A stretch of DNA of 64,000 nt. It comes from Clostridiales bacterium FE2011. GTDB lineage: Bacteria; Bacillota; Clostridia; Christensenellales; Aristaeellaceae. The first letter of the stretch is position 1, and each line of letters begins with the position of its first letter. This document shows, piece by piece, positions 1-64,000 of this stretch. The translations under genes were made by a program, and so were the position numbers. The stretch spans positions 2,604,001 through 2,668,000 of the forward strand of contig CP069418.1 of NCBI GenBank assembly GCA_017569305.1, in the 5' to 3' direction. The notes under the pieces were generated by a model. That model was not told where the DNA came from. It saw only the letters and a list, made by a program, of their open reading frames with translations, and did no database searches.

Positions 1-478
1 GGCCGGTTCTCCCAGGAAACTGGATGAGCTGTTCCGGGAACAGTATGAGTTCATGTTCTCCGTGCAGGCGGAGGCTATGGAGCAGGCCGGGATGAACAAG
101 GAGGACATTTTCAGCGAGCTGGACAGGCTGAATGACCTGGACGCGCTGGCGGACAGCGATGCCATACAGGGCGCCTATGCGCCATACTGGAAATGGCTGG
201 CGGAATATGACCAGCTGAAGATGGCGGAGGATATTACAAAGCCGGTCCTGGTGCTTCAGGGCGAAGAAGACTGGCAGGTGACGATGAAGGACTTCGGCAT
301 CTGGCAGGAAGCTTTTGGAGACAAGGACAACTGGACCCTGATTTCCTATCCGGGACTGATCCACAGCATGACCCACGGTGTGATGAATGACGTATCCATG
401 AACTATATGAGGGCAGAAAAGGTTGATGAGAAGGTCATCAGCGATATTGCGGCATTTATCCTGGAAGAGAAAAAATAA
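1..478 (+). CDS. alpha/beta hydrolase, C-terminal part (5' end outside window)
   Basis: The reading frame is open from base 2 and ends at a TAA at 476-478, so this is the last ~158 codons of a longer gene. The C-terminal half has the alpha/beta-hydrolase layout: a strand PVLVLQGEEDWQV carrying the usual acidic catalytic residue, then YPGLIHSMTHG with the likely catalytic His. The preceding helical segment resembles the cap region of S9-like serine hydrolases. The nucleophile Ser motif lies outside the window, so the substrate (ester or peptide) cannot be judged. A strong terminator follows, so it is the last gene of its transcript. Confidence 0.7.
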   Translation, partial: AGSPRKLDELFREQYEFMFSVQAEAMEQAGMNKEDIFSELDRLNDLDALADSDAIQGAYAPYWKWLAEYDQLKMAEDITKPVLVLQGEEDWQVTMKDFGIWQEAFGDKDNWTLISYPGLIHSMTHGVMNDVSMNYMRAEKVDEKVISDIAAFILEEKK

Positions 479-529
479 ATACCCCGCCGGAAAACCGCTG
501 AGCCCAAAGAAATCAATGCCTGTATAACG

Positions 530-556
530 GAACCGCCTGCAAGGCGGTTCTTTTTT
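530..556 (+). terminator. Rho-independent terminator after the hydrolase
   Basis: An 8-bp stem GAACCGCC / GGCGGTTC with loop TGCAA is followed by six T residues at 551-556. Confidence 0.85.
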
Positions 557-602
557 CCATTTCCGGGCGAAACAAAACCATATACGGTGTCGTCTATTTA
601 TA

Positions 603-627
603 TGTACACTCCCTTTCGGGGTGTACA
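603..627 (+). promoter_or_regulatory. 5'-UTR hairpin directly before a ribosome binding site
   Basis: TGTACAC-TCCC-TTTC-GGG-GTGTACA forms a stem of about 10 bp that ends four bases before the GGAGGT at 631-636. It could be an mRNA-stabilising 5' stem or an operator. The sequence shows only the palindrome and its position. Confidence 0.5.
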
Positions 628-646
628 GAAGGAGGTAAAAACGAAA

Positions 647-1525
647 ATGAAAAGACTTTTAACGCTGGTAACGGCACTGGTTATGATTTTAACGCTGGCG
701 GCGGCTGCCCTGGCTGAAGGAAACAATGTTCTGCTGCAGGTTGCTGATGACTGCGACAAGCTGCTGTTCAACACCGATAACGTGACCCTGAAGGGCAACA
801 TGGAATTCTCCTTTGACGGAAACTGGTTCAAGACGATTGACGGCGTTTATCAGCAGGAAGGTTATGACGCTTACTGCGACTTGAAGGTGAAGAGCCCGAA
901 GAAGGACGGATCCGTCAAGAACAGCGGTTATACCATCTTTGATGACGACGGCGCTGTCCGTGTTGTGGAAGTCGTTTATCCCGGCACCTACAAGACCGCC
1001 GGAAGCATCAAAAACAACACGATCCTGCGCAGCTCCGCCCGGACTGACCTGGTGATGGGCGCGTTCCGCATGCTGGCCGGCATGGCCGACGTCTTTGCGG
1101 AAGTGACCGTGGGTACGGCCGAAAACGGCGGGAAGACCATCCATATGAAGCTGAACGGAAACTCCACGGAAATCGTGAACACCGGACTGATGATGCTGAT
1201 GCAGTTTGCCGGCGACCGTTTCCTGAGGATGAACAGTGACGAATACAAGAGCCAGACGGGCAAGATCGGCGACTATGTCTCCATTGCCCGGGGCGTGCTT
1301 GCGACGACCCAGTCCATGAGCATTCAGAACGCGGAAATGACCCTGAAGGTAAACGACAAGGGCGAACTGGAAGCCGCCGAGGGCAGCGCCAGCGTGAAGC
1401 TGACCACCAACAAGGACGGCGAGCATACGCTGGAAGGCAAGTTCAGCCTGGAAGTTTCCGACCGGGGAACCACCAAGGCGGAACACTTTGACGAGAGCAA
1501 GCACGTTGTGCCGGCCAAGAACTAA
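647..1525 (+). CDS. secreted protein of unknown function
   Basis: A 292-residue protein. I start it at ATG 647 because GGAGGT lies 10 bases upstream and this gives a clean signal peptide: MKR, a hydrophobic core, then ALAEG with cleavage near residue 24. No lipobox Cys is seen, so it is probably released or loosely wall-associated. The rest is soluble and polar, predicted mostly beta-strand, with alternating charged and hydrophobic residues (KGNMEFSFDGNWF, TLKVNDKGELEAAEGSASV). No known domain or catalytic motif is recognised. It is monocistronic between two terminators. It could be a periplasmic-type or lipocalin-like binding protein, but that is only a guess from strand pattern. Confidence 0.65.
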   Translation: MKRLLTLVTALVMILTLAAAALAEGNNVLLQVADDCDKLLFNTDNVTLKGNMEFSFDGNWFKTIDGVYQQEGYDAYCDLKVKSPKKDGSVKNSGYTIFDDDGAVRVVEVVYPGTYKTAGSIKNNTILRSSARTDLVMGAFRMLAGMADVFAEVTVGTAENGGKTIHMKLNGNSTEIVNTGLMMLMQFAGDRFLRMNSDEYKSQTGKIGDYVSIARGVLATTQSMSIQNAEMTLKVNDKGELEAAEGSASVKLTTNKDGEHTLEGKFSLEVSDRGTTKAEHFDESKHVVPAKN

Positions 1526-1551
1526 GAAAACATTTCCAGCCTGAAATGAGC

Positions 1552-1587
1552 TGCGGGGCATCCATCCGGATGCCCCGCAATTTTTTT
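1552..1587 (+). terminator. strong terminator after the secreted protein gene
   Basis: A 12-bp stem (1552-1563 with 1568-1579) containing GCGGGGCATCC is followed by seven T residues at 1581-1587. The convergent mannosidase gene ends at 1600. Confidence 0.9.
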
Positions 1588-1599
1588 GTATGGATGATT

Positions 1600-4500
1600 T
1601 TATCTCTTCCGGGCCAGACGCAGGGTGATGATCTGGAAGGGATGGAAGGACAGGGTAAAGGTGCCGTCCGATACGGGAAGAATATCCTGTGGATCCTCGG
1701 CAAAGGAGCAGGTGCAGACCGCACTGAAGGGCAGGAAGGGATGAATCATGACGGTGCGGGTACCGCCCATGCTCTCATACAGGCGGATGACCAGGTCGCC
1801 GGTGCCGTCCTCAGACAGCTTGACGCTTTCCACGGTGACGGCGGGATCACTGGAATTCAGCAGGCGAAGCGGCACGGAAGAACCGGGGACGGTGATCAGC
1901 GGGTCGTTCAGCGCTTCGGCAGCCTCGATGACGCCGCTGGTTTCCAGCGGACCGTCCCAGGCACGGTAGGCATAAATGAAACGGTGGCGTCCGCGGTCAG
2001 CCGCGGCGTCCGGGTAGGTGGGCGCCCGCAGCAGGCTCAGGCTGATGACCCCGTCGTTAACGGAGACGCCGTATTTGCAGTCGTTCAGCAGCGCCGCGCC
2101 GCGGACAGCATCCCGCAGGACGGTCCAGTCATGGGCGCAGACCTCAAACCGGTCCGCGTCATACTGACGGGAACGGTGGGCGGGACGGGAGATAAAGCCG
2201 AACTGGATCTTATGATCCGCGTTATCCGCGTCAATGCCGGTATCAAAGGAAACCTTCAGGAGGCGGTGGCGCTCCTGCCAGTCAGCCTCGGTAATAAACT
2301 CGAGCTGTTCATCCTCCCCGGTGAGACGGATCCACTGGGTAATGACGGAAGAGGAGAAACGGGTGGTAACCTTCAGCTCAGCGAAGAGGCCGCCGGCGCA
2401 GGTGATCTCTGCTTCATACTCCGCGTCCATGGGCACTTCCCGCCGCTCAGTCTGGCTGTCAATATCCCAGGCGTCAAAGTGCCGGGGAAGATCCCGGTAA
2501 AGATGGAACACATTGGAGGGTGTGCGAACCCGCTCCCGGTCATCCTGCAGGAGAATCATGGAGAGCAGCTCGCCCTTCTTTGAAATGACCGCGCGCAGGA
2601 CGGAATTCTGCATGACATAATTGCTGCCCTGGCGGCGAACCGAGACGTTGCTGTGGACCGGGACCTCAGCCGGATACATGGTGACGGCGGACATGGGCTC
2701 CAGGCAGGCAAGCACCAGCGCCTCATCCTTATAGGCGGCAGCCTGGAAACGAACACCCTCCCGGGTGACGGCGCCGCCGGTGAACCGCTCATCCGCCCGG
2801 ATGACCCGGGTGATCCGGTGGGAAGAGGGGTTGAAGACCGTGAGGCCCAGGCCGTTCCGGCAGAAGGCGAGCAGGGCTTCCCGGGCACCGCGTACGGCGG
2901 TATCGCGGACACGGGCGATATCCATCCGGGCCTGCTCATAAACCCGGGCGATGGAGGAACCGGGCAGGATATCATGGAACTGGTTGGTCAGGAGCAGCTT
3001 CCAGGCACTTTCCAGCTCTTCCGCGGGATAGGCGGCGCGGCCGGTGAAGGCGGCCATGGCGGCGAGCATTTCCCATACCCGCAGGACATGCTCCGCCCGG
3101 CGGTTGCCGTTCTTGATCAGGGCCTGGGTGGTATAGGTTCCGCGGTGGCAGGGGAAATACAGCTCTCCCCGGTAAACGGGCAGGGAGCCGTTGTTCCGCT
3201 TTTTCAGGTAATCCTCCGGGGTCATCCAGTAGAGCCTGGGCGCGCCCTGGAGATCCCGCTGGCGCCGGATCTGCTCCAGGTCGTCCCGGGTAGGTCCGCC
3301 GCCGCCGTCTCCCTGGCCGAAGGGCAGGTAGAAATCACGGCTGCCGTCCTTTTCCAGCCGGCTGACCCAGCGGGTATGCACGGTCTTCGCGTCCACGGCG
3401 GTTTCATAGGACATGTGCAGGTAGCTGGGAATGACGGTGCCGTCCAGCCCGCGCCAGAGGAAGGCGTGATGCGGGAAAGGTTCAGAATCGTTATAGGACC
3501 AGAAGATCTTCTGGGTGGTGAGGCCGGTCATGCCGAAGCCCTTGATGATCTGCGGGAGGGCGGCACTGTAGCCGAAGGTGTCCGGCAGCCAGGCAACGCG
3601 GCTGTCCACGCCCAGCATTTCCCGGAAATACCGGCGCCCGTACAGGAACTGGCGCACCAGGGCTTCGCCGCCGGCCAGGTTCGTATCCGGTTCCACCCAC
3701 ATGCCGCCGTCGGCAATCCAGCGGCCGTCGGCGATGGCTTCCCGGACTTCCTCAAAGAGCTCCGGATAGTGCTGGCGGCAAAGCTCATATTCCGCACACT
3801 GGCTCTGGAGGAACTTTGCCTCCGGATACTCCTTGAGCAGGCGGAGGACGGCCGCAAAGGTGCGGGCGGTTTTCCGCCGGGTTTCCTCAATGGGCCAGAG
3901 CCAGGCATAATCCAGATGGGAGTTGGCGATAACGCCCATGGAGGCGGCAAAGGTGCCGTTATGCGCGTTGACCAGGGGCGCAATCTGCTGCCGGGCGTCC
4001 AGGTATGCCTGCCGGCGCTGCGGCAGGGGCTGCTCCAGATCCAGGGTATCCAGCAGGCGGGCAAAGCCGTCCGCCAGGGCCTCCCGGAAGGGATCATTCG
4101 CCTCCAGGTAATCGTGTACGTCCCGGAGGACGGTCAGGTCCAGCCAGAGCTGATAGGCTTCCTCATTCCACCAGCCGAAGGTGCTCCGCCCGGTGACGGC
4201 CGGGCCGGTGCGGGTGAAGGTGACGCCGTCTTCCGGGAAGACGGGACGGCCGGGATGGTCCGGCAGGGGAGTGCCGCCGTAGACTTCCAGGGCGATCTCA
4301 AAGGTTTCGCCGCCTTCCGCGTTCCGGCAAACGGCCTGATCGGAGATGTACTGGTGCGGATGAGCCATCCGGTCGCCCCGGCGGGCGCCGAAGACTTTTC
4401 CGTTGACATAGAGGACGGATTCACCACCGGGATTCAGGTCCATGACGATCCGCTCCCCGCGGGCCTCCTCCGGCACGGTGAAACGGCCGAACATCCAGGC

Positions 4501-4689
4501 ATAATCCCAGGGCATGCCCCAGGGGGTTCCGGCCGGCCAGGGCTCCCGGGGATAGGTTTCCGCTTGCCGCAGGTTCAGGACGGAAGGCGCAGAAAAGCCC
4601 TCCAGGACTATTTCGCCCAGAGGGTGATAAAGATCCGCTGCCAGCGCATCAATGACGTGCCGAAGCTGACCGGTGATTTCCTTATTCAT
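1600..4689 (-). CDS. alpha-mannosidase, glycoside hydrolase family 38
   Basis: A 1029-residue protein, the usual size of bacterial GH38 enzymes, which remove alpha-linked mannose from N-glycan-like or mannan oligosaccharides with retention of configuration. Metal-site and catalytic motifs are visible: NSHLDYAWLWP (residues 256-266, His258 and Asp260 as zinc ligands), LPDTFGY with nucleophile Asp370, and NQFHDILPGSS (569-579, His572). An N-terminal beta-rich region (about 1-230) and C-terminal beta-sandwich domains frame the catalytic core. There is no signal peptide, so it acts in the cytoplasm on imported oligosaccharides. Its own promoter and a palindrome lie upstream. It is co-oriented with the MFS-GDPD pair, but a terminator separates them. 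Confidence 0.92.
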   Translation of the reverse strand: MNKEITGQLRHVIDALAADLYHPLGEIVLEGFSAPSVLNLRQAETYPREPWPAGTPWGMPWDYAWMFGRFTVPEEARGERIVMDLNPGGESVLYVNGKVFGARRGDRMAHPHQYISDQAVCRNAEGGETFEIALEVYGGTPLPDHPGRPVFPEDGVTFTRTGPAVTGRSTFGWWNEEAYQLWLDLTVLRDVHDYLEANDPFREALADGFARLLDTLDLEQPLPQRRQAYLDARQQIAPLVNAHNGTFAASMGVIANSHLDYAWLWPIEETRRKTARTFAAVLRLLKEYPEAKFLQSQCAEYELCRQHYPELFEEVREAIADGRWIADGGMWVEPDTNLAGGEALVRQFLYGRRYFREMLGVDSRVAWLPDTFGYSAALPQIIKGFGMTGLTTQKIFWSYNDSEPFPHHAFLWRGLDGTVIPSYLHMSYETAVDAKTVHTRWVSRLEKDGSRDFYLPFGQGDGGGGPTRDDLEQIRRQRDLQGAPRLYWMTPEDYLKKRNNGSLPVYRGELYFPCHRGTYTTQALIKNGNRRAEHVLRVWEMLAAMAAFTGRAAYPAEELESAWKLLLTNQFHDILPGSSIARVYEQARMDIARVRDTAVRGAREALLAFCRNGLGLTVFNPSSHRITRVIRADERFTGGAVTREGVRFQAAAYKDEALVLACLEPMSAVTMYPAEVPVHSNVSVRRQGSNYVMQNSVLRAVISKKGELLSMILLQDDRERVRTPSNVFHLYRDLPRHFDAWDIDSQTERREVPMDAEYEAEITCAGGLFAELKVTTRFSSSVITQWIRLTGEDEQLEFITEADWQERHRLLKVSFDTGIDADNADHKIQFGFISRPAHRSRQYDADRFEVCAHDWTVLRDAVRGAALLNDCKYGVSVNDGVISLSLLRAPTYPDAAADRGRHRFIYAYRAWDGPLETSGVIEAAEALNDPLITVPGSSVPLRLLNSSDPAVTVESVKLSEDGTGDLVIRLYESMGGTRTVMIHPFLPFSAVCTCSFAEDPQDILPVSDGTFTLSFHPFQIITLRLARKR

Positions 4690-4752
4690 TTAAGCAGCTC
4701 CTTCGAAATGATCCTTTGTGCTGAAGGCAGAACGCTCTATGACAGATTCATC

Positions 4753-4767
4753 CATATCTCTGATATG
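4753..4767. promoter_or_regulatory. palindromic operator candidate at the mannosidase promoter
   Basis: CATATC-TCT-GATATG is a perfect 6-3-6 inverted repeat immediately downstream of the inferred minus-strand -10 box at 4768-4773, where a bound repressor would block transcription. The regulator is not identifiable from the window. Confidence 0.45.
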
Positions 4768-4797
4768 ATGATACTCCATCGGCGATGCGGAAAGCAA
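4768..4797 (-). promoter_or_regulatory. promoter of the alpha-mannosidase gene
   Basis: On the minus strand, TTGCTT (4792-4797) and TATCAT (4768-4773) are separated by 18 bases. The match is moderate, but the position fits the ~80-base leader of the gene starting at 4689. Confidence 0.45.
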
Positions 4798-4815
4798 GGG
4801 GAACAGAATAAAATT

Positions 4816-4856
4816 ACAGAAAATCAGGCCCGGAAGGAGAAAATCCCGGGCCTGAT
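4816..4856 (-). terminator. terminator after the GDPD gene
   Basis: On the minus strand an 11-bp stem (4846-4856 with 4823-4833, ATCAGGCCCGG type) is followed by a T-rich tract. It isolates the MFS-GDPD operon from the mannosidase gene. Confidence 0.8.
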
Positions 4857-4860
4857 GTGA

Positions 4861-5613
4861 TTATGTTTTTTCATACCGGAGCGGAGGCGCGCAGTACTCA
4901 AAGATGACGCTGTCATTATCCTTTGAATCCGCCACCGCGTCATGGGAGGTCCAGCCTACCAGCAGGATGCCTTTTCCGCGCTTCCGCAGGACGCGGGCGG
5001 GACGGGTGCCGATCTTGTAAGCGATGAAGTCAGGCTTGTTCAGGAAAGAGAAACGGCAGTCCGCCAGGAGCCGGGAATAAAGGGCGGGAAGGGACGTGCC
5101 ATAATCTTCCCGGGGCTGGGACAGCTGGCCGCGGAAGATCTCCGGGGCATTTTTCCGGAACCAGAGGACAATCCGGGGATCGAAGGACTCAATGCAGAAG
5201 ACGCCGGGATAACCGCGGAGGAGTTCCCGGGTCTTTTCGCACAGCTCCGTATTCCGGGGACCGGTCTTCAGCTCCACGATCAGGGGACCGGCGCCCTGCC
5301 GCAGGACGGCGAGGACGTCTGTGAACAGGGGCAGGGTTTCCTCCGTATCCAGCAGCTTCATCTGCTGCAGGTCAGAGAGAGGATAATCAATGACCTTGCC
5401 GTGGACGCCGCAGATCCGGTCCAGGGTATCGTCATGGAAGACGACCACCTGCCCGTCAGCGGAAAGCTGGACGTCCAGCTCCACACCGTAGCCTTTTTCC
5501 ACCGCGGCGCGGAAGGCCGGGAGGGAGTTCTCGGGAACGCCGTGATGATTGTCATACAGGCCCCGGTGGGCATAATAGAAACCGCTGAAATCCGAAGCGG
5601 TATACTGTCTCAT
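4861..5613 (-). CDS. glycerophosphodiester phosphodiesterase
   Basis: A 250-residue GDPD-family TIM-barrel enzyme that hydrolyses glycerophosphodiesters to an alcohol and glycerol 3-phosphate. The signature residues are present: HRG (His16), PENS (27-30), the ELD pair Glu45/Asp47 and VFHDD with His60. I use ATG 5613 because GGAGGA lies just upstream inside the end of the MFS gene, and the two reading frames are one base apart (TGA-A-ATG). They are therefore translationally coupled. The protein lacks a signal peptide and is cytoplasmic. The coupling suggests that the carrier imports a substrate this enzyme helps process, or lipid-derived phosphodiesters. Confidence 0.9.
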   Translation of the reverse strand: MRQYTASDFSGFYYAHRGLYDNHHGVPENSLPAFRAAVEKGYGVELDVQLSADGQVVVFHDDTLDRICGVHGKVIDYPLSDLQQMKLLDTEETLPLFTDVLAVLRQGAGPLIVELKTGPRNTELCEKTRELLRGYPGVFCIESFDPRIVLWFRKNAPEIFRGQLSQPREDYGTSLPALYSRLLADCRFSFLNKPDFIAYKIGTRPARVLRKRGKGILLVGWTSHDAVADSKDNDSVIFEYCAPPLRYEKT

Positions 5614-5614
5614 T

Positions 5615-7030
5615 TCAGTCTTCCTCCGCAAAAGCTTCCAGGCCGGAAGCATTGGCTATTTTCCGGGTTTTAATATTCTTGACCAGCAGGATGAAGACCA
5701 GGGCACTGCAGACGGTCAGGATGGAAGAGTAAACAGGCAGGGCACCCCAGGCGCCGGTCTTCATGAAGATGAGACCCAGCAGGATCGGAGTGACGGTCTG
5801 GGCGGACATGCTGGCCGCGTAGTAATAACCGGTGAACTTGCCGATCTTCTTCGAGGTGCACAGCTCCACCACCATGGGGAAGGAGCAGTTGTGAACCAGG
5901 GCCATGCCGAAGCCCTTCAGGGCCCAGACGCCGAAGAGGATGGCCGGGAAGGAGAACTCTCCGTTCACGCCGACCACCTTGCCGGTGGGCCGGACGAAGA
6001 TCATGATCAGGGTGGCCAGGAAGGAAATGATCAGACCGATGGACACGGTCCATTTCCGCCCGATTTTCTCGGCAATACCGCCGGCGATCAGGAAACCGAC
6101 GGCGGAGGCCAGGCCGCCGCCCAGGGTCAGGATCATGGTGGCGCTGGAAGCAGCCTGCAGGTAATAGATCACATAGTTGCCGATGTAGGTGCCGATGGCA
6201 TTGTCAGACATGAACCAGAGGAATTCGGCCCCGAGGATGGCCAGGAGCATGCGCCGGTTGGCGGGGGACATGGGACCTTCGTCCGTAGCCGGGTTTTCAA
6301 TGGCGGCGAGGCGCTCGCCCTCAGCCAGCTCGTCCTTCATCTCTTCCTCAATCTTGTTTTCCTTGATGGTGAAGAAGAGCACCAGCGCGGAGATGACCAT
6401 CAGGAGGGAGGCGACCAGGAAGGGGATCTCAATGATCCACATCTTGGTGCTGCGGTCCGTGACGTTGATATAATCACTCAGCTTCAGGAAGACACCGAGG
6501 ATGGTGGCAAAGCCGCCGCCGAGATAGCCCATGATATTGATGATACCGTTAGCCTTGGCCCGGAGGGGCTTGGGCGTGATATCAGGCATCAGGGCCACAG
6601 CGGGATTCCGGTACATCATCATGAAGATGAGAACGATGCCCATCATGATGATCATGCCGGCGATATTGTTCTGATGGAAGAAGAGGGGAATGAAGGGGAA
6701 GGCAACCGCGGCAACGAAGGTGCCGACGAGGATGTAGGGCATCCGCTTGCCGATGGGCGTCCGGGTTTTATCGGAGAGGTTGCCGAAGACGGGCAGCAGG
6801 ATCAAGGCCGCCAGGTTATCGCAGGCCATGATGATACCGACCAGCCACTGGACGTTGAGGATGTTTTCCGGTGCGCTGGCTTTCAGCTCCGCCGAGGTCA
6901 GCCCGTACATCCGGTGGGCGAACAGATCCGTCAGGAAGGTGGGGCACCAGGAATCATACACCTGCCACAGCAGGAGGATGCCAAAGAAAGCAAAGCCGAT
7001 CTGACAGGTCCGTTTTACGTTCAGTTTCAT
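5615..7030 (-). CDS. MFS transporter, GPH/SLC45-like sugar carrier
   Basis: A 471-residue, roughly 12-helix membrane protein. The loop between helices 2 and 3 (residues 83-98, GNLSDKTRTPIGKRMP) is the hallmark of the glycoside-pentoside-hexuronide and SLC45-like branch of the MFS, which couples sugar uptake to a cation. A charged central loop near residues 210-240 (IEEEMKDELAEGERL) joins the two six-helix halves. ATG 7030 is preferred to an upstream start because AAAGGA precedes it. It is first in a two-gene operon with the phosphodiesterase. Substrate specificity cannot be read from sequence. Confidence 0.8.
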   Translation of the reverse strand: MKLNVKRTCQIGFAFFGILLLWQVYDSWCPTFLTDLFAHRMYGLTSAELKASAPENILNVQWLVGIIMACDNLAALILLPVFGNLSDKTRTPIGKRMPYILVGTFVAAVAFPFIPLFFHQNNIAGMIIMMGIVLIFMMMYRNPAVALMPDITPKPLRAKANGIINIMGYLGGGFATILGVFLKLSDYINVTDRSTKMWIIEIPFLVASLLMVISALVLFFTIKENKIEEEMKDELAEGERLAAIENPATDEGPMSPANRRMLLAILGAEFLWFMSDNAIGTYIGNYVIYYLQAASSATMILTLGGGLASAVGFLIAGGIAEKIGRKWTVSIGLIISFLATLIMIFVRPTGKVVGVNGEFSFPAILFGVWALKGFGMALVHNCSFPMVVELCTSKKIGKFTGYYYAASMSAQTVTPILLGLIFMKTGAWGALPVYSSILTVCSALVFILLVKNIKTRKIANASGLEAFAEED

Positions 7031-7128
7031 ACGATATGTTCCTTTCTGCACAGTGATATTCCGTCTGCACCGCCGGCGAGATTCTGTCCGGCGGCTGCCG
7101 GTATTCTGTGTTTTTCCCTATCAGGTGG

Positions 7129-7134
7129 ATTATA
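7129..7134 (-). promoter_or_regulatory. -10 box for the MFS-GDPD operon
   Basis: A perfect TATAAT on the minus strand lies ~100 bases before the MFS start. The -35 region is poor, which would suit activator dependence. Confidence 0.4.
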
Positions 7135-7170
7135 CCACAAGGAAGCGGGAAAAGGCCAACAAATACGGTT

Positions 7171-7199
7171 GACAGATGAGGCGGTAAAGGATAAAAAAG
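7171..7199 (+). promoter_or_regulatory. promoter of the pdxA-like gene
   Basis: TTGACA at 7171-7176 and TAAAAA at 7194-7199 are separated by 17 bases, about 60 bases before the ATG at 7258. Confidence 0.5.
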
Positions 7200-7257
7200 A
7201 GAGGAGAAAAATGACTGCCGGAGGGCAAAAACAGTATCAGGCAGAAGGAGTCCAGGA

Positions 7258-8262
7258 ATGAACAGACCGTTGATTGCGATCCCCATGGGAGACGCTGCCG
7301 GAATCGGACCGGAAATCGTACTGAAGACCATTGCCGATAAGCAGACGCAGGAGACTGCCCGCTGCGTGGTGATCGGGGATAAGGGTGTGCTGGAACTGGC
7401 TGGGACTTATCCCGGAATGCCGGTAGTGCGGATCAACGTGATCCGGGAACCGGCTGAAGGAGAGTATGCCCCGGGGGTGCTGAACCTGATTGACCTGCAC
7501 AACATTGACCTGAACAGGCTGAAGGTGGGCACTGTGGACGGCATGTGCGGCAAGGCTGCCTATGAATACATTGCAGAAAGCATCCGCCTGGCGAACGAAG
7601 GACTGGCGGACGCTGTGGCCACCACACCGATCAACAAGGAATCCCTGCGGGCCGGCGGGGTTCCCTATATCGGCCATACGGAGATTTTCGGGGCGCTGAC
7701 CGGGACGGAGGATCCCCTGACCATGTTTGAGGTGCGGGGGATGCGGGTGTTCTTCCTGACGCGGCACGTATCCCTGCGGCAGGCCTGCGACCTGGTGACA
7801 AAAGACCGGATCAAGGACTACGTCAGGCGCTGCACGGAGGCGCTGCGGCGGCTGGGCGTGACGGAGGGGACCATGGCCATTGCCGGGCTGAATCCCCACA
7901 GCGGGGAACACGGACTGTTTGGCAACGAAGAAGTGGAGCAGGTTTATCCCGCCGTGGAGGAGCTGCGGCAGGAAGGCTATGACGTGGCCGGACCCATCGG
8001 GGCGGATTCTGTGTTCCACCTGACGCTGCAGGGACGATACAACAGCGTGCTGTCCCTGTACCATGACCAGGGACATATTGCCACCAAGACGCTGGACTTT
8101 GAACGGACCATCGCGATCACCAACGGGATGCCCATCCTGCGGACTTCCGTGGATCACGGAACCGCCATGGATATTGCGGGCCAGGGAATCGCCAGCGCGG
8201 TCAGCATGATCGAGGCGGTGCGGCTGGCGGTGAAATACGCACCGGCATTCAGACAAAAATGA
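7258..8262 (+). CDS. PdxA-family 4-phospho-hydroxyacid dehydrogenase
   Basis: A 334-residue member of the PdxA family, NAD-dependent metal enzymes that oxidise 4-phosphooxy-hydroxy-threonine in vitamin B6 synthesis or, in the PdxA2 branch, phosphorylated four-carbon sugar acids. Seen: [13 protein letters not shown] at the N-terminus, and the three metal-binding His motifs [14 protein letters not shown] and [10 protein letters not shown]. Length is typical. AAGGAG precedes the ATG. It is transcribed alone, with no other B6 gene and no DUF1537 kinase beside it. The sugar-catabolic setting favours a catabolic PdxA2-type role, but this is inference. Confidence 0.82.
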
Positions 8263-8275
8263 AGAATGAAAAATG

Positions 8276-8305
8276 AAAAAACGCTTCCGGCAGGAAGCGT
8301 TTTTT
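8276..8305. terminator. bidirectional terminator between convergent genes
   Basis: AAAAACGCTTCC-GGCA-GGAAGCGTTTTT has A and T runs on both sides. It serves the pdxA-like gene (+) and the kinase gene (-). Confidence 0.88.
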
Positions 8306-8324
8306 GTATTGACTGATGGATTGG

Positions 8325-9257
8325 TTATTGAAGCTTTTCAATCAGGACTTCCGGATAAAGCCGGTCATAATCCGCGGGATCGAAGTCCCCGGTGAAGAGG
8401 CTGAGGGCGTTGGCTGCGGAAACCGCCAGGGCCATGCGGAAGGTTTCCTCTATGGGCAGGCGGCGGGCAAAACCCACGGCAAAACCGGCCACCATGCTGT
8501 CTCCGCAGCCGACGGTGTTCCGGGGGGTGATTTTCGGCGGCCTGCCGTGGAAAACACCCTGGTCACAGGCCAGTAAGGCGCCTTCTTCTCCCATGGAGAG
8601 CACCACATAGGGTATGCCGTCCCTGTGCAGGCAGGTGAGGGCGTTCACAGCTTCTGCCCGGCCGGAAATGCTGTGACCGGTCAGCTGGGCAATTTCATCC
8701 TCGTTGGGCTTGATGAAGAAAGGCTTTTCCTTCACGGCGGCGATCAGCCGGCCGCCGCTGGTATCAACCAGGACAGGAATGCCGTTGGCACGGCTGCGGC
8801 GGATGAGCTCACAATAGAAATCCTCGGGTACGCCCTGGGGGACGCTGCCGCTGATGGTGACCACATTCGCTTCCGGGAGACGGGCAGTGAAATCAGAAAG
8901 GAAGCGGTCGATATCCGCCTGCGTGACAGGCTGACCGGGCTCCAGGTACTCTGTGGAGCGGCCGTTGGACAGGTCCCAGCAGTTGATGCAGCTGCGGGTT
9001 TCCCCCTGTACATGGGTGAAGGCACAGCGAACCAGGGGAGAGGAGATCAACGACTCCAGGTACTGCCCGTTGAACCCGCCGACAAAGCCCATGGCGGTGA
9101 CGGGTTCCTGCAGCTTCGCGGCTACACGGCTGACGTTCAGACCCTTGCCGCCGGCAGTGTTGTGGACCTCCTTCACCCGCATGACGGTTTCAGGATGGAT
9201 GGATTCCATCAGATAGAGTTTATCAATGGAGGTGTTCAGCGTTACAGTAAGGATCAT
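8325..9257 (-). CDS. 1-phosphofructokinase / tagatose-phosphate kinase family (PfkB fold)
   Basis: A 310-residue PfkB-type sugar kinase of the FruK/LacC group, which phosphorylates ketohexose monophosphates to bisphosphates. Seen: the N-terminal strand ILTVTLNTSID, the substrate-binding AGGKGLNVSRVAAKL and the C-terminal anion hole and catalytic base NTVGCGDSMVAGF. The start at 9257 is preferred over the ATG six bases upstream, because GGAG would be only three bases from the latter. No fructose PTS gene is adjacent. It lies divergent to a tagatose-bisphosphate-type aldolase operon, which suggests it supplies the bisphosphate that the aldolase cleaves. Confidence 0.85.
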   Translation of the reverse strand: MILTVTLNTSIDKLYLMESIHPETVMRVKEVHNTAGGKGLNVSRVAAKLQEPVTAMGFVGGFNGQYLESLISSPLVRCAFTHVQGETRSCINCWDLSNGRSTEYLEPGQPVTQADIDRFLSDFTARLPEANVVTISGSVPQGVPEDFYCELIRRSRANGIPVLVDTSGGRLIAAVKEKPFFIKPNEDEIAQLTGHSISGRAEAVNALTCLHRDGIPYVVLSMGEEGALLACDQGVFHGRPPKITPRNTVGCGDSMVAGFAVGFARRLPIEETFRMALAVSAANALSLFTGDFDPADYDRLYPEVLIEKLQ

Positions 9258-9357
9258 ATGCATCGCTCTCCGAATCGTTTCATCATGCAAATAATGTAAA
9301 TGAGAAAAGGAAGAAAGTCAAGTATATAAATAAGTTGAGCGCAAGACAAAAAAAGGA

Positions 9358-9387
9358 TTGACAAGGAATGAAAACCGGTCGTATAAT
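9358..9387 (+). promoter_or_regulatory. sigma-A promoter of the aldolase operon
   Basis: A perfect TTGACA (9358-9363) and a perfect TATAAT (9382-9387) are separated by 18 bases, a near-consensus promoter that needs repression rather than activation. A palindromic operator lies at the expected start site. Confidence 0.85.
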
Positions 9388-9396
9388 GTGAAAAAA

Positions 9397-9410
9397 GCGA
9401 AACGATTCGC
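9397..9410. promoter_or_regulatory. LacI-type operator, class A
   Basis: GCGAAACGATTCGC is an even palindrome around a central CG, as in LacI-family operators. It starts ten bases after the -10 box, a classical repression position. Close copies occur at 17821-17834 and 34019-34032. It does not fit the CcpA cre consensus. Confidence 0.65.
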
Positions 9411-9433
9411 TTTTGCGAAAAGAGGGATATGGA

Positions 9434-10273
9434 ATGGCGTTCGTCACTACCGGAGAGATGTTGAAGAAAGCTCAGGAAGGCGGCTATGCCATCGGCGCGT
9501 TCAATGCGGAAAACCTGGAAATGGTCCAGGCTATTATTGCTGCGGCTGAGGCGGAGAACGCTCCTGTGATGATACAGACTACGCCCGGTACGCTGAAATA
9601 CGCGGGACCGAAATGTTTTGCCGGCATTGTGAGCCGGATGGCACGGGACGCAAAGGTGCCTGTGGCACTGCACCTGGATCACGGAAACAGTTATGAACTG
9701 GCGGAAGAGTGTGCCCGGGAAGGATATACTTCCCTGATGATCGACGGATCCAAGCTTCCGTATGAAGAGAACATCGCGCTGACCCGACGGGTGGTGGCTA
9801 TGGCCTGCGGCCTGCCGGTGGAAGCGGAACTGGGAACGGTGGGCGGCAAGGAAGACGGCATGGAAGCCAAACCCCAGTACACCGATCCGGATGAAGCGGC
9901 TGACTTTGTGAACCGGACCGGCATCAGCAGCTTTGCGGTGGCGATCGGCACAGCCCACGGAGTATACAAGGGAGAACCGAAGCTGGATCTGGACCGGCTG
10001 TCCGCAGTGCGGGAAAAGGTCAGCATTCCGCTGGTGCTCCACGGAACCTCCGGCGTACCGGAAGACCAGGTGAGGGAATGCATCCGCCGGGGCATCTGCA
10101 AGGTGAACTACGCGACGGATCTGCGTATTGCCTTTACGGCCGGTGTGAAGAAAGCCATCGGGGAACAGCCGGAGGCGTTTGACCCGAAAAAGTACCTGGC
10201 GGAAGGCCGCAAGGCTGTACAAAGCCGGGTGCAGGAACTGATCCGGCTGCTGGGGAGCAGCGGAAAAGCCTGA
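9434..10273 (+). CDS. class II ketose-bisphosphate aldolase (GatY/KbaY/FbaA family)
   Basis: A 279-residue zinc aldolase that splits ketose 1,6-bisphosphates or related ketose phosphates into DHAP and an aldehyde. The catalytic and metal residues are visible: HLDHGNS with Asp82 and zinc ligand His83, Glu132 in EAELG, His175 in AIGTAHG and His203 in LHGTSG. The HGVYKGEPKLDLDRL segment resembles tagatose-bisphosphate aldolases as well as FbaA. ATG 9434 has AGAGGG upstream. It is the first gene of a five-gene operon with a kinase, two oxidoreductases and a mutarotase, so a catabolic tagatose-type role is more likely than glycolysis. Confidence 0.88.
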   Translation: MAFVTTGEMLKKAQEGGYAIGAFNAENLEMVQAIIAAAEAENAPVMIQTTPGTLKYAGPKCFAGIVSRMARDAKVPVALHLDHGNSYELAEECAREGYTSLMIDGSKLPYEENIALTRRVVAMACGLPVEAELGTVGGKEDGMEAKPQYTDPDEAADFVNRTGISSFAVAIGTAHGVYKGEPKLDLDRLSAVREKVSIPLVLHGTSGVPEDQVRECIRRGICKVNYATDLRIAFTAGVKKAIGEQPEAFDPKKYLAEGRKAVQSRVQELIRLLGSSGKA

Positions 10274-10301
10274 GCAATACGAAAACGAGGAGAGTGCGGA
10301 G

Positions 10302-11780
10302 ATGAGAACCCTGCTGCTTGGCGTGGATATCGGAACCTCCTCCTGCAAGACGGCCCTGTTTGATCCGGAAGGAAAGGTCGTCGCCCAGGGCGGATGTGAA
10401 TATCCTGTCAGTTATCCCAGGAGAGGCTGGGCGGAACAGGATCCGGCCCGGTGGTGGGAAGGCGTATGCCAGGCAGTGCGCGAAATGATCTCCGAAAACG
10501 GCATTGAGCCGGCGGAAATCGCCGGAATCGGCACGGACGGACAGAGTTGGTCCGCCATCGCGCTGGATAGGGAAGGCAATGTGCTCTGCCCGACGCCAAT
10601 CTGGACGGATACCCGGAGCGAAGATATCTGCCGGGAGACGACGGACAGGCTGACAGCGGAAAAACTGTTTGGCCTGTGCGGCAATCCGGCCAAGCCGGGA
10701 TATACCTGGCCGAAGATCCTATGGTACCGGAAACACCGGCCGGAGGTATTTGAGAAGACAGAAAAGATCCTGCAGTCGAACAGCTATATCGTCTACAGGA
10801 TGACCGGTGAGATTACACAGGACCTGTCCCAGGGATACGGCCTGGCCTGCTTTGACATGCGGAAGGGCAGCTGGGACGACGGGATGTGCGAGGAGCTGGG
10901 GATTCCGCGAAAGATGCTGCCGGAGATTGCAGCCTGCCACCAGATCGTGGGAAGACTGACCGGGGAAGCGGCGAAGCAGATGGGCCTGCGGGAAGGCGTT
11001 CCGGTAGCGGCAGGCGGACTGGACGCGGCCTGCGGTACGCTGGGAGCCGGCGTGGTATCACCCGGACAGACCCAGGAGCAGGGCGGACAGGCCGGCGGCA
11101 TGAGCATCTGCATTGACCAATACGCGGCGGATCCGCGGCTGATTCTCGGCTTCCATGTGGTGCCGGGACGGTGGCTGCTGCAGGGCGGAACGACCGGCGG
11201 AGGCGGCGCCCTGAAATGGCTGCGGGAAACAATATGCCCGGAACTGAGCTTTGCGGAGATGAGCGCAATGGCAGAAACCGCGGAGCCGGGAAGCGGCGGC
11301 GTGACTTTCCTGCCGTACATGGCAGGGGAACGGAGCCCGATCTGGGATCCGAAAGCCTGCGGCGTATTCTTCGGACTGAACTTCGGCGTGACACGGGCAC
11401 AGATGATCCGGGCATGCATGGAAGGCGTGGCCTATTCCCTGCGGCATAACCTGGAAACGGCGGCGGAAGCCGGCGCCCGGGCAGACGTACTGCGGGCTAT
11501 GGGAGGAAGCGCCAACAGCCGGATCTGGACACAGATCAAGGCGGACGTGACCGGATGCGGAATCGAGGTGCCCGGAAGCGATACGGCGACTACTCTCGGG
11601 GCGGCGATGCTGGCCGGGGTCGGAACGGGCGTATGGCAGGGCTTCGAAGAGGCGGCCCGACAGACGATCCGGGTGAACCGGACCTATGAACCGTATCCCG
11701 CGGTGAAGGAAATCTATGACCGGGGATATGAAACCTACCGGAAGCTGTACGGGAATCTGAAAGATCTGATGAACGCATGA
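10302..11780 (+). CDS. FGGY-family carbohydrate kinase (xylulokinase-like)
   Basis: A 492-residue FGGY kinase, typical length, which phosphorylates a ketose or polyol with ATP. Seen: the N-terminal phosphate loop LGVDIGTSSCKTALFD (residues 6-21), the GIGTDGQSW substrate region, and the C-terminal GGSANSRIWTQIKADVTG adenosine-binding segment. It follows the aldolase gene by 28 bases with GAGGAG upstream. Sequence most resembles xylulokinases, but the neighbours (tagatose-type aldolase, GatD-like dehydrogenase) make D-tagatose or another hexulose a reasonable substrate. Specificity cannot be settled by reading. Confidence 0.85.
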   Translation: MRTLLLGVDIGTSSCKTALFDPEGKVVAQGGCEYPVSYPRRGWAEQDPARWWEGVCQAVREMISENGIEPAEIAGIGTDGQSWSAIALDREGNVLCPTPIWTDTRSEDICRETTDRLTAEKLFGLCGNPAKPGYTWPKILWYRKHRPEVFEKTEKILQSNSYIVYRMTGEITQDLSQGYGLACFDMRKGSWDDGMCEELGIPRKMLPEIAACHQIVGRLTGEAAKQMGLREGVPVAAGGLDAACGTLGAGVVSPGQTQEQGGQAGGMSICIDQYAADPRLILGFHVVPGRWLLQGGTTGGGGALKWLRETICPELSFAEMSAMAETAEPGSGGVTFLPYMAGERSPIWDPKACGVFFGLNFGVTRAQMIRACMEGVAYSLRHNLETAAEAGARADVLRAMGGSANSRIWTQIKADVTGCGIEVPGSDTATTLGAAMLAGVGTGVWQGFEEAARQTIRVNRTYEPYPAVKEIYDRGYETYRKLYGNLKDLMNA

Positions 11781-11814
11781 CCGGGCAGCCGGTGAAAGGA
11801 AGGAAAACAGGACT

Positions 11815-12873
11815 ATGAAAGCAGCGGTGCTGTACGGAAATGAGGATATCCGCTATGCGGACTGGGAGACGCCGGTGTGCCGGCCCGGGACGGTAAAGGT
11901 CCGGGTGAGGGCAACCGGTATCTGCGGCAGCGACGTGCCGCGGGTACTGAACCACGGGGCGCACTTCTATCCGGTGGTGCTTGGACACGAATTCAGCGGA
12001 GACGTGGTGGAGGTCGGCGAAGGCGTGGAAGGCCTGAAGGTTGGCGACACGGTGAGCGGCGCGCCGCTGGTGCCCTGCATGAAATGCGCGGACTGCCAGC
12101 AGGGAAACTTCTCCCTGTGCCGGCATTACAGCTTTATCGGCAGCCGGGAGCAGGGAAGCTTCGCGGAATATGTGGTGATCCCTGCGGCAAACGCTATCAA
12201 ATATGATTCGTCGATTCCCTATGAGCAGGCGGCCATGTTTGAGCCTTCCACAGTGGCGGTGCACGGCCTGCTGCAGGCCCGGTACCGGGGCGGCGAAACC
12301 GTAGCGATCCTGGGCTGCGGCACCATTGGCATCTTTACCCTGCAGTGGGCAAAGATCCTGGGCGCAAAGCAGATTGTGGCCTTTGACATTGACGACGGCC
12401 GGCTGGAGCTGGCAAAGCGGATGGGCGCGAACCAGACCGTGAACACCCTGAAGGAAGGCTTTATGGAAGAAGCCAAGGCGCTGACCGGCAGCCGGGGCTT
12501 TGAAAACGTACTGGAGACCGCGGGCAACCCGGTGACCATGCGGATGGCCTTTGAACTGGCGGCCAACAAGGCGAAGGTGTGCTTTATCGGCACGCCCCAT
12601 ACGGACTTGACCTTTACCCCGGCCCAGTGGGAAAACATGAACCGGAAGGAATTCTACCTGACGGGCAGCTGGATGAGCTATTCCGCTCCCTTCCCGGGAA
12701 AGGAATGGACGCTGACGGCCCACTGCTTCGCAGACGGGCGGCTGAAATTCGATCCGTCGATGATCTTCCGCAAATTCCCGCTCAGCCAGGCGGCGGAAGC
12801 CTTCGCCCTGTATAAGAACCCGCGGGACGTTCACGGCAAGATCATGCTGATCAACGAAGAACCTGAAAAGTAA
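11815..12873 (+). CDS. zinc-dependent medium-chain dehydrogenase, GatD/sorbitol dehydrogenase-like
   Basis: A 352-residue MDR-family polyol dehydrogenase. The catalytic zinc site is intact (Cys37 in GICGSD, His58-Glu59 in GHEF), as are the four structural-zinc cysteines (88, 91, 94, 102). The nucleotide-binding GCGTIG is at 167-172, followed by the acidic AFDIDD expected for NAD preference. Its closest recalled relatives are galactitol-1-phosphate 5-dehydrogenases and sorbitol dehydrogenases, which convert a polyol into a ketose. In this operon it would oxidise an alditol produced by the neighbouring reductase. Confidence 0.87.
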   Translation: MKAAVLYGNEDIRYADWETPVCRPGTVKVRVRATGICGSDVPRVLNHGAHFYPVVLGHEFSGDVVEVGEGVEGLKVGDTVSGAPLVPCMKCADCQQGNFSLCRHYSFIGSREQGSFAEYVVIPAANAIKYDSSIPYEQAAMFEPSTVAVHGLLQARYRGGETVAILGCGTIGIFTLQWAKILGAKQIVAFDIDDGRLELAKRMGANQTVNTLKEGFMEEAKALTGSRGFENVLETAGNPVTMRMAFELAANKAKVCFIGTPHTDLTFTPAQWENMNRKEFYLTGSWMSYSAPFPGKEWTLTAHCFADGRLKFDPSMIFRKFPLSQAAEAFALYKNPRDVHGKIMLINEEPEK

Positions 12874-12917
12874 AAAAGCAAATAACCATAAAGAAAGAAA
12901 ATAGGGAGGACACAAGC

Positions 12918-13928
12918 ATGGCATTCATCGATCCGAAACTGGTTCCCAAAAGAAAACTGTCCAACGGCCAGGAGATCCCCTGCATCGGTATGGGTACCTT
13001 CGGCAGCGACCGTTTTACCCCCGAACAGGTGTCCGGTGCTGTGGCCGGAGCGATCCGCAGCGGCTACCGCCTGTTTGACTGCGCGTCCGTATACGGCAAT
13101 GAGGACCTGATCGGCCAGGTGTTTGCCCAGGCCATGAAGGAAGGCGTTGTAAAGCGCGAAGAACTGTTTGTGACCTCCAAGGTCTGGAATGACATGCACG
13201 GACAGGGCGACGTACTGCTGTCCTGCGCGAAGACCCTGAAAGACCTGCAGCTGGACTACCTGGACTTCTACTTTGTCCACTGGCCCTTCCCGAACTATCA
13301 TGCACCTTTCTGCGACGGCGACAGCCGCAATCCGGACAGCAAGCCCTTCTCTGTGGAAGAGTTCATGAGCACCTGGCGCCAGATGGAACGCCTGGTGGAT
13401 ATGGGCCTGGTGAAGAACATCGGTATGAGCAGCATGACCATCCCGAAGCTGGAAGCTGTGCTGCCCCTGTGCCGCATCCAGCCCGCTGTGATTGAGATGG
13501 AACTGCATCCCTGCTTCCAGCAGCCGGAACTGTATGACTACGTGGTGGCCCACGGCATCCAGCCCATCGGCTTCTGCCCCATCGGCAGCCCCACCCGGCC
13601 TGACCGTGACATGACACCCGACGATATCGCCGATATCCAGGTGCCGGAAGTGGTGGAAATCGCGAAGGCCCACGGTGTGCATCCGGCTGTGATCTGCCTG
13701 AAGTGGGCCGTGCAGCGGGGACAGATCCCGATTCCCTTCTCCATCCACGAGAACGAGTATGTGTCCAACCTGATGTGCACGGTACAGGATCCGCTGACAG
13801 AAGAAGAAATGAAGATCATGAAGAGCGTGGACAGGAACTGCCGCCTGATCAAGGGACAGGTCTTCCTGTGGCCCGGCGCCAACGACTGGCACGACCTGTG
13901 GGACGAAGACGGAACCATCACGAAGTAA
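12918..13928 (+). CDS. aldo/keto reductase
   Basis: A 336-residue AKR with the full catalytic tetrad: Asp54 and Tyr59 in FDCASVYGNE, Lys88 in VTSKVW and His121 in FVHWP. These enzymes reduce sugar aldehydes with NAD(P)H, for example aldose to alditol. It is 44 bases after the dehydrogenase gene and has AGGGAGG upstream. An insertion around residues 125-145 (NYHAPFCDGDSRNPDS) lengthens the substrate loop relative to short prokaryotic AKRs. An aldose reductase activity paired with the preceding polyol dehydrogenase would convert an aldose to a ketose without an isomerase. Confidence 0.87.
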   Translation: MAFIDPKLVPKRKLSNGQEIPCIGMGTFGSDRFTPEQVSGAVAGAIRSGYRLFDCASVYGNEDLIGQVFAQAMKEGVVKREELFVTSKVWNDMHGQGDVLLSCAKTLKDLQLDYLDFYFVHWPFPNYHAPFCDGDSRNPDSKPFSVEEFMSTWRQMERLVDMGLVKNIGMSSMTIPKLEAVLPLCRIQPAVIEMELHPCFQQPELYDYVVAHGIQPIGFCPIGSPTRPDRDMTPDDIADIQVPEVVEIAKAHGVHPAVICLKWAVQRGQIPIPFSIHENEYVSNLMCTVQDPLTEEEMKIMKSVDRNCRLIKGQVFLWPGANDWHDLWDEDGTITK

Positions 13929-13951
13929 TAAACTGTAAATGAGGTGCGGAT

Positions 13952-14383
13952 ATGCTGAAGGGAATTCCTGCGATCATTCCCCCGGAACTGATGAAGATCC
14001 TGATGGAAATGGGCCACGGAGACGAACTGCTGATCTGTGACGGAAACTATCCGAAGTTCGGCTGCCCGGAACGGTGCGTCCGCATGGACGGCCACGGAAT
14101 ACCGGAGATTCTGGACGCCATTCTTCAATTCATGCCGCTGGATCCCTACGTGGAGAATCCGACGATCCTCATGGCGGTGCTGCCGGGAGATCCGTACAAG
14201 CCCGAGATCTGGGAAACCTACCGGGAGATCGGGAAAAAACACGAGGAAAAGGGCCTGCGGGAAATCGCCGTACAGAAGCCTGAATTCTATCCCCGGGGCG
14301 CGAAGTGCTATGCCTGTATCGCAACCAGCGAAACAGCCCTTTATGCCAACATCATCCTGAAGAAGGGTGTTGTAATACCTTAA
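13952..14383 (+). CDS. fucU: RbsD/FucU family sugar mutarotase
   Basis: A 143-residue protein with the FucU pattern: MLKGIPAIIPPELMKILMEM, then GHGDELLICDGNYP (catalytic His22, Asp30) and a C-terminal ARG-to-AIATSET segment. FucU interconverts the anomers of fucose-like pyranoses and so feeds enzymes specific for one anomer. It closes the five-gene operon and is followed by terminators. L-fucose isomerase lies 13 kb away, so the gene may serve either fucose or the galactose-configured sugar handled by this operon. The family assignment is firm, the physiological substrate is not. Confidence 0.88.
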   Translation: MLKGIPAIIPPELMKILMEMGHGDELLICDGNYPKFGCPERCVRMDGHGIPEILDAILQFMPLDPYVENPTILMAVLPGDPYKPEIWETYREIGKKHEEKGLREIAVQKPEFYPRGAKCYACIATSETALYANIILKKGVVIP

Positions 14384-14420
14384 TCGGTAATCAGTTCTCC
14401 TCCTTTTTATCCTTTTTATG

Positions 14421-14448
14421 GACAGCCGTGCTGCGGGGCGCGGCTGTC
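14421..14448 (+). terminator. hairpin after fucU
   Basis: GACAGCCG and CGGCTGTC form an 8-bp stem, followed by a T/C-rich tail. Confidence 0.6.
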
Positions 14449-14469
14449 TTCCTTTTACAGGCAAAAGAA

Positions 14470-14502
14470 AAGGCCGGTGCGTGACGCGCCGGCCTTGTTT
14501 TT
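14470..14502. terminator. bidirectional terminator between fucU and the CUT1 permease gene
   Basis: A 12-bp stem with one G-T pair (14470-14481 with 14485-14496, core AAGGCCGG) has GTTTTT on one side and an A-rich run on the other. Confidence 0.85.
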
Positions 14503-14519
14503 GAGTGCTGCCCTCAGGA

Positions 14520-15380
14520 TCAGCCCTTTGTTCCGGTGAGGGCGATACCCTCAATGAACTGACGCTGGAAGAGCAGATAGAGCACCATCATCGGGATCAT
14601 AGCCAGCGTGGAGCCGGCCATCAGGATCGGATAACGGGTGGTGTACTGACCCTGCATGGAGGAGATACCCGCGGACAGGGTCATCATGTTGATGTTGTTG
14701 TTCACGATCAGCGGCCACATCATGTCGCTGTATGCGAAGACCGCAGTGAAGACCGCCAGGGCGATCATGGCCGTTTTGGTCAGCGGAAGCATGATCCGGA
14801 AGAAGACCTGGAAGGTGTTGCATCCGTCCAGGACGGCCGCTTCCGAAAGCACATTGGGCAGGCTCATATAGAACTGCCTCAGGAAGAAGGTTCCGAAGGC
14901 ACTGACCAGGCCGGGGAACAGCAGGGCGAAGATGCTGTTCAGTTTTCCCATGCCCGCAAGCATCTGATACTGCGGAATGATGAAGATCTGGTTCGGCAGC
15001 ATCATCTGGGACAGCACAATGAAAAAGAAGAAGCGCTTAAACGGAAAACGCAGTTTGGCAAAGGCAAATCCTGCCATGCTGGAGAAAACCAGCGCGCAGA
15101 TGATCCGTAAAAACATCAGCATCAGCGTGTTGAAGTACAATGCCCCGAAGGGGAGCGTACGGGTAACTTCGGTATAGTTCTCCGTGAGCCATTCCCTGGG
15201 GAGAATTGTGGGCGGGATCAGGAGAGATTCGCCATTGCTTTTGAAGCTCGTCAGAATCATCCATACAAAGGGGAAGATCATCACGAACGAGCCGATGATC
15301 AGGATGATGTGAATGATCATCCTGCTGCGTGAACGGTAGTTTGATTTCCGTTTTACCGCAGCCGGGGCGACTGTCGTCAT
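14520..15380 (-). CDS. CUT1 sugar ABC transporter permease, MalG type
   Basis: A 286-residue, six-helix inner permease subunit. The cytoplasmic EAA loop (EAAVLDGCN, followed by FRIMLPL) contacts the ATPase. ATG 15380 has GAAGGAGG upstream and removes an unlikely N-terminal extension. It is the third gene of the operon SBP - MalF-type permease - this gene. No ATP-binding subunit is encoded, so the complex probably uses a shared MsmK/UgpC-type ATPase from elsewhere. With the neighbouring GH4 alpha-galactosidase the expected cargo is an alpha-galactoside such as melibiose or raffinose. Confidence 0.9.
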   Translation of the reverse strand: MTTVAPAAVKRKSNYRSRSRMIIHIILIIGSFVMIFPFVWMILTSFKSNGESLLIPPTILPREWLTENYTEVTRTLPFGALYFNTLMLMFLRIICALVFSSMAGFAFAKLRFPFKRFFFFIVLSQMMLPNQIFIIPQYQMLAGMGKLNSIFALLFPGLVSAFGTFFLRQFYMSLPNVLSEAAVLDGCNTFQVFFRIMLPLTKTAMIALAVFTAVFAYSDMMWPLIVNNNINMMTLSAGISSMQGQYTTRYPILMAGSTLAMIPMMVLYLLFQRQFIEGIALTGTKG

Positions 15381-15393
15381 ATTCAATCCTCCT

Positions 15394-16320
15394 TCATTCG
15401 TAATGAACGAGCTTCTTTTCGGAAATAAACTGGATTGCCGTAAAGATCGCAATAATCACAAAAGTATAGATAACGATGGCGGATCCGTATCCTTTGTTGA
15501 ATTTCTCAAAGGCCTCCCGGTAGAACAGGGTCATCAGCACCGTGGCGTTCTTGTAAGCCGGATTCCGGGTGTTGATCAGCAGATAGATGGTATCGAACTG
15601 CTTCAGGGAGGTCATGGCGCGCATCAGCACCACAAAGAACAGGGTGGGCGAAACCATGGGGATCGTGATATGGAAGAAAGACTGTATACCATTGGCTCCG
15701 TCAATTTCAGCCGCCTCATAGTAACTCTTTGAGATACTTTGCAAGCCGGCCAGGATCAGGACCAGGTCATAGCCGATGGCGGACCAGACCCCGATAATGG
15801 CACAGGAAAGCAGCGCTGTGTTCGGATCCGCCAGCCAGCTGGGCCCCTGGATGCCGATTGCCTTCAGGGCGATGTTCAGGATGCCGTTCTCGGCGTTGAA
15901 GATCCAGCGCCAGACCATGGCAACCGCGGCGGGAGCAACCACCATGGGCAGGAAATAGATGCCGCGATAAATATCCCGGCCCCGGATTTTACTGTTCAGC
16001 AGAGCAGCGAAGATCAGCGAAAGCAGCACGCCTACCGGTACGGTGAGCACCATGTACAGCAGCGTGTTGATGGTTGCGTGGCCGATCATGCTGTCCTTGA
16101 ACAGCTTTTCAAAGTTCTTCAGGCCGACATAGACTTCCGGCCCCAGGCCCTGGGTTTTATACAGGCTTCGCCGGATGGTGTCGAAAAACGGATAGATGTT
16201 CAGCACGCACAGGCCGATAATGGTCGGCGCGATCAGGATAAAGGCGGCAGCCACAACCTTGGGATCGTAATGTTCCCGCCGGCTGAGACGCGGTGCGGCA
16301 GGCTTGGATAAAACGGTCAC
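15394..16320 (-). CDS. CUT1 sugar ABC transporter permease, MalF/UgpA type
   Basis: A 308-residue permease with six predicted helices and an EAA loop EAAEIDGANG followed by FFHITIP. I choose the GTG at 16318-16320 because AAGGAGGG lies about 10 bases before it; the upstream TTG has no such site. It begins 13 bases upstream of the second permease gene's partner and is clearly co-transcribed. A strong GC hairpin separates it from the upstream binding-protein gene and may set their relative expression. Confidence 0.9.
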   Translation of the reverse strand: MTVLSKPAAPRLSRREHYDPKVVAAAFILIAPTIIGLCVLNIYPFFDTIRRSLYKTQGLGPEVYVGLKNFEKLFKDSMIGHATINTLLYMVLTVPVGVLLSLIFAALLNSKIRGRDIYRGIYFLPMVVAPAAVAMVWRWIFNAENGILNIALKAIGIQGPSWLADPNTALLSCAIIGVWSAIGYDLVLILAGLQSISKSYYEAAEIDGANGIQSFFHITIPMVSPTLFFVVLMRAMTSLKQFDTIYLLINTRNPAYKNATVLMTLFYREAFEKFNKGYGSAIVIYTFVIIAIFTAIQFISEKKLVHYE

Positions 16321-16356
16321 GGGATGCCAACCCTCCTTTCTGTTAATACGCCACAA

Positions 16357-16379
16357 GCCGCGGCAGGGAATGCCGCGGC
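16357..16379 (-). promoter_or_regulatory. intercistronic hairpin after the binding-protein gene
   Basis: GCCGCGGCA-TTCCC-TGCCGCGGC forms a perfect 9-bp GC-rich stem without a T run. In importer operons such stems stabilise or partially terminate the mRNA so that the binding protein is made in excess. Confidence 0.6.
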
Positions 16380-16420
16380 AGTGGCGCCTGTTTCTGAGAT
16401 AAACCGATTACGGTATCAGA

Positions 16421-17644
16421 TCAGATTCCTTCGATGTCGCAGATGATCTCGTGCAGCTCGTTGCAGGCTTCTTCCACGGTCTTGCTGCCGGCATACACTT
16501 CGTTCATCAGTTCTTCTTCCTGGCTCTCCCAGAGGCTCTTGTTGGGGGAGAAGGGATACTGCACACCGTAGGAGATCATTTCCGGATAGCAGGCAATGTT
16601 GATGGTGGTGAAGTTATCAGTGAAGTACTTCTCGGTTCCGGCGAAGGCGGGAATCGCGGCCTTCTTTTCAGCCTGCAGCTTGTTGGCTTCTTCGGTGCCA
16701 CAGAACTGGATGAAGTCTTTCACAACTTCGGGATACTTGGTGGAGGCGGCGCCGGCATAGCCCAGACCATTGTAGATGGAGGCGCGGGTCTTGCCCTGGG
16801 GCAGGACGGCCAGGTCGAACTTGTCAGCGAAGAGCTCGTTGTTGGTGTAGGAGCTCATCATCCAGCTGCCGGTGAAGCACATGGCCAGCTTGCCAGCCTG
16901 CATCTGATCATCCACACCCATATCCACGAAGGATTCCTGGCTGGGAGATACCTGATGGACCTTCTGCAGGTCAACCCACCACTGGATGGCTTCCTGGGTG
17001 GCAGCCTGGTCATAACCGGACTTGCCGTCTTCAAAAGCGAAGCCTTCGTTCTGATAGATCAGGTTCAGGTAACCGGACTGACGATCGTTGGGAGCGCCGA
17101 AGCCGTAGATGCCCTTTTCAGGATCGGTCAGCTTCTTCGCGGTTTCCAGCAGGGTGTCCCAGGTCCAGGTGTCATCCGGATAGGCGATGCCGGCGTTGTC
17201 GAAGATTTCCTTATTGTAGACCAGGGCGATGGTGTCGTAGTCCTTCGGGACGGCGTAGTGCACATTGTTGAAGTTGTACAGGGCGGTGACGCCTGCCGGA
17301 TAGGGAGTATAGTCATACTCAAAGTCCAGGGGCAGGAGCTTGTCAGCGGTCACATACTTGAAGAACTGGTTGGAGTGCATCCAGAACACGTCGGGCATTG
17401 CTTCGCCGCTGCCCTGGGCAGACGCTTCCAGCTTGGTCCAGTACTGATCCCAGGGAGTAACCTGGACTTCAACAGTGACGCCGGGATGAGCAGCCATATA
17501 CGCGTCGGCTATAGCTTTCATGCCGGGCTCCTGGTTATTGTCCCAGAAGGCAAAGGTGATGGTGACATTCTCTTCAGCGCCCGCAAAGGAGACAAAGGAG
17601 AAGAGCATGCACAGGGTCAAAAGGATCGCGAACAGCTTACGCAT
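16421..17644 (-). CDS. CUT1 sugar-binding protein (extracellular solute-binding family 1)
   Basis: A 407-residue exported binding protein. ATG 17644 has AAGGAGGT upstream and starts a signal peptide MRKLFAILLTLCMLFSFVSF ending in AGAEE. There is no clear lipobox before the cleavage site, unlike many Gram-positive binding proteins. The mature protein begins with the family pattern ITFAFWDNNQEPGMKAIAD and carries the WTWDTLLETAKKLT and ALVYNKEIFDNAG segments typical of oligosaccharide binders. It is the first gene of the CUT1 operon. The alpha-galactosidase context suggests raffinose-family or melibiose ligands. Confidence 0.9.
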   Translation of the reverse strand: MRKLFAILLTLCMLFSFVSFAGAEENVTITFAFWDNNQEPGMKAIADAYMAAHPGVTVEVQVTPWDQYWTKLEASAQGSGEAMPDVFWMHSNQFFKYVTADKLLPLDFEYDYTPYPAGVTALYNFNNVHYAVPKDYDTIALVYNKEIFDNAGIAYPDDTWTWDTLLETAKKLTDPEKGIYGFGAPNDRQSGYLNLIYQNEGFAFEDGKSGYDQAATQEAIQWWVDLQKVHQVSPSQESFVDMGVDDQMQAGKLAMCFTGSWMMSSYTNNELFADKFDLAVLPQGKTRASIYNGLGYAGAASTKYPEVVKDFIQFCGTEEANKLQAEKKAAIPAFAGTEKYFTDNFTTINIACYPEMISYGVQYPFSPNKSLWESQEEELMNEVYAGSKTVEEACNELHEIICDIEGI

Positions 17645-17820
17645 CAAAGGGTACCTCCTTATGGATGATATTTGTTGACTAAACCATAGCACAAGGCTGA
17701 GGGAAGAAAAAAGTACTATTCATAACACACATTTATACAATTCTCACATGACTTTGCGAAAAAATGTTTAGAAAGGGATAAAACACGCCAATATAGGCAT
17801 AAATTGTACGTATTTATTAA

Positions 17821-17834
17821 CGGAAACGATTCGC
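17821..17834. promoter_or_regulatory. LacI-type operator, class A (second copy)
   Basis: CGGAAACGATTCGC matches 12 of 14 positions of the palindrome at 9397-9410 and keeps the whole GAAACGATTCGC core. It lies between the CUT1 importer operon and the araC-araC-GH4 operon. Confidence 0.55.
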
Positions 17835-17872
17835 TTGCGAGAATAGTGCAAATAGAATGATCGTTTTAGTCC

Positions 17873-17900
17873 TTGTTTCCGGTCGGGCATGGATTATAAT
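17873..17900 (+). promoter_or_regulatory. promoter of the araC-araC-GH4 operon
   Basis: TTGTTT (17873-17878) and a perfect TATAAT (17895-17900) are spaced 16 bases, about 70 bases before the first araC start. Confidence 0.65.
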
Positions 17901-17972
17901 GATGAATATCAGTATGGATTGATATGCAGAGAATGGAAGACTTGAAAAATAAAAGGAACGGAGGGACGCGGC

Positions 17973-18896
17973 ATGCAGGAAATGACGTATGGTGTGCTTC
18001 AGCGGACGCCGTCCCTTGTGTCCCTTTCCACTATTGCCATGGCAACGGACTTCCAATATGAATGTCCGTCCGGAATGTACAGCCTGCTGTGCGCTGTGAC
18101 CGGAAGCTGCACCCTGATTGCCGCAGACCGGAAAATCCGCCTGGTAGGATCCAGGATGGCCTTCCTTTCCGGAAGCCTGTGTTATCAGATGAAGGATGCT
18201 TCCCCGGACCTGTCCGTGACGCGGCTGGACTTTTCCACCGGCAGCGGCGGAAACTGCGGCTACGGGCTGAACCAGCTGGAGCGCGTATATCCCCGCGTCA
18301 GGAACCTGATGGAAGGACACGGAATCTGCGTGGAATTTGAGGATTCCCGTACGGTGGTGCTTTCCTCCCTGAGGAATATGCTGAGTTTTTCCTCTTTTCC
18401 GCCGGAACAGCGGGACCTGCAGACGACGCTGACCCTGTGCGCAATCCTGGCCGGCATATCCGCCGCACTGGATGAGGAAAGCTCACGCGGGCGGAACTAC
18501 AGCCCGCGGATCCGCAAAGTACTGGAATATATTGAAGAGAACTATATGTTCTGTATTTCCACAGAGGATATAGCCGAGGTTGCGGGGGTTCATGTGGGAC
18601 ACCTGCACCGCATATTCCCGGATGAGACGGGAATGCGGATCGGGGAATACCTGACGCATCTGCGGATTGAAAAGGCAAAGAGCCTGCTGATGCATACCGA
18701 TATTCCCAACTCTTCCATCGCCACCCGGATCGGGATCAGCTCCCAGCAGTATTTCTGCCGGATGTTCAAAAAGGAAACCGGCATGTCTCCCCAGGAATAC
18801 CGGAAGTCCTACGCGCTGACCTGTCACTATGATCCGGCATTCTATCCCGCGCCGATCAACGGGTCTGATCCGGAAACGGGAGGTGAAGAGGCATGA
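17973..18896 (+). CDS. AraC-family transcriptional regulator (first of a pair)
   Basis: A 307-residue regulator. Residues ~1-165 form a divergent ligand-binding/dimerisation half. Residues ~175-285 form the AraC double helix-turn-helix, with STEDIAEVAGVHVGHLHRIF as the first HTH and SSIATRIGISSQQYFCRMFK, then GMSPQEYRKSY, as the second. GGAGGG precedes the ATG. Its TGA overlaps the ATG of a second AraC gene (ATGA), so the two proteins are made in a coupled manner. It presumably activates the divergent CUT1 importer or the downstream GH4 gene. Confidence 0.9.
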   Translation: MQEMTYGVLQRTPSLVSLSTIAMATDFQYECPSGMYSLLCAVTGSCTLIAADRKIRLVGSRMAFLSGSLCYQMKDASPDLSVTRLDFSTGSGGNCGYGLNQLERVYPRVRNLMEGHGICVEFEDSRTVVLSSLRNMLSFSSFPPEQRDLQTTLTLCAILAGISAALDEESSRGRNYSPRIRKVLEYIEENYMFCISTEDIAEVAGVHVGHLHRIFPDETGMRIGEYLTHLRIEKAKSLLMHTDIPNSSIATRIGISSQQYFCRMFKKETGMSPQEYRKSYALTCHYDPAFYPAPINGSDPETGGEEA

Positions 18897-19828
18897 ATTC
18901 CATCTATGACGCCGAGAACCTCCAGAACGGATTTGTGCCCGTGGTTTACGGCTATTATGACCGGGCAAACATGATGGAATCCACCCCGGAGGTGATCAAC
19001 CACAGCCACTCCCTGTGCGAGATCATGTACGTCAACGAAGGCACCATGAGCATCGAAACAGAGAGCAACGGGTTCAACCAGGTGAGCTGCAACCAGTTTA
19101 TCCTGATCGACGCAGGGATACGCCACTGGGACCTGCGGTTCAACAAAGGGCTGTGCAGCATGATGAACATCGAGTTCCAGTATGAGGAAGGGACGGGGCT
19201 TGCCCCGGACCTGGCCAGCCTGCTGAAAGCGGACGGCAAAATGCGGGAGATGTTTGAGCAGCAGCCCCGGGTGCTGACGCTGAGCGACCGGAACGGGGTT
19301 GTGCATCAGCTGATGAAGACCATCGTTCCGCTGGCGGACAGTGCCAACGAGCAGGGCAGGCATCTGTGCTCCCTGCTGTGTACGCAGGTGATGCTGGAAG
19401 TGGCCCGGCTCCGCGGAATGAACCAGTCCCGGGAATCTGTCGGGAACCATTATATTTCAGAGGCCCTGGACATCCTGAACAACAACTATGCAGAACCGCT
19501 GACAGCGTCCTCGGTGGCGGAGGAACTGCATATCCATCCATCCTACCTGCACCGGCTGTTCCGCGAGTACACCAGCCGGACCATGAAGGACCACCTGCAG
19601 CGGATCAGGATCCAGCACGCCCAGGAAATGCTGATTGAAACCCGGAAGAGCATGCTGGAGATTGCCTGCGAGGTGGGATTCAGCAATACACAGCAATTCC
19701 AGCAGCTGTTCAGGCGGCTTACGGGGATGCGTCCCCTGGAGTACCGTAAACTGAACCAGAAGGAATATGAACGGCCGCCCAAAAGCGCCGGAGATAATAC
19801 ACAGACAGAGGAGGATACATATGCCTAA
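18893..19828 (+). CDS. AraC-family transcriptional regulator (second of a pair)
   Basis: A 311-residue regulator. The N-terminal cupin half is recognisable from NHSHSLCEIMYVNEG and DAGIRHWDL, the usual sugar-sensing fold. The C-terminal DNA-binding half has LTASSVAEELHIHPSYLHRL and, as the second HTH, MLEIACEVGFSNTQQFQQLF, then GMRPLEYRK. It overlaps the preceding araC by four bases and its own stop overlaps the GH4 start by eight bases, so all three genes are one tight operon. It most likely senses an alpha-galactoside or its product. Confidence 0.92.
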   Translation: MNSIYDAENLQNGFVPVVYGYYDRANMMESTPEVINHSHSLCEIMYVNEGTMSIETESNGFNQVSCNQFILIDAGIRHWDLRFNKGLCSMMNIEFQYEEGTGLAPDLASLLKADGKMREMFEQQPRVLTLSDRNGVVHQLMKTIVPLADSANEQGRHLCSLLCTQVMLEVARLRGMNQSRESVGNHYISEALDILNNNYAEPLTASSVAEELHIHPSYLHRLFREYTSRTMKDHLQRIRIQHAQEMLIETRKSMLEIACEVGFSNTQQFQQLFRRLTGMRPLEYRKLNQKEYERPPKSAGDNTQTEEDTYA

Positions 19829-21248
19829 GATCACATTCATGGGGGCCGGATCCACGGTCTTTGCCAAGAACGTCCTGGGGGACAGCATGCTGACTCCCGC
19901 CCTGGCGGAGAGTGAGATTGCCCTGTACGACATCGACGCCGTACGGCTGGACGAATCCTACCAGATGCTTCAGGCAATCAACCGCAACAACGGGTCCAAG
20001 GCCCGGATCGAAAAATACCTGGGAACGGAAAACCGCAAGGACGCGCTGCGCGGCGCGAACTATGTGGTAAACGCGATACAGGTAGGCGGCTATGATCCCT
20101 GCACAATCACTGACTTCGAAATTCCGAAGAAATACGGCCTGAAGCAGACGATTGCGGACACGCTGGGCGTCGGCGGCGTTTTCCGGGCGCTGCGTACGAT
20201 TCCGGTGATGCTGGACTTTGCGCGGGATATGGAAGAAGTATGCCCGGATGCCTGGCTGCTGAACTATACGAACCCCATGGCGATGCTGACCGGCGCGATG
20301 CTGACCATGACCCCGATCAAGACCGTGGGCCTGTGCCACAGCGTACAGGTGTGTGCGCCCACGCTGCTGAAGGAACTGGGCATGGAATATGACGACTCCG
20401 TGCAGTGGAAGATCGCGGGAATCAACCACCAGGCCTGGCTGCTGGAAATCACAAAGGGCGGAGTGGATCTTTATCCGGAGATCAAACGCCGGGCGCTTTT
20501 GTATAACCAGGGCAAACTGGACATTGGTTCCTTTGAGGAACGGATCCGTGGCCTGAGCCAGGGCGAAGAGCTGCCTGAGTGGTGGATCGAAGGCATGAAA
20601 GCGGACTACAAGCTCTATCAGGAAAAGGGCCGGCACGGAGATATGGTGCGGCTGGAAATCATGCGCCGCTTCGGATACTACATCACGGAATCCAGCGAGC
20701 ATAATTCCGAATATACTCCCTGGTTCATCAAGGAACGTTATCCGGAACTGATTGAGCGCTTCAACATCCCGCTGGATGAATATCCGCGCCGCTGCATCCA
20801 CCAGATTGAAGACTGGAAAAAGCGGGGACATGAACTGACCCAGAATCCGCTGCTGAGCCATAAGCGCACCCATGAATACGCCAGCTATATCATGGAGGCC
20901 ATGGAGACCGGGATTCCGACCCAGATTGGCGGCAATGTGCTGAACAATGGCCTGATCACCAACCTGCCGCGCAATGCCTGCGTGGAAGTGCCCTGCCTGG
21001 TGGATCGCAACGGTGTACAGCCCACCTACGTGGGAGACCTGCCGGAACAGTGCGCGGCGTTGAACCGGACCAACATCAACGTACAGCTGCTGACGATTGA
21101 AGCGGCCCGCACGCTGAAGAAGGACTATATTTACCAGGCTGTTATGCTGGATCCCCATGCCGGCGCAGAACTGTCCATTGACGATATCGTGGCAATGTGC
21201 GACGAGCTGATCGAAGCGCACGGCGACTGGATGCCTGCCTTCCACTGA
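19821..21248 (+). CDS. melA: alpha-galactosidase, glycoside hydrolase family 4 (MelA type)
   Basis: A 475-residue NAD- and metal-dependent glycosidase. Seen: the Rossmann motif ITFMGAGSTVFAKN at the N-terminus, NYTNPMAM, the metal-ligand Cys in GLCHSVQ and GINHQAW. GH4 enzymes cleave by oxidation and elimination rather than by two carboxylates. Many stretches (IGGYEPCT-like VGGYDPCT, QTIADTLG, LRTIP) agree with MelA rather than with the phospho-glycosidases of GH4. AGGAGG precedes ATG 19821, which lies within the end of the araC gene. It releases D-galactose from melibiose- or raffinose-type sugars in the cytoplasm. Confidence 0.9.
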   Translation: MPKITFMGAGSTVFAKNVLGDSMLTPALAESEIALYDIDAVRLDESYQMLQAINRNNGSKARIEKYLGTENRKDALRGANYVVNAIQVGGYDPCTITDFEIPKKYGLKQTIADTLGVGGVFRALRTIPVMLDFARDMEEVCPDAWLLNYTNPMAMLTGAMLTMTPIKTVGLCHSVQVCAPTLLKELGMEYDDSVQWKIAGINHQAWLLEITKGGVDLYPEIKRRALLYNQGKLDIGSFEERIRGLSQGEELPEWWIEGMKADYKLYQEKGRHGDMVRLEIMRRFGYYITESSEHNSEYTPWFIKERYPELIERFNIPLDEYPRRCIHQIEDWKKRGHELTQNPLLSHKRTHEYASYIMEAMETGIPTQIGGNVLNNGLITNLPRNACVEVPCLVDRNGVQPTYVGDLPEQCAALNRTNINVQLLTIEAARTLKKDYIYQAVMLDPHAGAELSIDDIVAMCDELIEAHGDWMPAFH

Positions 21249-21267
21249 TCAATACTGACAAAGCAAA

Positions 21268-21300
21268 CGCCGCGTTCCCAACCGGGAACGCGGCGCTTTG
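21268..21300. terminator. bidirectional terminator between GH4 and lacI
   Basis: A 12-bp stem (21268-21279 with 21284-21295, CGCCGCGTTCCC type) is flanked by a T-rich tail on the plus side and an A-rich run on the other. Confidence 0.8.
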
Positions 21301-21313
21301 TTCTGTTCAAAAT

Positions 21314-22327
21314 TCAAGGATTCAGGGGCCGGACGGAGGAACCTTCTGTCAGCTCTGTGGTCAGTGTGACGATGCGGGGAGAATAGCTTTCACGGTTTGA
21401 AAGCATATCCAGCATCAGGTTGGCGCATTCCCGGCCGATGCCCAGCTGGGGTTGGCGGATCAGGGTCAGGTCCGGGAAGATGCCGCCGAAGAGCTCCAGT
21501 TTATCGAAGCCGATGACGGAAAGATCCTTGGGAACTTCAATTCCGTTCTGCTGCAGGGCAAGCATGCCGCCGAGGGTCATTTCAAAGTTGGTGATGAACA
21601 GGGCTGTGGGCGGATCATCCAGCTTCACCAGCTCCTGAACCGCCTGGTAGCCGCCGTCCATGGTATAGTCGCCATAACGGATATACCGGTCGTCCGGGGT
21701 GATACCGGCGTCCCGCAGGGCGCTCAGGTAACCGGTGAGGCGGGAGTCGGTGGTATAGAGGTGCTGGCTGCCCAGAACGAGGCCGATTTTCCGGTGCCCC
21801 AGGTCCAGGAGCTTGTGGACGGCCTGGCCGGAGGCATATACGTTGTCGATGATAACGGCGCTGACGCGGCTGCGAAGGGAATTGATCAGCCGGTCCACCA
21901 GCAGGATGGGGATATTGGCCTCCAGGGCGGCTTTGAGATGATCACCGGTGGCGTCGGTTGCCATGTTGATCAGCCCGTCCACCCGGCGGTGCATCAGGAA
22001 CTCCACTGCTTCCTTTTCACGTTTCGCATCGCTGCGGCAGTCGCAGACGATGACGGCGTAATCGTGACGACGGAGGATGTCCTCCATGGAGGAGATGATG
22101 GAGGTGATGAAGGCGTTGCTGAGCTCGGGAATGATAACACCGATAACACGGGTTTGCTGCGTTTTCAGGCTGCGGGCCACCTCATTGGGCACATAGTGCA
22201 GCTTTTTGACCGCGGCCTCAATGAGCAGGCGGTTTTTGTCACGGACGGTTCCGCCGTTGAAATACTTTGAAAGCGTGGCCAGTCCGAGCCCCGTTTCCCG
22301 TGCAAGATCTTTCATTGTTGCTGCCAT
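21314..22327 (-). CDS. LacI-family transcriptional repressor
   Basis: A 337-residue repressor. The N-terminal helix-turn-helix is MKDLARETGLGLATLSKYFN with the hinge helix NEVARSLKTQQT, and a periplasmic-binding-like sensor domain follows (VIGVIIPELSNAFITSII, LLVDRLINS, VIGFDKLELF). ATG 22327 has GGAGG eight bases upstream. It lies convergent to the alpha-galactosidase and downstream of the GH31 gene. A GAAACGTTTC palindrome just upstream of its own promoter suggests autoregulation and makes it a candidate for binding the related class B sites in this window. Confidence 0.92.
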   Translation of the reverse strand: MAATMKDLARETGLGLATLSKYFNGGTVRDKNRLLIEAAVKKLHYVPNEVARSLKTQQTRVIGVIIPELSNAFITSIISSMEDILRRHDYAVIVCDCRSDAKREKEAVEFLMHRRVDGLINMATDATGDHLKAALEANIPILLVDRLINSLRSRVSAVIIDNVYASGQAVHKLLDLGHRKIGLVLGSQHLYTTDSRLTGYLSALRDAGITPDDRYIRYGDYTMDGGYQAVQELVKLDDPPTALFITNFEMTLGGMLALQQNGIEVPKDLSVIGFDKLELFGGIFPDLTLIRQPQLGIGRECANLMLDMLSNRESYSPRIVTLTTELTEGSSVRPLNP

Positions 22328-22382
22328 GAGAAAACCCTCCGTGCCTTATGCGATCGGGTGCATAAGCGTTAACTTTACAGGT

Positions 22383-22411
22383 ATTGTAACATCATGACAA
22401 AAGGAATGCAA
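22383..22411 (-). promoter_or_regulatory. promoter of the lacI gene
   Basis: On the minus strand TTGCAT (22406-22411) and TACAAT (22383-22388) are spaced 17 bases, about 55 bases before the ATG. Confidence 0.7.
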
Positions 22412-22413
22412 AC

Positions 22414-22443
22414 GAAACGTTTCAAGGCTTGAAAAGCTTTCAA
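22414..22443. promoter_or_regulatory. class B LacI-type operator and adjacent near-palindrome
   Basis: GAAACGTTTC (22414-22423) is a perfect palindrome centred on CG, directly before the lacI -35 box. TTGAAA-AGC-TTTCAA follows at 22429-22443. Related class B sites are at 24657-24666, 24814-24825 and 33919-33928. Confidence 0.6.
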
Positions 22444-22462
22444 TGAAAGGGAAAGACGGTTT

Positions 22463-24640
22463 TCAGAATGCGATTTTCAGCGGAATACCTGTATATTTTA
22501 TGTTTTTCAGTTCGGTTTGCCCGTCCGGACAGATCAGTGTAATCCGGAAAACGGCATCCACAGGCAGGGTGCCTTCCGCCTGATCCAGGGAAATAATCCG
22601 GTGCTTTTCATCCCAGTGCATGGGAATCCGCAGGAACGCGCCCTGCAGGTAATCCATGCCGTCTCCGCTGTCATCATAAAGTATGAAATCGCCGTCAGCA
22701 CCGCTGAAAACAAGCAGTTCTTCAGCGGGAAAGGGCAGATCCGCCGTACTGCAGGCGCCGGAAGCCCAGGGCAGGATACTGCCCGCACGGACAAACACCG
22801 GGAAACGGTTCAGCGGCGTATCCAGCTTCAGCGTGTTGCCTGCAGCATAATAAGCCCTGGTAAACAGATCGTACCAGCCGCCTTCCGGCAGGGTGACGGC
22901 GGTTTCACTGCCTCCGTCAGCCAGGGGACGGGTGACCGGTTTAACCAGGATGGAATCCCCGAGCATATACTGATCTGCCAGCGGCCAAAGCCGCTGATCA
23001 CTGCCAAAGGCTGTGAGCATTGCGCGGATCATCGGAACGCCCGTCCGGCAGCATTGGGCAGCGGCGGAATAAAGGTAAGGCAGGAGACTGTAACGCAGCG
23101 CGATAGTTTCCCGCAGGCAGTAATACTCCTCGCTGTCCTCAGTCCCGAAAGCCCAGGGTTCACGCGGCGTATCGGTTCCATGGGAGCGGAAGACAGGCAG
23201 CATGGCGCCGAACTGGAACCAGCGGATATACAGTTCACGGTAACCGGGATCACTGACGCCGCCGGGATAATCCCCGCGCCAGAACCAGGGATCTTTCCGC
23301 CCGACGAAGAAAGCGCCGATGTCCAGGGTCCACCACGGGATACCGCTGCAGGAAACGCGGACGGCTTCAACAACCTGCTTTTCCAGAACATCCCAACGGG
23401 CAGAGATATCACCGGACCAGAGGATTGCCCCGAGACTGCCGGCATCAAGACTGCCGCTGCGGGACAGGAAAAGAGGACGTTTATGCGGGATGTCCTTCAG
23501 CCAATGCTCCCGGAGCCCCTGAAGATGGCGGGATGCATAGAAGTTCATTTCTTCCGGATCCATCCGCAGGGAGGAATCTTCCGTTATCAGCCGGTACCTG
23601 GTTTCAGGATCCCGTTTTTCTTCCCCGCACCAGTCAGGATCGGTAATCGGCTCGCAGCTGTCGCACCACAGGGCGTCCGTGCCTCCGTCCATCCAGTGAC
23701 GGCGGCACTGCTGCCAGTAGAGCTCCCTGGCTTCAGAAGAAAAGGCGTCATAAATCCGGCTGGCAGGCAGGAACTGACCGGAGGCGGCGAACTCATCGCA
23801 ATCCCGGCCTTTGGCAGCGTTCGGCCATACGGAAACCATCAGGTGAACCTGCATCCGGTGAAGTTCTTCGGTCAGATTCCGGACATCAGGGAAACGGACG
23901 GGATCCGGCGTCTTGTCACCCCAGCAGCCGTCCTGCCAGCTCATCCAGTCCAGGACGATACAATCGAGCCCAAGCTTCCGGCGGCGGAATTCCCGGGAAA
24001 CGGAGAGCAGTTCCTCCGCACTGTGATAGCGCTCTTTGCTCTGAATATACCCGAAGGCCCATTTGGGAAGCATGGCAGGTTTTCCGGCCAGGCAGGAGAG
24101 CTTCCGGAGAACGTCCGCGCAGTCGATGCCCCGGATAACGAGATAGGAGACAACGCGGGCTGCGTCCAGCTCAAAGGAGAAGGAAGAACCATCCCCATGG
24201 TATTTCATGGCGCAGCCGGCTTCGATCAGAAGGCCCCATCCGCTGCTGCTGAGCAGGAAAGGAATGGGAATCTTCATGTTGTGTTCATAAAGGAGTTCTG
24301 ATTTCCGGGCATAGTCAAAGACACCGTCCTCATGTGCGCCCAGACCCGTCAGGACCGGGGAACCGGGAAAAGAGAAACGGAGCATGACAGAACAGCTTTC
24401 ACCGGCCGGCCGGCATTCTCCGGCATCAAAAGAAACGACCTCTCCGTTGGCGGTCTGCTTCACCTCACCGCCGCCGCTTTCCCCGCACAGACGGAATACA
24501 GGACGCGGGGTAAAGACGCAGCCTGTCTGCGTCAGATATATTCCTGTATGATCCCGGAAAGAGACAGGGACAAAAGGATCACCGTCCGCCGGGGTCAGGC
24601 GGATCCGGGTGACGCCGGGAGCAAGATCAGTACGGGTCAT
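22463..24640 (-). CDS. glycoside hydrolase family 31 (alpha-glucosidase/alpha-xylosidase type)
   Basis: A 725-residue retaining glycosidase. The TIM barrel starts near residue 192 (LPKWAFGYIQSKERY). The nucleophile is Asp327 in ALWCDSCEP, and the acid/base is probably Asp411 in ILWSGDISARWD. An N-terminal beta-sandwich (~1-185) and C-terminal beta domains complete the usual architecture. There is no signal peptide, so it acts on imported oligosaccharides. The loop CDSCEPITDPDW differs from the WxDMNEP of classical alpha-glucosidases, so the aglycone or glycone may be unusual. It is 135 bases upstream of lacI on the same strand. Confidence 0.88.
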   Translation of the reverse strand: MTRTDLAPGVTRIRLTPADGDPFVPVSFRDHTGIYLTQTGCVFTPRPVFRLCGESGGGEVKQTANGEVVSFDAGECRPAGESCSVMLRFSFPGSPVLTGLGAHEDGVFDYARKSELLYEHNMKIPIPFLLSSSGWGLLIEAGCAMKYHGDGSSFSFELDAARVVSYLVIRGIDCADVLRKLSCLAGKPAMLPKWAFGYIQSKERYHSAEELLSVSREFRRRKLGLDCIVLDWMSWQDGCWGDKTPDPVRFPDVRNLTEELHRMQVHLMVSVWPNAAKGRDCDEFAASGQFLPASRIYDAFSSEARELYWQQCRRHWMDGGTDALWCDSCEPITDPDWCGEEKRDPETRYRLITEDSSLRMDPEEMNFYASRHLQGLREHWLKDIPHKRPLFLSRSGSLDAGSLGAILWSGDISARWDVLEKQVVEAVRVSCSGIPWWTLDIGAFFVGRKDPWFWRGDYPGGVSDPGYRELYIRWFQFGAMLPVFRSHGTDTPREPWAFGTEDSEEYYCLRETIALRYSLLPYLYSAAAQCCRTGVPMIRAMLTAFGSDQRLWPLADQYMLGDSILVKPVTRPLADGGSETAVTLPEGGWYDLFTRAYYAAGNTLKLDTPLNRFPVFVRAGSILPWASGACSTADLPFPAEELLVFSGADGDFILYDDSGDGMDYLQGAFLRIPMHWDEKHRIISLDQAEGTLPVDAVFRITLICPDGQTELKNIKYTGIPLKIAF

Positions 24641-24656
24641 GGCTGGCTCCTTAACA

Positions 24657-24666
24657 GAAACGTTTT
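24657..24666. promoter_or_regulatory. class B-like half-conserved operator at the GH31 start
   Basis: GAAACGTTTT retains 9 of 10 bases of the lacI palindrome and lies between the GH31 start codon and its upstream AT-rich promoter region (a minus-strand TATAAT lies further upstream). Confidence 0.4.
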
Positions 24667-24771
24667 GCTTAAATGGACAATATTATTATACAGAAAGCGG
24701 AAACAAAAGGGAATACGGAACAGCAGGTTTGTTCAAAGAAAATAAAGCTTTGAAAACACCGGAGGCGCGTG

Positions 24772-24801
24772 TTGACAAAAGGGCACGGTTTTATATATAC
24801 T
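24772..24801 (+). promoter_or_regulatory. promoter of the rhaB-rhaD operon
   Basis: A perfect TTGACA (24772-24777) and TATACT (24796-24801) are spaced 18 bases; TATATA at 24794-24799 is an alternative -10. Confidence 0.7.
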
Positions 24802-24813
24802 GATAATACAAGA

Positions 24814-24825
24814 CGAAACGTTACG
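24814..24825. promoter_or_regulatory. class B LacI-type operator at the rhaB promoter
   Basis: CGAAACGTTACG is a near-palindrome located just after the -10 box, where binding would repress rhaBD. Its GAAACGTTAC core occurs exactly, in inverse orientation, at 33919-33928 before the RbsACB-FucI operon. Confidence 0.6.
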
Positions 24826-24853
24826 GTTAATAGCATTAAAAGACAGAAAAGGA

Positions 24854-26155
24854 ATGTGCGGAACGGTGAGATACTATCTGGCCATTGATATCGGAGCGTC
24901 CAGCGGCCGGCATATAGTCGGATGGCCGGAGGACGGAAAGATCCGGACGGTTGAGGTTTACCGGTTTCCAAACGGGATGAAGGAAACAGACGACGGACTG
25001 ATCTGGGACCTGGAAACGCTGGTGATGAACATCCGGATGGGGATTGAGGAGGCACTCAAGTATTTTCCGGATATTGTGAGCCTTTCTGTGGATACCTGGG
25101 GCGTGGATTATGTGCTGATGAAGGGCGAAAAGGAGATCCTGCCCTGTTATGCCTACCGGGACAGCCGCACAGGACCGGCCATACCGGAAGTGCACCGGCG
25201 GATGCCTTTTGAAGAGCTGTACCGGCGGACCGGCATCCAGCATCAGCCCTTCAATAGCATCTACCAGCTGTACGCGGATAAAACGACGGGAAGGCTGGCA
25301 GAAGCTGACGCTTTCCTGCCGATGCCATCCTACCTGATGTACCGGCTGTGCGGCGGAAAAGCCCATGAGTACACAGAGGCGACCACCGGAGGAATGGTGA
25401 ACGCAAAGACGGGGGAGTATGATCCCGCAATCGTGGAAGCCCTGGGCTTCCCGCGCCACCTGTTTCCAAAGCTGCGGAAACCGGGAACGGTGATCGGCGC
25501 ATACCGGGGGATGAAAGTGGTGCTCTGCGCGACGCACGACACGGCAAGCGCGGTGGAAGCAATTCCCATGGAAGGAAACGAGTTGTTTCTTTCCTCCGGA
25601 ACCTGGAGCCTGCTGGGAATGAAGATACCCTCCCCGCTGACAGACCGGAAGAGCATGGAGGCAGCCTATTCAAATGAGGGCGGCGTGGGATGCAGCCTGT
25701 ACCTGAAGAACATTATCGGGATGTGGCTGGTAAACCGCCTGCGGGAGGAGCTCTGCCCCGGAAAGCCCTGGGATGAGATCACGGCAGAGGCGGAACAGGA
25801 TGGATTTGACGGGCTTGTGGACGCGGAGGATCCGGATTTCCTGGCACCGGAAAGCATGAAGGAAGCGTTTGACGCAAAGCTGGCGGAAAAACCGGCAAAC
25901 ACGGCAGGCTATTTCCGGTGCGCATACCGGTCCCTGGCCGACACTTACGGCCGGGCGGTCCGGGCGATGGAAGCATGCACGGGAATCTGCCGCAGCAAGC
26001 TGTATATTGTGGGCGGCGGCGCAAAGAACAATTACCTGAACAGGCTGACCGCACTGGCCACCGGGAAACAGGTGATCGCACTTCCCGTGGAGGCAACGGC
26101 AGAAGGAAATATCAAAGTCCAGATTCGGGCGGATATACAGGAGGCAGGACAGTGA
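24854..26155 (+). CDS. rhaB: rhamnulokinase (shortened C-terminus)
   Basis: A 433-residue FGGY kinase with RhaB features: YYLAIDIGASSGRHIVG, SVDTWGVDYVL, YRDSRTG, QLYA, CATHDTASA and LSSGTWSLLG. It phosphorylates L-rhamnulose to L-rhamnulose 1-phosphate. The start is uncertain: ATG 24854 sits against AAAGGA, whereas GTG 24866 is 12 bases from it and begins at the conserved RYYLAID. The family is usually 470-490 residues long. This protein stops soon after PVEATAEGNIKVQ, where RhaB normally continues for ~40 residues. The overlap with rhaD (GTGA) shows the short end is not a random break. Rhamnulokinase identity is firm; full activity is not proven. Confidence 0.85.
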   Translation: MCGTVRYYLAIDIGASSGRHIVGWPEDGKIRTVEVYRFPNGMKETDDGLIWDLETLVMNIRMGIEEALKYFPDIVSLSVDTWGVDYVLMKGEKEILPCYAYRDSRTGPAIPEVHRRMPFEELYRRTGIQHQPFNSIYQLYADKTTGRLAEADAFLPMPSYLMYRLCGGKAHEYTEATTGGMVNAKTGEYDPAIVEALGFPRHLFPKLRKPGTVIGAYRGMKVVLCATHDTASAVEAIPMEGNELFLSSGTWSLLGMKIPSPLTDRKSMEAAYSNEGGVGCSLYLKNIIGMWLVNRLREELCPGKPWDEITAEAEQDGFDGLVDAEDPDFLAPESMKEAFDAKLAEKPANTAGYFRCAYRSLADTYGRAVRAMEACTGICRSKLYIVGGGAKNNYLNRLTALATGKQVIALPVEATAEGNIKVQIRADIQEAGQ

Positions 26156-26973
26156 AAAGGAATATATTGTTTGAACCGTGGATGACCGAGATGATCAGGA
26201 CGCTGACAAATATGTACAACCACGGCTGGGATGAACGGAACGGCGGCAACGTGAGCATGCTGGTGGACGAGGAACAGGTGGTCAGATGCCTGGATCCGGA
26301 CCGGGTGATCCGCCGGATTCCGACAGGGTTCACAGCGACAGAACTGGCAGGAAAGTATTTCCTGGTGACGGGCACGGGCAAGTATTTCAAGAACGTGCAG
26401 TACGCGCCGGCTGTCAACCTGGGCCTGGTGCGGATCACAGCGGCCGGGGATGAGGCGGAGCTCCTGTGGGGATTCACGGACGGAGGCACGTTTACCAGCG
26501 AATTCGCAGCGCATATGATGACCCATGCGGCCCGGCTGCGGGTGAACCCGGAAAACCGGATCTATATGCACTGCCACCCGACCAACCTGCTGGCGATGAC
26601 GTACGTGCACGAACTGGATGAGCGGTCCTTTACGCGTACACTGTGGCAGATGTGCACGGAATGCATTGTGGTATTCCCGGAAGGAGTGAATATCCTTCCC
26701 TGCGTCGTGTGCGGCACCAACCAGCTGGGCATGGACACGGCGGAGAAGATGAAGACAGCCCGGCTGGTGATCTGGAGCCAGCACGGACTGTCAGCCGTGG
26801 GAAACACGCTGGATGAAGCCTTCGGTCTGATTGAGACGGTGGAAAAGGCAGCGGAGATCTATATGAAGATTGCCGGGCTGCCCCGGATTAATACGATAAG
26901 TGACGAGATATTGCAGGGACTGGCGGAGAGGTTTGGGCTAGTACCCAGAGAAGGGTATCTGCATAATGCATAA
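26152..26973 (+). CDS. rhaD: rhamnulose-1-phosphate aldolase
   Basis: A 273-residue class II aldolase that splits L-rhamnulose 1-phosphate into DHAP and L-lactaldehyde. The start is the GTG overlapping the rhaB stop, with AGGAGG seven bases upstream. Catalytic Glu117 (TFTSEF) and zinc ligands His140, His142 (MHCHPTN) and His211 (WSQHG) match the E. coli enzyme almost position for position (274 residues). It is coupled to rhaB. No lactaldehyde reductase and no rhamnose isomerase gene is nearby. Confidence 0.93.
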   Translation: MKRNILFEPWMTEMIRTLTNMYNHGWDERNGGNVSMLVDEEQVVRCLDPDRVIRRIPTGFTATELAGKYFLVTGTGKYFKNVQYAPAVNLGLVRITAAGDEAELLWGFTDGGTFTSEFAAHMMTHAARLRVNPENRIYMHCHPTNLLAMTYVHELDERSFTRTLWQMCTECIVVFPEGVNILPCVVCGTNQLGMDTAEKMKTARLVIWSQHGLSAVGNTLDEAFGLIETVEKAAEIYMKIAGLPRINTISDEILQGLAERFGLVPREGYLHNA

Positions 26974-26989
26974 GGCATTATGCAGATAT

Positions 26990-27090
26990 AATTAAAACTT
27001 AAAACTTAAAACTTAAGACTTAAAAATGATATAGTTTCTAACCTTTCAATTTGGAAAAACCAATATTGAAGACTTAAAACTGAAAAATAA
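26990..27090. repeat. AT-rich iterated word region (ACTTAAA)
   Basis: Short tandem copies of AAAACTT/ACTTAAA run from about 26992 to 27025, and a further copy lies near 27070. The segment between rhaD and its terminator contains no gene. Similar iterated words bound other intergenic regions of the window. Confidence 0.5.
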
Positions 27091-27124
27091 TAGAGTGTTC
27101 AAACAGTTTTTGGAGAAAAGGAAA

Positions 27125-27157
27125 AGTCAGGGCTTCGGAAGAAGCTCTGACTTTTTT
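27125..27157. terminator. bidirectional terminator between rhaD and fucI
   Basis: A 12-bp stem (27125-27136 with 27141-27152) containing one G-T pair and a GGAA loop has T6 at 27152-27157 and A-rich sequence on the other flank. Confidence 0.88.
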
Positions 27158-27172
27158 GATGGGGGTTTTTGG

Positions 27173-28975
27173 TTATTTTTTGTAGAAGGGGCCGTAGGTG
27201 GCGCAGGCACGGTAATCGGCGCCTTCCTTATCCATGCCGAAGGCATTCCAGGCGGCAGGACGGAAGATATCCGCGACAGGCACGTTGTGCATGGCTACAG
27301 GAATGCGCAGCATGGAGCACAGAGTGATCAGGTCCGCGCCGATATGGCCGTAGCTGATGGCACCGTGATTGGCACCCCAGCAGTTCATGACGTCATAGGC
27401 GCTCCGGAAGGGGCTGCCTTCCTTCCCGTCGCAGCGGGGCGTGAACCAGGTGCAAGGCCAGGTGTAGTCGGTCCGTTTCCAGAGGATATCGGTGACCTTG
27501 TCCGGAAGGTTTACAGTCCAGCCTTCGGCAATTTGCAGCATGGGGCCCAGGCCATCCACCAGGTTCAGGCGGATCATGGTGGCAGGCATTTCACAGTCTG
27601 TGACAAAACGGCTTGAATAGCCGCCGCCCCGGAAATAACCGAGATCGGCATAGTTCCAGGTGGTGTTTTCCATGATGGCTTTCTGGTCCGCCACGGTGAC
27701 GTCATACCAGGGCTTCATCAGCCGGGTGCCGTTCTCATCCCGGGCTTGTCCGTTGGCGTCCAGGCAGCAGGCACCGGAGTTGATCAGGTGGATGAAGCCG
27801 CCGTTTTCTTTCGCGGCGCCCTCTACGTCATAACCCGTGCAGCGTTTGACAGCTTCAGGGCTCCAGAAAGTGCGGACGTCCGCGAACATCTGGGCACGGT
27901 TGGTGAGCAGCTTCATGAAGAGCATACCCAGGCCGTTGAGCACGTCGTTTTCCGTGGCGAAGACGTAGGGCTCCCGGGCGCCGTTGTGGTCGAAGCTGGT
28001 ATTCAGCATAGCTTCCGGGAAGTCACAGTTGGGATAGAAATCCGTCCACTGGCGCTGGCCCTGGAAGCCGCCGGCGATGGCGTTATGCCCCACGGCTTCT
28101 TCCTCGCAGCCGGAAGGCAGATTTGGATTGCCGTTGAGCAGGTCCTTGATGATCAGGTACATCTTCAGGGTGAATTCCCAGTCCTGATCCTTCTGGTCCC
28201 GGGTCTTCTGCAGTTCGGGAGGATTCTTGTCAAAGCCTTCCCGCACGTTCTCCTCACTCCAGGATTTCAGCCTTTCCAGCTCCTTGCGGTCATAGATGCC
28301 GAGGGTCATGCGGCGGATGATTTCCACCTCGTCCACAGACTCGACCCGCATGCCGAGATATTCCTCAATAAACTTTGAGTCGATGATGGAACCGCCGATG
28401 CCCATGGTGATGGCGCCGATCTGGAGATAGCTTTTGCCGCGCATGGTGGCAGCCGCCACGGCAGCCCGGCCGAAGCGAAGCAGTTTCCCCTTCACATCCT
28501 CCGGGATGGAGGTATCGTCCGCTTCCTGTACCTCATGGCCGTAAATGCCGAAGGCCGGAAGTCCTTTCTGGGCATGCGTTGCCAGGACGCTGGCAAGATA
28601 GACAGCGCCGGGACGCTCGGTGCCGTTAAAGCCCCAGACGGCCTTGATAGTGTTCCGGTCCATGTCCATGGTTTCGGAACCGTAGCACCAGCAGGGGGTG
28701 ACGGTCAGGGTGACGGCGACGCCTTCGCGGCGGAACTTTTCCTCACAGGCGGCAGCCTCGGCTACCCGGCCGATAGTTGTGTCCGCGATGACGACCTTTA
28801 CCGGCTCGCCGTTGGAATAGTGCAGGTTTTCCTCAAACAGCCGGGCGGCGGAACGGGCCATGTTCATGGTCTGGTCCTCCAGGCTTTCCCGCACCTTCAG
28901 GGCGCCCCGGCGGCCGTCAATCGTCGGCCGGATGCCGATCACGGGATAGCTGCCCAGGTATCTGTTTTTTACCAT
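27173..28975 (-). CDS. fucI: L-fucose isomerase
   Basis: A 600-residue protein, close to the 591 residues of E. coli FucI, which interconverts L-fucose and L-fuculose (also D-arabinose and D-ribulose) using Mn2+. Family blocks are clear: [20 protein letters not shown] at the N-terminus, [50 protein letters not shown] and, near the end, [18 protein letters not shown]. It is the last gene of the importer operon, 110 bases after the binding-protein gene. No FucK or FucA is seen; the only kinase and aldolase nearby are RhaB and RhaD, convergent to it. Confidence 0.95.
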
Positions 28976-29014
28976 TGTTCATTAACCTCCTTGCGGTTTG
29001 CCTGACAGAGAGAA

Positions 29015-29046
29015 AACGGATGGAGATCCGGAGATCCCCATCCGTT
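29015..29046 (-). promoter_or_regulatory. intercistronic stem between the binding-protein gene and fucI
   Basis: AACGGATGG (29015-29023) pairs with CCATCCGTT (29038-29046), with an inner GATC pairing. On the minus strand a weak TTTTCTCTCT tail follows, so it may terminate part of the transcripts before fucI. Confidence 0.5.
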
Positions 29047-29085
29047 CCTTACCGGACCCGTCAGGAACGGGCTCGATAAGTAAGA

Positions 29086-30162
29086 TCAGTCATACAGGTT
29101 GTCAGCGATCTCGGGAGTATCGATGTTCTCGAGGGTGTAGAAAGCACAACCGGTATCGGTGTCTTCAACGGCTTCGCCCTTGGCGCTGGCCAGGAGCAGG
29201 TCGATGGTCACGCGGCCGATGCCGACGGGGGACTGGGTCACAGCGCCGTACATAACGCCGCTGCGGATGGCGGCCTTCAGGGTAGCACCGGAGTCAAAGC
29301 CAACAGCGATGACGGTGTCATCACCGGTGCCGCACTTGAACAGGTTGTTGTCAGCGGCGACAACGCCTTCAGCGGCAACCTGGTTGGAACCGAACACAGC
29401 GATCAGGTCTTCTTCATTCAGCAGCACGGAAGCTTCATTGGCGCACAGTTCAACGGTGGACTGAGCGGGCACCTTGGCTTCGATGATGATTTTGGCGTCA
29501 GCTTCAGCGGCCTTCTCACCCTTGATGCCGTTGACATAGAATTCGTTACCGGTCACGGCAACCTTCCAGCCCTTTTCAGCGGCCAGCTCGATGATCCTGT
29601 CGATGAAACCGAGGCCGCGCTGGGTCACGGATTCACCGGTGGCGTCCTGGTTGACTTCACCAATGCGGACAGTACCGGGTGCTGCTTCGATCCGGGCAAC
29701 GATCTTCGCCCACATACCATCGGCGGCAACGGTGCCGGCGATGTAGTTGTTGGTGGAAGCGTTGGCATAGACAGCGCCTTCGGGAGCGCCGGGAACACCG
29801 GAGTCAAAACCGATGATCGGGATCTTCTTGGACAGGGCGTCGTTCAGCAAATCGTTGAAAGCGTTCTGGTCAACGGCGGCGAAACCGATGGCGGCGGGAG
29901 CGGCATTCAGCGCAGAGGTGAACTGCTGTACCTGCTGGGCAACATCAGATTCGGAGTCGGGGCCGACGAAGTTCATGGTGATCTTGTCAGTGCCTTCAGC
30001 ATTGATCTTGTCCACTTCTTCCTTGGCGCCTTTCAGAACAGCCTGCCAATAGGTGGACTGGAAGCCCTTCGAGACGATCTCGAAGTGGTACTCATCCGCG
30101 AACGCGGCAGAGATACCGAGAACCATAACCAGGGCAAGGATGAGAGCGACCAGTTTCTTCAT
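29086..30162 (-). CDS. ribose/rhamnose-type sugar-binding protein (periplasmic-binding family 4)
   Basis: A 358-residue exported binding protein. ATG 30162 has AAGGAGGT upstream and begins a signal peptide MKKLVALILALVMVLGISAA, cleaved near FADEY. The mature part has the RbsB-like pattern FEIVSKGFQSTYWQAVLKGA, IGFAAVDQNAF, IPIIGFDSG and YGAVTQSPVGIG. No lipobox Cys is seen. It is the fourth gene of the ATPase-permease-permease-binding protein-fucI operon. The presence of fucI points to L-fucose or L-rhamnose as ligand; this is inference from context. Confidence 0.9.
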   Translation of the reverse strand: MKKLVALILALVMVLGISAAFADEYHFEIVSKGFQSTYWQAVLKGAKEEVDKINAEGTDKITMNFVGPDSESDVAQQVQQFTSALNAAPAAIGFAAVDQNAFNDLLNDALSKKIPIIGFDSGVPGAPEGAVYANASTNNYIAGTVAADGMWAKIVARIEAAPGTVRIGEVNQDATGESVTQRGLGFIDRIIELAAEKGWKVAVTGNEFYVNGIKGEKAAEADAKIIIEAKVPAQSTVELCANEASVLLNEEDLIAVFGSNQVAAEGVVAADNNLFKCGTGDDTVIAVGFDSGATLKAAIRSGVMYGAVTQSPVGIGRVTIDLLLASAKGEAVEDTDTGCAFYTLENIDTPEIADNLYD

Positions 30163-30220
30163 ATGGGGATACCTCCTTACTTTATATATGTACATCCGTC
30201 CGGGATGCCACATACGGAAA

Positions 30221-31228
30221 TCATTTGCCGTTGCGCATCTTATCGATGGTTACGGCGCCCATCAGGATACAGCCCGTGATGAGCAGCTGCCAGTCGGCGT
30301 TCAGCCCGACGAAGGGGAGACCGACCTGCAGCAGGGAGATCAGGAGCACGCCCAGGAAGGTTCCGAAGACAGAGCCGGAACCGCCGGTCATAGCCGTGCC
30401 GCCGATGATGGCGGCGCCGATGGCGTTCAGCTCAAAGCCGGCGCCCTGGCCGGGCGTGATATTGGAGAAGGTGGCGGCGTAGGTCACGGCTGCCAGGCCG
30501 GTGAACAGGCCGCAGATCATATAGGCGAAGATGTGCCATCTCAGCACGTTCACCCCGGAAAGCTTCAGGGCTTCCTTGTTGGAACCGATGGCGATGGTGT
30601 AGCGTCCGACGCGGGTCTTGTTGAGCACGAGGGACATGATGATGACCAGCAGGATCATCCAGACCATTCCCAGGGGAACGGGCATCCGCCCGGTATCTGT
30701 TTTGACCACGAGCCGGAAAACGCTCCGGAATCCGGCACCGGGTTCCATGCCGTCCGGCCAGGTGCCGGAGAAGCCGCCGGTAAGGATGGAGCCGATGCCG
30801 CGGCAGAACATCATGCTGGCCAGGGTCATGATAAAGGGCGGGACATTCAGCTTGGCTACGCCGAAGCCGTTTACCGCGCCCATGGTGACGCCCATGAGAA
30901 TCGTGATGATAATCGCCGCCCACAGGGGCCAGCCGCAGATGCGCATCAGGTAGGAACCGATCAGTGAATAGCAGATCAAGCCGGTACCCATGCTCAGGTC
31001 ATTACCGCCGGTGATCAGCGGGAAGGTGACGCCGATGGCCATGAGCAGCGTGTAATACATGTTGCTGCAGATCTGCACAAGAGTCGTGTACTTCCGGAAG
31101 GAAGGACTGGCGATGTAGAAGAAGCCGTACAGCAGGATCAGAACCGCGATGATGATCAGGCGCTGGAAGGCGCTGGAACGGATGAATGCCGAGCGGGCTG
31201 CTTTTTTCCGGTCAATGGTGTTTTCCAT
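30221..31228 (-). CDS. CUT2 sugar ABC transporter permease (RbsC type), second copy
   Basis: A 335-residue permease with 8-10 hydrophobic segments. The CUT2 signature region LITGGNDLSMGTGL and the cytoplasmic loop GSNKEALKLSGVNVLRWH are present, followed by AIGAAIIGGTAMTGGSGSV. It lies 25 bases downstream of the other permease gene, and the two are presumed to form a heterodimer. Its central loop (SGTWPDGMEPGAGFRSVFRL) differs from that of the partner. Confidence 0.9.
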   Translation of the reverse strand: MENTIDRKKAARSAFIRSSAFQRLIIIAVLILLYGFFYIASPSFRKYTTLVQICSNMYYTLLMAIGVTFPLITGGNDLSMGTGLICYSLIGSYLMRICGWPLWAAIIITILMGVTMGAVNGFGVAKLNVPPFIMTLASMMFCRGIGSILTGGFSGTWPDGMEPGAGFRSVFRLVVKTDTGRMPVPLGMVWMILLVIIMSLVLNKTRVGRYTIAIGSNKEALKLSGVNVLRWHIFAYMICGLFTGLAAVTYAATFSNITPGQGAGFELNAIGAAIIGGTAMTGGSGSVFGTFLGVLLISLLQVGLPFVGLNADWQLLITGCILMGAVTIDKMRNGK

Positions 31229-31253
31229 TTGCTTACCCCTTTCTCCGCATTTG

Positions 31254-32279
31254 TCAGTTCCTGCGGCGGCGGCTCATCACGTCAGCGATTACCGCGCCGA
31301 GAAGGATCAGAGCAGTCAGAGAATACTGGAAGGCAATGTTGAAGCCCATGGACAGGATGCCTTCCTGCATGATGGCGATGATGAAGGAGCCGATCACGGT
31401 GCCGAGGATGGAGGCGAGGCCGCCGGCCATGGAAGTGCCGCCCATGACGCAGGCCGCAATGGCTTCATTGTTGAAGGTGTCGCCTTTGACCGGCTGGACC
31501 GTGGTGTAGCATCCGACATAGAAGATGGCGGCCAGTCCGGCGAGGGTACCGCAGATTACATAGGCCAGCATCTCCCAGCGGCGCGTATCCACGCCGGAGA
31601 GGCGGACAGCCTCCCGGTTGGCACCCAGGCAGATCATGTAACGGCCGGCCTTGGTCTTGTTCAGCACGATGGAGCAGATGATCGCCACGATGATCAGGAT
31701 GATCAGGCCGGTAGGGATGTTCAGCTTGCTGCCGCCTACGGTGACCTCCAGGTTGGAGAGCTTCCGGTACCAGCCGCCCGGATCGGTACTGCCGGGCCAG
31801 GATACATTCTGGGTCTTGGTGAAGATGGAACCGATGCCCTTGGCGATCTGCATCAGCGCCAGGGAGGTGATGAAGGATGGCAGGTGCAGGTAGGAGACGA
31901 AGAAGCCGCCGACCGTACCGAAGACCATACCGATGAGGGGGCACATGATCAGGGAAACCCACATGGGGAATCCATAGTTATTGAAACAGTAGCCTGAGAT
32001 CAGCGCCGCCGCGAACATGACCGGACCGACGGAGAAGTCGATACCGCCCGTGGCGATAACGAAGGTGACGCCCAGGGCCAGGAAACCGATGAAGTATCCG
32101 TAGTTGATGGCGCTGGTGAACCGGGCATAGGTCAGGAAGACGTTGCCGTGATTCAGCACACCGCTGAGTACCTGGAAGATCAGGCACAGCAGGATGATGA
32201 CACCGATCAGGACGACCCGGTTGAAGCCCATAATCCTGACCAGCCTGAGGGATTTGAACCGTTCAAGCATTGCTTTCAT
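31254..32279 (-). CDS. CUT2 sugar ABC transporter permease (RbsC type), first copy
   Basis: A 341-residue permease with the CUT2 patterns IATGGIDFSVGPV, GANREAVRLSGVDTRRWE and IAACVMGGTSMAGGLAS. Its ATG overlaps the stop of the ATPase gene by four bases (ATGA), so the two are translationally coupled. Together with the second permease, the ATPase and the binding protein it completes a heterodimeric CUT2 importer. Confidence 0.9.
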   Translation of the reverse strand: MKAMLERFKSLRLVRIMGFNRVVLIGVIILLCLIFQVLSGVLNHGNVFLTYARFTSAINYGYFIGFLALGVTFVIATGGIDFSVGPVMFAAALISGYCFNNYGFPMWVSLIMCPLIGMVFGTVGGFFVSYLHLPSFITSLALMQIAKGIGSIFTKTQNVSWPGSTDPGGWYRKLSNLEVTVGGSKLNIPTGLIILIIVAIICSIVLNKTKAGRYMICLGANREAVRLSGVDTRRWEMLAYVICGTLAGLAAIFYVGCYTTVQPVKGDTFNNEAIAACVMGGTSMAGGLASILGTVIGSFIIAIMQEGILSMGFNIAFQYSLTALILLGAVIADVMSRRRRN

Positions 32280-33811
32280 ACCGCTTCTCCCTCCTGCCGG
32301 GCTTTCCGGTTCTGCATATCAATATCCCGGGTGGCGGCGGCCATGATCTTTTCCTGGGTGGCCTCCGCAATATCAAACTCACCGGTTTTCCGGCCTTCGC
32401 ACATGACGATGATCCGGTCGGACATGCGCAGGATTTCTGCCAGCTCCGAAGAGATCATGATGATGGCTTTGCCGGAGGCAGCCAGCTGATTCATGAGTTC
32501 GTAGATTTCCTGCTTGGCGCCGACGTCGATGCCGCGGGTCGGCTCGTCAAAGATCATGATCTGGGAATCGTTGACCAGCCATTTCGCGATAACCACCTTC
32601 TGCTGGTTGCCGCCGGAGAGGTTTTCAACCAGCTGGTCGATGCCGGGGGTCTTTGTCTTCAGCGCGTCCACATATTTCTGTGTAACGGCCTCTTCCGCGG
32701 CCTTGTCAATGAAGATTCCTTTGGTGTATTTCTTCAGGGTGGCCAGGGTGGAATTCTCCGTGATGTTCTTCTTCAGAACGACACCGAAACGTTTCCGATC
32801 TTCGGATAAATAACTAAGCCCTGCTTCTACTGCCTCTTTCGGAGAGGTGATGGACACTTTCTCTCCGTTGATCCAGATGTCGCCGCTCTGCTTGGGATCG
32901 GCTCCGAACAGGGCGCGGGCGGTCTCGGTCCGGCCGGCGCCGACCAGGCCCGCAAAGCCAAGGATTTCACCCCGGTGCAGTTCAAAACTGACGTCCTGAA
33001 CCATCCGCCCGGCGTTGAGGTGTTCCACCTTCAGGACCACCGGCGCATCCGCAGCGCAGCGGCTCTCGGTCTTGGGCTCTTCATAGATGACGCGGCCGAC
33101 CATCATGTCGATGATGTCTTCCTTGGTGCACTCCTCGGTGATCAGGGTGCCGATATACTGGCCGTCCCGCATGACGGAGACCCGGTCCGTGATCTTCTTG
33201 ATCTCATCCATGCGGTGGGAAATATAGACAATACCGTATCCGCGGGCCCGCAGGTCCCGGATGATGACAAAGAGCTGATCGATCTCCGCGTCGGTCAGCG
33301 CCGCGGTAGGCTCGTCAAAAATGATGACCTTCGCGTCATGGGAAATAGCCTTGGCGATTTCGCACATCTGCTGCTTTGCCACGGTCAGGCTGCTCATGGT
33401 CTCTTTGGGATCGATCTCGATATTCAGCTGGGCGAAAAGCTTGCGGGCTTCTTCATTCATGGCTTTATCATTGATGAACAGGCCGCGCTTCGGCTCCCGG
33501 CCGATGAAGATATTCTGGGCGACGGTCAGGTGGCCCATCATGTTCAGCTCCTGGTGAACGATGACGATCCCGGCCTGCTGCGCCTCCCGGGGATTATGGA
33601 ATTCGACTTCCTTTCCCTCGAAGGTGATGGAACCGGCATCTTTGGTATAGATTCCGGTGAGCACTTTCATCAGGGTGGACTTGCCGGCGCCGTTTTCACC
33701 CATGAGGGCATGGACTTCCCCGCGACGGACTTCAAAATCGACATGATCCAGGGCGTGAACGCCGGGGAAGTATTTGTCGATCCCTTTCATTGTCAGGATC
33801 ACTTCTCCCAT
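32276..33811 (-). CDS. CUT2 sugar ABC transporter ATPase with two nucleotide-binding domains (RbsA/MglA/XylG type)
   Basis: A 511-residue protein with two fused ABC domains. The first has a full Walker A (GENGAGKST) and Walker B (VIIFDEPTAAL). The second has the degenerate P-loop GLVGAGRTE typical of the family, an intact signature LSGGNQQK and IMIFDEPTRGIDVG. ATG 33811 has AAAGGAGG upstream. It opens the five-gene operon ending in fucI. A near-consensus promoter and two LacI-type palindromes lie upstream. Confidence 0.94.
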   Translation of the reverse strand: MGEVILTMKGIDKYFPGVHALDHVDFEVRRGEVHALMGENGAGKSTLMKVLTGIYTKDAGSITFEGKEVEFHNPREAQQAGIVIVHQELNMMGHLTVAQNIFIGREPKRGLFINDKAMNEEARKLFAQLNIEIDPKETMSSLTVAKQQMCEIAKAISHDAKVIIFDEPTAALTDAEIDQLFVIIRDLRARGYGIVYISHRMDEIKKITDRVSVMRDGQYIGTLITEECTKEDIIDMMVGRVIYEEPKTESRCAADAPVVLKVEHLNAGRMVQDVSFELHRGEILGFAGLVGAGRTETARALFGADPKQSGDIWINGEKVSITSPKEAVEAGLSYLSEDRKRFGVVLKKNITENSTLATLKKYTKGIFIDKAAEEAVTQKYVDALKTKTPGIDQLVENLSGGNQQKVVIAKWLVNDSQIMIFDEPTRGIDVGAKQEIYELMNQLAASGKAIIMISSELAEILRMSDRIIVMCEGRKTGEFDIAEATQEKIMAAATRDIDMQNRKARQEGEAV

Positions 33812-33918
33812 GAAGCATCCTCCTTTGGTGATGATCATCAGGCTGCAAATATATAAATGAAGACTGAAATCAAGCCGGTTTCAACGGCTTCAATATATGA
33901 ATAACAGCCTACAATAAC

Positions 33919-33928
33919 GTAACGTTTC
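33919..33928. promoter_or_regulatory. class B LacI-type operator in the CUT2-fucI leader
   Basis: GTAACGTTTC is the exact inverse of the GAAACGTTAC core at the rhaB promoter and lies about 30 bases downstream of the inferred start of the CUT2 transcript. Confidence 0.6.
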
Positions 33929-33961
33929 ATTTCTACGGCATAAACGCCGGTGCTTGTGTAT

Positions 33962-33990
33962 AGAATAATATAGGCATACATGCTTGTCAA
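33962..33990 (-). promoter_or_regulatory. promoter of the CUT2-fucI operon
   Basis: On the minus strand a perfect TTGACA (33985-33990) and TATTCT (33962-33967) are spaced 17 bases. Confidence 0.75.
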
Positions 33991-34018
33991 GGGAGAAAAT
34001 GAAAAACAGGATAAAAAA

Positions 34019-34032
34019 GTGAATCGTTTCGC
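34019..34032. promoter_or_regulatory. LacI-type operator, class A (third copy)
   Basis: GTGAATCGTTTCGC matches 13 of 14 bases of the reverse complement of the site at 9397-9410. It lies upstream of both divergent promoters in this gap. Confidence 0.55.
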
Positions 34033-34130
34033 CAAATAACGGGCAGAATTTCTGATTAGTTACTTTTGGATGAATCCGATTTGCTGTATAATGACAAAAC
34101 CATCTGAAAGAGGATCAGGAGAGAGTGTGT

Positions 34131-34895
34131 ATGACGTACAAGGAGATCCTGGCGGCTGCGATGCGGCAGTCTGCCATTGACTGTTCCTGCGGGGAAGAGG
34201 ACTTCCGCGGGGTTACCCATGTATTCGTTGAAAACAAGGCATCGGAACAGGCAAGCAAGTTCCTGAAAAGCCCCAATACCTGCAGGCTGGTCTCCTACGG
34301 CTCCAACGTCGTGGCCTCCTGCCGGAAGGACCTGATCCCGGAAGTGGAAGCGTTTGTGAACGGACAGGAAAAGTTTCACCGGTGCTTTGAGCCGATGGCC
34401 ATCTATGAGCTGAACAAAATCCTGCAGAAGGCAGGCGCCCGGGTGGCCTGGATGCACAGCTTCTACCTGCCGGACCCGGACGCGGTTTTCAGTGCGGAAC
34501 TGACCTGTCCCTATGAGATGCGGGAAATGCATCCGGAGGATTTCACGGATTTGTATGTGCCGGAATGGAGTAACGCGCTGAGCAGTCCGGCGAAGAAGCA
34601 CCTGGACATGCTGGGTTACGGCGCTTATGACAGGGACAAGCTGATCGGCCTGGCGGGATGTTCCGATGACTGCGTGGAGATGTGGCAGATCGGGATTGAC
34701 GTGCTGCCGGAATACCGGCGCAAAGGCGTGGCATCCGCGCTGACCAACAGGCTGGCACGGGCGATCTTTGAACATGGGAAAATCCCGCTGTATGCTGCGG
34801 CCTGGTCCAACGTGCGGTCTATCCGGAACGGGATGAAGAGCGGCTTCAGGCCGGCATGGGCAGCGCTCGAGGCCGAGAAAATAATGAATAATTAA
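34131..34895 (+). CDS. GNAT-family acetyltransferase-like protein
   Basis: A 254-residue protein. ATG 34131 has AGGAG eight bases upstream. The C-terminal third is a GNAT fold: the acetyl-CoA loop DVLPEYRRKGVASALTNRLA, then YAAAWSNVRSIRNGMKSGF. The N-terminal half (about 1-130) is an extra domain with six cysteines. This arrangement recalls the GNAT_acetyltran group of Firmicutes, whose substrates are unknown. It is monocistronic and followed by the hairpin island. An acetylation role in the neighbouring sugar pathways is possible but not shown. Confidence 0.75.
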   Translation: MTYKEILAAAMRQSAIDCSCGEEDFRGVTHVFVENKASEQASKFLKSPNTCRLVSYGSNVVASCRKDLIPEVEAFVNGQEKFHRCFEPMAIYELNKILQKAGARVAWMHSFYLPDPDAVFSAELTCPYEMREMHPEDFTDLYVPEWSNALSSPAKKHLDMLGYGAYDRDKLIGLAGCSDDCVEMWQIGIDVLPEYRRKGVASALTNRLARAIFEHGKIPLYAAAWSNVRSIRNGMKSGFRPAWAALEAEKIMNN

Positions 34896-35015
34896 TACTT
34901 AAGACTTTGCGATCGCCGTATTCCATTTCTGCATCGTCATAGACTCGCAGAAATGGACGGCTGTAGCATGGGCGAAGCTCTGACAACTGCCAGTGGCAGA
35001 TATTTTGTCAGAGCT

Positions 35016-35079
35016 GAGGTCAAGCGAAAGGGAGTGAGCTCCCCAGTGGGGAGTCACGACCATTGAGCTTGCGGATAGG
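35016..35079 (+). repeat. dispersed two-core repeat, copy 1
   Basis: Core 1 is GAGGTCAAGCGAAAG, then a hairpin CTCCCCAGTGGGGAG, then core 2 CATTGAGCTTGCGGATAGG. It is the most diverged of the three copies. Confidence 0.55.
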
Positions 35080-35258
35080 CATTAGCAGTGGATGGCTCGG
35101 CGTTAGCAGCGCTAAAGCGCTGACGCCTGCATGGACGATCTGTTACCGGCACTAAAGTGCCGACAGATCAGTCTGAAGCACTGATGCCTCCTCAATAACT
35201 TAAAAATGGCGGAAAAAACTGCTTCTGAAGGAAGCAGTTTTCAAGTAATTATATTGTT

Positions 35259-35469
35259 TTTTGCTTCGCAAAAGAATGATATGTTGCTGCGCAACATGAT
35301 ATATCATACGCAACCTCAATCGGCGCGACTGTCCACTGGACAGCTCGCTTGTTTCGGTTGACCTCACCTCCAACGGAATTTCAGCCACTGGCCGCCCTCG
35401 GAGATTCGCCTTAATGCGAATATGATAGGTTCGACTGCGTCGAACATGATATGTTTGCCTGCGGCAAAC
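35259..35469. repeat. short palindromes separated by ATGATAT linkers
   Basis: Palindromes TTTTGCTTCGCAAAA, GTTGC-TGC-GCAAC, TTCGA-CTGCG-TCGAA and GTTTGCC-TGC-GGCAAAC are each flanked by ATGATA or ATGATAT. Copy 2 of the two-core repeat splits the series. The linkers are constant and the stems vary. Confidence 0.6.
35309..35365 (-). repeat. dispersed two-core repeat, copy 2 (inverted)
   Basis: On the minus strand, GAGGTCAACCGAAACAAGC is followed by the hairpin CTGTCCAGTGGACAG and GCCGATTGAGGTTGCG. It matches copy 3 closely in both cores. Confidence 0.65.
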
Positions 35470-35544
35470 GTGATTAGTTACTGACTGACTTTTCGGGATG
35501 ATGATGCAGAGGAAATGGTGTTCCGATTAAGGCATTCGGGAATA

Positions 35545-35580
35545 AAAATCAGCCCTCTCCGACGATCCCGGAGAGGGCTG
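35545..35580 (-). terminator. terminator after the small protein gene
   Basis: On the minus strand CAGCCCTCTCC pairs with GGAGAGGGCTG (35570-35580 with 35550-35560) and is followed by ATTTTTATT. Confidence 0.85.
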
Positions 35581-35595
35581 AATGTTTGAACTGAA

Positions 35596-35832
35596 TTACG
35601 CTACGGCATTCAGGTAGTTGAAGAGTTTCATTTCATCCTTATAGGAGGAAGCGAACAGTTCGGGCTCGTTGATGCCTTCGCCACGAATCATTTCTGCGAT
35701 ACCCAGGTAACGCTGTGCAGGATCTTTCAGGTCATATTGATCACCCTGCGCAGTGACAACCAGCACGGAAGCGTCGCAGCGGTCGAGTGTTTCTTCAAAC
35801 AGTTTCAGTTCATCATTATTTCTGATCTTCAT
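35596..35832 (-). CDS. small conserved-looking protein of unknown function
   Basis: A 78-residue acidic protein. ATG 35832 has AAAGGAG eight bases upstream; the in-frame GTG three codons earlier has no spacing for a site. It begins MKIRNNDELKLFEETLDRCD and ends KLFNYLNAVA, with a predicted helix-strand-helix pattern and the block YDLKDPAQRYLGIAEMI. It is monocistronic with its own terminator, which argues for a real gene. I recall similar small proteins in other Clostridia but cannot name a function. Confidence 0.65.
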   Translation of the reverse strand: MKIRNNDELKLFEETLDRCDASVLVVTAQGDQYDLKDPAQRYLGIAEMIRGEGINEPELFASSYKDEMKLFNYLNAVA

Positions 35833-36011
35833 TGTATTCACTCCTTTGCGATCAGAATGTCCGGAAGAAGTTGTACGGCTCCTTCCGTATAACTATGATA
35901 CAACAAAGAAATGGCAATACAATCGAAATTCAGGCGATTTCAGGGACAAATTGTACAGGTTTGATAATACATGTCATATCTGGCCAAAAACAGACACATG
36001 GGTTTTGACGG

Positions 36012-37244
36012 TCAGTCCAGGAGGGCGACAGCCACATCGTTGACGTTGGTACCGGTGGGGCCGGTGATGATCAGGCCGCCGGTTTTCTCCAGGGCGTGAT
36101 AGGCGTCATTGTCCTGCAATACTGCATCAATGGACAGGCCATGGGCCAGCAGTTCCGCACAGGTATCGCCGTCCGCATAGCCGCCGGCGGCATCCGTGGG
36201 ACCATCGGTACCGTCGCTGCCGACAGAGAAGACAGCTGCCCGCTCCAGCCCGGCAATGCCTGCCGCCGCGGAAAGGGCAATCTCCTGATTCCGTCCGCCT
36301 TTACCATGGCCGGTGAGCTTTACGACTGTCTCGCCGCCGGCAATGAAGGCCATTGCCTTGGGATCCCCGGCATGGGTTTTCAGGATGGAAGCGAGGAAGC
36401 TCCCGGCTTCCCGGGCCTGGCAGCAAAGCTGATCGGTCAGGAGGACGGGTTCATAGCCCAGGTTCCGGCAGGTGACTGCGGCGGCCGCGCACAGCTCCCG
36501 CACACTTCCGTTGATCTGGGTATGCACGTTATCCAGTGTCTTGGGTGTTTCGATGGTCAGGAGGCGCTCCGCGGCGTCCGACATCCGCAGGTTATACTTC
36601 TGCCGGATACGCTGGGCGTCCTCGGCAGTGGCGGAATCGGGACAGGCAGGGCCGGAGGCAATCATGTCCAGCGGATCCCCGAGAATATCCGAGAGGACGA
36701 CGGCTTCCACCTTGCCGGGCCAGCAGAGCTGGGCAAAACGGCCGCCCTTGACCTGGGACAGGCGTTTGCGGATGGTGTTGATCTCCACAATATCCGCGCC
36801 GCAGGCCAGCAGCTGGCCGGTGATATCCTGCAGCTCCTCCGCGGGGACCAGGGGCTTTTCAAACAGCGCGCTGCCGCCGCCGGAGAGCAGGAAGAGGACG
36901 GTATCCTTTTCCGTCAGGTCCGCCACGAGATCCAGGGCAGCCTGGGTGCCCCGGAAGGAGTTTTCATCCGGCACCGGGTGCCCTGCTTCAAAGCAGGTGA
37001 AGTTTGCGATGGGACCCATGACATGATCGTATTTGGTGACCACCACGCCGTTTTCAATCCGGTCACCAAGACAGTCGGATGCGGCTTTTGCCATCTGCCA
37101 GGCAGCTTTGCCGGCGGCGACCAGCAGCACCCGGCCGGAAAACTCCATGCTTTTCAGGGCACGCTGTACCGCCGCGTCCGGCTGTACGGCCGCAATGGCT
37201 TCGCGGACGATCTGATCCGCGTGTTCACGCAATTGTCGGTTCAA
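36012..37244 (-). CDS. glycerate 2-kinase (DUF4147/MOFRL family)
   Basis: A 410-residue kinase of the GckA/MOFRL family, which converts D-glycerate to 2-phosphoglycerate. Seen: VLLVAAGKAAWQMAKAA, EAGHPVPDE, FLLSGGGSALFE, FIAGGETVVKLTGHGKGGRNQE and the C-terminal SVGSDGTDGPTDAAGG. The start is a TTG at 37242-37244 with AAGGAGG seven bases upstream; no ATG lies before residue 33. It is downstream of a GntP permease gene in the same operon, which suggests uptake and phosphorylation of glycerate or a related hydroxy acid. Confidence 0.92.
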   Translation of the reverse strand: MNRQLREHADQIVREAIAAVQPDAAVQRALKSMEFSGRVLLVAAGKAAWQMAKAASDCLGDRIENGVVVTKYDHVMGPIANFTCFEAGHPVPDENSFRGTQAALDLVADLTEKDTVLFLLSGGGSALFEKPLVPAEELQDITGQLLACGADIVEINTIRKRLSQVKGGRFAQLCWPGKVEAVVLSDILGDPLDMIASGPACPDSATAEDAQRIRQKYNLRMSDAAERLLTIETPKTLDNVHTQINGSVRELCAAAAVTCRNLGYEPVLLTDQLCCQAREAGSFLASILKTHAGDPKAMAFIAGGETVVKLTGHGKGGRNQEIALSAAAGIAGLERAAVFSVGSDGTDGPTDAAGGYADGDTCAELLAHGLSIDAVLQDNDAYHALEKTGGLIITGPTGTNVNDVAVALLD

Positions 37245-37319
37245 TGTGAAGCCTCCTTATCTTACGGGGGAAAGAAGCGCACCGTGCGGGCACGGTGCGC
37301 GTGGAATGATCTTTTCGAA

Positions 37320-38714
37320 TCAGAAGATCAGGCTGAGGATGAAGATTTCAATGATGGCGGCAATGCCGATGACCAGGGTCATGGCTGTCTGGGTCTTATA
37401 CCCCTCTTCCGGCTGCATTTCACCGAAGTTGGTAACCACCCAGAAGTAGCTGTCGTTGGCATGGGAGACGGTCATGGCGCCTGCGCCGATGGCCATAACC
37501 ACCAGGGCGATCTCCACGGGAGTGGCGAACCCCAGCACAGGCAGCAGCGGCGCCACAATGCCCGCGGTGGTTGTGATGGCAACGGTGGAGGAACCCTGCG
37601 CGCTCTTGAGGATAGCGGAGAGCAGGAAGGGGAAGAAGATGCCGATGGTCTGGAAGGTGGTGGCATTTGCCTTGATGAAATTGACCATGTCGGAGGAGGA
37701 AATCACCTTGCCCAGAACGCCGCCGGCCGCGGTGACGAACAGGATCGGTCCCACAGTCTTCAGGGTTTCATTGGTAATATTATAGAAGTCTTTACCCTTG
37801 CCGGCTGTGAAGATCTGGATGACAGCCAGTACGGTGCCGACGGCCAGAGCCATGACGGGCGTGCCCAGGAAAGTCAGCAGACCAGCAATGGGGCCGGTCC
37901 AGCCAGCCATGGAGGAGATGGAGGACAGGGCCATCAGCAGGATCGGAACCAGCAGGGGAGCCAGGGCGTTGATGCCGCCGGGCAGCTTGCCGAATTCTGC
38001 TTTGAGTTCCTCATAGGACTTGACGACTTCACTGCTGTCTCCGGTTTCGTCTGCGCTCTTGATCTTTTTGCCGATGAACTTGGCGTAGAAGTAGCCGGCA
38101 ATCAGCGGGCAGATAGAGCAGAGGATACCGATGCCGATGACCAGCAGCAGGGATTCACCGACGCCGAGGGTCTGGGCCGCAGCGATGGGGCCGGGGGTCG
38201 GCGGGATGAACACATGGGAGATATACAGGCCGCAGGAGAGGCAGACCGTCATCGCCACGGAGGAGACGCCGGTACGTTTGACCAGGGCTTTGCGGATCGG
38301 GTTCAGGATAACGAAGCCGCTGTCGCAGAAGACGGGGATGGAAACGACCCAGCCCATCAGCTCGATGGCCAGCTGCGGGTGTTTTTCACCCACCAGCTTG
38401 ATCACCATGTCTGCCAGCTTCAGGGCGGCGCCGGTTTTTTCCAGCACCGAACCGATGAAGGCACCGAGGATGATGACAATACCGATGGATTTGAACGTTG
38501 AAGCGAAGCCTTCACCGATTACATTGGGAATGCCTATCTTTTCCACGATACCATCGGCATTCTTAACGTCATTCAACGGAATACCGGCGACAATGGCAAG
38601 CAGCAGCGAAATGCCCATGATCGCCAGGAACGGATGAACCTTCAGCTTGGAGATGAGAAGGATCATCAGAACGATCGCGACAATGAACACGATGATAAGC
38701 GGAAGACCGGTCAT
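37320..38714 (-). CDS. GntP-family organic acid permease
   Basis: A 464-residue, 12-helix transporter of the GntP/GlyP family (gluconate, glycerate, serine-type hydroxy acids). ATG 38714 has AAGGAGGG upstream. Family blocks include GFASTFKSIGIVIILGAFIG, SIPVFCDSGFVIL, YISHVFIPPTPGP and AMTVSHANDSYFWVV. With the glycerate kinase gene 75 bases downstream, D-glycerate is the most likely substrate. Confidence 0.92.
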   Translation of the reverse strand: MTGLPLIIVFIVAIVLMILLISKLKVHPFLAIMGISLLLAIVAGIPLNDVKNADGIVEKIGIPNVIGEGFASTFKSIGIVIILGAFIGSVLEKTGAALKLADMVIKLVGEKHPQLAIELMGWVVSIPVFCDSGFVILNPIRKALVKRTGVSSVAMTVCLSCGLYISHVFIPPTPGPIAAAQTLGVGESLLLVIGIGILCSICPLIAGYFYAKFIGKKIKSADETGDSSEVVKSYEELKAEFGKLPGGINALAPLLVPILLMALSSISSMAGWTGPIAGLLTFLGTPVMALAVGTVLAVIQIFTAGKGKDFYNITNETLKTVGPILFVTAAGGVLGKVISSSDMVNFIKANATTFQTIGIFFPFLLSAILKSAQGSSTVAITTTAGIVAPLLPVLGFATPVEIALVVMAIGAGAMTVSHANDSYFWVVTNFGEMQPEEGYKTQTAMTLVIGIAAIIEIFILSLIF

Positions 38715-38770
38715 AACAGAACCCTCCTTACTAAATATGGAATTGTCGGTCACAGCTAAATACCATATGA

Positions 38771-38799
38771 AGTGTAACACCAAAAAATCGGAAAGTCAA
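38771..38799 (-). promoter_or_regulatory. promoter of the gntP-glycerate kinase operon
   Basis: On the minus strand TTGACT (38794-38799) and TACACT (38771-38776) are spaced 17 bases. An ATATGG/CCATAT inverted repeat lies in the leader downstream of the -10 box. Confidence 0.65.
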
Positions 38800-38921
38800 C
38801 GAAATTGTATTTTTCGTGTTTTTTGGAAAACTTGCCGGAGTATCCTGCCGCGTGATATCATTAATTAATAGCTGTGCAGTAAACAGACGCGGCTGCACAG
38901 GGAAACGGGGTATGACGAAAG

Positions 38922-39596
38922 ATGAATACCATACTGCTGGTGGAAGACGATACAGCCCTCCGGGAGGGATTGACTGAACTGTTCGGCCGGGACGGGTATG
39001 AAGTGATTGCCTGCGGCTGCCTGCGGGAAGCCCGGGAAAAACTGACGGACGCGGTGCAGGTGATCGTTATGGATGTGGGCCTGCCGGACGGAGACGGGGT
39101 CAGCCTGTGCCGGGAATGGCGGGACGCCGGCGAAACCCGACCGGTGCTTTTCCTGACTGCCCGGGGCGAAGAGTTTGACGTGGTCCGGGGACTGGACTCC
39201 GGCGGCAACGACTATGTGACCAAGCCCTTCCGGATGCAGGAGCTGCTCAGCCGGGTGCGTGTGCTGCTGCGCGGCAGCCAGGCAGCGCGGCCGGTCAGCC
39301 GGGGCGGATTTGTGGTTGACCGGGACCGGATGCAGGTGCTGAAGGACGGGGAAGCACTTCCGCTGACGCTGACGGAATTCAAGATTGTGACGATGCTGAT
39401 GGATCACTCGGCCGTGGTGCCGCGGGAACGCCTGCTGGAGGTTCTGTGGGATGACGGCGGAAAGTTTATTGATGACAATACGCTGTCGGTCCATATGAGC
39501 CGGCTGCGGGAGAAGGTCGGAGCAGAGCACATCAACACCATACGGGGAGTGGGATATCAATGGTCGGATACATCCTCAGCGGAATCCTCCTGCTGA
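38922..39596 (+). CDS. OmpR-family response regulator
   Basis: A 224-residue two-domain regulator. The receiver domain has the acidic pair in LLVEDDTA, phospho-acceptor Asp51 in VMDVGLPDGDG, Thr79 in FLTARG and Lys101 in YVTKPF. A winged-helix effector domain follows (~125-220: LPLTLTEFKIVTMLM, DDNTLSVHMSRLREKVG). It overlaps the histidine kinase gene by 37 bases, so the pair is coupled. Arrangement with a downstream MacB-like exporter is typical of antimicrobial-peptide or envelope-stress systems. Confidence 0.94.
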   Translation: MNTILLVEDDTALREGLTELFGRDGYEVIACGCLREAREKLTDAVQVIVMDVGLPDGDGVSLCREWRDAGETRPVLFLTARGEEFDVVRGLDSGGNDYVTKPFRMQELLSRVRVLLRGSQAARPVSRGGFVVDRDRMQVLKDGEALPLTLTEFKIVTMLMDHSAVVPRERLLEVLWDDGGKFIDDNTLSVHMSRLREKVGAEHINTIRGVGYQWSDTSSAESSC

Positions 39597-40438
39597 TCCT
39601 GGCGGCACTGGCCTGCCGCCGCATATGGGAGACAAGGCGGCTGAAAAGGCTGTCCGAAAATATGGAGGACTACCTGATGGGAATCGGCGGGAACCTGCCG
39701 CTTTCCCTGCGGGAGGATACCATCGCGCAGGTGGAAAATGCCGCAACGGAGATGCAGAACCGCATTGATGTGGCGGAGGAACGATTCCGCCAGGAGGCAA
39801 GGCGCACCAGCGCCCTGACGGCGGATATTTCCCACCAGCTGAAGACGCCGCTGGCCTCCCTGCGCCTATATTGCGAAATGGACTCCAGCGCCCACTGCGA
39901 CCAGCAGATTGCCCAGATTGAGCGGATGGAAACGCTGATCAGCAGCCTGCTGCGGCTGGAAAAGCTCTGCGCGGACGGATATGAATTTACTTTTGAAGAG
40001 CACAATATCCGGCAGATGATCCTGAAGGACTGGGAACAGATGCGCTCCCTGTGGCCAGAAAAGACGCTGACAGTGGAGGGGGAGGCGGTGATCCGCTGCG
40101 ACGAAAGGTGGCTGTCGGAAGCCTTCCGGAACCTGATCAAAAACGCCTGCGAGCATACCGCCGAGAACGGGCACATCCGCATCTTTATGGAACAGACGGA
40201 CCGGTTCTTTTACTGTACCCTGGAAGATGACGGCGGCGGAGCGGATCCGAAAGACCTGCCCCATCTGTTTGACCGGTTTTACCGGGCCAAGAATCAGTCC
40301 AGCAAAGGAGCCGGCCTGGGCCTGGCCATTGTAAAGGAAATCATTTACAGGCACCACGGGCAGATCCTTGCGCAGAACGCGAAGAAGGGCCTGAAGTTTA
40401 CGATCTCGATCCCGGTGCTGGATATGATAAATAAATGA
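39560..40438 (+). CDS. sensor histidine kinase
   Basis: A 292-residue kinase. One hydrophobic segment (residues 3-20) is followed directly by a cytoplasmic linker, so there is almost no extracellular sensing domain. The HisKA box is ADISHQLKTPLASL with His92. The ATPase domain has the N box RNLIKNACEH, the G1 box DDGGGADP, FDRFYRAKN, and the G2 box KGAGLGLAIVKE. A sensor without an outer domain suggests that the signal comes from the partner transporter, as in Bce-type systems; that is inference. Confidence 0.93.
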   Translation: MVGYILSGILLLILAALACRRIWETRRLKRLSENMEDYLMGIGGNLPLSLREDTIAQVENAATEMQNRIDVAEERFRQEARRTSALTADISHQLKTPLASLRLYCEMDSSAHCDQQIAQIERMETLISSLLRLEKLCADGYEFTFEEHNIRQMILKDWEQMRSLWPEKTLTVEGEAVIRCDERWLSEAFRNLIKNACEHTAENGHIRIFMEQTDRFFYCTLEDDGGGADPKDLPHLFDRFYRAKNQSSKGAGLGLAIVKEIIYRHHGQILAQNAKKGLKFTISIPVLDMINK

Positions 40439-40485
40439 AAAATGAAAAATGAAGAATGAATGGCTGACGGCCTGCGGCCATTAAT

Positions 40486-40539
40486 CTTACAAAAACGTAA
40501 GGTGAAAGTCACTTGAAAGTAAGGTTGGTTTGCTATTCT
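40486..40539 (+). promoter_or_regulatory. candidate response-regulator site and promoter of the ABC exporter operon
   Basis: CTTAC-AAAAAC-GTAAG (40486-40501) is an inverted repeat, and GTAAGGT is repeated directly at 40519-40525. A TTGAAA (40513-40518) and TATTCT (40534-40539) follow at a short 15-base spacing, which would suit an activated promoter. The exporter genes are separated from the kinase gene by 123 bases. Confidence 0.45.
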
Positions 40540-40561
40540 TGCTGCCGAGGAGGAATGAACG

Positions 40562-41320
40562 ATGGAAATGATTCGTTGTGAAGATCTGAGGAAAACCTAC
40601 GGAAGCGGCAGCAGTGAGGTGCATGCCGTGGATGGCATCAGCCTTTCTTTTGAGCAGGGCACCTTTACGGCCATCACCGGAAAGAGCGGCAGCGGCAAAT
40701 CCACCCTGCTTCACCTTCTGTCCGGCCTGGACAGGCCTACATCCGGCAAAGTGATGTATCAGGACAACAACCTGTTTCAATATAACGACAACCAGCTGTC
40801 GGTGCTGCGGAGGCGCCGGTTCGGCTTTGTGTTCCAGGCATACAACCTGGTGAGGGAGCTGACAGGACAGGAGAATATCCTGCTGCCGGTGATGCTGGAC
40901 AACCGGAAACCGGACGAACAGTACCTGAAACGGCTCACAGAAATGCTGGGAGTTGAGGACCGGCTGAACCACCTGCCCGGAGCCCTCAGCGGCGGCCAGC
41001 AGCAGCGAATCTGTATTGCCCGCGCGCTGGCCAACAAACCTTCCATCCTGTTTGCTGACGAGCCGACCGGTAACCTGGACGGGAAAACCGGACGGGAAGT
41101 GCTGACCCTGATGCGCACGATCAGCAACGAGCTGGGGATTACGATGATCCTGGTGACGCATGACCTGGGCGTTGCCGAACAGGCAGACCGGATTATCCGC
41201 CTCGAGGATGGCAAAATCGCCGAAGACAGCGGAGAAGGTGCGCATCCGATCACTTCTGACGGCGGAGATTATACCGGACGCAAGTCCTCTGACGGTACCC
41301 GAAGGGGGTCCGTCGGATGA
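40562..41320 (+). CDS. MacB/LolD-type ABC exporter ATPase
   Basis: A 252-residue ATPase. Walker A is GKSGSGKST (40-48), the Q loop FQAYNLV, the signature LSGGQQQR (142-149) and Walker B ILFADEPTGNLDG (162-174), the pattern of MacB-type mechanotransmission ATPases. The C-terminal ~25 residues are a polar tail beyond the core fold. GAGGAG precedes the ATG. Its TGA overlaps the ATG of the permease gene. Confidence 0.94.
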   Translation: MEMIRCEDLRKTYGSGSSEVHAVDGISLSFEQGTFTAITGKSGSGKSTLLHLLSGLDRPTSGKVMYQDNNLFQYNDNQLSVLRRRRFGFVFQAYNLVRELTGQENILLPVMLDNRKPDEQYLKRLTEMLGVEDRLNHLPGALSGGQQQRICIARALANKPSILFADEPTGNLDGKTGREVLTLMRTISNELGITMILVTHDLGVAEQADRIIRLEDGKIAEDSGEGAHPITSDGGDYTGRKSSDGTRRGSVG

Positions 41321-44109
41321 AAAAACTGACTATCAACCAGGTTGCCAGGGCAAATATCCGGGTGAACCGGAAAGCCTATGTCAGCCTTTTTGCCGGCATT
41401 CTACTGGCTGTTTTCCTGGTCACCGCCACGGGGCTGTGTGCCTGGGGAACCGTCCGGGGCCATGATGAGCAGATGGCTCAGCGGGTCGGCTGGATGGATA
41501 TGTTTATGCTGGGCAGCGAAAGGCCGACAGACGACCAGCTGCGCAGCTGCGGCTTCTTCCAGCGGATCGGCCATGTGACGGTGGACGCAGGAGTAAAGGA
41601 TACCAGCATTTACAGCGGCTACTATGACGAAGAAGCGGAAAAGCTGATCAACAGGACGCTGACGGAAGGGCGTTTCCCGGAAAAAAACGGGGAAGTTGCC
41701 GCGGAAATGAGCGCCCTGATCCAGCTGGGACAGGAAAAGGCGAAGATCGGCGATACGCTGACGCTTAATATGAAGCCGATTTACGGTAACGAAGAAGAGA
41801 AAACCTTCACGCTGGTCGGCATCCTGAACGAACAGAGCGAATACCTGAACCGGGTGGTTTTCAGCGAGGAGGAAGGCATGCGCCTTCCGTCCATGGTGGT
41901 ATTCCCCGGGGAACACTATGACATTGGTATGCTTATGGTTCACCGCGTGCTGACCTACGCGCCGCTGATCACTTTTAACCAGGTGATGCGGAACTGCCCG
42001 CTGCGGTACGAGCTGAGAGACTGCAGCTTCGGCGTAAGCCGGGAAACCGGTGAAGCCGTGTTTGACGATTCGGGCTGGAGACGGGCCAGGGACTTTGTCA
42101 GCCGGATTGCCCTGTGGGTTGTGCTGGGCGCAGCCCTGATGCTGTCCGCCTGCATCGGCATCGCCACAGCAATGGAAAGCCTGCTGAGCCGGAAAACAGA
42201 GGATATCGGCATGCTGCGGGCTATCGGATCCACGCGCCGGCAGATCCGGCGGATCTACGGAGCGGAAGCCTGGATGCTGACGGCTACCGCGCTTCCGGCC
42301 GGCCTGATCCTGGGTATTCTGACTGCCTGGGTGATTTCCAGGCTGGCGCCCGACCAGGTGGCCTTTGACCTGAATATCTGGCTGCTGATCCCGATTCTGG
42401 GCGTATCCGGCCTTTGCGTGTTCGCTGCCTCCCGGCTGCCGCTTTACCACGCGTCTGCCCAGACGCCGATGGGCGTGCTCCGGGATACGGGCATGCTGCG
42501 CCGTGCCGGGAAAATCAGGAATCACACAGAATTCAAGCCAGACCGGCTGATTGCCGGACGGCGTGTGCGGCTGCACCCGCTGCGCCAGGCAGGTACGGCC
42601 GGGATGATCGCCCTGACGCTGCTTTCCACCCTGCTGCTGGGGGAAGTGGTGCTGGGGATTAAAAACCAGGATGGTGAACGGCCGGCATTTTCCATGTATT
42701 CTTTCGGAAACGCTTATTCGGAGGACTCATTTTCCCAGTGTGAAAGCGAGGAAGAGGATGTCCGATCCGAACTGAGGAGACTCGCCGATTACGGCGGTAT
42801 CAGCCGGGTGCAGTCCGCGACATCTATCCGGGGAAACCTGCTGATGGAAGAGCTTCCGGAATACTTCAGGCCCCTGACCCTGAAGGACAAGGATGCAGAA
42901 GGGAATACACTCATACAGAACTTCAGTCCCCTGGGAGCGTTTGGAACATCCTCTGAATGGCTGTTTTACAGCGAAGGGGAGCTGGCGGACGCGAGAAGCC
43001 GGATCTATGAGAACTGGGACGCTGCTGAAATGGTGAAGAGAGCGGACCAGATGAACCTGATCCGCGATCAGCTGGGCATTACCGATAAAGTTGTACCGGT
43101 CAACGTCATGGTGGCTGATCCGGACGCTGAATTGCTGAAGGAGAACGTGACTGACGGAACGATTGACCTGGAAAAGCTGGACAGCGGGGAACAGGTGTTG
43201 GTTTACGCGCCTGAATTATGCGTCAGGAAGCAGGAAAACGGCGGATACAACATTGAGACATGGCTCCTTCCGGGAGAAATCCGGGAGAAGGAATGGGACA
43301 TTGTGATCCGGAACGACTACTTCAAAAAGGGTATGAACCTGAGCCTGCTGGAAATGACCGGGAACCGTGTGGACGATATCCCGATGGACACTATAGAAAT
43401 CGGGGAAGAATGGAAAAACTGGTATCAGTCCATGACGCCTGTCCGCAATGAAGTGAAAGTGGGCGCAGTGCTGAGCGGAGGAATGCATATCAACGGTACC
43501 TATATGAGCGGGGTGACCGTGATCGTAACCGAAAAGGGCGCCCGGGCGATGGGACTGAAACTGCCGAATCCGGACACCACACAGGTTTTCTGCACTTCCG
43601 ATCCGACGCCGGAGGAAGAGGAACTGGTCAAAAACCGGATCCAGTCGATTGCCGCACGGGGCGGAATGAGCTATGAAAACGAGCTGGAGATTATCCGGGC
43701 GAGACGGGCGAAAAAGCTGCGTGAAATCCTGATCCTGACGGGTATGATCCTGCTGTTCTTTGCGGTATCTGTATTCATGCAGGTGACGGGAGTTGCCCGA
43801 CAGATCCGCTCTGATACCCGGATGATCGGAACCCTGCGCGCCGTGGGCGCGGACCTGCGCACCCTGGTCGGATGTTACCGGCTGCCGGTATGGATCTGCG
43901 CGGGGGTTGCCATGATCCCATGCCTGCTGTTCTATGCGGTGAGCGGGATTCCTGCACTGAGACTGTTTACGGCCAGCCATCCGCTGATCATGATTCCCAT
44001 TCTGGCGGTGCTGGCAGCATGCGTGGCGCTGGCCTGTACCGCGGGCATCCGCGGCCGCCTGACCGGCGTGGCCCGCCAGCCGATTGTTGAGAATATCAGG
44101 GAGCTGTAA
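41317..44109 (+). CDS. large FtsX/MacB-like ABC exporter permease
   Basis: A 930-residue permease with a first helix near 20-40, a large extracellular domain (~50-260), three helices (~265-375), another helix near 430, a second extracellular domain (~450-790) and three helices at the end. This is the duplicated FtsX layout (two sets of one plus three helices). Landmarks: SRKTEDIGMLRAIGSTRRQIRRIYGAE and the parallel VARQIRSDTRMIGTLRAVG near 810-830 (quoted separately as coupling helices). It forms the transporter with the preceding ATPase. It probably acts on peptides or lipids in the envelope rather than on sugars. Confidence 0.88.
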   Translation: MKKLTINQVARANIRVNRKAYVSLFAGILLAVFLVTATGLCAWGTVRGHDEQMAQRVGWMDMFMLGSERPTDDQLRSCGFFQRIGHVTVDAGVKDTSIYSGYYDEEAEKLINRTLTEGRFPEKNGEVAAEMSALIQLGQEKAKIGDTLTLNMKPIYGNEEEKTFTLVGILNEQSEYLNRVVFSEEEGMRLPSMVVFPGEHYDIGMLMVHRVLTYAPLITFNQVMRNCPLRYELRDCSFGVSRETGEAVFDDSGWRRARDFVSRIALWVVLGAALMLSACIGIATAMESLLSRKTEDIGMLRAIGSTRRQIRRIYGAEAWMLTATALPAGLILGILTAWVISRLAPDQVAFDLNIWLLIPILGVSGLCVFAASRLPLYHASAQTPMGVLRDTGMLRRAGKIRNHTEFKPDRLIAGRRVRLHPLRQAGTAGMIALTLLSTLLLGEVVLGIKNQDGERPAFSMYSFGNAYSEDSFSQCESEEEDVRSELRRLADYGGISRVQSATSIRGNLLMEELPEYFRPLTLKDKDAEGNTLIQNFSPLGAFGTSSEWLFYSEGELADARSRIYENWDAAEMVKRADQMNLIRDQLGITDKVVPVNVMVADPDAELLKENVTDGTIDLEKLDSGEQVLVYAPELCVRKQENGGYNIETWLLPGEIREKEWDIVIRNDYFKKGMNLSLLEMTGNRVDDIPMDTIEIGEEWKNWYQSMTPVRNEVKVGAVLSGGMHINGTYMSGVTVIVTEKGARAMGLKLPNPDTTQVFCTSDPTPEEEELVKNRIQSIAARGGMSYENELEIIRARRAKKLREILILTGMILLFFAVSVFMQVTGVARQIRSDTRMIGTLRAVGADLRTLVGCYRLPVWICAGVAMIPCLLFYAVSGIPALRLFTASHPLIMIPILAVLAACVALACTAGIRGRLTGVARQPIVENIREL

Positions 44110-44117
44110 AAGATAAA

Positions 44118-45413
44118 ATGAAAAAGAACAGATTATACGCGGCCTTGCTGACCGTTCTGTTCCTTATACCGGTTCTGACCGCCCTGGGAGAGCCTGCCTT
44201 TTCAATATCCCTTGATGAAAACACGGTTCTCCGGGGGATGGACAGATCCTGGTCCCAGGGATATACCGCGGGCGATTCAAGGGGAAGATGGAACCTGATT
44301 GTGCCTGTGAGAGTTGAAGGCGAAGCGGAAAGCGTGACGGCGGAACTGAAGATGCAGAACCCGAGTATTTCTCCGTTCAAGAGCCAGGATATGACCGTGG
44401 AAGCTGTGGAAGAGGAAGAACACGTCTGGGGAATAAGGTTCGGGCTGTCCATGCTGGCAGAGCCTAAAAACGGGGATTATCCCTGTGAAATCCATATCAC
44501 GGCACGGAACCGGGCGGGACAGGAACAGGAACTGGATATTCTCCAGACCGTACGGGTCCGGAACGGAACGGAACTGCTGGAAAAATCCCGGATCGACGTG
44601 ACCGGCGTGGAAGCGGATCTGCATGTGGGTGAAAACGGCGAAGTGAAGCTGACCCTGAGCAATCCCTGCAAAGCCACGGAACTGGAAAACATAGAACTGA
44701 AGATGAGCGAAGCAGAAGGACATATCCTTCCCCGGGACGCCGAAACGCTGCAGGCTGGAAACCTGGCACCCGGCGAAAGCCTTGCGGCTACCTATCCGGT
44801 TACCGTACTGGCGAAAGCCACCGTGGTTCCGCATATCCTGAAAATAGAACTGACATGGACCGCGGCAGGGCAGGAAAACACCTATACCTGTAATCACACC
44901 GTGGCGATCCACCAGACCATCCGGCTGGAACAGGGCGGGGTAAAAATGGCCAGCAGTGTTTATGCAGGCGATTCCGTAACCCTGAGCGTGCCGCTGATGA
45001 ATATGGGCCGGGCAAACGTTGTGAACGTGCTGGCCACAGTGTCTATGCCGGGCATTACCGACAGGCAGAGCGCACTGGTGGGTACGATACAGCCCGGAGA
45101 AACCAAACAGGCGCAGATTATCCTGACGCCGGGAAAAGGAACGGAAGGGGATTTTACCGGTACACTGACGGTGGAATGCACGGATGAAGACGGCAACCCC
45201 GCGTCCTTTGAACTGCCGCTGAGCCTGAATGTGGAAAAACCGGTTACGAAAGAAACAGAGCAGGAAGCAGGCGGACAGAAGGAGAAAAAAGAGAAGACTT
45301 CTCCGCTGACGATTGCGCTGGGCGGCGCATGCGGCGTGCTGCTGATCCTGCTGCTGCTCCAGGGCGTCATCCTGAGACGCAAAATACACAGGCTTGAGGA
45401 AGACAAATTATAA
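44118..45413 (+). CDS. membrane-anchored beta-rich accessory protein of the ABC exporter
   Basis: A 431-residue protein with a signal peptide (MKKNRLYAALLTVLFLIPVL, then ALG), a long extracellular part of repeated beta-sandwich character, and a C-terminal transmembrane helix (~402-422) followed by RRKIHRLEEDKL. Segments such as VGENGEVKLTLSN and AGDSVTLSVPLMNMG look like CARDB or S-layer-type Ig-like domains, about three in number. The gene begins 8 bases after the permease and ends at a terminator. It resembles the extracytoplasmic adaptor that some Gram-positive MacAB-like exporters carry in place of MacA, an inference from position and topology. Confidence 0.75.
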   Translation: MKKNRLYAALLTVLFLIPVLTALGEPAFSISLDENTVLRGMDRSWSQGYTAGDSRGRWNLIVPVRVEGEAESVTAELKMQNPSISPFKSQDMTVEAVEEEEHVWGIRFGLSMLAEPKNGDYPCEIHITARNRAGQEQELDILQTVRVRNGTELLEKSRIDVTGVEADLHVGENGEVKLTLSNPCKATELENIELKMSEAEGHILPRDAETLQAGNLAPGESLAATYPVTVLAKATVVPHILKIELTWTAAGQENTYTCNHTVAIHQTIRLEQGGVKMASSVYAGDSVTLSVPLMNMGRANVVNVLATVSMPGITDRQSALVGTIQPGETKQAQIILTPGKGTEGDFTGTLTVECTDEDGNPASFELPLSLNVEKPVTKETEQEAGGQKEKKEKTSPLTIALGGACGVLLILLLLQGVILRRKIHRLEEDKL

Positions 45414-45447
45414 AACAGAGTTTTCGTACAGATGGGTATACCCAAAG

Positions 45448-45482
45448 GCGCCGGACAGTTCAACTGTCCGGCGCTGTTTTTT
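45448..45482 (+). terminator. terminator of the RR-HK-ABC locus
   Basis: An 11-bp stem GCGCCGGACAG / CTGTCCGGCGC with loop TTCAA is followed by six T residues at 45477-45482. Confidence 0.9.
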
Positions 45483-45578
45483 GCCAAGGGACAGATAAAG
45501 ACTACGCACCGGAAAAACTTGCTTTTCCGGTAGCTCATGCGGTATGATTCGAATAAGACGCAGAAAGGACGCGGCCAT

Positions 45579-46016
45579 ATGGAATACGGATTCTATGGAT
45601 GGGAACAGGCACTGGTTCCGGCTGTCAGCCGGGAGTATCCGGGCATTGAGACGCCCCGGGATCTGTATGAAGCGCTGTGGAACGTGTGGGCCAGGGAAAC
45701 CTGCGCGCCCCGGATGCAGCCGGACTGGAGCGAAGCAAACCGGACGCTGGGCCAGTGCTCGATTACCGCATTCCTGGCACAGGATATTTTCGGCGGAAAG
45801 GTCTTTGGCGTGCCGCTGGGGGACGGAAATTATCACTGTTTCAATGTGGTCGGCGACTGCGTTTTTGACCTGACCAGTGAGCAGTTCGGTGACGAGAAGC
45901 TGGACTATTCCCTGCTGCATGAGCAGACGAGGGAAGAACATTTCCGCAAGCTGGAAAAGTTTGAGAGGTATGAGAAACTGAAGGCGAAGCTTTCTGAATC
46001 CTTAATTCAGAATTAA
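45579..46016 (+). CDS. YunG-like protein with a Cys-His-Asp arrangement
   Basis: A 145-residue protein. ATG 45579 has AAAGGA upstream. GQCSITAFLAQDIFGG (Cys60), NYHCFNV (His86) and FDLTSEQF (Asp97) give a Cys-His-Asp order like that of transglutaminase/papain-fold enzymes and match the pattern I recall for Bacillus YunG, whose function is unknown. The last codons lie within an AT-rich iterated word (AATTCAGAATTAAG), suggesting that the repeat has invaded the 3' end. It starts a group of small co-oriented genes. Confidence 0.7.
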   Translation: MEYGFYGWEQALVPAVSREYPGIETPRDLYEALWNVWARETCAPRMQPDWSEANRTLGQCSITAFLAQDIFGGKVFGVPLGDGNYHCFNVVGDCVFDLTSEQFGDEKLDYSLLHEQTREEHFRKLEKFERYEKLKAKLSESLIQN

Positions 46017-46080
46017 GAATTCAGAATTAATACTGCGCCGACAGGCAGGACATAAATTCATAATTCACAATTCATAATTA
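46003..46080. repeat. intergenic segment with AT-rich iterated arms
   Basis: Left arm: AATTCAGAATTAAGAATTC-type words. Right arm (46053-46080): repeated AATTCATAATTCAC words. A short unique core of about 25 bases lies between. Similar arms bound the segments at 56581 and 59296. Confidence 0.5.
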
Positions 46081-46126
46081 TTTTGGTTATACCAATTGGA
46101 CAAATCCATTCTGTGAGGACAGTTTA

Positions 46127-46372
46127 ATGATGAATGTGTTGATTGAGAATCTTGAGCGTATTCACACAACGGAGATGGGCGTGGAGAGGATCAGGAGAAA
46201 CCTGGGACTGGGGGAGCAGGACGTGGTTGCCTGGTGCAGGGAAAAGATTCAGGATTCCAGGGCTGAAGCAGAACGGAGAGGAAAGAACTGGTACATCCGG
46301 ATCGACGGCTGCGAGATTACGGTCAACGCATACAGCTACACGATTATTACCGCACACAGGATAAAGGAATGA
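46127..46372 (+). CDS. DUF3781-like small protein
   Basis: An 81-residue protein with the pattern IHTTEMGVERIRRNLGL, DVVAWCREKI, GKNWYIRIDG and YSYTIITAHRIK, which agrees with the DUF3781 family of Firmicutes as I recall it. Family function is unknown. Start is ATG 46127 or the adjacent ATG; GAGG lies about 12 bases before. It is four bases upstream of the next gene and probably co-transcribed with it. Confidence 0.7.
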   Translation: MMNVLIENLERIHTTEMGVERIRRNLGLGEQDVVAWCREKIQDSRAEAERRGKNWYIRIDGCEITVNAYSYTIITAHRIKE

Positions 46373-46376
46373 ACGC

Positions 46377-46823
46377 ATGAACTGTACTTTGCTGATCGGA
46401 TTCAAAGGGAGGAATAACCTGTCCGGGGAGCTGGTGAAAGCGCTGGGACGGGATTATTGCCTGCTGACCAATTCCTTCGGCGGGGTGAAGAAGGATATTG
46501 ACGCCATTGACGCGGCATATGACAGCGTCATACTGTTCGGTGTGGATAAGAACCTGGCGGGTACGGTGAGGATTGAAAGAACAGCGGAGAAGGACGGCAT
46601 CAGGTGTTCGTCAAGGCTGGATCTGGAAAGAATGACGGACGGCTTCCGGGAAGCCGGGCTGGAAGCAAAGGTCTCTGAGACGCCGACGGCCTATCTGTGC
46701 AACGAAGCATACTGGCATCTGCTCCGGAAGTTCAGCGGAAGAGCGGTGCTGATCCATATTCCAACGATGAAAAACGCTGATGAGTTTTTTACGGTAAAGG
46801 TGCTGCGGGCACTGGGTTTTTGA
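46377..46823 (+). CDS. pyroglutamyl-peptidase-like protein
   Basis: A 148-residue protein. The C-terminal half has TPTAYLCNEAYWHLL with Cys108 and VLIHIPTMKN with His127. This resembles the catalytic Cys and His motifs of pyrrolidone-carboxylate peptidase (peptidase C15: YVCN and IHVP). The N-terminus begins LLIGFKGRNNLSGELVKAL, where C15 enzymes have a GF(E/D) motif. It is much shorter than the ~200-215 residues of true C15 enzymes, so it could be a reduced or non-proteolytic relative. The link is inferred from motifs only. Confidence 0.55.
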   Translation: MNCTLLIGFKGRNNLSGELVKALGRDYCLLTNSFGGVKKDIDAIDAAYDSVILFGVDKNLAGTVRIERTAEKDGIRCSSRLDLERMTDGFREAGLEAKVSETPTAYLCNEAYWHLLRKFSGRAVLIHIPTMKNADEFFTVKVLRALGF

Positions 46824-46841
46824 GACGGAGGTGTATACGTC

Positions 46842-47312
46842 GTGATTGCACTGGCTTGTGACCATCATGGGGTGGCACTGAAACAGGAACTGATGAAGAT
46901 GCTGGATGAGATGGGCCTCACCTGGAAAGACTTTGGCACCTATGACGCAAACAACCCGGGCGACGATTATCCGGTGTACGGATACAAGGCCGCGCAGGCG
47001 GTGGCTTCGGGCGAATGCGACCGGGGAATCCTGCTGTGCGGCACGGGCATGGGGATCAGCATTGTCGCGTGCAAGGTCAGGGGGATCCGGGTATGCACCT
47101 GCAGCGACGTGTACAGCGCGGAGATGAGCAAACGCCACAACAACAGCAATATCCTGACCATGGGTGCACTGGTTGTGGGGAATGAAAAAGCGAAGATGAT
47201 AGCCCGCAGCTGGCTGAATGCCGAGTTTGAAGGCGGCCGCCACCAGCGGCGGATCGATATGATCGAAAAGATTGAGAACGGGGAAGACCCGGAAATGGAA
47301 AAGGGGAAATAA
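46842..47312 (+). CDS. rpiB: RpiB/LacAB-family sugar-phosphate isomerase, copy 1
   Basis: A 156-residue isomerase of the ribose-5-phosphate isomerase B family. Seen: IALACDHHGVALK at the N-terminus, active-site Cys66 in LLCGTGMGIS and SKRHNNSNILTMG near residues 97-107. The start is a GTG with GGAG upstream. The second copy at 53565 is about 84% identical in protein, and the leader segment GTATACGTC before the start is shared. Its stop overlaps the next ATG (TAATG). Substrate may be ribose 5-phosphate or a hexose phosphate. Confidence 0.9.
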   Translation: MIALACDHHGVALKQELMKMLDEMGLTWKDFGTYDANNPGDDYPVYGYKAAQAVASGECDRGILLCGTGMGISIVACKVRGIRVCTCSDVYSAEMSKRHNNSNILTMGALVVGNEKAKMIARSWLNAEFEGGRHQRRIDMIEKIENGEDPEMEKGK

Positions 47313-48238
47313 TGAAGGCACTGATTGTATACTGCCACCCGTCGGAGGATTCCTTTACCCGGCATGTGCGGGACGCGTTTATCAAAGGAATCACGGATGG
47401 GGGAAATGAATATATCCTGTCTGACCTGTATGCCATGGATTTCAGGACGGATATGTCTGAAAAGGAATACCTCCGGGACGCCAATTACAGAAACACAAAC
47501 GACCTGGCGGAGGATGTACTGGCAGAGCAGGATAAGATCAATGCGGCGGATGCGATTGTACTGATCTATCCGGTGTTCTGGACGGAGGCTCCGGCAAAGC
47601 TGGTGGGCTGGATTGACCGGGTGTGGTCTTACGGCTTTGCCTACGGCGAGAAACGGATGAAGACACTGGACAAGGCGCTGATCCTGTGCACGGCGGGCAA
47701 TACGATGGAACGGCTGGAAAAGTTCGGCCTGCTGGACAGCATGAAGAAAGTGATGTTCGGCGACCGGTTCTTCAACCGGATCCGGAAGCAGGAGTTTGTG
47801 GTTTTTGACGGGATGACCAGGGAACTGGCACAGCGGGAGCAAAACTGGGAACAGAACCTGGCAGAAGCCTACGAGAAGGGCAGAACCCTGTTTGATGACA
47901 GGGAGGAACCGTTCTCCGTGGACGGCCGGCTGTTTACCGCAGTAGAGAACTCTGAATCCGGAGAGGTTTCCGATCAGACGATCTTCTGCTATCACCAGAA
48001 AGGGAACGTGATCTGGGCGGAGTATTCCGGCGGAAGCGTCGTGAAAGGGTTCCTTGTGGGAACCATGGCTGAGAAGCAATGCCTGCATTTTACCTATCAG
48101 CACATCAATACAGCCGGGGAACTGAAGGCCGGATCCTGTGACTCTGAACCGCAGGAGGAAAACGGCAGGCTGCGGTTTTATGAAAAGTGGCAATGGACGA
48201 CGGGCGAGGCGGGAAACTCTATCATTGAAGAAATCTGA
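47312..48238 (+). CDS. flavodoxin-fold NAD(P)H oxidoreductase fused to a second domain
   Basis: A 308-residue two-domain protein. Residues 1-195 are a Flavodoxin_2 quinone reductase: MKALIVYCHPSEDSFTRHV, DAIVLIYPVFWTEAPAKLVGWID and ILCTAGNT. Residues ~203-308 form a compact beta domain (GRLFTAVENSESGEVSDQTI, FTYQHINTAGEL, FYEKWQWTTGE). It matches stand-alone small proteins often labelled N-acetylglutamate synthase in databases, a label I regard as doubtful. The fusion suggests a shared substrate. It is translationally coupled to rpiB. Confidence 0.78.
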   Translation: MKALIVYCHPSEDSFTRHVRDAFIKGITDGGNEYILSDLYAMDFRTDMSEKEYLRDANYRNTNDLAEDVLAEQDKINAADAIVLIYPVFWTEAPAKLVGWIDRVWSYGFAYGEKRMKTLDKALILCTAGNTMERLEKFGLLDSMKKVMFGDRFFNRIRKQEFVVFDGMTRELAQREQNWEQNLAEAYEKGRTLFDDREEPFSVDGRLFTAVENSESGEVSDQTIFCYHQKGNVIWAEYSGGSVVKGFLVGTMAEKQCLHFTYQHINTAGELKAGSCDSEPQEENGRLRFYEKWQWTTGEAGNSIIEEI

Positions 48239-48279
48239 CAGCAGACACGACTGTACACAGAACAGAAAGAGGCATCCGC

Positions 48280-49359
48280 ATGTTTAAAGAGTACTTATTG
48301 CAGAATTGGGTTTTGATCCTTATTCTGTTTGCGTATGCGGTTGCCCTGAAAATGACGGTTTCGCTGGCACCCAGAAGCATCAAACGAATGTATCTGCTGA
48401 TCGGTGAAATCTTCCTTCTCTCCATTGTCGTGTATGTGGAGTTTTACCTGGCTGACCGGGGGTTGAACCGGGAGCTGCGGGTTGTGCTGATGGCCCTCCG
48501 GTACAGTGCCACGCCGATTATCATCGCGCAGGTGCTTTATACGATGAACAAGGAACTGCACAGGTATATTTTTATTCCCGCAGCCCTGCATGGAGTTATC
48601 AATTTCATTTCCATCTTTACCGGGATTGTTTTCCGGATTGACAGCGACAATGTATTCCGCCGCGGACCGCTCGGACTGCTGCCCTACATCATGGCGGGGG
48701 CGTACTGCGTCTTCCTGATCTACATTCTGTATACCCGCAGCAATAAGAAACTGATAGAACTTTCCCCGATCGGCTTCCTCTGCTTTGCGTTCGCACTGGG
48801 ACTGTTCCTGCCGTTTGTGTTCGGCAGTGCCTACTCCCAGATTTTCTGCGCAACCATCGCTATTGCCCTTTTCACATACTATGTGTTTTCCGTTCTCCAG
48901 GTAACCCGGAAGGACCTGATGACAGGCATGCTCAACCGTTCGGCCTATTACGCGGATATATACAACAATCCGGAAGATATCAGCGCCCTGGTCTCGCTGG
49001 ACATGAACGGACTGAAAACCATCAATGATACCGACGGCCACGCGGCCGGTGACGATGCGCTGATCACCCTGGCGATTTGTTTTATGCGTGCGCTGAAACG
49101 CAGGCAGGCCGGATACCGGGTGGGTGGCGACGAGTTCATTATCGTCTGCAGGAAATGCACGCGGGACGAGGTGCTCCAGCTGATTGAACGCATCCGGGCC
49201 AATGTGGCGGAAACGCCCTACAGCTGCGCTGTCGGCTTCAGCTATATCAGCGAAGGAACGAAGGATATAGACGCGCTGCTCCGGGAATCAGACGCCATGA
49301 TGTACGCGGAGAAAGCACAGTATTATGAAAGCACCGGGAAGGACCGGCGGAGGAACTGA
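48280..49359 (+). CDS. membrane-bound diguanylate cyclase (GGDEF)
   Basis: A 359-residue protein with about six transmembrane helices in residues 8-205 and a GGDEF domain from ~212. The active-site motif GGDEF (282-286) is intact, with DLMTGMLNRSAY, LDMNGLKTINDTDGH and SDAMMYAEK in place. The usual RxxD inhibitory site five residues before GGDEF is absent, so product inhibition by c-di-GMP may be lost. The membrane part is of an unrecognised 6-helix sensor type without an evident extracellular domain. It makes c-di-GMP from two GTP. Confidence 0.9.
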   Translation: MFKEYLLQNWVLILILFAYAVALKMTVSLAPRSIKRMYLLIGEIFLLSIVVYVEFYLADRGLNRELRVVLMALRYSATPIIIAQVLYTMNKELHRYIFIPAALHGVINFISIFTGIVFRIDSDNVFRRGPLGLLPYIMAGAYCVFLIYILYTRSNKKLIELSPIGFLCFAFALGLFLPFVFGSAYSQIFCATIAIALFTYYVFSVLQVTRKDLMTGMLNRSAYYADIYNNPEDISALVSLDMNGLKTINDTDGHAAGDDALITLAICFMRALKRRQAGYRVGGDEFIIVCRKCTRDEVLQLIERIRANVAETPYSCAVGFSYISEGTKDIDALLRESDAMMYAEKAQYYESTGKDRRRN

Positions 49360-49399
49360 GACGGTGCCGCCCCGGCGGCCGGAAAAGAGGAACAGATTC

Positions 49400-49726
49400 A
49401 TGACAGATTTCAGTATCCAGGAAATGCAGGAGATGCAAAAGCAGCTGCAGGAACAGTACAAAGGCAAATGGGAACCGATCGGACCGGAGACCGGGAAGAA
49501 CAAGCTGCTCTGGATGATCGGGGAGACCGGCGAAGTCATCGACATCGTCAAGAAAAACGGCGGCACAAAAGCGGCGCAGGATCCTGAACTGCGGAAGGAT
49601 CTTGTGGAAGAGATGGCGGACGTGCTGATGTATTACAATGACGTGATGCTTTGCTACGGCATTACGCCGGAAGAACTGAAAGCTGCATATACAGAAAAGT
49701 TTGAGAAGAACATGAAGCGCTGGTAA
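49400..49726 (+). CDS. MazG-like nucleotide pyrophosphohydrolase
   Basis: A 108-residue protein with the MazG-type metal-binding pattern: GETGEVID (Glu42, Glu45) and LVEEMADVLMYY (Glu71, Asp74). ATG 49400 has AAGAGG upstream. These house-cleaning enzymes hydrolyse NTPs or dNTPs to monophosphates. The gene follows the GGDEF gene by about 40 bases and precedes a methyltransferase gene. Confidence 0.85.
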   Translation: MTDFSIQEMQEMQKQLQEQYKGKWEPIGPETGKNKLLWMIGETGEVIDIVKKNGGTKAAQDPELRKDLVEEMADVLMYYNDVMLCYGITPEELKAAYTEKFEKNMKRW

Positions 49727-49746
49727 AGCAAACATGAGGTAAAACA

Positions 49747-50475
49747 GTGGACAATGTATTTGAACAGGTGGAAAAGAACATAGACAACCTGGTCCTGGGC
49801 AACGCGGACTGGACGGCATCCGCCACAAAGGAAGAGCTGGAAGCGGCCCGAAAAGGGGAACTGCATCTGCGCTTCTGGAACGGGGAAGTGCCGGCAGAAT
49901 GGCTGCGTGATATCAAAGGGAAACGGGTGCTGTGCCTGGCGGGTGCCGGCGGGCTGCAGGCGCCGCTCTTTGCCTGCGCTGGGGCAAAGGTAACGGTGAT
50001 TGATCTCTCCGGCGGGATGCTGGAGAAGGACCGGGCAATCGCGGAACGGGAGAGACTGGACATTGAGATCGTGAAAGGCAACATATGCGACCTGTCCCGG
50101 TTTGCGGATGAATCCTTTGACCTGATCTTCAACCCGCCGTCCCTGATGTATATCCCGGACGTCAGCGTGGTGTTCCGGGAATGCTTCCGGGTGCTGGCTA
50201 AAGGCGGGGAGCTGATGATCATGGCGCCGGCTCCCATCAACTATATGTGTGACTGGGTGGAGAATGAGCAGGGCGGCTATTACAAGACGGTTCACCGGGT
50301 GCCCTGCTGTACCCGGGAGTACGATGATTCCGAGTGGATCGAGTACGGGCACACCATGGAGGAATACCTGGGCGGCATGATCCGATGCGGTTTTGTGCTG
50401 AACGGATATCTGGAGTGCCAGGGCGAGGATATTACAGAACTCAATTTCCTGGCCAGGGCAGTAAAACCTGAATAA
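49747..50475 (+). CDS. SAM-dependent methyltransferase (class I)
   Basis: A 242-residue class I methyltransferase. Motif I is VLCLAGAGGLQAPLFACAGA, motif II VTVIDLSGGML, and the substrate-proximal region DLIFNPPSLMYIPDVSVVF (about 130-148), then VLAKGGELMIMAPAP. The start is a GTG with GAGGT seven bases upstream. The target, probably a small molecule, is unknown. It sits in a run of small metabolic genes. Confidence 0.85.
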   Translation: MDNVFEQVEKNIDNLVLGNADWTASATKEELEAARKGELHLRFWNGEVPAEWLRDIKGKRVLCLAGAGGLQAPLFACAGAKVTVIDLSGGMLEKDRAIAERERLDIEIVKGNICDLSRFADESFDLIFNPPSLMYIPDVSVVFRECFRVLAKGGELMIMAPAPINYMCDWVENEQGGYYKTVHRVPCCTREYDDSEWIEYGHTMEEYLGGMIRCGFVLNGYLECQGEDITELNFLARAVKPE

Positions 50476-50495
50476 ACAGAGGATGATCATTAAAA

Positions 50496-50960
50496 ATGGA
50501 AAGAATCGGAGCGGTCCAGGCCTGCGTGGACAAAATCGTAGCGGCACAAACAAAAGAAATTGATATCAAATTCGGCTATGTGCATCTGTACAGCGTTTCA
50601 CAGACCTGCGCGCTGCTGGCAATGAAACGGCAGCAGAACGTGGAGCTGGCCGCGATTGCCGGCCTGCTGCACGACATCTATGCCTACCAGACAGGAAACA
50701 GGAAGGATCATGCCCATCAGGGTGCTGCTGCGGCAAGGAAGATCCTGCAGGAGCTGAATCTGTTTTCAGAAGAAGAGATTGATATGATTTCGCATGCGAT
50801 TTACCGTCACAGCGATAAAGACGAGGTTGATTCACCCTTTGACGAGGTGCTGAAGGATGCAGACGCGCTGCAGCACTTCCTGATTATGCCGCTGGTTGCT
50901 CCTGCACCGCATGAAGCGGCCCGGGTCAGCAAGCTGAAGGAAGAGCTGGGAATCCAATAA
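50496..50960 (+). CDS. HD-domain phosphohydrolase
   Basis: A 154-residue HD protein: His30 in GYVHLYSV, the His59-Asp60 doublet in GLLHDIY, and Asp in KDADALQHF complete the metal site. Similar short HD proteins act as nucleotide phosphohydrolases. It follows the methyltransferase gene by about 20 bases and meets a convergent HAD gene just 7 bases after its stop. Confidence 0.85.
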   Translation: MERIGAVQACVDKIVAAQTKEIDIKFGYVHLYSVSQTCALLAMKRQQNVELAAIAGLLHDIYAYQTGNRKDHAHQGAAAARKILQELNLFSEEEIDMISHAIYRHSDKDEVDSPFDEVLKDADALQHFLIMPLVAPAPHEAARVSKLKEELGIQ

Positions 50961-50967
50961 AAGCATA

Positions 50968-51765
50968 TTATTCATCCGCTATGATCCCGAAATGGATCAT
51001 GGCTTTTTTTATACCGTCATCCTCCGGACGGGCGGTGGTCCAGGAGCAGGCAGCCTTCACATCCTCCGGGGCATTGCCCATGGCGATGCTGTGGCCCACA
51101 TGCTCAAACATGGTCATATCATTCCGGCTGTCGCCGAAGGCATAGCAGTCTTCGAAAGCGACGTTCAGCTTCTGCCGGATGACGTCAATGCCGGTTCCTT
51201 TGGAATAGGCGGCGGGGATCACTTCCCAGCCTCCCTTACCACGGTCGATGGCGGTAAACGGCAGGCCGATGGCGGCAGTTGCTTCCTCGAGTCGGTCGAT
51301 CGGGCCGCGGGTGTCGGAAAAACAGAACATTTTAACTGCCCTGAATTCCGGATCCGTTTCAGTGATGTCCCGGTCTATTCCGTTCTTCCGGGCATAGTCC
51401 CGGAAAATGGGGATGGCGGGATGGGCCGGGGCCAGGGGATCGAAATACATGGCGGTATCGCATTCATAGACAACCGGCATTTCCAGGGAAAGAAAAACCT
51501 GACGGAGACGCCGGGTCCGGGCTGGGTCATATTCCATGCTCTGCAGCGTTTCACCCCGGAAGACAATCCGGGTGCCGCAGCCCATGATCCAGCCGTCCAC
51601 CGGGAAACCGTCCAGGCGGTGATCCAGGTTGCAGAGGGTCCGGCCGGTATTGATGAAGATGAGATGACCGTTCTCATGCGCTTTTTCCAGGGATGGCAGG
51701 ACGGAGGCCGGCAGCTTCCGGCTGTCGTCAAACAGGGTTCCGTCGATATCGAAAAACAGCAGCAT
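50968..51765 (-). CDS. Cof-type HAD-superfamily phosphatase
   Basis: A 265-residue HAD hydrolase: nucleophile Asp6 and Asp8 in FFDIDGTLFDD, motif II FINTGRT, Lys in GGWEVIPAAYSKGTGID and motif IV FGDSRNDMTMFE. The type IIB cap lies between residues ~85 and 190. Such enzymes dephosphorylate sugar phosphates or cofactors. Monocistronic, with GGAGGG upstream. Confidence 0.9.
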   Translation of the reverse strand: MLLFFDIDGTLFDDSRKLPASVLPSLEKAHENGHLIFINTGRTLCNLDHRLDGFPVDGWIMGCGTRIVFRGETLQSMEYDPARTRRLRQVFLSLEMPVVYECDTAMYFDPLAPAHPAIPIFRDYARKNGIDRDITETDPEFRAVKMFCFSDTRGPIDRLEEATAAIGLPFTAIDRGKGGWEVIPAAYSKGTGIDVIRQKLNVAFEDCYAFGDSRNDMTMFEHVGHSIAMGNAPEDVKAACSWTTARPEDDGIKKAMIHFGIIADE

Positions 51766-51827
51766 GAATACCCTCCAAAGGTCAGGAATGAGTCTCTATT
51801 GTAGCCGGATTGGCGATTCTTTTCAAC

Positions 51828-51855
51828 AAAAAACGGAGACCGGACAGGTCTCCGT
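51828..51855 (-). terminator. terminator after the metal ABC transporter genes
   Basis: On the minus strand ACGGAGACC-TGTCC-GGTCTCCGT is followed by TTTTTTG. Confidence 0.88.
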
Positions 51856-51877
51856 ACAGGACAATTGTTTATGTGCT

Positions 51878-52720
51878 TTATTTCCGGATGCCCCTGACAG
51901 CCAGGGAAACGGCATAGCACAGGGCGGAAACCAGCACGATGGACGCGCCGGCACTGGTATCCAGATAATAGGAAAGGGTCAGGCCGAGGAGGCCGCTGAA
52001 GAGGGCCAGGACCACGGACCAGACCGCATGCTGGCGGGAGGACCGGGCGAGGTTGCGGCCTGCGGCGGCCGGCAGGATCAGCAGGGCGTTGATCAGCATA
52101 ACGCCGACCCAGCGGATGGAAAGCATGACCGCGACAGCGACCATGACCACAAAGGCGCATTCCACCAGGCGGGTTTTGATGCCGCGGCTGCGGGCCAGGA
52201 AGCTGTCCACGCTGGTAAGCAGCAGGGAGTTATACAGCAGGGCCCACAGGACCAGCGTGCCGATGAGGGCCAGGAGCAGCCAGAGCAGGTCGGAGGGGGT
52301 GACGGCCAGTACGTCGCCGATCAGCAGGGAGGAATACTTCGCAAACTTTCCGCCCCGGGCGAGGATCAGCAGACCCGCAGCCACGGAGGTGGAGGAGAAT
52401 ACGGAAATGACGGTATCGGTGGAAGCAGAGCCGGACTGCTTGATGACGCAGATCAGGATGGCCCAGATGATTCCGAAAACCAGCATGGCAACCAGATCGT
52501 TCCGCAAGCCGAGGATGATGCCCAGGCCGATACCGGTGAGGGCGGAATGGCCCAGCGCGTCTGAGAAGAAAGCCATCTGGTGATTGACCGCCATGGTGCC
52601 CAGCAGGCCCAGGAGCGGGGTCAGCAGCAGGATCGCCAGGAAGGCGTTTTTCATGAAAGAGTACTGATAAGCCTCCAGCGGGAGGATTGCACCGAGGATG
52701 CTGTAGATCGTATCCATCAT
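51878..52720 (-). CDS. zinc/manganese ABC transporter permease (ABC-3 family)
   Basis: A 280-residue permease with 8-9 helices and family blocks FFSDALGHSALTGIGLG and VGVMLINALLILPAAAG, typical of ZnuB/MntB. It overlaps the ATPase gene by four bases. No binding-protein (ZnuA-like) gene lies in the window, so the substrate-binding subunit must be encoded elsewhere or by a gene at a distance. Confidence 0.92.
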   Translation of the reverse strand: MMDTIYSILGAILPLEAYQYSFMKNAFLAILLLTPLLGLLGTMAVNHQMAFFSDALGHSALTGIGLGIILGLRNDLVAMLVFGIIWAILICVIKQSGSASTDTVISVFSSTSVAAGLLILARGGKFAKYSSLLIGDVLAVTPSDLLWLLLALIGTLVLWALLYNSLLLTSVDSFLARSRGIKTRLVECAFVVMVAVAVMLSIRWVGVMLINALLILPAAAGRNLARSSRQHAVWSVVLALFSGLLGLTLSYYLDTSAGASIVLVSALCYAVSLAVRGIRK

Positions 52721-53466
52721 TCCGCCTCCTCTTCTTCACCGCTGTAGCCGAATACGGCAGAAAACTCCGGAGAGGAGAAAACGCTCTCAGCGGAGCCCTG
52801 GGCAAGGACTGATTTGTCCAGCAGGACCACATGGTCGGCGTATTCCCGGACAAAGCGCAGGTCGTGACTGACCAGCAGGATGGCCATGTGATGGGTCTGC
52901 TTCAGATCCAGAAGCGTATCCAGGAACATTTTCAGGCCGTTGCGGTCGATGCCGCTGACCGGTTCATCCAGCACCAGCAGGTCCGGCGCGGGATTCATGG
53001 CCAGGGCCAGGAGAACGCGCTGCAGTTCACCGCCGGAACAGCGGCCCAGAGGCCGGTCCGCCAGATCGCCGGCATTGACGGCGGCAAGGGCTTCATCCAC
53101 CAGCGCACGAGTCTTTTTGCCGACGCCGGTCCAGACCGGACGCTTTGAAAGAGAGGCGGCCATGAAATCCCGGACTGTGAGGGGCATTTCCCGGTCAAAC
53201 TGCAGATGCTGCGGTACATAGCCGGTCCGCAGGTGAGGAATATCCAGCCCGCGGCCGTCCACATGATGAATCAGGCCTGTGTGGGGAAGCTCTCCCAGCA
53301 GGGCGCGGATCAGTGTGGTTTTACCGGCACCGTTCTGGCCGATGAGTACGGTGAGCTGTCCGCAGTGGATGTGCATGGACACATCCTGGAGCAGGGTCTG
53401 GCCGCCGCGGCGGACAGTAATCCGGTCCAGATCGATGTGACAAAGCTCGCAGTGATGCAGGGGCAT
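52717..53466 (-). CDS. zinc/manganese ABC transporter ATPase (ZnuC type)
   Basis: A 249-residue ATPase: Walker A GQNGAGKTT, Q loop VPQHLQF, signature CSGGELQR, Walker B LLVLDEPVSGID and the switch His in LLVSHDL. A CELCHIDLD segment and a His-rich N-terminus (MPLHHCELCH) could bind metal; this is notable but may be accidental. It is the first gene of the operon, divergent from rpiB copy 2 across a 98-base gap. Confidence 0.92.
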   Translation of the reverse strand: MPLHHCELCHIDLDRITVRRGGQTLLQDVSMHIHCGQLTVLIGQNGAGKTTLIRALLGELPHTGLIHHVDGRGLDIPHLRTGYVPQHLQFDREMPLTVRDFMAASLSKRPVWTGVGKKTRALVDEALAAVNAGDLADRPLGRCSGGELQRVLLALAMNPAPDLLVLDEPVSGIDRNGLKMFLDTLLDLKQTHHMAILLVSHDLRFVREYADHVVLLDKSVLAQGSAESVFSSPEFSAVFGYSGEEEEAE

Positions 53467-53564
53467 TGATCTTCCCGCCTCCTTGAAATTCAGCGCATGA
53501 TGATGTATTATAGCATAGATTCCTATGCGAAGGAATATTATAAGGAAACGGGAGCGTATACGTC

Positions 53565-54023
53565 ATGATTGCACTGGCTTGTGACCATACCGGAGTGGCC
53601 CTGAAACAGGAACTGATGAAGATGCTGGACGAGATGGGACTCGCCTGGAAAGACTACGGCAATTATGATGCGAATAACCGGGACGACGACTACCCGGTAT
53701 ACGGATACAAGGCTGCAAAAGCCGTTGCGGACGGCGAATGCGACCGGGGTATCCTGATCTGCGGCACCGGTATCGGCATCGGCATCGCCGCCGGCAAGGT
53801 GAAGGGCATCCGCGTCTGCACCTGCAGCGACGTGTACAGCGCAGAACTGAGCAAACGGCACAACAACAGCAACATCCTGACCATGGGTGCCCGGGTGGTG
53901 GGCACAGAGCTGGCGAAGATGATCGCGAAGCACTGGCTGACCGCCGAGTTTGAGGGCGGCCGCCATCAGCGGCGCATCGACATGATCGCGAGGATTGAAA
54001 ACGGAGAAGCTCCGGAAGCGTAA
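53565..54023 (+). CDS. rpiB: RpiB/LacAB-family sugar-phosphate isomerase, copy 2
   Basis: A 152-residue protein about 84% identical to the copy at 46842, with the same active-site motifs (LICGTGIGIG, SKRHNNSNILTMG). The start is ATG rather than GTG. The nucleotide sequence is also very similar over the first 70 bases, and both lack the C-terminal extension of longer RpiB proteins. It precedes parA by 34 bases. Confidence 0.9.
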   Translation: MIALACDHTGVALKQELMKMLDEMGLAWKDYGNYDANNRDDDYPVYGYKAAKAVADGECDRGILICGTGIGIGIAAGKVKGIRVCTCSDVYSAELSKRHNNSNILTMGARVVGTELAKMIAKHWLTAEFEGGRHQRRIDMIARIENGEAPEA

Positions 54024-54057
54024 ACCGCTGTCCGGAGCATGTTATGAAAGGCAGAAT

Positions 54058-54828
54058 ATGGCGAAGATTATCGCAATTGCGAACCAGAAGGGCGGCGTGG
54101 GTAAAACAACCACAGCCGTGAACCTGTCCGCGGCCATTGCGCAGGCAGGCAAAAAGGTCCTGATGGTAGACCTGGATCCCCAGGGGAACACAACCAGCGG
54201 CTTCGGCAGGAGCGTGAACGAGCGCAGCTCGGTTTACGACGCGCTGATGGGCCGCGCGGATCTGAAAAACTGCATTCAGGACACGGATATCAAAAAGCTG
54301 AAGCTGATCGGATCGGACATCCGCCTGGCAGGCGCCGAAGTGGAACTGGTCAGCGTAAAGGACCGGGAGTTTTTCCTGAAGAAGCTGCTGGGCGTGGTGC
54401 GGGACGATTATGATTTCATTTTCGTGGACTGCCCGCCGAGCCTGAGCCTGCTGACGCTGAACGCCATGGCAGCAGCAGACAGCGTGCTGGTGCCGATCCA
54501 GTGTGAGTACTACGCGCTGGAGGGCGTGACCAGCCTGATGAACACCGTGAACCGGGTGAAACACACCTTCAATCCCCGGCTGGAGATCGAGGGCATCCTG
54601 CTGACCATGCTGGACGGCCGGACGAACCTGGGCCTGCAGGTGGTGGACCAGGTCAAGAAGCACTTCAAGAAGGCGGTGTTCGCGACCACGATTCCGCGGA
54701 ACGTCCGCCTGGGTGAAGCGCCCAGCCACGGAGAACCGATCTGCATTTACGACCCGCGGAGCAGCGGCGCCCTGGCCTATGAATCCCTGGCCAAGGAAGT
54801 CCTGTCCCGCAACAAGAAAAAGAAGTAA
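54058..54828 (+). CDS. parA: chromosome-partitioning ATPase ParA/Soj
   Basis: A 256-residue Walker-type ATPase with the deviant P-loop KGGVGKTT (11-18), DLDPQGNTT, and FIFVDCPPSLSLLT. ATG 54058 begins the conserved MAKIIAIANQ; AAAGG lies upstream. With ParB it segregates the chromosome origin and, in spore formers, is called Soj. Such pairs lie near oriC in many bacteria, but no dnaA or rpmH is in the window. Confidence 0.96.
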   Translation: MAKIIAIANQKGGVGKTTTAVNLSAAIAQAGKKVLMVDLDPQGNTTSGFGRSVNERSSVYDALMGRADLKNCIQDTDIKKLKLIGSDIRLAGAEVELVSVKDREFFLKKLLGVVRDDYDFIFVDCPPSLSLLTLNAMAAADSVLVPIQCEYYALEGVTSLMNTVNRVKHTFNPRLEIEGILLTMLDGRTNLGLQVVDQVKKHFKKAVFATTIPRNVRLGEAPSHGEPICIYDPRSSGALAYESLAKEVLSRNKKKK

Positions 54829-54847
54829 GCAATAGGAGACTGCAGTT

Positions 54848-55702
54848 ATGCCGAAGAAGACGCACGGCCTCGGAAGGGGACTGGACTCCCTGTTCGCGGG
54901 AGCCGAAGACTGGGGAACCAGTATCCAGGAAATCCCCGTGGGCGAACTGGATCCGAACCCGGATCAGCCCCGGCGCACCTTCAGCCCGGAAAGCATCAGC
55001 CAGCTGGCGGACAGCATCCGGGAACAGGGTGTATTGCAGCCCTTGCTGGTTGCTCCCGCGGGGGGCGGCCGCTATATGATCATTGCCGGTGAACGCCGCT
55101 ACCGCGCGGGCCGTGAAGCCGGACTGGAGACGCTGCCCTGCATCGTCAAGGATATTGACGTGATCCGGCAGCGTGAAATCGCGCTGATTGAGAACCTGCA
55201 GCGCGAGGACCTGAACCCCATCGAAGCCGCGAAGGGCATCCGTGCCCTGATGGACCAGTGCGGCTATACGCAGGAGAAGGTCAGCTTCCGCCTGGGCAAG
55301 AGCCGTCCGGCGGTGGCCAACATGCTGCGCCTGCTGCAACTGCCGGACGAAGTGACCGAGATGGTGAAGGACGGCCTGCTGACCGCCGGCCATGCCCGGG
55401 TGCTTGCCGGTGTGAACAGCAGCGCGGAACAGCTGCGCCTTGCCCATAAAGCAGTGGACGAAGGCCTGAACGTGCGCCAGATGGAGCAGCTGGTGAAGGC
55501 CCTGGGCGCCAAGCCCAAGAAGAAAGCCGCACCGAAGCGCCTGCCTGCGGAACTGAACGAACTGCAGGAAAAGATCCTGCGCCGGACCGGACTGAAGAGC
55601 ACCCTGACGGGCAGCATCTCCAAGGGACGGATTGTGCTGCAGTACAGCAGCCGGGAAGAGCTGGAGAGGCTGAATGACATCCTCGATAAGATCGGGGAGT
55701 AA
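54848..55702 (+). CDS. parB: chromosome-partitioning protein ParB/Spo0J
   Basis: A 284-residue DNA-binding CTPase. The N-terminal domain has PNPDQPRRTF and the CTP-binding GERRYRAGREAGL; the helix-turn-helix follows (YTQEKVSFRLGKSRPAVANML), and a C-terminal dimer domain ends the protein. It begins 19 bases after parA with GGAG upstream. parS sites were not searched exhaustively; none was noticed in its coding sequence. Confidence 0.96.
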   Translation: MPKKTHGLGRGLDSLFAGAEDWGTSIQEIPVGELDPNPDQPRRTFSPESISQLADSIREQGVLQPLLVAPAGGGRYMIIAGERRYRAGREAGLETLPCIVKDIDVIRQREIALIENLQREDLNPIEAAKGIRALMDQCGYTQEKVSFRLGKSRPAVANMLRLLQLPDEVTEMVKDGLLTAGHARVLAGVNSSAEQLRLAHKAVDEGLNVRQMEQLVKALGAKPKKKAAPKRLPAELNELQEKILRRTGLKSTLTGSISKGRIVLQYSSREELERLNDILDKIGE

Positions 55703-55705
55703 GAG

Positions 55706-55882
55706 GTAGGAAGTAGGAAGTAGGAAGTAGGAGGGGAACGATCCGAGAGGTGACCCAGTGGGTCATTCGCCGTAGGCGAAGACGAGGCGAGTGAGTCAAC
55801 CGAAACGAGCAATGCGACCGCTCCAAGGGAGCAGTGCGACGATTGAGGTTGCGGATAGGAGTTTTTCTACTACTTTAACCTT
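55706..55882. repeat. intergenic repeat segment after parB, including two-core repeat copy 3
   Basis: The segment opens with four tandem GTAGGAA units (55706-55732) and closes with TTCTACTACTTT, a partly inverted version. Between them are the hairpins TGACCCAGTGGGTCA (55751-55765) and TTCGCCGTAGGCGAA (55766-55780). Then comes copy 3 of the dispersed repeat (55793-55859): core 1 GAGTCAACCGAAACGAGC, hairpin CTCC-AAGG-GAG, core 2 CGATTGAGGTTGCGGATAGG. The same cores occur at 35 kb. Confidence 0.65.
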
Positions 55883-55895
55883 TTAAGGAGAAGGC

Positions 55896-56579
55896 ATGGG
55901 AAAGAACGAGCTGCCGAAGGAGCCGTACTGGGACGGACCGCTGTCACATCCCTTTTACAGCAAGGTAGTCAAGCGGATCCTGGATCTGCTGCTGGCACTG
56001 ATCCTGCTGATTCCCGGATTGATTGTGATGATTCCGCTGGCCATCTGGGTCAAGCTGGATTCGGAAGGCCCGGTTTTCTACCGGGCGGTACGGGGCGGTT
56101 ATCATAACCAGCCCTTCCGTATTTTCAAGTTCCGCAGCATGGTGGTGGACGCTGACAAGACCGGCGGCTGCACCGCCAAGAACGACGACCGGGTGACCCG
56201 GGCAGGCCGGGTGATGCGGCGGCTGAAGCTGGACGAGCTGCCCCAGCTGTTCAACATTATCAAGGGTGACATGAGCTTTGTCGGCCCGCGGCCAGAACTG
56301 CTGCTGTACACAGAGCAGTATACGGAGGAACAGCAGTGCATCATGTGGGTGCGGCCGGGCATCACGGACCGGAGCAGCATCGTGTATATTGCCCAGGATG
56401 AGATCGTGGGCGAGGAAGATCCGGTAGCCAACTTTGAACGGCTGATCCTGCCGGAGAAGAACCGCCTGCGGGTGGAATACGCCAGGAGCCAGAGCTTTGC
56501 GCTGGACGCGGGACTGTTCCTGGAGACGATCAAGGGCGTGTTCAAAAAAGCGGATGATATGAGGAAAGAGAATAAGTAA
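55896..56579 (+). CDS. polyprenyl-phosphate sugar-phosphate transferase (bacterial sugar transferase family)
   Basis: A 227-residue monotopic enzyme of the short WcaJ/PglC type, which starts surface-polysaccharide synthesis by moving a sugar phosphate onto undecaprenyl phosphate. One membrane segment (residues 28-50, preceded by KRILDLLLA) is followed by the catalytic core PFRIFKFRSMVVDAD, RLKLDELPQLFNIIKGDMSFVGPRP and RPGITDRSSI. AAGGAG precedes the ATG. It opens a polysaccharide group with the transketolase pair and licD. Confidence 0.9.
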   Translation: MGKNELPKEPYWDGPLSHPFYSKVVKRILDLLLALILLIPGLIVMIPLAIWVKLDSEGPVFYRAVRGGYHNQPFRIFKFRSMVVDADKTGGCTAKNDDRVTRAGRVMRRLKLDELPQLFNIIKGDMSFVGPRPELLLYTEQYTEEQQCIMWVRPGITDRSSIVYIAQDEIVGEEDPVANFERLILPEKNRLRVEYARSQSFALDAGLFLETIKGVFKKADDMRKENK

Positions 56580-56580
56580 A

Positions 56581-56720
56581 TTCACAATTCATAATTCATA
56601 ATTCACAATTATGAATGGTGGAACCAAAGTCGGCGATCCTCCTGCATGGAGTGTATCGATGCAGTAACATTCCTGATTTGAAGGAAACACTATCAATTAT
56701 GAATTATGAATTATGAATTA
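56581..56720. repeat. intergenic segment bounded by inverted AT-rich words
   Basis: The left arm (56581-56615) repeats TTCATAATTCA-type words and the right arm (56694-56720) repeats AATTATGAATT, the inverse. The 78-base core between them is unique in the window. The right arm ends at the AAGGAG of the transketolase gene. Confidence 0.55.
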
Positions 56721-56733
56721 AGAAGGAGACGGC

Positions 56734-57606
56734 ATGGAAAGCTACGAGGCGCTGGTGCACAGCGGGTTTGAAGGGGAACCGGACGTCCGGGATCCGAAAA
56801 CGCTGGCCTGGCTGATTCGCAGGAACGGTCTGGAAATGACCCACCTGAGCCGGGGCAGCCATATCGGCAGCGTACTCAGTGTCGCGGAGATTATCGCGGT
56901 GCTTTATGCCCGCGTGCTGAATGTGGATCCGAAGGAACCGAAGAAGCCGGACCGGGACCGCCTGATTCTGAGCAAGGGTCACGCGGGCAGCGCGGTATAC
57001 GCCGCACTGGCGGAGACCGGCTTTTTTCCTGTTGAACAGCTGAAGACACATTACGCCAACGGATCGATCCTGTCCGGTCATGTGAGCCATAAGGGCGTGC
57101 CGGGAGTGGAGGTTTCCACCGGTTCCCTGGGACATGGCCTGGGCATAGGGACCGGCATGGCGCTGGGCGCAAAGATGGACGGCGCCCAGTGGCGGACCTA
57201 TGTGGTGCTGGGAGACGGCGAGTGCGACGAGGGATCCGTATGGGAAGCCGCGCTGCAGGCGGCCCAGTACAAGCTGGACCGGCTGATTGCCGTGGTTGAC
57301 TACAACCATATGCAGAGCCTGGCCACGGTGGATGAGACCCTGCGGCTGGAACCCTTTGAGCAGAAATGGAAGGATTTCGGCTGGAACGCGATCAGCGTGG
57401 ACGGCCATGATACAGAAGCCCTGCTGAAGGCTTTTGAGTGGGCAAAGGAAAACGCCGGCAGCCGGAAACCGTCGGTGATCCTGGCCCATACCGTGAAGGG
57501 CAAAGGGATCTCCTTTATGGAGAACAACATCCTGTGGCATTACCGGACGCCCCAGGGCGAGGAATATGACGCAGCACTGAAGGAACTGGAGGCAATCAGA
57601 CCGTGA
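56734..57606 (+). CDS. transketolase, N-terminal (thiamine diphosphate-binding) subunit
   Basis: A 290-residue subunit holding the ThDP and Mg site: LSKGHAGSAVYAAL, GSLGHGLGIGTGMA and GDGECDEGSVWEAA ending in DYN. It corresponds to the first half of full-length transketolase. Its stop overlaps the GTG of the C-terminal subunit gene, so the two assemble as a split enzyme. Location between a sugar transferase and licD suggests a role in making an unusual sugar or polyol for a surface polymer rather than in central metabolism. Confidence 0.92.
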   Translation: MESYEALVHSGFEGEPDVRDPKTLAWLIRRNGLEMTHLSRGSHIGSVLSVAEIIAVLYARVLNVDPKEPKKPDRDRLILSKGHAGSAVYAALAETGFFPVEQLKTHYANGSILSGHVSHKGVPGVEVSTGSLGHGLGIGTGMALGAKMDGAQWRTYVVLGDGECDEGSVWEAALQAAQYKLDRLIAVVDYNHMQSLATVDETLRLEPFEQKWKDFGWNAISVDGHDTEALLKAFEWAKENAGSRKPSVILAHTVKGKGISFMENNILWHYRTPQGEEYDAALKELEAIRP

Positions 57607-58526
57607 GAGACGCGTTTGCGCGGGTCCTTGAGGAGGAGATGGAGCAGAACGAGCGGATCGTCCTGATTACGGGCGACCTGGGCTTTGGCGTGCTCCGGCA
57701 GATCCACAGGCGCTTTCCGGACCGGCTGATTAACGCCGGCATCGCGGAACAGGGCATGGTCAGCATGGCTGCCGGCCTGGCGACCACGGGCAGGACCGTG
57801 CTGGTTTATTCCATCGGCAACTTTCCGGTGCTCCGTCCGCTGGAACAGATCCGGAACGACTGCGTGTACCACAAGGCGGACGTGAAGATCGTATGCGTGG
57901 GCGGCGGCTTCGTATATGGAAGCCTGGGCATGAGCCATCACGCGACGGAAGATATGTCCGTGATGCGCGCGATTCCGGAAATGATCTGCTATACGCCCGG
58001 CGATCCCGCGGAGACCGAGGCTGTGACCCACGACATGATCTGGCGGAAGGGCACATGCTATCTGCGGCTGGGCCGGGGCAATGAACCGAAAGTGCATGAA
58101 GGCCCGGTGAAGGGCTGGTCCTTTCCCAAGGCCATTACGCTGCGGGGCGGCAAGGATATAGCCATCCTGAGCTGCGGCGGCATCCTGACCCAGGCGATGG
58201 ACGCGGCGGAGCGGCTGGCGGAGAAAGGCATCAGCGCGCGGGTGGTGAGCTTCCCCTGCCTGAAGCCCCTGGACACTGACACGGTGAAGGAACTGCTGGC
58301 AAACTTCCGGCGGATTATCACCGTGGAAGAGCATACGATCATCGGCGGCTTCGGCAGCGCGGTCTGCGAACTGGCTGCGGAAGAGGGAACCGGATGCCGG
58401 GTGAAGCGGATCGGACTGAACGACTGCTTTACCACCGTGGTGGGAGACCGGCAGTACCTGAGAGAGATATACGGGATGGACGGGAAAGCCATTGCCGACA
58501 AGGCGGAAGCTTTCCTGGAAGAGTGA
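57603..58526 (+). CDS. transketolase, C-terminal subunit
   Basis: A 307-residue subunit with the pyrimidine-binding domain (LITGDLGFGV, RLINAGIAEQGMVSMAAGLA with the catalytic Glu) and the C-terminal domain (KDIAILSCGGILTQAMDAAE). It starts at the GTG overlapping the preceding stop (GTGA). It is co-expressed with the N-terminal subunit and followed by licD after 9 bases. Confidence 0.92.
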   Translation: MRDAFARVLEEEMEQNERIVLITGDLGFGVLRQIHRRFPDRLINAGIAEQGMVSMAAGLATTGRTVLVYSIGNFPVLRPLEQIRNDCVYHKADVKIVCVGGGFVYGSLGMSHHATEDMSVMRAIPEMICYTPGDPAETEAVTHDMIWRKGTCYLRLGRGNEPKVHEGPVKGWSFPKAITLRGGKDIAILSCGGILTQAMDAAERLAEKGISARVVSFPCLKPLDTDTVKELLANFRRIITVEEHTIIGGFGSAVCELAAEEGTGCRVKRIGLNDCFTTVVGDRQYLREIYGMDGKAIADKAEAFLEE

Positions 58527-58535
58527 GGCGCGAAG

Positions 58536-59279
58536 ATGAAAAGGGAACTGACGCTGGACGAGATCCACGAGGAGCTGCTCTGCCAGCTGCGGGACATCAA
58601 GGCGATCTGTGACAGGCACGGGATTGAGTACAACCTGATGTGCGGAACGCTGCTGGGCGCGGTGCGCCACAAGGGGTTCATTCCCTGGGATGACGACGTG
58701 GACCTGCTGATGACCCGGGAGGAATTCACCAAATTCCGTCAGATTTATCCCAAAGAATGTGACAGCCGGTTTGAGCTGACCTACCTGGACACCTGGACAC
58801 CCCGGGTGATGAACCGGGATCCGGAGAAGGCGGCCGCCTTTACGGACTTCTTTATCCTGGATCCGCTGCCGCCGGAAGGCTGGCAGAGGAAACTGCATCT
58901 GCTGCACCTGCACCTGCTGCAGGGCATGATGAAAAAGAACGTGGATTACAGCCGGTTCAACCTGAAGAACCGGATCCTGCTGAAGGCGACCCACCTGCTG
59001 GGCATGCCCTTCAGCTATGCCTGGAAAGCAAAGCGGTACGACAAGGTGTCCACCCGGATCAGGAGCGGGAACGACCTGCACATGTCCAATGGCGCGTTTG
59101 AGCTGATGACGCATGTGTGGCATCCGGAACAGTTTGCCGAAAAAATCACGGCGCCCTTTGAGGACGTGGAGTGCCTGATTCCGAAGAAGTATGACGAGGT
59201 GCTGACCGTGCTCTTCGGACCGGACTATATGATGCCGCCACCGGAAGCGGAACGGGTTGCGAAGCATTTGGATCTCTGA
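58536..59279 (+). CDS. LicD-family phosphotransferase
   Basis: A 247-residue LicD-type nucleotidyltransferase-fold protein. Seen: EYNLMCGTLLGAVRHKGFIP followed by WDDDVDLLM, with the metal-binding acidic cluster at 52-56. LicD proteins transfer phosphocholine or a related phospho-substituent to teichoic acids or capsule. In this group it would decorate the polymer begun by the sugar transferase. The actual substituent is unknown. Confidence 0.9.
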   Translation: MKRELTLDEIHEELLCQLRDIKAICDRHGIEYNLMCGTLLGAVRHKGFIPWDDDVDLLMTREEFTKFRQIYPKECDSRFELTYLDTWTPRVMNRDPEKAAAFTDFFILDPLPPEGWQRKLHLLHLHLLQGMMKKNVDYSRFNLKNRILLKATHLLGMPFSYAWKAKRYDKVSTRIRSGNDLHMSNGAFELMTHVWHPEQFAEKITAPFEDVECLIPKKYDEVLTVLFGPDYMMPPPEAERVAKHLDL

Positions 59280-59295
59280 TCCAAATACTTCACAA

Positions 59296-59450
59296 CAATT
59301 CATAATTCATAATTCACAATTCATAATTTTGAATTGTCAACCTGGCTTTTACTTCCTGAAATAAGGAAAGCTGGCAGTATGTGACATGGAATTGCGGCAG
59401 GGAAAAGCATACAATCATTATGAATTATGAATTCTGAATTGTGAATTCAG
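59296..59450. repeat. intergenic segment bounded by inverted AT-rich words
   Basis: The left arm (59296-59335) carries AATTCATAATTCA words and the right arm (59417-59448) their inverse with TTATGAATT. The core is about 80 bases and differs from that at 56616. A stem TTTCCTTATTTCAGGAAG-like pairing lies in the core near 59350-59375. Confidence 0.5.
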
Positions 59451-59479
59451 AGATTGACGAGAAACGGGGATAAGACCAG

Positions 59480-60289
59480 GTGGACATGTTTTTCTGCCCC
59501 CTGTACTCCGGATCAAGCGGAAACGCGCTGTTCTGCCAGTACGGGAACACAAGGCTGCTGATTGACGCGGGGAAGTCCGGGAAGACGATCGAGGACGCAC
59601 TGGCTTCCATCGGCGCGGATATACGGAGCATCAGCGGGGTACTGATTACCCATGAACACAGCGACCACATTTCCGGCGCGGGCGTGCTGGCGCGGAAATA
59701 TAACCTGCCGCTGTATGCCACGAGGGAGACCTGGTGGGCGATGCGGGGCAAACTGGGAAAGATTCCGCAGGAATGCATGCGGGAGATCGAAGCCGGAAAG
59801 GATTTCTGGCTCGGCGATATCGGCGTGGTACCCTTTTCCATTCCGCATGACGCGGCGGATCCGGTAGGCTTCAGGCTGTACGGCGGAAACCTGAGCGTTT
59901 CCACAGCGACGGACCTGGGCTATTTTTCGGAAGATGTGTACGCCAATGTGGCGGGCAGCACGCTGGTGCTGCTGGAAAGCAATCACGACCCGGATATGCT
60001 GCGGGCCAACCCGCGGTATAACGCGGCGCTGAAGGCACGGATCCTGGGGGATCACGGCCACCTGAGCAACGAAGCATGCTCATCAGCGCTGCTGCGGCTG
60101 ATCAATGCCGGGACGGGCAATGTGATCCTCGGCCACCTGAGCGGAGAGAACAATACGCCCACGCTGGCCCGGAAAGTATCCTCTGACGCACTGGCCCGGG
60201 AAGGCATCCGGCCGGGGGAGGACATCCGGATGGAGGTAGCGCTGCGGGACGAGGTCGGCAGCGTCTATATACTGAAAGAGAGAACATAA
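59480..60289 (+). CDS. metallo-beta-lactamase-fold hydrolase, WalJ/YycJ type
   Basis: A 269-residue MBL protein with the metal motif THEHSDH (57-63), LYSGSSGNA at the N-terminus, a later DLG in STATDLGYF and ESNHD, and GHLS. This matches WalJ/YycJ, a DNA exonuclease-like protein usually next to walKR. Here walKR is absent. The start is GTG 59480 (GGGGA nine bases before) or the ATG two codons on. Confidence 0.9.
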   Translation: MDMFFCPLYSGSSGNALFCQYGNTRLLIDAGKSGKTIEDALASIGADIRSISGVLITHEHSDHISGAGVLARKYNLPLYATRETWWAMRGKLGKIPQECMREIEAGKDFWLGDIGVVPFSIPHDAADPVGFRLYGGNLSVSTATDLGYFSEDVYANVAGSTLVLLESNHDPDMLRANPRYNAALKARILGDHGHLSNEACSSALLRLINAGTGNVILGHLSGENNTPTLARKVSSDALAREGIRPGEDIRMEVALRDEVGSVYILKERT

Positions 60290-60293
60290 GGTT

Positions 60294-62198
<1,905 letters not shown>

Positions 62199-62217
62199 TA
62201 CAAGATACAGTATATGA

Positions 62218-62250
62218 CGCCCGGAACCGAAAGGTTCCGGGCGATTTGTA
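62218..62250 (+). terminator. terminator after the ABC-F gene
   Basis: An 11-bp stem CGCCCGGAACC-GAAA-GGTTCCGGGCG (with a GAAA loop) has a modest T-rich tail. Confidence 0.7.
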
Positions 62251-62514
62251 TGTTTCAGGGGGACTGTAAATAGACACACATGATGGGGTGTATATAAATA
62301 TCGGACGAAAGCATTGATAAATAAAGAAAGATTATGTTGTAAAATTGAAAAATATTTTTTTGAGACCAGGAAAAGGGAGAATAGGCGAAAAATAGGGACA
62401 CACCAGTAACAGTGTTCACATTGGAATGACGTAAAGCACGTAAAACCGTCGTTTACAGGAAATCGAAAAAGTAAAAAAGTTCAAAAAAAATTTCAAAAAA
62501 CTGCTTTTTACCTC

Positions 62515-62543
62515 TTGAAAAAAAATCAGAACTCATATATAAT
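62515..62543 (+). promoter_or_regulatory. sigma-A promoter of the S10 operon
   Basis: TTGAAA (62515-62520) and a perfect TATAAT (62538-62543) are spaced 17 bases, preceded by A/T tracts. Confidence 0.85.
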
Positions 62544-62554
62544 TCTCCTGTTGT

Positions 62555-62700
62555 CTGTTTAGGGATGAAGTGGTAAGTTGCCGTCCGGCCAGACGGGTAA
62601 TTATCACGGACCAGCCCGCTAATCGGGCGACGGACTCGAAGGCGTCAGAGAGGATCTGCACCTGCAGTGGATCCCGGAGAACGCAAACGAGAACGAATTG
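62555..62700 (+). ncRNA. structured leader of the S10 operon (candidate autoregulatory RNA)
   Basis: The leader contains CGTC-CGGCCA-GACG, CCCG-CTAAT-CGGG and a GGATC/GATCC pairing around CTGCACCTGCAG. S10 operon leaders in other bacteria bind ribosomal protein L4 to repress the operon. The similarity of this one to any described leader class has not been tested. Confidence 0.45.
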
Positions 62701-62715
62701 AGGAGGTTAACAGGA

Positions 62716-63024
62716 ATGGCCAACCAGAAAATCCGTATCAAGCTGAAGAGCTACGAGCACAAACTGATCGACCAGAGCGCGGAGCGGATCGTTGAAACCG
62801 CAAAGCGTACCGGCGCTCGTGTCTCCGGCCCCATCCCGCTCCCCACGGAAAGGGAGATCGTCACTATCCTTCGCGCCGTCCATAAGTACAAGGACAGCCG
62901 CGAACAGTTCGAACGCCGCACCCATAAGCGGTTGATCGACATCAACAATCCGAATCCCAAGACGGTGGACGCCATGATGAAGCTCGATCTTCCTGCTGGT
63001 GTCGAAATCGAAATGAAACTGTGA
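62716..63024 (+). CDS. rpsJ: ribosomal protein uS10
   Basis: A 102-residue S10 protein ([20 protein letters not shown], then [14 protein letters not shown] and RTHKRLIDI), full length. AGGAGG precedes ATG 62716; the in-frame AGG-rich codons upstream are the binding site, not coding. First gene of the ribosomal operon. Confidence 0.98.
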
Positions 63025-63043
63025 GGCAGGAGGAGCGATTAAT

Positions 63044-63685
63044 ATGAAGAAAGCGATCGTGGGCAAAAAGATCGGCATGACGCAGGTCTTCACTGAAGAC
63101 GGCCGTCTCGTACCGGTCACCGTGATTGAAGCGGGCCCCTGCACAGTGGTGCAGACCAAGAACATCGAAAGCGACGGCTACGATGCCGTACAGGTCGGTT
63201 TCGGCGACCTGACCGAGAACCGCGCCAAGAAACTGCTCACCAAGCCTGAAATCGGCCACTTCAAGAAGGCCGGCGTGGAGGCCAAGCGCACCCTGCGTGA
63301 ATTCCGGTTTGAAGACTGCAGCAGCTACAAAGTCGGCGACGTTCTGAAGTGCGACCAGTTCGCCCAGGGCGACAAGATCGACATCACCGGAACCAGCAAG
63401 GGTCACGGATACACCGGTCCCATCCAGCGGTGGAACCAGCACACCGGCCCCATGGCTCACGGCTCCAAGTATCACCGCGGCGTGGGTTCCATGAGCGCGA
63501 ACTCCGACCCCAGCCGGGTATTCAAGAACAAGCACATGGCCGGCCACTACGGTGTGGATAAGGTCACGGTGCAGAACCTGGAAGTCGTCCAGGTGGACGC
63601 GGAACGCAACCTGCTGCTGGTCAAGGGCGCTGTGCCCGGCCCCAACGAAGGTCTGCTGATTATCCGTGACACCTGCAAGGCCTGA
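63044..63685 (+). CDS. rplC: ribosomal protein uL3
   Basis: A 213-residue L3 protein. It begins [20 protein letters not shown] and contains the conserved [18 protein letters not shown] loop and [11 protein letters not shown]. Length is normal. It follows rpsJ by 19 bases with GGAGG upstream. Confidence 0.98.
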
Positions 63686-63708
63686 AGCTGAGCAAGGAGG
63701 AAGAGACA

Positions 63709-64000
63709 ATGGCAAAAACCGCACTTTATAATATGGAAGGAAAGACCATCGGCGAAGTTGAGCTGAGCGACGAGATCTTCGCGGCTCCGATCAACGAAGC
63801 AGCGATGCACCTGATGGTCCGCTCCTACCTGGCAGCACAGCGCCAGGGAACACAGAGCTCCCTGACCCGCGGCGAAGTCCGCGGAGGCGGCCGGAAGATC
63901 TACCGCCAGAAGGGCACCGGTAACGCCCGCCACCATGGCAACCGCGCACCCCAGTTCAAGCACGGCGGTGTCGTGTTCGCCCCCAAGCCCCGTGATTACG
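63709..64000 (+). CDS. rplD: ribosomal protein uL4, N-terminal part (cut by window end)
   Basis: The first 97 codons of L4: [20 protein letters not shown], then [20 protein letters not shown] and the [19 protein letters not shown] segment of the extended loop that reaches the exit tunnel. AAGGAGG precedes ATG 63709. In other bacteria L4 represses this operon by binding its leader. Confidence 0.97.

Follow-up and report, generated by a model that had tools for sequence, protein, structure and literature searches.

Non-autonomous mobile elements that carry no gene and fold into hairpins are a known kind, represented by the REPINs and the PATEs. The REP hairpins of E. coli need their bulge for activity and work with a GTAG guide according to PMC8266576, and compensatory change is described for REPINs in PMC3116915. 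Transposition of IS200/IS605 elements uses the lagging-strand template and involves binding of subterminal hairpins, as PMC6006769 presents it, while the Gut-1 motif (RF01706) is listed in PMC2864571 as a noncoding RNA known only from the human gut. We examined a hairpin-rich island within the window, by which we mean the whole 64,000-nucleotide stretch analysed (2604001-2668000 of the 3,562,493-bp single contig that makes up its genome, G000), and we think it fairly probable that the island is a nest of non-autonomous, gene-less mobile hairpin elements that are conserved by the shape of their DNA. While the kind is familiar, the tandem bulged design, the variable stems, the nesting in bulges and loops and the missing enzyme place these elements outside the families tested.

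The island (34896-35545) is flanked by a CDS ending at 34895 that we judge to be GNAT-like and by a small CDS on the minus strand (35596-35841), both names being our judgement. That no gene explains it, as the original prediction held, is borne out: a mechanical list gives a single ORF of at least 60 aa (62 aa, 35200-35388, minus strand), and no convincing protein gene over the island was found in the ORF list of the window. The scan for tRNA and tmRNA genes was likewise empty, and phage and plasmid records contained no match to 34800-35700. Folded as RNA, 34896-35245 reaches -157.7 kcal/mol compared with -109 +/- 4.8 in 100 shuffles (z -10.1), and folding as DNA gives a z of -9.96; the hairpins are real and far beyond chance. 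The island is more composite than a single array of hairpins, comprising three kinds of dispersed repeat, H, B and D, that we told apart by reading the copies in G000, where the first half of the island has 55 matches and the second half 43. The stretch 34908-35195 is one repeat, H, with a B inside it, and 35253-35480 is a D with another B. In the literature, judged by titles and the openings of abstracts with few subscription papers among them, we found no description of H or B.

H extends from TGCGATC to CTCAA and is filled end to end by two tandem bulged hairpins, H1 and H2, so that a hairpin stands at each end. Each has a 3-base bulge on its 5' side, and the two are joined by the linker TGTAGCATGG, which is conserved before H2 and contains, 5' of H2, a GTAG or GTAA that is partly paired in the consensus fold. 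Simple copies measure about 90-108 bp. The copy in the window (34908-35195, plus strand), identified from its dispersed copies, model R2 and covariation, is a long form with four bulged hairpins, broken by B, and was aligned with eight other long forms. Its H1 (34909-34967, plus strand; alignments A2 and A3, RNAalifold) has a lower stem at 34915-34919/34957-34961, an ATT bulge at 34920-34922 and an upper stem at 34923-34932/34947-34956; the stem predicted at 34923-34956 therefore exists as the upper stem of a further bulged hairpin. H2 (35078-35188, plus strand; nine homologous long forms) has a lower stem at 35078-35082/35184-35188, a TAG bulge at 35083-35085 and an upper stem at 35086-35090/35179-35183, and corresponds to a predicted enclosing hairpin of the same plan, which is present (35078-35090 with 35179-35188) apart from a start placed one base off. 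The loop of H2 carries H3 and H4, the hairpin pair from which the original prediction started. Both are present as described on the plus strand, in the sequence and in the nine-copy alignment: H3 (35099-35127) as GGCGT-TAG-CAGCGC-TAAA-GCGCTG-ACGCC, and H4 (35137-35169) as GATCTGT-TAC-CGGCAC-TAAA-GTGCCG-ACAGATC, with a TAG and a TAC bulge, respectively, and a TAAA loop in each. Since H3, linker and H4 together (35093-35174, plus strand) match the H model (R2, 33.5 bits, E 6.8e-7), we read them as an H-like unit inside H.

H copies sit mostly in AT-rich tandem tracts between genes. The tract that hosts the window copy occupies 34896-34907 and resumes at 35196-35209 (plus strand); in a relative, G035, it is uninterrupted and followed by a terminator-like hairpin. 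In the window such a hairpin follows the tract at 35215-35241 (plus strand; seen in the RNA fold, absent from the list of the terminator and promoter scan), similar ones follow several H copies by eye, and the scan places another, with no strand assigned, beside the downstream small CDS (35549-35581). H and D elements are hosted by degenerate tandem tracts with AT- or GA-rich units of 7-8 bp, in several types (AACTTAAA, AATTCAT, AACAATT, GTAGGAG), that separate genes from terminator-like hairpins; such tracts are seen at H flanks, for example at L017, L029, L042 and L093, and at the empty sites L100, L127 and L133. Around one terminator-like hairpin in G000, Rfam Thr_leader matches below threshold lie on either strand (L017:1710-1808; 43.6 and 34.2 bits, gathering 55).

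Model R2 matches 42 times in G000 and 29 times in G035. A DNA search with 34896-35250, which scored no more than 11 candidates per genome and counted matches to any part of the query, gave matches in 28 of 61 genomes, all of the same genus (28 of its 37, G000 included), and in none of the 24 genomes from other families of the order. Exact-pattern matches that carry names come from Clostridia metagenome-assembled genomes of goat omasum and water buffalo rumen and from RUG10975, in which we take RUG to stand for rumen. Across 196 genomes of the class, with 20 candidates scored in each, R2 matched in 7 including G000. The matches in the other six, from four other families, are weaker (best E 1.1e-8 to 4.7e-4) and have the two-hairpin plan in a different sequence, several of them lying, by eye, beside or inside other palindromic repeats.

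B is about 107 bp long, folds differently from H and occurs both alone and inside H. The first copy in the window, at the foot of H2 (34970-35077, minus strand, ends uncertain by a few bases; model R1 127.1 bits), is one of many dispersed copies and accounts for the predicted stem at 34976-35015, which is real and is one stem of this different repeat. The second (35306-35410, plus strand; R1 99.2 bits at 35305-35411) is inverted relative to the first and interrupts the D array at its third palindrome, and a third, diverged copy is found at 55760-55857 (minus strand; 36.4 bits, E 1.9e-7). B is also seen at the bulges or feet of other H copies; elsewhere its sites share little (43 copies). Among 291 genomes of the class R1 matched in G000 only, although with 13 candidates per genome scored under strict filters the absence of B from other genera is weak. 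In IMG/VR, 21 stretches match a B pattern, and 7 of them hold 9 B matches with E <=1e-5. Two of these stretches, L314 and L331, look phage-like by their ORFs in our judgement, and L322 repeats the host locus L003; at L314:9610-9716 a B lies inside a 272-aa ORF (9134-9952), presumably lysin-like, and is read through in frame. In another genome (L253, G064) a B-like element stands, by eye, just beyond the right end of an IS200-type insertion sequence. A pseudoknot considered for B (GGTC with GACC) was dropped, as copies with TTGAGA or TTGAATT are, by eye, without it.

In D, short palindromes follow one another in arrays, with (A/G)TGATAT as the joining sequence. The window array is interrupted by the second B, such that its first part lies at 35253-35305 and its second at 35405-35480 (both plus strand), the first bases of the latter being common with the end of B by comparison of copies; at other loci the array is intact (L042, L044, L048, L051, L052, L056, L058). 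D resembles Gut-1 in that one D-type array of G000 exceeds the gathering threshold of 50 (L044:93-179, 58.8 bits), with the window copy below it (26.1 bits at 35252-35307) and L004:543-631 and 1723-1808 at 42.2 and 40.8 bits in the order listed. Unlike Gut-1 as listed, it occurs in a rumen genus, where its palindrome arrays are dispersed and receive B insertions.

The occupancy of these sites differs between relatives. The two genes that flank the island are the same in G035 (97% and 100% identity over the compared parts), while the roughly 690 bp that separate them in G000 correspond there to roughly 80 bp, which hold the AT-rich tandem tract and a terminator-like hairpin. In the orthologous sites of G035, G001 and G008 (L100, L101 and L102), neither H nor B is detected by models R1 and R2, and D is absent by eye. 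In a further site comparison, an H carrying B stands in G002 (L103) at the same gene where G005 (L104) gives no match, and at L017 H is present in G000, G001 and G035, with no match in G008, G002 or G004. There, B occupies in G035 the position that the TAC bulge of H2 has in G000 and G001, neither of which has B at this point. H and B insertions are thus polymorphic between close relatives, which, with the copy number and the nesting, supports the mobile hairpin element that had been offered as one option. No clear target duplication was found in the comparison of G005 and G002, where tandem tracts blur both ends and target.

H is also biased in orientation. In 8-kb samples of G000 the GC skew is for the most part positive from 1.8 to 3.5 Mb and negative from 0.03 to 1.7 Mb, with exceptions at 2.16 and 2.25 Mb and values near zero at 1.74-1.77 Mb; in G035 it switches sign within 0.85-1.02 Mb and again within 2.72-2.89 Mb. 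With replichore borders set after seeing the sampled skew (1.75 Mb and the contig ends in G000; 0.935 and 2.805 Mb in G035), 36 of 42 copies in G000 and 25 of 29 in G035 run along the skew (one-sided binomial P 1.4e-6 and 5.2e-5), copies that are not independent because orthologous ones are common to both genomes and some lie close together. Fifteen of 22 copies have their upstream ORF on the H strand, all 15 along the skew, so gene orientation may be a cause of the bias; these ORFs were picked crudely, some being short or distant. Of the 7 copies with an upstream ORF on the opposite strand, 6 nevertheless run along the skew, and a 23rd copy (L015), which lacks an upstream ORF, runs against it. 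For B, 8 of 13 listed copies run along the skew by eye. Provided that the skew marks replichores, the strand of H as written would serve as lagging-strand template. The dnaA gene (G000:C1:3136510-3136713, at 3.136 Mb) does not coincide with a skew switch: the contig ends, where the skew changes sign, are about 0.43 Mb away and the switch near 1.75 Mb about 1.4 Mb.

The pairing in these repeats is kept while the letters vary. In the nine homologous long-form copies the three hairpins first noticed have 98.7% of 306 pair cells paired, compared with at most 38.5% in slid controls; 8 of 34 pairs show compensatory change, and further pair types do not exceed the shuffles (416 of 500 reach the value). 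The lower stem of the 35137-35169 hairpin is invariant in these copies, so that covariation is uninformative there. For H at large, 33 of 56 pattern-found copies were aligned. Of the remainder, 16 contain B, have a long loop or lack a clear H2, and most of the other 7 entered alignment A3 (38 copies), which was made later. Of 29 pairs, 16 are compensatory, 98.5% of cells are paired compared with at most 49.2% in slid versions, and the further pair types are reached by 26 of 500 shuffles. The B alignment has 44 of 60 rows; of the 16 left aside some are chimeric or tandem, some nearly duplicate other rows (L062 and L097, for example) and a few are irregular. RNAalifold gives 33 pairs, 28 with compensatory change, and 97.9% of 1419 cells are paired, whereas shuffles reach 77.1% and slid versions no more than 44.7%. 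Since shuffles do not preserve relatedness, the slid versions are the firmer control. The outcome named beforehand as fatal to the proposal, no covariation and no occurrence in relatives, came out the opposite way on both counts.

What kind of molecule the pairing serves can be judged from the mismatches. A fold kept as RNA tolerates G-U on its own strand and not A-C, whereas a fold kept at the level of DNA has no such preference. As a control we took 29 TPP riboswitches of the same genus (31 matches listed, one without a locus and one partial being omitted), a modest control with only 13 pairs in its alignment, in which 314 cells are Watson-Crick, 54 G-U and 3 A-C, a G-U share of 14.7%. B has 1369 Watson-Crick, 20 G-U and 9 A-C cells (G-U share 1.4%). 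H has 900, 39 and 8, respectively (4.2%), and 32 of its G-U cells are a single invariant outer T-G pair, without which 7 G-U stand against 8 A-C (0.8%). G-U being rare in both, the fold looks conserved as DNA in H and, less firmly, in B, where some strand asymmetry persists. Recognition of DNA secondary structure, another option raised at the outset, is a likely reason for the covariation. We make no such claim for D, where 23 G-U and 1 A-C were counted in 6 copies, a small alignment in which RNAalifold paired parts of the linkers; this count differs from those of B and H and speaks against extending the DNA reading to D or to Gut-1.

It is conceivable that H and B are instead structured RNAs, 3'-UTR modules or small RNAs dispersed in some way, and that covariation keeps an RNA fold. 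The strong compensatory change in both would fit, as would the position of 15 of 22 H copies downstream of a same-strand ORF, the excess of G-U over A-C in B, and the D arrays, with their own G-U excess and their match to a proposed noncoding RNA. We nevertheless consider this quite unlikely, given that G-U is rare in H and B and in H no commoner than A-C, unlike in the TPP riboswitches, that the scan for sigma-70-like promoters around the island gave one match, which is the level in shuffles, that the Rfam scan of the whole window gave no match at gathering threshold, H and B included, and that presence of the repeats differs between close relatives. The structured RNA among the options of the original prediction is accordingly disfavoured, leaving its interpretation partly supported. 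The covariation could also be a mutational by-product, with template switching in palindromes copying one arm onto the other and producing perfect stems without selection. The few one-sided changes (17 in B versus 286 two-sided) and the rare G-U fit such arm copying, and in H conservation is lower in unpaired than in paired columns (0.78 versus 0.88). In B, however, unpaired positions are the more conserved (0.88 versus 0.78), and H preserves its linker and the position of the bulge, none of which arm copying explains, and we hold this reading to be quite unlikely.

A more specific proposal is that H is a REP/REPIN-type repeat of the RAYT (TnpAREP) proteins of the genus and is moved by them in trans. 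Y1 domains (PF01797) occur 3 times in G000 and in 41 matches in 16 of 20 further genomes, and many of the proteins, ORFs of 245-341 aa, are RAYT-like in our judgement. H shares with REP and REPIN sequences the small, gene-less, intergenic palindromic form, the bulged hairpins, the compensatory change and a putative movement by a Y1 enzyme in trans (PMC3116915 and PMC8266576), and the bulge and GTAG guide in the latter have a possible parallel in the bulges of H and its conserved linker. However, the two hairpins of H are tandem rather than inverted and differ in sequence, its stems vary widely, and its GTAG, in copies that have one, falls in a linker that is paired. Moreover, model R2 found no H up to E = 1 in the 33 Y1 loci tested (30 of the 41 further matches and the 3 of G000, hence 33 of 44 matches; loci mostly of about 3.3 kb), no RAYT gene stands beside an H copy in the loci tested, and the three RAYT-like genes of G000 adjoin, by eye, different repeats. 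These genes, at L089-L091, have repeats of their own, GGGGACGGTTCT or its complement at L090 and L091 and a GGGGACTGTCCCC-type at L089, where a 190-aa transposase-like ORF, present in two inverted copies, flanks the gene on both sides. We therefore regard membership in the RAYT system as rather unlikely. The IS200-type Y1 elements that we looked at have ends of their own and not those of H, and with no H at the loci tested the resident Y1 transposases are not supported as its source. PATEs and IS200/IS605 elements resemble H in having hairpins at both ends and may also resemble it in showing no clear target duplication and a GC-skew bias (PMC6006769), but no tnpA gene with H ends appears in the 33 loci, and the sites of H and B are AT-rich tandem tracts or other palindromes and not one short motif. 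Among the H copies viewed, none was noticed to have a gene between its hairpins. Thus, an IS200/IS605-like or REP-like mechanism serves as an analogy and does not imply membership.

Returning to mobile elements conserved by DNA shape, H probably moves, by this analogy, as single-stranded DNA with the help of a putative enzyme that acts in trans and recognises the bulge. The written strand of H would fold into its hairpins while the lagging-strand template is single-stranded, and the putative enzyme, made elsewhere, would recognise the stem, the 3-base bulge and the linker, and not the letters of the stem. It may then excise the H unit and paste it into another AT-rich tract in fixed orientation. 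B would be a second such element with a different fold that often lands in H, sometimes exactly at the bulge of a hairpin. The mover enzyme, once found, would add a structure-guided mobile system that inserts at hairpin bulges.

Structured RNAs are usually proved by covariation, yet here strong covariation with few G-U pairs points to folds of DNA. The ratio of G-U to A-C is a cheap test and could re-sort other covarying motifs of gut and rumen bacteria. A broader and much more tentative proposal is that of a Clostridia-wide class of twin bulged hairpins with nearly free stem letters that are recognised by shape and moved as folded single-stranded DNA by a putative enzyme, bulges and loops serving as landing sites for other hairpin elements. 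If so, hairpins would nest in hairpins, and some of the covarying "RNA" motifs of the gut could be DNA elements. With dozens of copies per genome in the two genomes counted, located near genes and terminators and differing between relatives, these elements shape the ends of genes in the bacteria that carry them.
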